Source: a virus
DNA: 25,051 bases
Direction: 5' to 3' (one strand)
IMG/VR virus record: IMGVR_UViG_3300032893_002149
Coordinates: 1 to 25,051 of that record
Part shown: positions 1 through 25,051 of the stretch, piece by piece
How the letters are laid out: every line of letters starts with the position of its first letter
Numbering within the stretch: position 1 is the first letter of the stretch
Position numbers and translations under genes: made by a program
Notes under the pieces: generated by a model
Databases searched by the model: none
The model's input: the letters and a program-made list of their open reading frames with translations, nothing else
Told to the model about the DNA's origin: nothing

Positions 1-1282
1 TGTTGTTCACATCAGCGTAGGTCCAAAGGCTGCTCCATAAATCCGTGCTTCCTCCTCTAGTATATATCGTCGGGGAAGTAGTCAGAACAACCTCTTTTGG
101 ATCTCCAACGGGAATGCCATCCTTAAGCAACTGAACAATTGCGGTAGCCGAGCTATCTGTATAGGCTTGGAAAGTTGTTGCCAGTCCAGAGACACCTGTA
201 GTCGAAGGGATAGCGAATGCAAACCCAGTCACTTGAAGAGGAGATGACGATGCTGGCGTAGTAAAATACACTGTAATCGCAAGAGAATTTAGATTTCCAG
301 TGGAAGATACTGAAGGGTTAGAATTTATGACGCTCAGCAAAACTCCAAACCCACTTGCGTTCACCAACGTTGGAGTAAGTAACGCTCCTCCTCCCCACAA
401 ATAGGAACTAGAACCAAACGACACTGGCTGCTTAACAGAGGTTGCTAATGTAACAGTCTGTGGAACTCCAACGGGAACTCCAGCAGAGACCAACTGAGCG
501 ATCAATCCAGCGCTAGGCTGTGATGCAAACCCCTGCCCAGAAATAGATATCCCTGTGATAGTGGCGCTGACTGGCACTGCTAAGTTACATGCAGTGCAAA
601 AAAGTTGATTTGATGTAGTGCCATGGCTAACCACTACCTGAGCAAAGGAATTCCCTGTGGACGTGATAAAAGATGTCGAGGACCACGGCTGTGATCCAGA
701 TCCATTGCTTTCTGTGGTAGGTACACCGACTAAAGAGGAACCTCCTGCCGGAATAGAACTGGCGTAAGAAATATTTCCCAGAACTCCTGTAGGATTGTTC
801 CAGTTAATACCGACTGCTTGATCACCTACGTTGGGTCCTACAAAATTTCCAACGGTAGAGGTAGCGGTACCAGATAGCCCCGTGAATGTTCCAGTAGGAG
901 CATCCGATACAAGCGCTTGAAAAGTTTGAGTTACTGGGTCCACTGATTCAACAACCACAATAACGTTGTTCAGGAAATATGTAGTCCCTATAAATCCCGA
1001 CAAAACAAATGTCTCATTCACCGTAGGGGTGGGAGCACCGTGCAAAGGAGAATAGGTGAACGTTCCTACCCCGTAGCTAAACGATATAGCGGTAATGTCG
1101 TACACCTGAGTAAACGAGTATACTGAGGAAAGACCGGGACGAGTGATGACCGATCCAATGATGTAGTCTACATCCCAGTTACGCGGAGATGCGCCCTCGG
1201 GCAAATCTTTAGCATTTGCAAACGTTATGAGGCCACCCATCGTATCCAAAGATGCTGTGCCCAACGAAGTAAGATTATGCAT
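1..1282 (-). CDS. Large repetitive tail protein, N-terminal 427 codons (runs off left edge)
   Basis: An open frame of 427 codons with no stop before the window edge. The start MHNLTSLGTASLDTMGGLIT, followed by AKDLPEGASPRNWDVDYIIG and RPGLSSVYSF, looks like a conserved tail-protein N-terminus (DLPEGASPRN...GS..TRPGL). The remainder is Thr/Ser/Gly/Val-rich beta sandwich. At least two copies of a ~110-residue domain are visible: one from about TITGISISGQGFASQPSAGL through SVINSNPSVS, and one from LQVTGFAFAIPSTTGVSGLA through VPVGDPKEVV-like IPVGDPKEVVLTTSPTIYTR. Both contain G(V/I)PVG(V/D)P. GGGAG lies eight bases before the ATG at 1282. It is probably a baseplate, spike or tail-tube-associated protein. 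Confidence 0.75.
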   Translation of the reverse strand, partial: MHNLTSLGTASLDTMGGLITFANAKDLPEGASPRNWDVDYIIGSVITRPGLSSVYSFTQVYDITAISFSYGVGTFTYSPLHGAPTPTVNETFVLSGFIGTTYFLNNVIVVVESVDPVTQTFQALVSDAPTGTFTGLSGTATSTVGNFVGPNVGDQAVGINWNNPTGVLGNISYASSIPAGGSSLVGVPTTESNGSGSQPWSSTSFITSTGNSFAQVVVSHGTTSNQLFCTACNLAVPVSATITGISISGQGFASQPSAGLIAQLVSAGVPVGVPQTVTLATSVKQPVSFGSSSYLWGGGALLTPTLVNASGFGVLLSVINSNPSVSSTGNLNSLAITVYFTTPASSSPLQVTGFAFAIPSTTGVSGLATTFQAYTDSSATAIVQLLKDGIPVGDPKEVVLTTSPTIYTRGGSTDLWSSLWTYADVNN

Positions 1283-1387
1283 TGCGTCATCTCCCTAAAA
1301 AGTGTGTGCAGCTTTTGGTCGGCGGATATCTGCACGTTCCGCTCAGCAAGGACCGTCCCTAAGGTAGCGATTCCTCCGGGATAATTC

Positions 1388-1738
1388 TTACAGCCTGTTG
1401 AATGTGAACTTGCCGATAATCGTGTCGCCAGTGATGGCAGCAGGAATATTGGAACCATTAGCCAACTCAGTCCCGGCAGAGAAGATCATAACCTTATCTG
1501 TGGTGGGGTTGTACTTAAAGTCGTACGTAGTGGTTTCTGTAGCTTCACCCTGAATCAGAGCCTGCAAAAAGTTCGTGACATCAATAGTCTGGGCATCGGC
1601 GTAAGCAGTGATACCGACCGAGAGACCACCCGTAGCATACGAGCCTGTCCCAAAAGTCATCTGCATATAAACGCTGATTGTCTTGCCTGTGATGTCATTC
1701 TCGCACAGAGGCGAAAGAGTCAATGCTGAAACGGACAT
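1388..1738 (-). CDS. Small virion-type protein of unknown function
   Basis: A 116-residue beta-rich protein: MSVSALTLSPLCENDITGKT, ISVYMQMTFGTGSYATGGLS, then YDFKYNPTTDKVMIFSAGTE and GDTIIGKFTFNRL. The Y-x-P-x-x-x-K-V-x-I-F-S-A-G pattern is one I associate with small unnamed structural proteins in tail regions of uncultured phages. AAAGG precedes the ATG. It begins 22 bases after the sugar cassette and leads into the big tail gene, so the return to virion genes is immediate. The following 105 bases to the next start hold nothing I can support. Confidence 0.6.
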   Translation of the reverse strand: MSVSALTLSPLCENDITGKTISVYMQMTFGTGSYATGGLSVGITAYADAQTIDVTNFLQALIQGEATETTTYDFKYNPTTDKVMIFSAGTELANGSNIPAAITGDTIIGKFTFNRL

Positions 1739-1760
1739 ATTTGTAACCTTTCCCCGCGCT

Positions 1761-2498
1761 TTAGGCGGATACTATTGGTTTGGTTGCTTTGCCCACGTAA
1801 CGAGCAAATACTTTGTAGAATTCTTCCACTGAAATTTCCATGGGCGCTCTATTGAAGCCATCACTCAGCACGTGAATGCAGAATGCAACTCCATCCTCGG
1901 CCTTTTTGTCAGGTATCTCTGCCCTTCTTAAAGGCCTTCGCCCTTTTTCTTTGGGTGGAGGAAATCCACGATGTATATAGTACCTGTTGTCCACACACAA
2001 CCTCATGCCGAGAGGTGCCAAAGTCAGTGACACCCACATCTCATCATTGTTGTCTTGCGGAAGAGGCGCATTCTTCACTGCCTCCATAGCTCTCCTCGAA
2101 AGCCAATAACAAAAACCCCAAGGTACAGATACTTTATCCCTGAGATTTCCTTGGACAATAGCGTACCCGTTGGACGGACCAACGAAGTCCCTATTACCAT
2201 ACCCAGACTTGAGGAAATAGTCTGGTCGAAGAACGACATCGTCATCGCACTTCAGTAAAAAATCATAGTCGTGATCAATTGCCCAGCGTATGACTGCCCT
2301 TACTTTTTCGGGAAGACAATCGTATGAATCCCCGCAGTCTAAAATTACTTCGTCTTCCAACAAAGGCTGGTGCTCTCCTCTGCCATAGAAAAACACCACG
2401 TCGACATTACTCTTTATCTCTGGTAACCACGTCGATCTTATAGCCACATTCCACGGCAATCTTTTGTGACAAGAAATCACGGCAACTAGGGCCTTCAT
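1761..2498 (-). CDS. GT31-like glycosyltransferase C
   Basis: A 245-residue paralogue, last gene of the sugar cassette. It reads MKALVAVISCHKRLPWNVAI-RSTWLPE, VDVVFFYGRGE, then YDFLLKCDDDVVL with an intact DDD metal site at 85-87. SVPWGFCYWLSRRAMEAVKN and NDEMWVSLTLAPLGMRLCVD follow, carrying the family's G-x-x-Y-x-L-S and E-D-V-like elements (here D-E-M). A C-terminal tail of ~50 residues is basic near KEKGRRPLRRAEI. GAGGA lies 11 bases upstream of an ATG that overlaps the preceding stop. It should act on the same glycan pathway as its neighbours. Confidence 0.8.
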   Translation of the reverse strand: MKALVAVISCHKRLPWNVAIRSTWLPEIKSNVDVVFFYGRGEHQPLLEDEVILDCGDSYDCLPEKVRAVIRWAIDHDYDFLLKCDDDVVLRPDYFLKSGYGNRDFVGPSNGYAIVQGNLRDKVSVPWGFCYWLSRRAMEAVKNAPLPQDNNDEMWVSLTLAPLGMRLCVDNRYYIHRGFPPPKEKGRRPLRRAEIPDKKAEDGVAFCIHVLSDGFNRAPMEISVEEFYKVFARYVGKATKPIVSA

Positions 2499-3361
2499 GC
2501 TCTAATTATCCTCAGCCTGCGCTGCGGGGCCTGCGGCCTTAGTTTTTTCCATTCCTCATCAAACCAAGAATTAGCTGACACATAAGAAATGTCACTCTCT
2601 TTGCCTTTTCTTAGGAGACCATACATCCCCCTGTCTGTCTCCATGTCAGCATTCGCCGCTATCCAATTTGAACGGTACAGATGGATAGCATATGCTCCCT
2701 CGGGAAGAGTTTGGGGCTGGTTATCATCCCACAACCTACTCAGGTTCCACCACGACAAAGGGTTGAGAAGAGGAAGAGGCAAAACATACTTCAAAAGGTC
2801 GGGAAATTTACTCACTATGGTACCAGTAAACGAAGACGGACCAGTATCTTTCCAGTCAAAGCATCTCAAACTTCTTGATGCCATCTCCTCCATCAACGGA
2901 GAGTTCTTTGGGGCTTTGTACGTACCGTTGATGATGTAGATGAAGTCACCCGACTGAGTTCTTATTGGTACCTCTCCACTTTCGTATAGAGGACCAGACA
3001 AAGACTTGACTTTCATTCTGTCGGCATCAAAAACATAGTCAGAATCAAAATCAAAAGGACGCAAACAGTATGTATCCAAGTCCACCCACCATCCACCCAA
3101 GGTTTTTATCAGGTGGTAGCGGAAAATGTCTGACAACACGGCATACTTGTCTTTAAAAACTTCCGGGTTGATCAAATCCAACGGAAGAACATCGGTGATG
3201 GATCTCTGCTCTGTCCCAAAAGGGAGAGGACCTACATCCCCGTACGTGTAAAGATGGAATTCATGGCCATTTTTGAGGAAGGAATTTATACACAGCCTTT
3301 CCATCATTCCTATATGGCTTCCTATCCACGCACTTTGTATCACTCGGTTGGATTCTTGCAT
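2495..3361 (-). CDS. GT32-like DXD glycosyltransferase B
   Basis: A 288-residue paralogue of GT32 A. It shows NRVIQSAWIGSHIGMMERLC (5-24), NGHEFHLYTYGDV, FRYHLIKTLGGWWVD, and VDLD at 93-96 as the metal and nucleotide-sugar site. GDFIYIINGTYKAPKNSPLM and PEGAYAIHLYRSNW follow, the latter matching the H-L-W region of the paralogue. The ATG at 3361 lies 22 bases inside the end of the RmlD-like gene, with AGAGGA seven bases upstream. Its stop overlaps the next start (ATGA). The C-terminal ~60 residues differ from GT32 A and end in a basic RRLRIIRA. Confidence 0.8.
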   Translation of the reverse strand: MQESNRVIQSAWIGSHIGMMERLCINSFLKNGHEFHLYTYGDVGPLPFGTEQRSITDVLPLDLINPEVFKDKYAVLSDIFRYHLIKTLGGWWVDLDTYCLRPFDFDSDYVFDADRMKVKSLSGPLYESGEVPIRTQSGDFIYIINGTYKAPKNSPLMEEMASRSLRCFDWKDTGPSSFTGTIVSKFPDLLKYVLPLPLLNPLSWWNLSRLWDDNQPQTLPEGAYAIHLYRSNWIAANADMETDRGMYGLLRKGKESDISYVSANSWFDEEWKKLRPQAPQRRLRIIRA

Positions 3362-4236
3362 TTAAATTCCTCTGCATACTCTGCTAAACAGGTTTTCCAG
3401 TCTCGCATGACATACAGACCCTCTTTTATGAGCCTGTTTGGGAGGAGCTTTTCACTCAACGGGCGCGGAGCAAAGTACTCTTTAGACCAAAACGATGAAT
3501 CTACTCGATTCACTGTCACGTTCGCCCCCAAAAGCCGTACGAATTCACATGCGACATCATATCGAGTACAAGACCCTGAGCAAACCTGATTATAAACTCC
3601 GAATTTTTTGGACTTTAAGAGGGCATCTATCCCCTTAGCAAAGTCCACAGTGTACGTCGGGGTCCCAGCCTTGTCATCTACGACGTTCAACTCAGTTGAG
3701 CCAGCCTTGATGAGCTTGAAAATTTTGTTGATGAACTTCTTGTCCTTCTCTGGACCTCCACCCATCATCCAACCTGCCCTGATAACGTAGTGTTGTGGAA
3801 TAGATCGAGCCGATAGCTCACCCATGTACTTGGTCCTAGCATACACAGATAACGGATTCGGTTCATCCTCGTCTGAAAAGTACTCCTTTTCTCCACCGAA
3901 TATACCTGCAGTAGAGATATAGACGTACGGAAGATCATACTCTGAACACATATCGGCTAAAAAAGAGGCTGCAAAAGAGTTAACGTCTTCTGCTTCGTCT
4001 GGATTCAATTCACACATTTCCATATCTGTTTTAGCCGCGAGATTTATGATCTCTGTAGGATGAAACTGATTGATACGAGAGACTACCCCTGCGTAATCTG
4101 TGATGTCTTGATATCTGACCCAAGGGGATGAGAGGTCAATGTCTGTGGCGTCTACAATATTTTCTTTAGAAAAATGCTTGTATACTGCGTCTCCCAGCAT
4201 TCCTCCACATCCGAAGATCATGATGCGTCTTTCCAT
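3340..4236 (-). CDS. RmlD-like NDP-sugar reductase/epimerase (extended SDR)
   Basis: A 298-residue short-chain dehydrogenase/reductase of the dTDP-4-dehydrorhamnose reductase (RmlD) type. The Rossmann loop is GCGGMLG at 9-15. INLAAKTDMEMCE matches the family's N-x-A-A-x-T-x-V-D-x-C-E stretch. YISTAGIFGG and SVYARTKYMGE give the catalytic Y-x-x-x-K (Y132, K136). RAGWMMGGG resembles R-x-x-W-x-x-G. It probably makes a nucleotide sugar, perhaps a deoxyhexose, for the neighbouring transferases. The exact reaction cannot be told. The ATG at 4236 is preferred over the one at 4263 because AGGAG lies eight bases upstream with the GACTCAG element, and it avoids overlap with the previous gene. Confidence 0.82.
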   Translation of the reverse strand: MERRIMIFGCGGMLGDAVYKHFSKENIVDATDIDLSSPWVRYQDITDYAGVVSRINQFHPTEIINLAAKTDMEMCELNPDEAEDVNSFAASFLADMCSEYDLPYVYISTAGIFGGEKEYFSDEDEPNPLSVYARTKYMGELSARSIPQHYVIRAGWMMGGGPEKDKKFINKIFKLIKAGSTELNVVDDKAGTPTYTVDFAKGIDALLKSKKFGVYNQVCSGSCTRYDVACEFVRLLGANVTVNRVDSSFWSKEYFAPRPLSEKLLPNRLIKEGLYVMRDWKTCLAEYAEEFKCKNPTE

Positions 4237-4247
4237 CTGAGTCACTC

Positions 4248-4943
4248 CTAGCTGTTCAACCATCGTGCATGTACTTCGTGCATCTTTATTGGGTCGTAGT
4301 TATGGGGTCTCGGCCTCACGTTAACCACGTCCGACAGATGGCTAGTCACCTTGGTGTTTCTTTTTTCTGGTCCCGGCATTATTTGACCAGCGAACTCTAA
4401 TACCTCTCTGGCGTCTGCCCTCACTATGTCTGGATGCTCGGACAGAATCAAGCCGACCCAGATGTCTTCGGCCCCGGCGTTAGCCGCATTCCAATTGGGA
4501 TGCTCTGGGCCTCTATCACTTTTTATGGGGGCGTTTATCAAGTACTCCATGGCTTTCCTGCTTAGGCAGTATCCGTGACCTCCACAACAAAAGAACCCCG
4601 GCCTAAAATCTCCCCAGTAATCAGCTTTATCCCATTGACAAGTCATCAAACGCTCTACGCACACGTAGGTATCGGGAAAACATCGGAAAACGAAGTTGTA
4701 TCCCATATCAAAGGCCCAACGTAAGCTCTCTTTAGTCTTATGGGACATATGAGAATAGTCGTCAGGAACATCAAGGACTATCACATCCCCCTTTGTAGTG
4801 GCTCCTTGACCATGGAAGAATTTGTAGTCCACCCTTAACTTGTTGGCCTCGGGCAACCATGTATCTCTTTGGGCATCGTTGATCTTGTTTGCCTCAAAAT
4901 ACTCGCAAGAGGAAATAGCTATCAGCAAATCACTGTTCCTCAC
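4248..4943 (-). CDS. GT31-like glycosyltransferase B, altered DXD
   Basis: A 231-residue paralogue of the other GT31-like proteins. From the GTG at 4943 it reads (M)RNSDLLIAISSCEYFEANK, then QRDTWLPEANKLRVDYKFFH, GYNFVFRCFPDTYV, GGHGYCLSRKAMEYL and AEDIWVGLILSEHPDI. At the metal site (88-92) it has CFPDT where the paralogues have TDLDT and CDDDV, so the first Asp is replaced by Phe and only the last remains. I chose the GTG because AAAGG lies six bases before it, it overlaps the previous stop by four bases, and it aligns with paralogue N-termini. An upstream in-frame start at 5045 would extend about 100 bases into the previous gene. Activity may be changed or lost. Confidence 0.75.
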   Translation of the reverse strand: MRNSDLLIAISSCEYFEANKINDAQRDTWLPEANKLRVDYKFFHGQGATTKGDVIVLDVPDDYSHMSHKTKESLRWAFDMGYNFVFRCFPDTYVCVERLMTCQWDKADYWGDFRPGFFCCGGHGYCLSRKAMEYLINAPIKSDRGPEHPNWNAANAGAEDIWVGLILSEHPDIVRADAREVLEFAGQIMPGPEKRNTKVTSHLSDVVNVRPRPHNYDPIKMHEVHARWLNS

Positions 4944-5797
4944 ATACCCCCTTTGAGATATTTTTTGATCAGGTCCCCATAAAGAGAACCTTCTATGACA
5001 ATTTCTTTGTCTTGAAGTATAGGCGGGCATCCTGTTATCTTCCACGTATGCTCATCCTTCCAGTTGGTTCTTCCTGACCACATATCATTCCATAAGTGAA
5101 CAGCAAATGTAGATTCTGACCAATGCCACTCCACGTCTGGGTTGGAAAAGTCTCGCACTCTTCTCCAGTCCACTGGATTGAACGCTTCTGTGCCCAATAT
5201 AAACTCTCCCATAGAGTATTTGTTGACGAGAGAATCAATGAGCATCGGCCCTACTTCTACCGACCAGTTAACCTTGGATGGATCATAGCCCTTACAGCGG
5301 TTCCATGCCTCTAGCATCAGATTGCTTCCAGCAGGAAACTTCATGCTATTGTTGCATACCACCGAGCCTTCATTTGCAGACCAAGGACCCATCCTGCCGA
5401 GAGAATATGGGGCCGATATTGAGAAGTTTTTAAGACAAATCAAATCGGTATCTACCCACCAACCACCTTTTTCCAATAGCAGCTTGATCCTAAAATAATC
5501 TGCGAAGGTTCCATTGTTTATAAACCTGCGGTAGTCATACTCTTCCCTAGGAAGAACTTCATTTCCGTTTTTAACAACTACCCCTTCAGGTATACCCTCT
5601 ACTTCATCGTACACATAGAGATGAACTTCGTGCCCATTATCTATATACGACCTCATACACAGCTTTTCCATGATGGACAACTTGCCGTGTGTCCAAAGCG
5701 TTTGGATGACCTTATTCGGATCTTGATTCGGGTACTTAAAAGGAGAAGGACTGCACACTTGAACGGCGTCTGGTCTGAATCTTCTCAGGGTTCTCAT
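4940..5797 (-). CDS. GT32-like DXD glycosyltransferase A
   Basis: A 285-residue transferase of the Gly_transf_sug (DXD sugar-binding, OCH1-like) type. Visible marks: PNKVIQTLWTHGKLSIMEKL (28-47), NGHEVHLYVYDEV, TFADYFRIKLLLEKGGWWVD, and the metal-binding VDTD at 115-118. NPVDWRRVRDFSN and FAVHLWNDMWSG follow, the H-x-W region of the family. GGAG lies six bases upstream of the ATG, which overlaps the preceding stop. Its own stop overlaps a GTG start of the next gene. It forms a pair with GT31 A that recurs later in the cassette. Confidence 0.8.
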   Translation of the reverse strand: MRTLRRFRPDAVQVCSPSPFKYPNQDPNKVIQTLWTHGKLSIMEKLCMRSYIDNGHEVHLYVYDEVEGIPEGVVVKNGNEVLPREEYDYRRFINNGTFADYFRIKLLLEKGGWWVDTDLICLKNFSISAPYSLGRMGPWSANEGSVVCNNSMKFPAGSNLMLEAWNRCKGYDPSKVNWSVEVGPMLIDSLVNKYSMGEFILGTEAFNPVDWRRVRDFSNPDVEWHWSESTFAVHLWNDMWSGRTNWKDEHTWKITGCPPILQDKEIVIEGSLYGDLIKKYLKGGM

Positions 5798-6555
5798 CTA
5801 AATCTCCGCAGAGGTCTCCCGGTACCAACAAGGGATAGTACAGGGACTCGATTGTACAGAGACAATCCCGCAGGACCTTCTAAGTACGCTCTCCGCATAA
5901 TGTCTGCAGTGTAAGGTTCTCTCTGCACTCCTGCGGCTGTTTGCACTGTAGTATTATACCCTAGAGTGCTCGTCAAATGGTAGGAAATAGTGTTACCGTC
6001 AAATACCGCCCTAGGCTCCCATTTGTACCGTGGATCAGGGTGTAGTTCTATTCCCTTTCTTTTTAAGGCCTGAGCAACAATTACATCTTCCTCTGGACGA
6101 GGAGGATCTGGATGCTCCAAAGAAGCCACAATCTCCACCGACTTTCTGCTAAGCCAGTATCCTGCTCCTCCACTTGCAAAAATTCCTGTGCTCTCAGAGC
6201 CGTTGCCTCCCAAAGATACTGGGCCGTTCTTCCCTCCGACATAATCGTAAAGATAGAAGTCGTTGGCCAAGAGATTCTTAGGGACTACCAGAGTATCAAG
6301 ATCGGTTTTGTAAACGAAGTCATACCCGTTTTTCAAAACCCATTTGCTCTGCTCAATAGTCTTAGCGGTGCAATAGTCGTAGCCGTCCCCAACATCTAAA
6401 AATACCTCGTCACTATCTGCATCCTCAGTGTTTGGATTTCCCAAAAAATATCTCAAGTCTACTTCCTTAGGGATATCTTTGATCCACGTTTGCCTTTGAG
6501 AGTCTTGGAGGTGCCTGAGACTATGACAACTCGCTATTGCTATGAGTATTTTCAT
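5794..6555 (-). CDS. GT31-like (galactosyltransferase-type) glycosyltransferase A
   Basis: A 253-residue nucleotide-sugar-dependent transferase, cytoplasmic with no signal or membrane segment. From the chosen ATG, MKILIAIASCHSLRHLQDSQ is followed by RQTWIKD (21-27), the R-x-T-W signature of GT31. Then come DLRYFLG, GYDFVYKTDLDTLV with the metal-binding DLD at 85-87, GGAGYWLSRKSVEI, and PEEDVIVAQALKRKGIEL with the acidic residues of the family's E-D-V motif. The start at 6555 is preferred over upstream in-frame positions because it forms an ATGA overlap with the fibre gene and matches the N-termini of the two paralogues. Its stop overlaps the next start (ATGA). The sugar and acceptor are unknown. 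Confidence 0.8.
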   Translation of the reverse strand: MKILIAIASCHSLRHLQDSQRQTWIKDIPKEVDLRYFLGNPNTEDADSDEVFLDVGDGYDYCTAKTIEQSKWVLKNGYDFVYKTDLDTLVVPKNLLANDFYLYDYVGGKNGPVSLGGNGSESTGIFASGGAGYWLSRKSVEIVASLEHPDPPRPEEDVIVAQALKRKGIELHPDPRYKWEPRAVFDGNTISYHLTSTLGYNTTVQTAAGVQREPYTADIMRRAYLEGPAGLSLYNRVPVLSLVGTGRPLRRFR

Positions 6556-7319
6556 GGGAAGATAGAGGAATTCGGCTTTACTGTTCCCCCTCCAGTGGTG
6601 AATAACACATAGTCTCCACCAGAGTACCAAGCAATGTTTCCTGCAAGCTGCATGGTCATGGGTATAAGATTAGAATGAGGTATAGCGGCTGCATTAGTGC
6701 ACCGAGCGATTTGGGTGCCGTTCAAATACCAACCAGCGCTGCTACCATCGGGAGCCACTATGATCTTCAAGTCCATGGGTCCAGATGTTCCACCAACACC
6801 TAATACTGGAACACCACTGTCAAAAGAAAAAGATGTGGTAGTGAACCCATCAAAATTGGCGCATAGACATAGGAGAGTGTTTTGATTTGTGTAGGAAGGG
6901 GGTAGGGATGCTTTAAAACCTATGTACGTAGTATTTCCCGCCCAATTACCATCGTTGGACAACCCAATCTGCATGTTGTAGCTATTGTATGCGGGATTGA
7001 GAGCCGTGATATCCATGTCTATCTCATAGGATATCCCAAGATTAAACCCAGTAGTGCCCTCGAAATTAGTACTGAATCCCACCAGAGCAAAACCCAGATG
7101 AAAAGTGTAGTCTGTACCGTTTCCTCCGGTGACAAATTCTGGAGCTAAATTTCCGGGAGTCCATCCATAATCCCCTGTAGCTCCTCCGAAAGGAAACTGC
7201 TGCATGGAATCATGCACAGTGTTCCACCACGGCTGAGCCTCATTTCCGGGAATCCATTCTGCAAGGACTTTATTCCTGTAGGGGATGATTCCAGATTCCC
7301 GAAGGCCCACGCTCATCAT
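6552..7319 (-). CDS. Receptor-binding or fibre-like protein with lectin-type beta-sandwich
   Basis: A 255-residue protein. After an N-terminal ~40 residues (ESGIIPYRNKVLAEWIPGNE, WWNTVHDSMQQFPFG) most of the chain is a beta-sandwich: SYEIDMDITALNPAYNSYNM, NTLLCLCANFDGFTTTSFSF and GPMDLKIIVAPDGSSAGWYL-NGTQIARCTNAAAIPHSNLI. The last resembles the D-x-Y/W-x-x-G strand pair of concanavalin A-like or laminin G domains. Such domains bind sugars or hold fibre tips. It begins at TAATGATG overlapping the fibre gene and ends with an ATGA overlap into the first glycosyltransferase, so it is linked to both. Confidence 0.65.
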   Translation of the reverse strand: MMSVGLRESGIIPYRNKVLAEWIPGNEAQPWWNTVHDSMQQFPFGGATGDYGWTPGNLAPEFVTGGNGTDYTFHLGFALVGFSTNFEGTTGFNLGISYEIDMDITALNPAYNSYNMQIGLSNDGNWAGNTTYIGFKASLPPSYTNQNTLLCLCANFDGFTTTSFSFDSGVPVLGVGGTSGPMDLKIIVAPDGSSAGWYLNGTQIARCTNAAAIPHSNLIPMTMQLAGNIAWYSGGDYVLFTTGGGTVKPNSSIFP

Positions 7320-8215
7320 TATTGCAAATCTCCTGCGGCATTCCAGACATTAGTAGCTACTTGAATAACTGAAATGGTGGAATACTGCGCTCTGGCTAGA
7401 AGAGAAGATGGAGTGTTGATTGTAACTCCTGCTCCAGCTAAAAAACTCGTCTGCCCTGCTCCTCCCTGTATAATGGTTAAGGTAGAACCTACGGGAAAAG
7501 ACACACTAGAATTGGGAGGAACCGTTAGGGTGTTGGAAGAGGCCGAGCTTATCACAATCAAATTATTGTTATCGCTCAAGGCCGCTACATAGCTTCCTGA
7601 TTGGTTGTTAACCGAGGTGCTTATGGAGGAAGTCTGTACATAAGCAGAGATGTTTCCTGAACTGTCATGCTGCCACAACACATTGGTGTTTCCGGCAGGG
7701 GCCGCTGGAGTGGTGTTGTTAAAATTTGGCACTCCACCAGTAATCACAGAGCCGTTGATCTCAATGGTTGCTCCGCTAGCCGATATAGGCACGCAGGCAG
7801 AGACGTATCCACCAGAGAACTGCCAACTGACGTTCACATACCCCGGAGGGGCAGAAGGAATAGTGTCGTTGAAATTCGGGTTGACAATGGGGTTGTTGAG
7901 AACCAAAAGCCCAGAAGCAATGACTGCTCCGACAGATTGGTCTGGATACACCTGTTGTATACTACCTCCGAACGCCACTACCAAAGTGTACGTGCCGGAA
8001 GGAGCATAGAAATCATAGTGCCCGAAGCCATCTGTTAAGATAGGCTGAGAGAGGGGTATTAAACCTGCCGGATCGGAGTAAATAGACGCCAAAGGGGTAG
8101 GAGGATAATCTGCGGTATCCGCTGGTTGAGTGCATACAAAAACTTGAGCACCGGGAATTGCTGGCCCAGTGCTTGATTTCACCCATCCATCTGACCTGAA
8201 ATAAGTGACCGACAT
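7319..8215 (-). CDS. Tail fibre-like protein with carboxypeptidase-regulatory-like N-terminus
   Basis: A 298-residue protein. Residues 1-95 (GWVKSSTGPAIPGAQVFVCT, LASIYSDPAGLIPLSQPILT, DGFGHYDFYAPSGTYTLVVA) match the pattern of transthyretin-like or carboxypeptidase regulatory domains that anchor many phage fibres. Two diverged copies of a ~35-residue unit follow: NPNFNDTIPSAPPGYVNVSW-QFSGGYVSACV and VPNFNNTTPAAPAGNTNVLW-QHDSSGNISAYV. The C-terminal ~90 residues are beta-rich (NLIVISSASSNTLTVPPNSS, STLTIIQGGAGQTSFLAGAG) and look like a fibre shaft or capping domain. AGGAGG with normal spacing precedes the ATG. The stop overlaps the start of the next gene. Confidence 0.7.
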   Translation of the reverse strand: MSVTYFRSDGWVKSSTGPAIPGAQVFVCTQPADTADYPPTPLASIYSDPAGLIPLSQPILTDGFGHYDFYAPSGTYTLVVAFGGSIQQVYPDQSVGAVIASGLLVLNNPIVNPNFNDTIPSAPPGYVNVSWQFSGGYVSACVPISASGATIEINGSVITGGVPNFNNTTPAAPAGNTNVLWQHDSSGNISAYVQTSSISTSVNNQSGSYVAALSDNNNLIVISSASSNTLTVPPNSSVSFPVGSTLTIIQGGAGQTSFLAGAGVTINTPSSLLARAQYSTISVIQVATNVWNAAGDLQ

Positions 8216-8222
8216 ATTCCTC

Positions 8223-9086
8223 CTATTGCCACCCTATGAGATATCCAGATTCGCTTCCCATACCAGAGGTCCCAGTTCCATAAGGAATCCTGTAGTAGTT
8301 GACCGACTGTGCCCTACGAACGTGCTGTTGCTTCAATTGGAACATTTGCTCAGCGGCCTCGCCTTTAAGAAGTTCTGCTCCCGGCATTCCAAGCATGGTG
8401 GCGTATTTATAAGCTGTTTTGTAAGCTACCGCGTCCACGCAATCTATGATAGGAACATACGTCGAAGAAAAGTCCAAAGTAGGACTAAAAAATTGTGGAA
8501 GAGCACACCAATAACGAAGTCTCAAATCATTGGTCTGAGTCGACCCTACCATCCATATCTGGTCACCTCTCCACTCCCATTGTCTAAGACGTGGGGTCTG
8601 ATATCTAGACGGAAGGCCGAATTGCACCTGTTCCATGGGAATAAACACATCGTTCGTCCCTGTTTGTCTTTCCCAAACTCGCTCTACTGTGATCACATCA
8701 TTCGGTAGAACTTGAGTAGAGTAAATCTGCGTGCCGTCAAAATATCCACCGAACCCCAATGACACCTGTACCGCTGGATCTTGTGCTCCCACTCCTTGAG
8801 TGGGGCTTTGTGCAGGAGAAAGGGCACTGATGATAACGTTGTCCTTTATAAGAGTTGGTTGCCCTGCATTTCTTAGCTCTCGATAAACTTCTCTGATCGC
8901 ACTGTTAAGAAAAGGCTGGGTAAAGGGAGATATAGCGCTGTTATCCGTTAGTATCTGTCCTTCTCCCGGAGTGTCTGTGGCCCCGGCTTGTGTATCATTG
9001 ACAATGGAGCGCACCAAATTCATGATGGTCTCAAGGTCTGTCCCTCCCCCAGTTTGGCCGGGAAGGTTTATTGTTGGGCTGCTCAT
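8223..9086 (-). CDS. Neck / head-tail adaptor-like protein
   Basis: A 287-residue protein. It opens with helical LETIMNLVRSIVNDTQAGAT and PFLNSAIREVYRELRNAGQP, the type of N-terminal helices found in gp6-like connector and podovirus adaptor proteins. A beta-rich middle follows (DVITVERVWERQTGTNDVFI, RLRQWEWRGDQIWMVGSTQT, NDLRLRYWCALPQF), then C-terminal helices (IIDCVDAVAYKTAYKYATML) and a polar tail. GGGAG precedes the ATG. It lies downstream of capsid genes and just before fibre genes, the usual adaptor location. The call is inferred from fold pattern and order. Confidence 0.55.
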   Translation of the reverse strand: MSSPTINLPGQTGGGTDLETIMNLVRSIVNDTQAGATDTPGEGQILTDNSAISPFTQPFLNSAIREVYRELRNAGQPTLIKDNVIISALSPAQSPTQGVGAQDPAVQVSLGFGGYFDGTQIYSTQVLPNDVITVERVWERQTGTNDVFIPMEQVQFGLPSRYQTPRLRQWEWRGDQIWMVGSTQTNDLRLRYWCALPQFFSPTLDFSSTYVPIIDCVDAVAYKTAYKYATMLGMPGAELLKGEAAEQMFQLKQQHVRRAQSVNYYRIPYGTGTSGMGSESGYLIGWQ

Positions 9087-9111
9087 TGTTTTCTCCCTAA
9101 ACGGAAATAGC

Positions 9112-9135
9112 GCCCCACGCCACTAGGCGCGGGGC
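9112..9135 (-). terminator. Strong hairpin between the zinc-ribbon protein and neck genes
   Basis: On the minus strand GCCCCGCGCC and GGCGTGGGGC form ten pairs with one G-U around TAGT. The plus-strand copy would have an A-C mismatch at that place, so the fold is better as minus-strand RNA, matching the direction of the genes. It is followed by GCTATTTCC, without a proper U-run. The 141-base gap holds no other feature I can support. Confidence 0.55.
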
Positions 9136-9227
9136 ACTCTACTACAAATAACATGGGGGAGCAGTATTCGCGTTTCATTCGGACTCAGAACGAATTACTG
9201 GGCGAACCTTATCTCCCTCAAGGTCAA

Positions 9228-10136
9228 TTAGCTCTCAAGAGGAATGGTTGTTGAACCCTTCGCAGTCGGCGTAGCCGGAGTCTGCGGAGCTTGAGGAGCT
9301 TTGGGTGCGAAGAATGCGTCTTCTGTCGCTTCGTAAGCTTGTGCACGGGTACGAACGCCTGCGGCCACAGCACGCCTCCAGTCGTTGATACAAAGTGCCC
9401 CGTCTTCTGTCTTGTGGAAGGCCGCGCCCTCGCGCATACGCTCACCACAAATCGGGCATTCAGCAGGACGAATTTTCTTGCCATGCCACTGAAATTCTAG
9501 GCCGAAGTAATCAGCAGCAAAGTGATGCTCAGGAGCAAGAAATTTGCTGAGATTAGCAGGATCAGACGTTTCTACTGCACGGGCTTCATCCAAAATTTTG
9601 TTATAGTGCTTTTCCAGACGGGCATAAGCTGCCTTGATTTCCTGCTCTGTAGGCTCTTCTTTGTGGCCATATTCAGAGGCTCCGGGACCATTGTAGGACC
9701 AGAACAAACCTCGTGCCCCCAGATCATTACCCTGACTGAATACGAACTTAGGATCAAGAACAAAATCCTGCTCGATGCCGTAGGTATTTGGGTTAATGAT
9801 ATCCATCGCAACCCTACGCGCATCGGCGGGGATGATGTCAATATCATTCGAATCGACATTTCCCTTGGGAACCATAAAAGGCTGAGAAATTCTGGTAACC
9901 AACTTATAGCGCTCTCCCTTTGCTCGGGCAGGAATTTTCACATCCCGAAAAAGAGGGGGACGAGAAACCTCAAAACTCTGCATAGAAATCGTGTAAATAT
10001 ACACGAAGTATTGCGGAGGCTGACTCATCATATAGTTCGAGGCCGAAAAGAGGTTAAAATCAATGTTGTTGGCGCGGGACATTCCTGCGCTAAGATCTGG
10101 ACGTGAAACGGGGTTTGTAACAGTTGCTTCTGCCAT
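9228..10136 (-). CDS. Virion-type protein with C-terminal zinc-ribbon-like segment
   Basis: A 302-residue protein. Residues ~40-125 hold a well-ordered segment (YFVYIYTISMQSFEVSRPPL, ARAKGERYKLVTRISQPFMV, DARRVAMDIINPNTYGI), followed by a helical middle (EQEIKAAYARLEKHYNKILD). Residues 207-260 read FAADYFGLEFQWHGKKIRP, then CPIC (227-230), H241 and C249, consistent with one zinc site of CxxC...H/C type. The last ~30 residues are Ala/Pro/Thr-rich and disordered. AAGGAG lies eight bases before the ATG, behind the GACTCA leader. A strong hairpin lies 93 bases after the stop. The leader suggests a highly expressed virion gene, but the role is unknown. Confidence 0.65.
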   Translation of the reverse strand: MAEATVTNPVSRPDLSAGMSRANNIDFNLFSASNYMMSQPPQYFVYIYTISMQSFEVSRPPLFRDVKIPARAKGERYKLVTRISQPFMVPKGNVDSNDIDIIPADARRVAMDIINPNTYGIEQDFVLDPKFVFSQGNDLGARGLFWSYNGPGASEYGHKEEPTEQEIKAAYARLEKHYNKILDEARAVETSDPANLSKFLAPEHHFAADYFGLEFQWHGKKIRPAECPICGERMREGAAFHKTEDGALCINDWRRAVAAGVRTRAQAYEATEDAFFAPKAPQAPQTPATPTAKGSTTIPLES

Positions 10137-10142
10137 GAATAA

Positions 10143-10172
10143 ATCTCCTTGAGTCTTCTGAGTCGCTGAGTC
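10143..10172 (-). promoter_or_regulatory. GACTCA-repeat leader
   Basis: Three GACTCA copies (plus-strand TGAGTC at 10150-10155, 10159-10164 and 10167-10172) fill the gap between the previous stop and the AAGGAG ribosome site of the next gene. Fifteen bases, GACTCAGAAGACTCA, are identical to the leader at 17991-18005. A role in transcription, mRNA stability or translation is inferred. Confidence 0.45.
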
Positions 10173-10910
10173 TTACAGCGAACGCTGCATCAATCCTCTA
10201 CCTTTACTTCCTCCGAGTGATTGAGCATTACGTTGAATGAAATTCCAATTGCGCTGCATCTGCTCGATCTTTTTATCTACGAGGGCGGTGCGGCATCCCT
10301 GCTTGGTGTATGAAACAGGGTTTCCCTTGAAGGGCATGGCACTAGCTCTCATGACATCTTCGATCTTTGCAATATCTGCAGAGTCTTCTCTTTCTTTTAT
10401 ATCCTTCAGAACTGCTCTGGTCTTCTCCCAACTGATTTCTTTTGCTGCCATGATTATGGGAACAATTGAGTCTATCAGATAAGAGTTTAGAGGCATGGCT
10501 TCAAACTTCATTTCATTACCTACTTTTCCCATCCATCTCAGGTTGTATAAAAGTCGATAACGTCCAGAGTAGGGATACTCTCCTAGGGTTTGAAGTCCTG
10601 TTTCCTCATCAAAATTCTGAATGTAGTACATTTCTGGAGTACCGTACTCTCGTGGATCTTGCCATTGAAGCAGCGACCACGATGGAGTACCTCCTCCCAA
10701 CAACAGATCTCTGTACCCTTTGTGAGTAGGGAGATCGGGTGAGTGCCAAAATCCTCCAGCACGATACAAACCCCTGTCATCTCCTCCCTGTCCCCAAACC
10801 AATATGAAGTTGGGTTCATCATATCGATTAAACCCACCTACTTCATTTAGTCTTTCTTGGAATTCTTCAGGGCACACATATTGCTTGTAACTAAGGGTTG
10901 GATCGGCCAT
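10173..10910 (-). CDS. Conserved-type virion protein of unknown function
   Basis: A 245-residue protein. The N-terminal half is rich in Trp, Tyr and Gly (YDEPNFILVWGQGGDDRGLY, SWSLLQWQDPREYGTPEMYY, GEYPYSGRYRLLYNLRWMG), giving a recognisable W-x-L-x-x-W-x-x-P-x-x-Y-G-T-P pattern seen, as far as I recall, in unnamed proteins of many uncultured phages near neck genes. The C-terminal half is helical and charged. The start at 10910 is chosen because GGAGG lies six bases before it (GGAGGCTCAGGATG); an ATG five codons upstream has no site. It overlaps the previous gene by 20 bases. Neck or tail-assembly function is likely but unproven. Confidence 0.6.
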   Translation of the reverse strand: MADPTLSYKQYVCPEEFQERLNEVGGFNRYDEPNFILVWGQGGDDRGLYRAGGFWHSPDLPTHKGYRDLLLGGGTPSWSLLQWQDPREYGTPEMYYIQNFDEETGLQTLGEYPYSGRYRLLYNLRWMGKVGNEMKFEAMPLNSYLIDSIVPIIMAAKEISWEKTRAVLKDIKEREDSADIAKIEDVMRASAMPFKGNPVSYTKQGCRTALVDKKIEQMQRNWNFIQRNAQSLGGSKGRGLMQRSL

Positions 10911-11208
10911 CCTGAGCCTCCACATTCTGAGATTTCTCTTCGGCCTCCTTAGCCTCTCTCATTTCTTCTTTTTTCCTTGCTACGAAAACATCTATTTCAC
11001 CTCTAGTGATATTAAGTTTTTCGCAGAGAAGATTAAGAACTATGTGGGCCGTATCTCCTCGGGCCATGAGTTCTGCCTCGTTCACACAGAGATCATTCAC
11101 AGCCAATTGAACTTCTCTTCGAGTTATTGGGGCGTCCCAATACGGATCGTGGGGCTGTTGAACCAGACCGCTTTGATCTGTGATTTTGAGTCGGCTCTTA
11201 AAATTCAT
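10891..11208 (-). CDS. Small helical protein of unknown function
   Basis: A 105-residue protein coupled by ATGA overlap to the co-chaperonin gene. The N-terminus is polar (LKITDQSGLVQQPHDPYWDA), the middle helical (ITRREVQLAVNDLCVNEAEL, HIVLNLLCEKLNITRGEIDV), and the C-terminus a Lys/Glu-rich charged tail (RKKEEMREAKEAEEKSQ) that may be coiled coil. GGAGG precedes the ATG. The next gene's start lies inside its 3' end, so these three genes form a translationally linked set. I do not recognise the family. Confidence 0.6.
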   Translation of the reverse strand: MNFKSRLKITDQSGLVQQPHDPYWDAPITRREVQLAVNDLCVNEAELMARGDTAHIVLNLLCEKLNITRGEIDVFVARKKEEMREAKEAEEKSQNVEAQDGRSNP

Positions 11209-11867
11209 CGAGCCTCCGTATAGGTGCTGTCTACCAACCCCTCTTCACTACCCTTAGAGGACTTGATTCTTCGTTCAATCACACGTACATCTTGAATGCG
11301 AACGATTCTAGTAGCTTCCTCATCTCCAGTGTACAAGATACCTACGGCTGCACAAAGAGCCTTTATCTGTGACTCTTCCATTGGGAATACCTCAGAGTTG
11401 TAATCACCGAAAGTGACCCTGTCTCCTACGTTCACTAGATTCTTTAGGTCGTGCTTAATTCCTCCCATACAAACAAAGTCACCGACACCCAAAACAATTC
11501 CAGTATTAGAATGCTGGCGGTATTTCGCTGCTGTGACTAAACCTGTGCGGGTATCGATGGCGCTTCCATCCTCAAGCTCCCTTAGGTATGGGTTAACCAA
11601 GACTCTGCGTACCAAAATCCTGTCGAGGATTGGGGTTGCTGGACCATACGTATTGGGATCTACAACTTGTGTCTCTTCACTGGCCGCTTTATCCACTGAA
11701 GGGAGAGACAGGTATGAGGGACGACGATCTGTTACCGTGAACTTTTCCTCTTCTTTTTCTGGGGCCACATTCTTTAGTTCAACGGGGTCGTTAACTGAGG
11801 AACTACCCGCCGAAAACTGAGCCGAACGCGCTCCTGATGCTAATTGATCTCCACCGTGCAATGACAT
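11205..11867 (-). CDS. GroES-like co-chaperonin with N-terminal extension
   Basis: A phage Cpn10-type protein that should cap GroEL during folding of virion proteins. In the 220 residues, 1-78 are a polar extension not found in GroES. The Cpn10 core starts at PILDRILVRRV (79-89). A variable segment (ELEDGSAIDTRTGLVTAAKY) sits where the GroEL-binding mobile loop lies. Then come RQHSNTGIVLGVGDFVCMGG (118-136) and VNVGDRVTFGDYNSEVF (145-161), close to the Cpn10 pattern S-x-x-G-x-V-x-x-V-G and V-x-x-G-D-x-V-x-F-G-x-Y. A C-terminal strand follows (ATRIVRIQDVRVIERR). GGAG precedes the ATG with the ACTCAG element. Its stop overlaps the next start (ATGA). No GroEL gene is in the window. T4 gp31 is the known precedent for a phage co-chaperonin used in capsid folding. 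Confidence 0.8.
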   Translation of the reverse strand: MSLHGGDQLASGARSAQFSAGSSSVNDPVELKNVAPEKEEEKFTVTDRRPSYLSLPSVDKAASEETQVVDPNTYGPATPILDRILVRRVLVNPYLRELEDGSAIDTRTGLVTAAKYRQHSNTGIVLGVGDFVCMGGIKHDLKNLVNVGDRVTFGDYNSEVFPMEESQIKALCAAVGILYTGDEEATRIVRIQDVRVIERRIKSSKGSEEGLVDSTYTEAR

Positions 11868-11894
11868 CTTCTGAGTCTCCTTCTGAGTAAGGAT

Positions 11895-12293
11895 TTAGTT
11901 TCCTATGGCAATGAATTGTACGGCATCACTGCCTGCGCCGTTTATCGTAAACTGACTACCACTGGTCTGCACCACTTGTGGGGCATGCTTTGCATTTGTA
12001 CAAGTGACCACTACTCTGTAACTGGTAGAATTTGTGAATACTGCGGAGCCAGATAAGGTTATGGTTGCTGTACCTCCACCGCTTAAAGTGGCGGTCCCAA
12101 TCACAATATGGCATTTCTTCTGTATAGTTCCAGAGGTGTTATATACTGGGTTGTTTAATGGGCAATTTCCATTTGAAGAATTGCCCACAAAGAATTCAAA
12201 GGTATCGGTACAGAAATACCCTTCCCCCAGCATAAGAGTAGGCATATTAGCCTTGACTCCTCTCAAGGTTCTTATGGCTACGTTTCTTGGCAT
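11895..12293 (-). CDS. Fibre-like protein, related N-terminal module
   Basis: A 132-residue protein whose start, MPRNVAIRTLRGVKANMPTL followed by GEGYFCTDTFEFFVG, parallels the preceding gene (NVAI, RG, N(L/M), TD, E(L/F)FV). After ~45 residues comes a beta-rich domain (IVIGTATLSGGGTATITLSG, SYRVVVTCTNAKHAP, SQFTINGAGSDAVQFIAIGN) of the repetitive sandwich type common in decoration and fibre proteins. It starts two bases after the previous stop and lacks a strong ribosome site, so coupling is likely. The two genes look like an old tandem duplication with diverged C-terminal domains. Confidence 0.6.
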   Translation of the reverse strand: MPRNVAIRTLRGVKANMPTLMLGEGYFCTDTFEFFVGNSSNGNCPLNNPVYNTSGTIQKKCHIVIGTATLSGGGTATITLSGSAVFTNSTSYRVVVTCTNAKHAPQVVQTSGSQFTINGAGSDAVQFIAIGN

Positions 12294-12295
12294 TT

Positions 12296-12817
12296 TTAGA
12301 ACGTCCCTGCGTCTACGTCAGTCAAAGAAGACCCTGCACCAATCGTAGTAGGCAATTGGGTCTGAGAAAGCTGACCAGAAATATCAGAGAAGGCTGGTTG
12401 AGTAAGATGCTGTACTCCAGAATTATCGATGTAGCTCACCCATTGATGAACAACACCAGATACCAACCCCTGAATACCCGTGACAGATGCGTCTGGAGAA
12501 ATTGCTACCCAGTTACCTGCTGTCGATGCAGGGTATGCAGTCAGTATGAAGTTCTGCTTTAAATCAGTTCGGTCACATATATCTCCCACTTTTGCAGCCA
12601 AGGCAATCATCGCTGATTGGCTTGATGCAGTAAACAAGGAGATATCATTTGCAACAGGAATCCATGCTGAGCCTATTCCTGTGCCTGTACCGGAATCAAC
12701 AAACAATTCATTGCTGTCAGTAGTCCAAGCAAGCACTCCAGCTTTACCTGTGGAGGCAAGGGCCGCTAGGTTACTTCTCAATCCGCGATAGATTTGTATT
12801 GCAACATTCAGGGCCAT
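12296..12817 (-). CDS. Fibre-like protein with a tropism-type N-terminal module
   Basis: A 173-residue protein. Residues 1-45 (NVAIQIYRGLRSNLAALAST, GVLAWTTDSNELFVDSGTG) follow the pattern of phage fibre attachment modules such as the N-terminus of the major tropism determinant: an R/K-G-x-x-x-N-L start, then gain of a T-D-S/T-x-E/Q-L-F-V-D/G-S/D-G turn. The rest is beta-rich with Gly/Ser/Thr, including NWVAISPDASVTGIQGLVSG and a polar C-terminal GAGSSLTDVDAGTF. GAGGA precedes the ATG. The next gene begins with the same module. Assignment as a virion surface or fibre protein is inference from this module and location. Confidence 0.6.
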   Translation of the reverse strand: MALNVAIQIYRGLRSNLAALASTGKAGVLAWTTDSNELFVDSGTGTGIGSAWIPVANDISLFTASSQSAMIALAAKVGDICDRTDLKQNFILTAYPASTAGNWVAISPDASVTGIQGLVSGVVHQWVSYIDNSGVQHLTQPAFSDISGQLSQTQLPTTIGAGSSLTDVDAGTF

Positions 12818-12828
12818 AATTCCTCAAC

Positions 12829-13014
12829 CTAAAAGGTCCCCAAATCAACAATCGATGGTAAACCAGTAAGATATATACTTTGTACAGCGTTGTTCAAATC
12901 TGAAATCGCGTCATCAAGAATATCCATATTCTGAGACAATGCCGATGGCATACCGAACTGAGCTAACTTCAAGTAGTCAGTAACAGGCTCATAAAAATCA
13001 TATGGAGATGACAT
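12829..13014 (-). CDS. Small unknown protein
   Basis: A 61-residue protein, MSSPYDFYEPVTDYLKLAQF onward, mostly helical (MDILDDAISDLNNAVQSIYL) and ending GLPSIVDLGTF. The ending resembles the C-terminus of the next gene's product (SLTDVDAGTF), hinting at a shared interaction motif or common origin. No Shine-Dalgarno precedes the ATG; the leader is instead taken up by a long inverted repeat. Given the neighbours it is probably a fibre or virion accessory protein, but I cannot name it. Confidence 0.55.
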   Translation of the reverse strand: MSSPYDFYEPVTDYLKLAQFGMPSALSQNMDILDDAISDLNNAVQSIYLTGLPSIVDLGTF

Positions 13015-13028
13015 AGGGGTCTTTCGTA

Positions 13029-13077
13029 GCTCATCGGGACCTGAATTACACTACCGAGATGTATCAGGTCCCTGAGC
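13029..13077 (-). repeat. Large inverted repeat before the 61-residue gene
   Basis: GCTCA-(TC bulge)-GGGACCTGA pairs with TCAGGTCCC-TGAGC, 14 pairs with a two-base bulge and a 19-base loop. It ends 15 bases before the start codon of a gene with no visible Shine-Dalgarno, so the fold may control that start or end the tRNA transcript. Confidence 0.5.
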
Positions 13078-13111
13078 GTATATTGGCCCTATATGCCTCG
13101 GAAGCAAAGGA

Positions 13112-13129
13112 CCAAAGTTAAAACTTTGG
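13112..13129 (-). terminator. Hairpin overlapping the tRNA 3' end
   Basis: CCAAAGT and ACTTTGG pair over seven bases around a four-base loop, on the minus strand starting with the CCA of the tRNA itself, and are followed by TCCTTTGCTT. It could be a weak terminator or compete with tRNA 3' maturation; no U-run is present. Confidence 0.35.
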
Positions 13130-13204
13130 CTGACGCGGCAGGATTCGAACCTGCGACAAAGAGGTTAACAGCCTCCTGCTCTGACCAGTCTGAGCTACAC
13201 GCCA
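13127..13204 (-). tRNA. tRNA-Asn (anticodon GTT), CCA encoded
   Basis: The full cloverleaf can be read. The acceptor TGGCGTG pairs with CGCGTCA (two G-U pairs). The D-arm is GCTC/GAGC. The anticodon stem GGAGG/CCTCT encloses the loop CTGTTAA with GTT at 34-36. The variable loop has five bases. The T-arm GCAGG/CCTGC encloses TTCGAAT. The discriminator is G, and CCA is encoded. The gene sits between the capsid and fibre-type genes, as phage tRNAs often do, perhaps to supply Asn decoding during late expression. Confidence 0.95.
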
Positions 13205-13221
13205 ATAAATAACACCTCAAA

Positions 13222-13248
13222 GTGAGGAGATTGATCAGGTCTCCTCAC
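13222..13248 (-). terminator. Terminator-like hairpin after the capsid gene
   Basis: GTGAGGAGA and TCTCCTCAC form a perfect nine-pair stem around a nine-base loop. On the minus strand it is followed by TTTGAGGTGTTATTTATT, which is U-rich but interrupted. It separates the capsid gene from the tRNA and could also act as a processing barrier. Confidence 0.55.
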
Positions 13249-13290
13249 AAAAAGGTGGGAATAAACAAGGTGATCAGTCTTGATTATTCC

Positions 13291-13308
13291 AAAGACCGTT
13301 AGACGGTC
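13291..13308 (-). terminator. Hairpin over the capsid stop codon
   Basis: On the minus strand GACCGT-CTA-ACGGTC forms a six-pair stem with a three-base loop containing part of the stop codon, followed by TTTGG. The U-run is short, so it is at best a weak terminator. Confidence 0.4.
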
Positions 13309-13378
13309 GGTACTGCCGCGTTCTGAATGTACAATCCAGCGCGAGGTGCCGCGTTCACCAAGTTAAAGCAGGTGTTAT
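13299..13378 (-). CDS. Capsid gene exon 3
   Basis: Twenty-five full codons plus two bases: (Y)NTCFNLVNAAPRAGLYIQN and on to AAVPTV, then TAA at 13299-13301. The stretch has no start codon of its own, follows the endonuclease ORF, and restores a sensible capsid C-terminus when joined to exon 2. Confidence 0.75.
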
Positions 13379-15990
13379 CATTTTGTTGACACTTTGTAGT
13401 GGTTTATATATGCAAGAGCTTTTTCCATCCACGTACCCTTTTGGGGAACAATTGTTGCCGATTCTAGAACAAATTCTATCTGCCCAATTCTATAGTTGCA
13501 TGTAGGACAAAGTATTCCTCTGTTGCACTTCCCACACCCTCGTTTTGGACAACAACTGTGATCGTGATCTACTCCCATACGTTTTCTATGAGATTCTTGT
13601 GTAGATCCACAAAGAGCACAGCGATTATTTTGTTCTTTCAGCTTGGTTTCATACCACTCTATCGTAGTGTTATAGAGTTCTTTCATCGCCTTACGACGAA
13701 GATACTCTGGATCTTTTTTGTCTCTCCAATTTTTAAAATACTCGGAACGACACACTCGACACTGAGAATTGAAACCAAATTTTTCTTTCTGAAAAAATTC
13801 CTCGGTAAGAGGTTTTTCTTGCTTGCATTTTCTACACACTCTTGTGTGGTTGGTCATTTCTGCCAATCTCTTACGGTTTGTACCCGTAAGGTCGGACTAT
13901 CGCATCACGCTTTGCTAAGGCGCGTCCTCTCACTTAGTCTCTCAGGCTGCTTTTCGCTTGCCCCTTGTTAGCTTTTAAGCTTTCAAGTCAATCAGAGAAG
14001 ATTTTACTTGCCCATAACCATCTGTCTAGGCAAACATGTGGCTCGTCAAATACGAACCAGAAGCACCGTTGGCCGCATCCGGCACTGGTGCCACGACATT
14101 GCCACCACCGAAGTCATACAACTCCAGAGGAGACAACTCACCCATGTACCAGTTGTCGAGAACAAGCAGGTCCATGCGGTTCGGGGAGAACGTCCACGAC
14201 TTGTGGTAGCGCCGTCCACCGAAGGTGTCGCTGAAGTACTTCTTGGACATATCGAGGGTCTTGTCACCCTTGATGTCCTGAGCATTGGCAATCTGAACGT
14301 TGTACTGCAGGTTCGACTGCGCAAACGCCTGCTCGGGCGGGCCGTACCAGACAGCCGATTTGATGCTTTCAGCATCGGGACCAAGTGCGCGGCCAAGCAG
14401 AACTTCTGCACGCTGCGACAGACCGGGGGTAATTGCCGCACCAGCCAAGTTAATGGTCGGAGTGCTCAAACGTCCCGGATAGGAAGCGCGATTCAACCCG
14501 CCGATAGTGCCAACGTTTGAGTTCACGTCCCATGCCTTGATACCAAGCAGCGATGCGCCGCTGCCATACGTTGCTCCAGACACAACGATGTAGTCGGTGA
14601 CCACAACGTCAGAGGGAAGCGCGGTGCTAAAATACAGGGTATTGCTGGGACCGTCGACATACGAAATCGTAGACGAAGAGACACCACCACCTGTACGCTT
14701 CACACCACCAGTGCTGTAAAACTGAACAACCTGCTGATCACTGAACGCCACTGCAACGTTCATACCAGCAATACTTGCAGTCTGCGCGGCAGGAGACCCG
14801 CCCGACAGGACAATAGTCGCTGTCGAAGGAATCTGATCGATCATGCCAGAACCATCGGCGTTGATCAGACCTTCAATACCCTGCATTGCAGCATCAAGGC
14901 TGTTCTTCATTTCTTGCGCTTTCACGGCAAACAAGCCCTTCTGCTTGCTATCCGTCGATGCCTGCGCCAACCAAGAGATTTCACCAAAATGTTACTTTGT
15001 GTAAAATACATTGCCCCATAAGCAACCTTTTACACACGGGGTAGCATTTCTGTACCCTCTCCGCATCACTACGAAGTTCGGACTATAACTTCTTCAGCCG
15101 TTACTGAAGGTTGTCGTTTAGTCTCTACGGTAAAATCCGCACCATAGTTCCTGTTCATATCTCGAACAGTCTTGATGATTTGTAAATCTCTTTCAGTGAT
15201 TTCTTTTACTCGTTGTCCCTCTTTCCTGCGTTCCAGATACTCAAGGACCAGAGTGGCTTGTTCCTTTTTACCACTAAGAAACTCGCCAACCACTTTCAAG
15301 TAAGCCTTTGCGCTATCCATACCTTGCACATGCACTGCATAAGGACGCTTCTTGGCTTTCTTGTTCCACTCTTTTTTAGGAGTGAACACTTTATGCTTAA
15401 TGCACAAAGTTCTGAGAAGAGATGTTACACTTTCAATTATCAGTGGGTTGGAGTTTGCCACCGCGCATACAAAAACCACAGGAGAATGAATTACATTCAC
15501 ATCAGTTTTTGATTTATGGTAGACAAAGGTAATTGTTCCTTCTCCATCCATAATTCCTGCGAGGTATCCAACTTGCAAATCTGATAATCTCGGATTTCTT
15601 ACCACGGTATTTTCTACACCCATATTTACCTCCATGGAATGCTAGGTCTTCACCGTTATGGACAACTTTTAAACGCCCATGAAATTTTTAGACGTTGAAC
15701 AGATAGATCGGGCTTACCGCGAAAGATGCCCACTGCGAACCGCTACCGCGACCCATAGAGTCGGCGTTACCAGTTCCCTGAGAAATTGCCGCACCAGCCT
15801 GCACCCGGAACGGGACGCGGAATGATGCACGAGTTGTTCCACCAGCAGTAGTCTGGTTAGAAACGGGGACCTTCGTTGCCTCTGCCTTAAAAAGGCTGTA
15901 GGCGGTAGTACCATGGAAGACCAGATCAGGAATCTCTTTTGCAAAAGCTTCCAATTCCACTGCTTCCACAGCGGCTTCTAAAAGTGCCAT
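13299..15990 (-). CDS. Major capsid protein, split by two group I introns: join(15692..15990, 14028..14983, 13299..13378)
   Basis: This is the main shell protein of the head, in the position after portal and scaffold. Exon 1 gives residues 1-99 and two bases of codon 100, exon 2 gives 101-418, and exon 3 gives 420-444, with V100 and Y419 each coded across a junction. The joined frame reads IYLFNV-EISWLAQ at junction 1 and TSHMFA-YNTCFN at junction 2, and closes with YIQNAAVPTV and TAA. Unspliced, exon 1 stops after 100 residues and exon 2 at the TAG 14026-14028, so no intact capsid protein can be made without splicing. An insertion-like beta domain runs roughly 140-230 (SGGSPAAQTASIAGMNVAVA onward), and the conserved-looking FGGRRYHKSWTFSPNRMDLL is near 370. 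The HK97 fold is inferred. AAGAGG lies upstream of the ATG. Junctions come from RNA pairing and frame, not from transcripts. Confidence 0.8.
13378..13857 (-). CDS. Endonuclease VII-type HNH homing endonuclease in intron 2
   Basis: A zinc-dependent HNH endonuclease of the recombination endonuclease VII family, expected to drive intron spread. From the chosen ATG it has 159 residues. Numbered from the longer TTG start at 13866 (162 residues), it shows an N-terminal zinc pair set CRKC (11-14) and CRVC (36-39), a second CALC (83-86), the catalytic stretch VDHDH (99-103), then RGILCPTCN (116-124) and IGQIE. This matches the family pattern DHDH...RGLLC..CN..IG. An extra CCPKRGCGKC lies between DHDH and RGILC, longer than usual and possibly another metal site. 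Neither start has a strong ribosome site. The TGA stop spans the 3' splice junction: its last two bases flank it and one base belongs to exon 3. Confidence 0.85.
   Translation of the reverse strand: MTNHTRVCRKCKQEKPLTEEFFQKEKFGFNSQCRVCRSEYFKNWRDKKDPEYLRRKAMKELYNTTIEWYETKLKEQNNRCALCGSTQESHRKRMGVDHDHSCCPKRGCGKCNRGILCPTCNYRIGQIEFVLESATIVPQKGTWMEKALAYINHYKVSTK
13379..14027 (-). ncRNA. Group I intron 2 in the capsid gene
   Basis: This is a 649-base group I intron candidate. P1: exon end UUUGCCU (14034-14028) pairs along all seven bases with the guide GGGCAAG (14013-14007), with the U-G wobble at the splice site. P10: GUUAU (14018-14014), directly next to the guide, pairs perfectly with exon 3 AUAAC. 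P7 is GACTA (13939-13935) with TAGTC (13899-13895) in the context ATAGTCCG, and ACGC/GCGT between them can form P8. The core lies wholly upstream of the endonuclease ORF, which therefore sits in the P9 region. The intron ends in G at 13379. Confidence 0.8.
14028..14983 (-). CDS. Capsid gene exon 2
   Basis: This exon codes for EISWLAQASTDSKQKGLF through GSYLTSHMFA and ends at the T of GCCT. The frame is open across its 5' end: the residues EISWL precede the first plausible in-frame start codon, which shows that it is an internal exon and not a gene with its own start. Without splicing the frame ends at TAG 14026-14028. Confidence 0.8.
14984..15691 (-). ncRNA. Group I intron 1 in the capsid gene
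   Basis: This is a 708-base self-splicing intron candidate. P1: exon end UUCAACGU pairs with the internal guide GCGUUUAA (15676-15669) with a terminal U-G and one mismatch. P10: AUUUCA (15685-15680) pairs perfectly with the first six bases of exon 2, UGAAAU. The intron ends in G. P7 is GACTA (15123-15119) with TAGTC (15085-15081), in the classic context TATAGTCCG. P8 is CTTCAG/CTGAAG-like, with TTCAG and CTGAA at 15108-15104 and 15097-15093. The homing endonuclease ORF occupies most of it and runs into P7-P8. Confidence 0.8.
15069..15623 (-). CDS. LAGLIDADG homing endonuclease in intron 1
   Basis: An intron-borne DNA endonuclease that would cut intronless alleles and spread the intron by repair. 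The 184-residue protein has one LAGLIDADG motif, GYLAGIMDGEGTITF, at about 19-33, with the acidic catalytic position (DGE). One motif per chain means it should act as a homodimer. The rest has the family's alternating beta and helix pattern (VVFVCAVANSNPLIIESVTS, LLRTLCIKHKVF, RPYAVHVQGMDSAKAYLKVV). I chose the ATG at 15623 because GGAGG lies five bases upstream; an in-frame ATG at 15635 has a weaker site. The last ~18 codons overlap the intron's P7 and P8 elements, so sequence there serves both RNA fold and protein. Confidence 0.85.
   Translation of the reverse strand: MGVENTVVRNPRLSDLQVGYLAGIMDGEGTITFVYHKSKTDVNVIHSPVVFVCAVANSNPLIIESVTSLLRTLCIKHKVFTPKKEWNKKAKKRPYAVHVQGMDSAKAYLKVVGEFLSGKKEQATLVLEYLERRKEGQRVKEITERDLQIIKTVRDMNRNYGADFTVETKRQPSVTAEEVIVRTS
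15692..15990 (-). CDS. Capsid gene exon 1
   Basis: This exon codes for MALLEAAVEAVELEAFAKEI through SPIYLFNV and ends at the T of AACGT. That T forms the conserved U-G wobble pair of P1 in intron 1. Read without splicing, the frame stops at TAA 15688-15690, directly after the junction. Confidence 0.75.
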
Positions 15991-16050
15991 AAAAATATTA
16001 CCTCTTACAGAATAAAGTCGCCTAACAAATCTCTGAGTGATCTGTTTACG

Positions 16051-16311
16051 CTACGCTGAGTCATATCCTGCAAGACAAACACAGTTCCAGCATCGCATCT
16101 CAAAGTACGAGTAAAGCCTTGATGCGTGGTTGGCTATCCACACTCGTTCCTCTTGAATAAACACCTTCATGCATTTTCTTACGATCTCTACTATCTCCAC
16201 GAGTTCTAGTGCCCGACACTTTGATAGAGAATCATAGAGCTTTGTTGCTATTTCGAGATAAATACATCTCCTTAGTATCCATCTCAGAAGATGAATACTG
16301 AGGAGAGACAT
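16051..16311 (-). CDS. Small unknown protein upstream of the capsid gene
   Basis: An 86-residue protein starting MSLLSIHLLRWILRRCIYLE and ending LYSYFEMRCWNCVCLAGYDS-A. It is basic and helical in the first half, and the last 20 residues hold four cysteines. The frame stays open upstream to 16452, but I chose the ATG at 16311 because GGAG lies four bases before it and the longer version would run deep into the previous gene. It begins 13 bases after that gene's stop and fills what would otherwise be a 334-base gap before the capsid gene. I do not recognise the family. Confidence 0.55.
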   Translation of the reverse strand: MSLLSIHLLRWILRRCIYLEIATKLYDSLSKCRALELVEIVEIVRKCMKVFIQEERVWIANHASRLYSYFEMRCWNCVCLAGYDSA

Positions 16312-16324
16312 TGCTCTCCATTTG

Positions 16325-16525
16325 TTAAACTGTTTCTGTTGAAGCCCCACAGTCATTAGCCTGAACCGACAATGAGTTTCCACTGTTAAACGCTTTGACA
16401 GAAATCGTAGCTGTGGGACCATAACCAGAAATAGCAGTGATGCTCCCAACAATTGTTACCTGATCTCCAACGTTCATCGGTTTGCCTGATAGACTGTTCG
16501 CCTGTTGGCCTAAAGTTTGAGACAT
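16325..16525 (-). CDS. Small beta-rich virion-type protein
   Basis: A 66-residue protein with a compact beta pattern: VGDQVTIVGSITAISGYGPT, then ATISVKAFNSGNSLSVQAND. The alternation of hydrophobic and polar residues with glycine turns suggests a small OB-like or Ig-like barrel. It lies between scaffold and capsid genes, where decoration or stabilising proteins are often found. AAAGAG precedes the ATG. The function is inferred only from fold character and location. Confidence 0.55.
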   Translation of the reverse strand: MSQTLGQQANSLSGKPMNVGDQVTIVGSITAISGYGPTATISVKAFNSGNSLSVQANDCGASTETV

Positions 16526-16545
16526 TTATTACTCTTTCTCTGAGC

Positions 16546-17979
16546 CTACTTCCGCCACGTGACGAAGCGGTTACTACCTTTGAGATAAGCTTTGCCCGTA
16601 ACATAAAGCAACTGCTTCGGGTCCTTATCCCAGTCGATAGCGTCCCACGCAGGTTTCTGTGGAACATACTGAGGCTTTCCAGTATCTACCGATTTCTGAT
16701 CGGCCTTTTTCTGTGCCTCAACTTTCTGACTCTTGGCTGCTACTCTTCCTGCAGCGGAACCACCTTTAGCATATCCGGGGTAACGCTGCTGAACAGTGAG
16801 ACGAACAACATCTGCCGCAATACTCTTGAGCTTGGAGGTATGGTACTCAATGATCTTGTTACGATCTGGTTCCTTAGCTCCCCACAAGGCTTTCATCTGG
16901 GCCTGATAATTTTTGTCGCTCTTGAGTGTGGTAAACAGCCGGTCTTTAATCCCTGAAGCTAGGTCCTTTAAAGTTTCTTTAGGAAATCCCTTGAAAAAAT
17001 CCAACTTCAAGTAACCTTTGAGTTCGGCCCCGAGAGCAGTGTTGTCAACCTTGCTGCACTCAGTAGCTACGCCCTTCTGAAATTCCTCTGACTTGCTGGT
17101 CTTAAACTGCTCCTGTTCCTGCAGGAACTTTTTCCGCTCTTCCAAGAGCTTAACACGTTCTGGGTCAAGCTGCTTGCTCTTGGCCGCTTCTGATGTCTGT
17201 TTCAGACCTTTGTACCACTCGTTCATTCCCCCAACAATTTTGGAGACAGATGCGATGGCTGCCTTCAATTGCTCGGGGGTGGCGTTGTCTTCCACCTTCA
17301 GAGCCGTCATAACAGCATTGATAGCGCCATGAAGATTGACCTCTTCAATACCACTTAAAAACTGAGGAGCAAAAGCTTCATACCACCCATCTTTATCGTG
17401 CTTCTTAACGGCTTCAAAAAATCCCGGAGCAAGCTTACCAAGAGAATCAAGCTTGTTCTCGCTTCTCAAATCCTCTACAACATCGTCCCAAAGAGTGCTG
17501 TCTCCTGAATACAGCTTCTGATCACTGGCCTCAACAGCTTTGACCATACCGTTGAGTCTTTCATATCCTTCAGGGCCTCCTACCAAAGAAATGAATTCCT
17601 GAGCTTCCCTCATTTCTTTAACGGTCGGGAAGATTTCTTTAGCAGCATTCCAACGCTCAAAAGAATTGTGCAGTGATTTTACTACTTCAGAATTCTTTTT
17701 GTCAGCGTCTCTCCAACTGCGAAGGGTTTTACGGATAGAATCAGGAGTAGCCTCAACAGGCTTTACGTCTTGCCCCTCTTCCCCCTCTTTACTGACGCCT
17801 TCAGAAGCATCAGCGTCCACTTCTTTTGTTCCCTCTTTATTTTCTGATTCTGTATTCTCTGTGGTTTCTACAACCTCTTCCGTTCCGAGATTATCCAAAT
17901 TCTGTTCTGCATCTACGGAGCTTTCGGTTGTTGCTGCGGCTGAGTCCAATCCCGCGAAGTCTAAAATTGCATCTGCCAT
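16546..17979 (-). CDS. Scaffold-like acidic protein
   Basis: A 477-residue protein between portal and capsid, the place of a procapsid scaffold. The first ~80 residues are strongly acidic and low-complexity (TTENTESENKEGTKEVDADA). The middle is helical and charged (WYKGLKQTSEAAKSKQLDPE, LLEERKKFLQEQEQFKTSKS at ~280-300, probably a coiled coil). The C-terminus is basic and aromatic (GKAYLKGSNRFVTWRK), as expected for a capsid-binding tail of a scaffold. AGGAG lies five bases upstream of the ATG. No enzymatic motif is visible, so it does not look like a fused protease. The role is inferred from position and composition; a virion-internal protein is the alternative. Confidence 0.6.
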   Translation of the reverse strand: MADAILDFAGLDSAAATTESSVDAEQNLDNLGTEEVVETTENTESENKEGTKEVDADASEGVSKEGEEGQDVKPVEATPDSIRKTLRSWRDADKKNSEVVKSLHNSFERWNAAKEIFPTVKEMREAQEFISLVGGPEGYERLNGMVKAVEASDQKLYSGDSTLWDDVVEDLRSENKLDSLGKLAPGFFEAVKKHDKDGWYEAFAPQFLSGIEEVNLHGAINAVMTALKVEDNATPEQLKAAIASVSKIVGGMNEWYKGLKQTSEAAKSKQLDPERVKLLEERKKFLQEQEQFKTSKSEEFQKGVATECSKVDNTALGAELKGYLKLDFFKGFPKETLKDLASGIKDRLFTTLKSDKNYQAQMKALWGAKEPDRNKIIEYHTSKLKSIAADVVRLTVQQRYPGYAKGGSAAGRVAAKSQKVEAQKKADQKSVDTGKPQYVPQKPAWDAIDWDKDPKQLLYVTGKAYLKGSNRFVTWRK

Positions 17980-18012
17980 GAGTCTCCTCTTGAGTCTTCT
18001 GAGTCCTGAGTC
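17979..18012 (-). promoter_or_regulatory. GACTCA-repeat leader of the scaffold-like gene
   Basis: Four copies of GACTCA (plus-strand TGAGTC at 17979-17984, 17991-17996, 18000-18005 and 18007-18012) lie between the hairpin and the start codon. The last overlaps the ATG, and the Shine-Dalgarno AGGAG sits between the last two. The pattern GACTCAGAAGACTCA is repeated exactly before the gene starting at 10136. A shared translational or transcriptional leader is inferred. Confidence 0.45.
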
Positions 18013-18014
18013 AA

Positions 18015-18046
18015 CGATAGGGGCCTTATATTAAGGCCCCGTATCG
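18015..18046 (-). terminator. Strong hairpin between portal and scaffold genes
   Basis: GGGGCCTTA (18020-18028) pairs perfectly with TAAGGCCCC (18032-18040) around a TAT loop. CGATA/TATCG continues the stem after a one-base bulge. It starts four bases after the portal stop codon. No U-tract follows on the minus strand (TTGACTC), so it may be a partial terminator, an mRNA-processing or a stability element that sets scaffold and capsid expression apart from the portal. Confidence 0.6.
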
Positions 18047-18049
18047 GCA

Positions 18050-20656
18050 TTACTTGTTCTTCAACGCATCCGGTATGGTCTTCTGGGCCACCTTCTGCTG
18101 CAGTTGGTCCTTCGCATGCTGAGCAAAGTCTTCTGGAGTAGCGGTGATACCAAGTTTAGCCAAGGCTTGAATTGCCGCGTTAACCGGGAGCTTATCTACT
18201 GTAGTAGAAATACTCTCGGAAGGCGGTTTTTGTGGAGGTGCGTTTTCTGCGGCGATTTTCTTAGCCATCGCCGTGTGTTCCTTCCAGTGCAAGTAAACAT
18301 TTTCAAAAGATGCTTTTTGCGCTGGTGTTCCGTGCTTAAACTTCTGGCCTTCGGCTGAGTTCATCCATTGGAAACATGTATCTGCTTCTACGGCGTGCAA
18401 CTCAGATTCATCCTGAGCAATTGGTACGCTGCTCATTTTAGGCTGGGAGTTTTGAAGCTGCTGAACCTGCTGTGTAAGCACCTCAATAACTTGCTGAGCT
18501 TCAGGAGGTATTTCTTTCCCCTGAGTCTCATCCTGTTGAATTCCTTCCAGAGACTGTTGGAGCGTGTTTTTAAGCTCTAACAATTTTGGATTATCTACAG
18601 GTGCCTCACGAAGCAGGGCTTCAAATTCTGCTTTTTGCTTCGTTACCGAGGTAGCTCCCGGAACTTTAAACTGCTTCATCCTTATCCCGTCCGCGAGGAT
18701 AGGTAAGTTAGACGGAGAGAACAACCATTGAGCAATTCCCGGATTGTTGGTGCTCTCTTGCACCATCTCCATCAATCTATTTTGTCTTTGCTCCCAAGAT
18801 TCGGGAAGGGCTGGATTGCTCTCTGCATAACAAAGAACATTCCCTGCCGCTAAGTTAGACGTGTTGACAGTGACATTGCCTACGTTTGGGATGTTCTGAG
18901 AAATTTGTTTTCCTTCTCTGCATTCCTTCGCGCACTTCACTGCCTGTCTAGCGGCGTCTGCGAACATGTCTTGGACGTTATTCCAAGGACATCCCACTCT
19001 TTGAAGAGCCTGATCTCTTTGGATTTCTATACCACCCACTGTATCAGTATTTGTTGCTGCCCCGAACAAGGAAGGCATAGCTCCAGAGATCTCTTCAGAC
19101 AAACCAGAAACAAACCATTTGATGAAATCAGGCAATGCAGCCTGTGGCTGAGGAGTATCCTCTACCATGATGTACTGGTCTCTAGCAGTAAGCCCCGGTT
19201 GCGGTAAGAATGGGCCGGAACTTCCCGGCATATTCGGCTGCTTAGCTAAAGCCTCTACGTCAAAGGCATCAGAGTTGTACCATTTCTTAGGTACTGTCCT
19301 CTTAAAAAAGTCATCCATCAGATCAACCCAGTCATTGATACGCTTCTGTAGCGCAATCAATGCCTGACCCATGGCTCTTCGGTTTTGTCCTTTTCCCGGC
19401 CAAGGATGACCTATGACAAGGTGGTCGTCCATGTTTTCATTACGAGCGAAGGCAAATTCTGGCCCAGCTTTTGCAAGCAAACATCCATCAGGAAATTCTT
19501 CTAGAAGCTCAGCCTTTACTGCATCAGTAATGCTGTCATCAAGGAAGAACGATGGTCTAAACCAAGTATACCCAATAGTTGTGTGACGGGCTAATGAATC
19601 ACCTGTAACAAAGGCCCCAATTACTGCTTGCCTAACGTTCTCTCTGGCGATACGGTCTAGTTGTGCCTCAGAGTTCCCATCTGATCCAACCTTGATCTTG
19701 TCTGCTATCCACGGGAAGGTGGCTCTGGCTACCGCTACGTCTACCTCAAACCTGAGTTGAACCCACGGCATATCTTGAAGATTATCCACAGCTATCGGAC
19801 ACTTATGGTCAATTTTTCCGTGGCAAGTAGTGATCTCTTTTCCAAGAGGCTTTCTACTAGACGTGGAATTTTCTATAGTGTTGGCTGTTCCATCCTCTGG
19901 AGGCTCTTCCTGATCTTTCTCTGGGACTTCCCCTTCTTCAGGGGAAATGATGGCATCCAGTAAATCTTCTTGCCCCTCTTGCCCCGTGGGTGCTCCATCA
20001 GCGTCGAATAATTCTTCTGCTTCGGGGACCTCTTCTTCGAACCCGTATTGCTGACCGTTCAATTCATATCGCGTCCATAAAAGAGCACGGTCTTCATTCC
20101 AGAAAATTCTGGCACAATCAACCAGCAGGGCGTGCATATTGACATTACGCTGCCAGATTAATTTGAATCGATCTGCTTCTTCAGCCGCGATAATATCGGG
20201 AGAATATTCTGGGTTGACTGGGAAAAATTCCTGCTTAGGTATTTCCCTAGATAAAGCCGCTACAATGATGTCACCTTTTGGACCGTACACATTGGTCTCA
20301 TAAATCGCAGAGTTATTCTGCTGCTGATTAGGACCAAACCCTGTGCCATTTCCCGGAAGCTGCCATCCACCTTGTCTTGCCCGAAGTAGATGCTGATATC
20401 CCCTATCAAAATGAATTGCTTCCCATGCTTGCTCAATCTCTAAACGACGCGCAGCCACATCTGTCTTTGTTGCAATGTTATCTAGCCCCATTAAAGCCGC
20501 TTTAGCTGCGGGGGTGAGATTGGCAAACGGTTCTGGACTGTAAGGAAAAGGTGCCAAGATACCTACGGGGCACTCATTGGGATTTTCTGTAGCATCTTTG
20601 AACGGTGTTGGTGTAGACGCTGCCGAGGGCACCGTGTTTTCATTGATCTCAGGCAT
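18050..20656 (-). CDS. Portal protein (large variant)
   Basis: An 868-residue protein in the portal position: after the terminase, before the scaffold and capsid genes. The portal is the dodecameric ring at the DNA-entry vertex. Residues ~80-180 include IEQAWEAIHFDRGYQHLLRA and IYETNVYGPKGDIIVAALSR. An acidic, probably disordered insertion (EEEVPEAEELFDADGAP and onward) lies at about 205-265. A helical core follows with RRAMGQALIALQKRINDWVD and the PxLFGAATNTDTVGGIEIQRDQALQRVG segment, a typical portal-like stretch. The Gln-rich C-terminal ~200 residues look helical (VIEVLTQQVQQLQNSQ). It is longer than most portals, as in some podovirus-like phages. GAGAGGA precedes the ATG. The call rests on length, order and overall character rather than a single catalytic motif. 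Confidence 0.75.
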   Translation of the reverse strand: MPEINENTVPSAASTPTPFKDATENPNECPVGILAPFPYSPEPFANLTPAAKAALMGLDNIATKTDVAARRLEIEQAWEAIHFDRGYQHLLRARQGGWQLPGNGTGFGPNQQQNNSAIYETNVYGPKGDIIVAALSREIPKQEFFPVNPEYSPDIIAAEEADRFKLIWQRNVNMHALLVDCARIFWNEDRALLWTRYELNGQQYGFEEEVPEAEELFDADGAPTGQEGQEDLLDAIISPEEGEVPEKDQEEPPEDGTANTIENSTSSRKPLGKEITTCHGKIDHKCPIAVDNLQDMPWVQLRFEVDVAVARATFPWIADKIKVGSDGNSEAQLDRIARENVRQAVIGAFVTGDSLARHTTIGYTWFRPSFFLDDSITDAVKAELLEEFPDGCLLAKAGPEFAFARNENMDDHLVIGHPWPGKGQNRRAMGQALIALQKRINDWVDLMDDFFKRTVPKKWYNSDAFDVEALAKQPNMPGSSGPFLPQPGLTARDQYIMVEDTPQPQAALPDFIKWFVSGLSEEISGAMPSLFGAATNTDTVGGIEIQRDQALQRVGCPWNNVQDMFADAARQAVKCAKECREGKQISQNIPNVGNVTVNTSNLAAGNVLCYAESNPALPESWEQRQNRLMEMVQESTNNPGIAQWLFSPSNLPILADGIRMKQFKVPGATSVTKQKAEFEALLREAPVDNPKLLELKNTLQQSLEGIQQDETQGKEIPPEAQQVIEVLTQQVQQLQNSQPKMSSVPIAQDESELHAVEADTCFQWMNSAEGQKFKHGTPAQKASFENVYLHWKEHTAMAKKIAAENAPPQKPPSESISTTVDKLPVNAAIQALAKLGITATPEDFAQHAKDQLQQKVAQKTIPDALKNK

Positions 20657-20670
20657 CCTATTCCTCTCTA

Positions 20671-20886
20671 TTACTTGTTCAAATTACGCGCAAAATTAGA
20701 TTCTTTGCGTGTCTCACCGCTGTATTTGCCTTTGGGAGCGCTCATCACATGCCGCGCATATTCCAAAGCAGAATCATAACCAGCAGCGTTGGCTTTTTCC
20801 GTCAACTTACCTTCGGTGCCCTTTTTCTTTATGTCTTCAGCGGCCTTCTGCGCCCACTTTTTCTTTCTTCCTAATCCTCGCGTCAT
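20671..20886 (-). CDS. Small basic protein of unknown function
   Basis: A 71-residue lysine-rich protein (MTRGLGRKKKWAQKAAEDIK) with a likely helical middle (LTEKANAAGYDSALEYARHV) and a polar C-terminus (YSGETRKESNFARNLNK). A GAGAGG site lies 11 bases upstream of the ATG. It lies directly before the portal gene. Size and charge would suit DNA or virion binding, but that is only a guess from composition. Confidence 0.6.
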   Translation of the reverse strand: MTRGLGRKKKWAQKAAEDIKKKGTEGKLTEKANAAGYDSALEYARHVMSAPKGKYSGETRKESNFARNLNK

Positions 20887-20887
20887 C

Positions 20888-21112
20888 TTAAGCTAACCTC
20901 TCTGACTGGGTATATCCAGCTTTCTTTTTCTCTCGGGGACCAGCAAAGCTGAATTTTTTCTTTCTCCCACTATCTGGGGAAGAGACCTTGTCAGGAAGAG
21001 TGGAGTAGTTTGTTTCCGACTCCCATTCCTTTACGGCCTCTTTTCCTCCCAGTTTTTCTTCTCCCTCTGAAGTATGTGCCCAAGCATTTTGCGCCTTGCT
21101 TTTGAACGGCAT
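20888..21112 (-). CDS. Small basic protein (MPFKSKAQ type)
   Basis: A 74-residue protein starting MPFKSKAQNAWAHTSEGEEK, with a central VKEWESETNYSTLPDKV and a Lys-rich C-terminus (SGRKKKFSFAGPREKKKAGY). It has an excellent ribosome site, AAGGAG with five bases of spacing before the ATG. The MPxKSxAQ opening is shared by small uncharacterised proteins in many phages. It is followed after one base by another small basic protein, so the two are probably translated together. Confidence 0.65.
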   Translation of the reverse strand: MPFKSKAQNAWAHTSEGEEKLGGKEAVKEWESETNYSTLPDKVSSPDSGRKKKFSFAGPREKKKAGYTQSERLA

Positions 21113-21121
21113 CTTTACTCC

Positions 21122-21571
21122 TTACAGATTCGGAAACCCTTCCTCATCGTGAGTAGAACCAGACATATGCATTGGTTCCTGCTCCTGTTCCAGATCCCTA
21201 CCTCCCTCGGTGATTCCTGCAAGCTTTGCTGCTTCGGAGTGCGCCTCGTCTGGGGTAGCATGCTCACTTTCATGGACGTGACCATCATTATGATGACTCG
21301 TCACATGGTGCCTCTTGGCAGTGTGGTCATGCTTGATGTGCACCGTATGCGCTGGGCCGTGTTCCGTAACTACCGGATGTTCCTCAGTACCTTCTTTTTC
21401 TTCTTTCTTTTCCTCCATGGGAGTTTCTTTCATCTCCTGCTCTGGGGTCTCTTTCATCTCTTCGTGCTCAGCGCCCGCATTCTTTTCTTCTGAGGGATGA
21501 TTTTCATCATACCTCTTTGCGACGTAAGCCGAACCAAAACGTTTCTTTCCGTCTTTTGATGTAAATGCCAT
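21122..21571 (-). CDS. His/Glu-rich low-complexity protein
   Basis: A 149-residue protein. The N-terminus is basic (MAFTSKDGKKRFGSAYVAKRY), followed by a Glu/Lys/Met-Thr stretch with imperfect repeats (EEMKETPEQEMKETPMEEKK, residues ~37-56). Residues ~65-105 are dense in histidine (HTVHIKHDHTAKRHH, HHNDGHVHESEH), ending in a more ordered PDEAHSEAAKLAGI. Runs such as HVHESEH could bind metal, which is inference from composition only. A GAGGAG site lies 9-10 bases upstream of the ATG. Similar His-rich proteins occur near portal genes of uncultured phages as far as I recall, with no assigned function. Confidence 0.65.
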   Translation of the reverse strand: MAFTSKDGKKRFGSAYVAKRYDENHPSEEKNAGAEHEEMKETPEQEMKETPMEEKKEEKEGTEEHPVVTEHGPAHTVHIKHDHTAKRHHVTSHHNDGHVHESEHATPDEAHSEAAKLAGITEGGRDLEQEQEPMHMSGSTHDEEGFPNL

Positions 21572-21599
21572 TGTTCATTCTCCTCGGCCTTCGCCGTCT

Positions 21600-21800
21600 T
21601 TACTTGTCCTTAATTTCTTTCTGGAGAAACTCGCAAGCTTCTTTCAGATTTTTAAAGGACCATTCTTTACACTCGTATTTGCACGGAACCCATCCAGCCT
21701 TGCTAGAAAGGGTCTCTTTGGTAGTATCGAGTACTACCTTCCAGCCGTTTTCAATTTCCTGAAGAGAAATTTTACGGCTCGTTTCCTTCATCTTAGCCAC
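21600..21800 (-). CDS. Small unknown protein
   Basis: A 66-residue protein with a compact composition: VVLDTTKETLSSKAGWVPCK, then CKEWSFKNLKEACEFLQKEI. It contains three cysteines and a C-terminal amphipathic helix. The start is a GTG at 21800, with AAAGGA four bases upstream; that ribosome site overlaps the stop of the previous gene, so translation is probably coupled. An ATG three codons downstream (21791) is the alternative. The W...C...C pattern does not let me name a fold. Confidence 0.6.
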   Translation of the reverse strand: MAKMKETSRKISLQEIENGWKVVLDTTKETLSSKAGWVPCKYECKEWSFKNLKEACEFLQKEIKDK

Positions 21801-21803
21801 ACG

Positions 21804-22175
21804 CTATCCTTTCGCCCCCACAGCGGCTTTTTCAGCCGCATCTGCCTCGGCTATCTGTCTCTCATTCTCCTCTTGCAGTTGCTGCCAAGCGGTTTTCATG
21901 GGAGGGAATAGTTTAACGTCGAGGAAATTAGGCTTTTTTTGTTCTCCTACCGTCTCCGCGCTGGCGCGGTTTAAGGTTGGCATAACTACTCTTTCTAATG
22001 TGACTATTCTGGCCTGCAACTGAGCTTTTTCTTGTCGCAGAGAAACAATCACATCCTCTCGGTCTCTCAACCGAAGTTCACAGTCTTGCCTGACACGGAG
22101 CAATTCCTCTTCGAGATGCTCGATATATCTGGAGCCAAAAAGACTGCGAAAAAACATCCTTATTTTTTCTCCCAA
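21804..22175 (-). CDS. Coiled-coil protein of unknown function
   Basis: A 123-residue protein. After a short basic N-terminus with FFRSLFGSRY, residues ~17-65 form a strongly predicted coiled coil (EHLEEELLRVRQDCELRLRD and following heptads rich in Leu, Arg, Glu). A proline break follows, then a second helical segment (AWQQLQEENERQIAEADAAE). The start is a TTG at 22175, preceded by AGGAG with six bases of spacing (AGGAGACTCAGTTG). The first ATG at 22157 has a poorer site. It begins 10 bases after the terminase stop. Such proteins between terminase and portal are often virion or assembly factors, but nothing specific can be assigned. Confidence 0.65.
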   Translation of the reverse strand: MGEKIRMFFRSLFGSRYIEHLEEELLRVRQDCELRLRDREDVIVSLRQEKAQLQARIVTLERVVMPTLNRASAETVGEQKKPNFLDVKLFPPMKTAWQQLQEENERQIAEADAAEKAAVGAKG

Positions 22176-22184
22176 CTGAGTCTC

Positions 22185-23858
22185 CTACTGAACTAGGTTC
22201 CCTTTCACCATCCATACCGGGACCCTGTCTTGAACAAAGGTTGCCTTTTTCTTTTCCAACTCTGCCTGCATCTTCATTAAATAGAAGTGCGCGGCGATTG
22301 GGTCCAGAGTTTTGGCGTGGTCTTCTATTCTTTGTTCCTTGGGTTGATGGCTAGATTTGTGCTCTCCGTATAGGCCATATCTGAAACCGTCATAACAGTC
22401 ATCGCCTTTGGCGTCTGTCTTAAGGACATCGTCTATAAGATCGGGATTCCTCATCAATCCCGGTATAGACAAAATAATATCCTTGCATACGTCCAGAATT
22501 ACTAGCTCTCCGTTTTTCAGTTTATTGTACATGAAAGACGCAGAACCAATACGGTCTTGCGTTGCTCTAGTTACAACAGGCAAGCCACGTTCTCTCAGTG
22601 CCCTTGAATAATCATCGGCTGGAGAATGCTTGTCCATTTGACGACTGAATTTTTCGTGAGAAAAATAAATCGCCTTGATTTTTACTGGGTCTCCATTAGG
22701 CAGTTTTGCCTTGGTCGCTAAGATTGAGGCCAGTTCTAAATACGTCTTCCCTCCGGTGACTACTATTTCTTGAAAACACACTGTCTTCAAAACATAGTCG
22801 TTACCCACTGACTTTTTCACCAACGCTTTGGTAAAAAAGTAGCACGCATTGGCGTGTCCCATGCCCCAGTCTTGTCCAACCCAGACGGGTTGCCAAGGTT
22901 GCCATATGATCGCTTCTGGATCTTCTCTGAGATTTATTACATGATACTCAGGGTCCCAGACATCAAAGTATTGGCCTTCGAATTTTCCATCTAAACCAAG
23001 GAGTAATTTATCCCGCTTGGCTTTGGGCATGGCTTGCAACCTTCCCAGAAGGAGAGGATCTCTTCTCGTCATTTCCGGGTTGTCTAATAGGGTCGATCTT
23101 TGGTATGCGTAGTCCTCCGGGTTATGGATGCAGCGCCATTCTCCTGCCTCCTGTACCCACCATGTGCCGTTGGTCAAGTCCTGACGAGCATCGTCAGGTT
23201 TATTCCAAGGTTCCTTCTCCACAAACTTAGTTCTGTAGTATTCGTAATGAGGACCCAAGGGGTTTGTGCAGCCCACAATGCAAGGTATAGGCATGTGCCC
23301 ATGTTCATCTGGCTGACAAGATGCATTGGGAGTATTACGAGAGTAGAGCATTTCCCATGCATCAGGAGAGAACTGACCACATTCATCCACCAATATTGCA
23401 GCGAACGCCTGTCCTAAATACTGCTCGATGTCTCTGTCCTTGTTGTTCTGGCAGTGACCAAACACTACACGAGAACCATTCATCAATGTAGCGACGTGCT
23501 TGGTGCTATCGTATTCATACAGTTCTTCCGGCATGAAAGCTTTGAAATCTGCGATAGCACCACTTTCCAATTCCTTGAACGTACGACGAAGTACTAAGAA
23601 GTCGCAATGTGGATATTTAAAACAGTAATGCTGAATAAAGTACAGCAACCAACCCACAGTTTTTCCACTTCTGATGCCTCCAACACTCAAGCACTGATGC
23701 GCCTTGGGTTGTATGTACATAATCCCGTCACGCATTAAAGGACGAAGAAGTTCTGTCTGCTTCGGCTGGAGGTTGAATATTTTGGAAAAATTTATCGTCC
23801 CTTTTCCATCTAGATATGCGGGACGTTCTTTTTCTTCCTTGCTGACCTTTCGTGGCAT
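22185..23858 (-). CDS. terL: Terminase large subunit
   Basis: This is the ATP-driven DNA packaging motor and headful or site-specific nuclease, acting at the portal vertex. The protein has 557 residues from the chosen start. The Walker A loop GGIRSGKT is at about 60-67, and the Walker B strand with its catalytic Glu (AAILVDECGQ) at about 153-162. The C-terminal RNase H-like nuclease shows its first Asp in VWVGQDWGMGHANACYFF (about 330) and an acidic cluster GDDCYDGFRYGLYG at about 485-498. I chose the ATG at 23858 because GGAAGG lies upstream at normal spacing with the ACTCAG element seen at other starts here. An in-frame ATG at 23900 has no ribosome site. Downstream genes follow closely with the portal not far away, as in other phages. 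Confidence 0.93.
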   Translation of the reverse strand: MPRKVSKEEKERPAYLDGKGTINFSKIFNLQPKQTELLRPLMRDGIMYIQPKAHQCLSVGGIRSGKTVGWLLYFIQHYCFKYPHCDFLVLRRTFKELESGAIADFKAFMPEELYEYDSTKHVATLMNGSRVVFGHCQNNKDRDIEQYLGQAFAAILVDECGQFSPDAWEMLYSRNTPNASCQPDEHGHMPIPCIVGCTNPLGPHYEYYRTKFVEKEPWNKPDDARQDLTNGTWWVQEAGEWRCIHNPEDYAYQRSTLLDNPEMTRRDPLLLGRLQAMPKAKRDKLLLGLDGKFEGQYFDVWDPEYHVINLREDPEAIIWQPWQPVWVGQDWGMGHANACYFFTKALVKKSVGNDYVLKTVCFQEIVVTGGKTYLELASILATKAKLPNGDPVKIKAIYFSHEKFSRQMDKHSPADDYSRALRERGLPVVTRATQDRIGSASFMYNKLKNGELVILDVCKDIILSIPGLMRNPDLIDDVLKTDAKGDDCYDGFRYGLYGEHKSSHQPKEQRIEDHAKTLDPIAAHFYLMKMQAELEKKKATFVQDRVPVWMVKGNLVQ

Positions 23859-23968
23859 CTGAGTTGCCTTCCTTGAATTTCCTGAGGGTTCAACGCACAT
23901 TCGACCAGATCACAAAAATGATACGGGTCACACAAAACTTGCAATGAATCGCCAATCATCGGGTCCAT
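23810..23968 (-). CDS. Possible 52-residue micro-ORF overlapping the terminase start
   Basis: An ATG at 23968 is preceded by GGAG with seven bases of spacing and opens 52 codons ending in TAG at 23810-23812. The product starts MDPMIGDSLQVLCDPYHF and ends with a basic tail (RSARKKKNVPHI). The last 49 bases overlap the 5' end of the terminase gene in another frame, so coupling is possible. It fills an otherwise empty gap of 183 bases. The case rests only on the ribosome site, the position and a protein-like composition in the part outside the overlap. The basic tail is encoded inside the terminase gene and may be an accident of frame. Confidence 0.35.
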   Translation of the reverse strand: MDPMIGDSLQVLCDPYHFCDLVECALNPQEIQGRQLRCHERSARKKKNVPHI

Positions 23969-24041
23969 GACTTTGCTCCGTTGCTCACCGACCTATGGTC
24001 TTTCGAGCTACGAGCGGGTCTTGGTTTAGCTGTTCCCAGAG

Positions 24042-24326
24042 CTAAGCTCCGTACATGTGTTTTGTTACAAAGATGGAAAGTAGGGAGCCACAGGTTCCAC
24101 CCAAAGTACAACCTAGGCCAGAAGCCCATGATCTCGCGTTCTTGTCATCGATCATAAGCTTTCCAACCACGAATCCTTGCGCAGAAAATAATGTATCAGT
24201 CACGGCTGTCCAAAAATACGTTCCTTGAGCAATCGCTCTTGTGTTCGCACAGATGATAAAGAACGAAACCATTTCAGTTAAAAACATGAAACTGAATTGT
24301 CCAACCTTTGACTGAGGGAATCTCAT
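24042..24326 (-). CDS. Small membrane protein
   Basis: A 94-residue protein with about three hydrophobic stretches: roughly residues 10-30 (FSFMFLTEMVSFFIICANTR), 40-60 (AVTDTLFSAQGFVVGKLMI) and 67-88 (ASGLGCTLGGTCGSLLSIFV). Charged turns (DDKNAR) lie between the second and third. It starts at an ATGA overlap with the preceding gene, preceded by GAGGCTCAAAA, so translation is probably coupled. Size and topology would suit a holin or other small phage membrane protein, but it sits in the packaging block rather than with lysis genes and no endolysin is nearby. Function is therefore left open. Confidence 0.7.
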   Translation of the reverse strand: MRFPQSKVGQFSFMFLTEMVSFFIICANTRAIAQGTYFWTAVTDTLFSAQGFVVGKLMIDDKNARSWASGLGCTLGGTCGSLLSIFVTKHMYGA

Positions 24327-24850
24327 TTTTGAGCCTCATTGGTACTGACGATTTCTGCGTCTATAAAAGAGGGCTTCAGTACTGGCCGACTCTTTTTCTC
24401 CTCCACCGGCTCTGGATGCATTAGTTCCGGTAAAGGAACCATGACGATTTGAATACCTGAGTGCTTTAGTGCGTCCATCTCTTCATCACTCGCGGAGGGT
24501 TTACCTGCAACGCGGAGCATCAACTCTTTGGCAGCTTGCACCGCAGCCATAGCAAATTTGGCATCCTTTTTAGCTTCCTCATTGGTGGCGATGTCGTAGA
24601 GTGTGAGAAAAATCTTTTGAAATCTGTTAGCAGTTTTCCCGTCGATCTTCTCAGGTACGGGCATGTTCATCAGCTTCCTGCCCATCCTAGTGATCTCGCT
24701 AGTGGTGACCTTTCTCTTCGGGCCGCTTACGAACCTTCCGTCTTTGCCCTTGTATGCTTTCCGCATTCCTTTACCGTTTGGGTTGGGAAGGGCGAGTGCT
24801 GTTACTTCTGTTTTCTCTGCTGAGTCATCTGCCACAACGTTCATCTCCAT
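24323..24850 (-). CDS. Unknown phage protein, candidate small terminase subunit
   Basis: A 175-residue protein located two genes before the large terminase, the usual place for a small terminase subunit. The N-terminal ~45 residues are basic and glycine-rich (GKGMRKAYKGKDGRFVSGPKRK). The middle looks helical (TSEITRMGRKLMNMP, ANRFQKIFLTLYDIATNEEAKKDAKFAMAAVQAAKELMLRVAGKP), followed by a beta-like IQIVMVPLPEL and a Pro/Lys tail. The terminase role is inferred from position and helical content; I see no decisive DNA-binding motif. The start is uncertain. A GTG at 24874 lies inside the terminator hairpin, so I chose the ATG at 24850; another ATG is at 24844. None has a clear Shine-Dalgarno. The 3' end overlaps the next gene by four bases. 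Confidence 0.6.
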   Translation of the reverse strand: MEMNVVADDSAEKTEVTALALPNPNGKGMRKAYKGKDGRFVSGPKRKVTTSEITRMGRKLMNMPVPEKIDGKTANRFQKIFLTLYDIATNEEAKKDAKFAMAAVQAAKELMLRVAGKPSASDEEMDALKHSGIQIVMVPLPELMHPEPVEEKKSRPVLKPSFIDAEIVSTNEAQK

Positions 24851-24856
24851 AACAGC

Positions 24857-24893
24857 AAAATAAAAGGGCGGCACCCTTTTCGAGTGACGCCCT
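24857..24893 (-). terminator. Rho-independent terminator
   Basis: On the minus strand, AGGGCG and CGCCCT form a six-pair outer stem. A single mismatch separates it from an inner CAC/GTG stem closing a nine-base loop. The run TTTTATTTT follows directly. It lies between the stop of the partial gene and the likely ATG of the next gene, so it should end or attenuate the upstream transcript. Confidence 0.65.
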
Positions 24894-24913
24894 GATATTC
24901 ATATTCTGTTTTG

Positions 24914-25051
24914 TTACTTCTTACGGAACACGAGTTCCATTCCATCGAAGGCCCAAGTCTTCAGGTCGATTGCATACTTCACAGCAAGCTCCTCAACCTT
25001 CTTTGGATAAATTTCTGAAATGCGCTTCACGTTTGCCTGAATGCGTTGAAG
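24914..25051 (-). CDS. Unknown protein, C-terminal 45 codons only
   Basis: An open frame enters from the right edge of the window and ends at a TAA at 24914-24916. The visible 45 residues end in WAFDGMELVFRKK and are rich in Lys and Glu, with an amphipathic look (RISEIYPKKVEELAVKYAID). No start codon is visible, so total length is unknown. A terminator-like hairpin follows 20 bases after the stop, which supports this being the real end of a gene. I do not recognise the family. Confidence 0.6.
   Translation of the reverse strand, partial: LQRIQANVKRISEIYPKKVEELAVKYAIDLKTWAFDGMELVFRKK

Follow-up and report, generated by a model that had tools for sequence, protein, structure and literature searches.

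The major capsid gene of a tailed phage, carried on a 25,051-base IMG/VR virus record (the window, which we analysed over its whole length), appears to be interrupted by two group I introns, and in the clade around it the capsid gene seems to be a resident habitat for introns that would have spread along the routes proposed below. We put the probability of this reading at about 90%. The split gene, the intact ribozyme cores, the splice-site pairings, the intron-free alleles, and the two nuclease classes can be read from the sequence itself. The clade forms a natural series, in which one 1.3-kb gene carries zero to six introns distributed over more than 20 sites, and spans site-hopping ORF-less introns, nuclease genes inside and beside introns, and short core-less inserts. 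It thus bears on how ORF-less group I introns spread and on whether one ribozyme can naturally splice the insert of another.

The split capsid gene and its two introns

The capsid gene runs on the minus strand from 15990 to 13299, and its three coding blocks join into a single open frame. Spliced alignment to uninterrupted homologues places exon 1 at 15690..15990 (codons 1-100 and the first base of codon 101, with the 3' end ...AACGTCT), exon 2 at 14028..14984, and exon 3, including the stop codon, at 13299..13378. Between them lie intron 1 (14985..15689, 705 nt, corrected boundaries), in phase 1 of codon 101 (site 101.1 in relatives), and intron 2 (13379..14027, 649 nt), also in phase 1 (site 421.1 in relatives); all five features are on the minus strand. 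Joined at the codon level, the spliced product has 445 aa plus a stop.

The original prediction had read the three blocks as one capsid frame, and both the uninterrupted homologues and the spliced alignment agree. Its intron 2 (14027-13379) was exact and is recovered when the window is aligned with the intronless homologue L038, whether or not splice-site bases earn a bonus. Its intron 1 was out by two bases at the 5' boundary and by one at the 3' boundary, a junction that reads FNVEISW, drops a cysteine codon, and yields 444 residues. The protein has 445 residues because uninterrupted relatives keep this cysteine (FNVCEISW) at the first junction: (F/Y)(N/S)VCEISW is present in 10/10 uninterrupted ORFs (L002, L004, L005, L007, L009, L038, L041, L044, L045, and L058), and the spliced alignment to L038 chose the corrected junction with or without the bonus. 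The corrected boundary also brings P1 (AACGUCU/GGGCGUU) and P10 (GUGAAAU/AUUUCAU) of intron 1 together as contiguous helices of 7 + 7 bp and therefore has independent support.

An IMG/VR search with exon 2 identified 57 related loci, at least ten of which have an uninterrupted ORF. The joined window protein aligns with these intronless homologues, at least ten of which match all three exons rather than exon 2 alone. If the capsid were instead assembled, in the absence of splicing, from three separate polypeptides whose genes are separated by free-standing nuclease genes, blocks 1 and 2 would be expected to terminate at in-frame stops and the nuclease ORFs to have their own starts, as they do. 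Yet exon 3 encodes a 26-residue peptide for which it offers no start codon, the junctions fall within codons, the intact homologues are one continuous ORF, and intron 2 holds a complete group I core, which makes three polypeptides extremely improbable.

By sequence, the only profile match of the capsid protein is NF033394 (E 0.0048); Pfam and PHROGs profile searches left it unmatched, and a search of 50,697 isolated-phage records returned zero capsid relatives. An AlphaFold2 model of L038, built with 42 uninterrupted relatives (pLDDT 76.5), has the HK97 fold over most of the chain. Its structural matches include the capsid proteins of cyanophage A-1(L) (7f38_A, Z 21.6), HK97 (1ohg_A, Z 16.3), and, in BFVD, Arthrobacter phage Jasmine (E 1.6e-21). 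A terminase gene (22185-23900) lies upstream of the capsid gene. The gene product is thus, by predicted structure, an HK97-fold major capsid protein.

Both window introns are preceded by U at the 5' site and end with a guanosine (omega G), as had been predicted; the U and G found at all 102 boundaries, relatives included, are partly favoured by the aligner, and 67 of 92 boundaries were unchanged once the bonus was removed. The guide of intron 1 (15672..15685, minus strand) comprises a P10 half, AUUUCAU (15685-15679), and a P1 half, GGGCGUU (15678-15672). That of intron 2 (14007..14018, minus strand) comprises GUUAU (14018-14014) for P10 and GGGCAAG (14013-14007) for P1, pairing over 9 + 5 bp (P1 + P10). 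For each intron, P1 + P10 gave p = 0.002, the floor of 500 shuffles. The P10 pairing originally claimed for both introns therefore holds for intron 2 (5 bp), and for intron 1 its 7 bp are contiguous with P1 only at the corrected boundary.

An Rfam scan of the window at the gathering score returned only a tRNA. RF00028 matched intron 1 below the gathering score (19.3 bits, E 0.069) and, even with the limit relaxed to E 10, did not match intron 2. The Rfam group I cut-off is passed by eight introns from relatives (56-78 bits), and the L042 intron at the site of intron 1 scores 63.3 bits against RF00028. We built a covariance model, R1, from 28 compact introns of other sites and genomes, leaving out the intron 2 site and all window sequence. 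The R1 alignment has compensatory changes in 32/43 pairs of P3-P9.1, including the P7 pseudoknot, and a covariation score of 0.538 versus 0.07 for slid-partner controls. In the window, R1 identified a complete core in intron 2, located 5' of the nuclease gene (13824..14036, minus strand, 160.8 bits, E 1.7e-42), with the match extending 9 bases into exon 2. It also matched the 3' half of the intron 1 core (P7-P3-P8-P7'-P9; 15023..15206, minus strand, 24.7 bits, E 9.4e-6), which is seen in the folds of four orthologous introns as well; R1 had no other matches over the whole window. For the 5' half of the intron 1 core, the evidence is mainly folding plus one compensatory pair. On these sequence features, both window introns are group I, and we infer that they are spliced.

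The nuclease genes of the two introns are unrelated, one LAGLIDADG and one endonuclease VII (Endo VII)-type, in keeping with the original prediction. The LAGLIDADG gene of intron 1 (15069..15635, minus strand, 188 aa) has a single motif, LAGIMDGEG, and interrupts the ribozyme core, overlapping both ends, with its start in the P5 region and its stop in P9. Its product scores just under the curated Pfam cut-off for LAGLIDADG_3 (E 4.6e-4, 20.8 bits; cut-off 22.5) and has 18.4 bits against Hom_end (cut-off 21.1). Orthologues occur at site 101 in three relatives (L027, L032, and L036), similar proteins occur at sites 101, 121, and 148, and the isolated-phage records hold no relative of this protein. 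Intron 1 of the window is 87.4% identical to that of L027 and the exons are 74.3% identical; the intron is therefore more alike than its exons, as homing predicts. The excess is modest for L036 (82.7 versus 71.7%) and L032 (77.1 versus 75.4%).

The Endo VII-type gene of intron 2 (13378..13857, minus strand) has an ATG at 13857 in an ORF that is open from a TTG at 13866, and its stop codon (TG/A) straddles the 3' splice junction and is common to exon 3. Its product matches Pfam Endonuclease_7 (E 1e-13, 51.4 bits; cut-off 23.6) and the PHROG endonuclease VII (E 3.6e-23), and it has the zinc cysteines and a DHDH motif. Endo VII relatives in isolated phages are all below 60% identity. Site 421 is occupied by ORF-less introns of 202-203 nt in three relatives (L003, L006, and L022).

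Intron distribution and movement across the clade

The number of full-size introns per capsid gene ranges from zero to six among about 50 IMG/VR relatives, and more than 20 sites are used. By spliced alignment, 42 loci together contain 91 full-size introns (71 different sequences), which occupy 22 sites; the core-less inserts add one further position (16.1), and Rfam, model matches, and inspection by eye added C-terminal introns in L017, L028, and L033. One locus with frameshifts (L037) was ignored. The two introns of the window are surpassed by relatives with up to six: in L032, a gene of ~1.3 kb accommodates six full-size introns together with one small insert. The last ~30 capsid codons alone hold eight intron sites. 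Intron presence is patchy over the capsid tree, the same sites recur in contigs of many separate samples, and R1 matches in whole records are nearly all inside the capsid gene. Among distant relatives (~45-75% identity; chiefly shorter contigs, and including Acidobacteria MAGs), only L115 and L050 have introns; apparent inserts of 24-27 nt in the alignments of distant relatives proved to be in-frame artefacts.

By sequence, the ribozymes fall into three classes: one is compact, mostly ORF-less, and occupies 13 sites, another consists of introns of ~240 nt and is found at sites 328-437, and the remaining one uses sites 11 and 101. Nuclease genes of the LAGLIDADG type occur at sites 101, 121, and 148 and of the Endo VII type at sites 379 and 421; that at site 22 is GIY-YIG-like, a label assigned by reading the sequence rather than by a family-library run.

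Compact (class-3) introns of different sites interleave in the tree, with 23 site changes among 39 introns. Supported joins across sites include site 7 with site 425 inside L032 and the window's site 421 with site 22, although the window row is long-branched. Each intron copy has a guide that matches its own site. Site interleaving together with site-fitting guides leads us to conclude that the compact ORF-less family has, as judged from tree and guides, moved repeatedly between sites of the capsid gene. Reverse splicing is an existing proposal for such moves of ORF-less introns (PMC3984707).

ORF-less introns could also have spread between sites by ordinary homing and later loss of resident nuclease genes, with neither reverse splicing nor collaborative homing, an alternative stated in PMC10448857. 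Nuclease-bearing and ORF-less introns are indeed both found at sites 22, 101, 121, 379, and 421. However, most sites yielded no nuclease-bearing intron, the interleaving of ribozymes from different sites requires ectopic moves, and each site has its own matching guide; we consider turnover of this kind possible, though rather unlikely.

Under the reading that we prefer, movement of the ribozyme between sites and homing by a neighbouring nuclease would both have contributed. Of 33 testable relatives, 29 have a free-standing Endo VII gene directly behind the capsid gene, and the Endo VII gene of intron 2 is related to these genes. The window has no Endo VII gene after the capsid gene, and the ORF of intron 2 is its only one. 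Relatives with 3'-end introns have the free-standing gene in 23 of 24 cases, and three of the four relatives that lack this gene have no 3'-end introns; inside the clade this association is only borderline (p 0.052) because the nuclease is nearly universal. A nuclease that is free-standing in 29/33 relatives and lies inside intron 2 in the window suggests, as the simplest reading, that the intron homed collaboratively and later captured the nuclease. F-CphI provides a precedent for collaborative homing by an Endo VII-type enzyme (PMC6083498). The separate mobile origin first ascribed to intron 2 consequently fits its nuclease and not its ribozyme, which belongs to the ORF-less family found at 13 capsid-gene sites.

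We propose that folding of each intron during late transcription is followed by docking of its P1 helix and that the intron would then excise itself with an external guanosine, while P10 would align the next exon so that the 445-residue subunit is restored. Intron 1 would spread through its own LAGLIDADG enzyme, which would cut intronless capsid alleles. The intron 2 ribozyme would derive from the ORF-less family that hops among capsid-gene sites, probably through reverse splicing or illegitimate recombination, and would then have been spread by the Endo VII enzyme encoded beside the capsid gene. In the window, this gene would have been captured inside intron 2, 3' of the core.

Short core-less inserts in relatives

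Spliced alignment with a lower length limit unmasked, in 11 relatives, inserts that are 39-49 nt long and lie at codon 7, 16, or 22; these relatives represent at least five independent cases (L014/L020/L029/L032/L034/L049, L021, L036, L042/L043, and L053). Each insert is preceded by U, ends with G, and has an in-frame stop at most three codons in. In every insert, 5-9 bp of P1 pairing lie next to 5-8 bp of P10 pairing (p at most 0.006 for each). A catalytic core (P3-P8) was not found in them, and 39-49 nt gives it no room. Because P1, P10, and omega G are present and the core is absent, the inserts are at most group I-derived. Some insert ends look like a compact intron minus its middle (L021: ...AAUAAA...GUAAAAUG). 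Pattern scans for further small inserts yielded zero new contigs.

Codons upstream of the inserts have 129 synonymous versus 5 non-synonymous pairwise differences, and the exon upstream is therefore translated and kept. This bears on the view that the gene is dead, its introns being degenerate insertions and the phage fragment decayed or damaged by assembly, so that no functional capsid protein is made. The window record is a 25-kb fragment without a completeness value, as such a view would allow. However, all its exons have open, conserved reading frames, compensatory changes maintain the pairs of P1, P10, and the core, upstream codons stay under this constraint even in insert-rich relatives, and intron sites recur across contigs from separate samples; we judge a dead gene very unlikely. 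For capsid protein to be produced, the inserts must be removed.

A full-size intron at codon 22, 34, or 39, located 18-83 nt downstream, accompanies the insert in 11/11 relatives that have one and is found in 0/54 that do not (p 1e-12, kinship ignored). Counted as independent changes, insert and full-size intron coincide in 5/5, with L039 left out; the count is five and not six because the L039 contig starts inside its site-22 intron.

Several explanations of the inserts were tried and rejected. Translational bypassing has no landing-codon match (take-off GCT/CCT versus insert ends AAG, CTG, TAG, and ATG). A single large intron made of insert, short exon, and next intron conflicts with the short exon staying coding and with every junction having its own P1 + P10. 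A separate core acting from elsewhere is disfavoured, as R1 matches are almost all in the capsid gene, with the proviso that cores unlike the model could escape. An insert that merely halts ribosomes ahead of the next intron would agree with sites 22 and 34, where the first stops lie 8-11 codons in, but not site 39 (0-2 codons).

The inserts fit no known splicing mechanism. Our tentative proposal, which we think somewhat likelier to be wrong than right, is that they may be non-autonomous core-less group I introns excised by the core of the full-size intron 18-83 nt downstream. Action of a neighbouring core on the P1-P10 helix of the insert is chemically plausible because group I ribozymes engineered for the task can take introns of 100 nt out of transcripts in cells (PMC4509937), and adjacent group I introns can cooperate (PMC10136302). 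If true, the arrangement would be a natural counterpart of the engineered spliceozyme and an RNA parasite of a parasite. That every full-size intron at codons 22-39 has an insert upstream is left unexplained by excision through a neighbouring core.

Comparison with known systems

The capsid gene is the last gene expected to depend heavily on splicing because hundreds of copies of its product are needed per virion. Gene callers and Rfam overlook the introns of this clade, and its capsid genes would consequently appear broken.

The two-intron capsid gene of the window is unusual, yet it has a precedent. Mycobacteriophage LittleE (cluster J; PMC3706429) has a spliced group I-type intron with a nuclease gene in its major capsid gene, and this intron also has U before it and G at its end. 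LittleE, however, has one intron at one site; in our clade, more than 20 sites are used and a single gene can hold up to six full-size introns. The Faustovirus E12 capsid gene (PMC6247863) similarly has many introns, five of them group I and two with nuclease genes, but Faustovirus is a eukaryotic giant virus, the gene is unrelated, and the remaining introns are spliceosome-like.

Several group I introns per phage gene, many with nuclease genes, are also found in Bastillevirinae (PMC11878797) and in Twort orf142 (PMC10136302), where splicing has been shown. Those introns number at most three per gene, have a mean length of 802 nt, and reside mainly in polymerase and terminase genes; the introns of the present clade are mostly compact (~200 nt), ORF-less, and almost wholly confined to the capsid gene. 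In cyanophage S-PM2, F-CphI is a homing endonuclease with an Endo VII motif that is encoded beside the intron-bearing psbA gene (PMC6083498), and the Endo VII gene of our clade likewise adjoins an intron-bearing gene, here a capsid gene with many sites, and in the window lies inside the intron. Spliceozymes (PMC4509937) resemble our proposal for the inserts in that a group I core removes a separate, ~100-nt core-less intron from a pre-mRNA, but they are engineered and their substrate recognition is designed differently. Set against the phages described in the literature consulted here, with at most three introns per gene (PMC11878797), this clade is an extreme case.

Core-less inserts in the capsid genes of relatives

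Several relatives carry capsid-gene inserts of 39-49 nt that have the splice-site guide pairings P1 and P10 and a terminal G but lack the catalytic core P3-P8 (L032:1228-1268, L014:473-513, L020:225-264, L029:89-128, L021:3699-3737, L036:3800-3848, L042:4305-4343, and L053:4447-4492). A full-size intron is always found close downstream of each of these inserts.

Endonuclease genes and capsid gene flanks

Most relatives encode a free-standing Endo VII-type nuclease immediately 3' of the capsid gene (e.g., L006:6375-6755, L022:6419-6796, L042:6649-7122, and L011:6468-6806, with further relatives sharing this arrangement). The window has no free-standing Endo VII-type gene right after its capsid gene; a tRNA-Asn (GTT) lies just 3' of it (13127-13204). 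In intron 2, the nuclease gene ends in a stop codon that straddles the 3' splice junction (TG|A, 13378-13380). Upstream of the capsid start, ~555 nt (15991-16545) contain no clear gene, and this stretch showed no nucleotide similarity to the sequences of the relatives compared.

Among the PHROGs, the protein encoded in intron 1 (15069-15635) matches phrog_5046 best; that family is labelled HNH endonuclease, although the protein itself possesses a LAGLIDADG motif. A LAGLIDADG-bearing intron also occurs at capsid codon 11 in L115 (approximately 3757-4411), whose distant subclade is otherwise intronless.

Host lead and possible surface glycosylation

Distant capsid relatives (L135-L138; 47-48% over 90 aa) occur in Acidobacteria MAGs, one of which is named Granulicella, and these provide a lead toward the host phylum. 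The window also encodes a series of sugar-modification genes (1761-6630), which includes glycosyltransferase-like ORFs, several of them mutually related, and an RmlD-type enzyme (3340-4263), and perhaps serves glycosylation of the virion or host surface.
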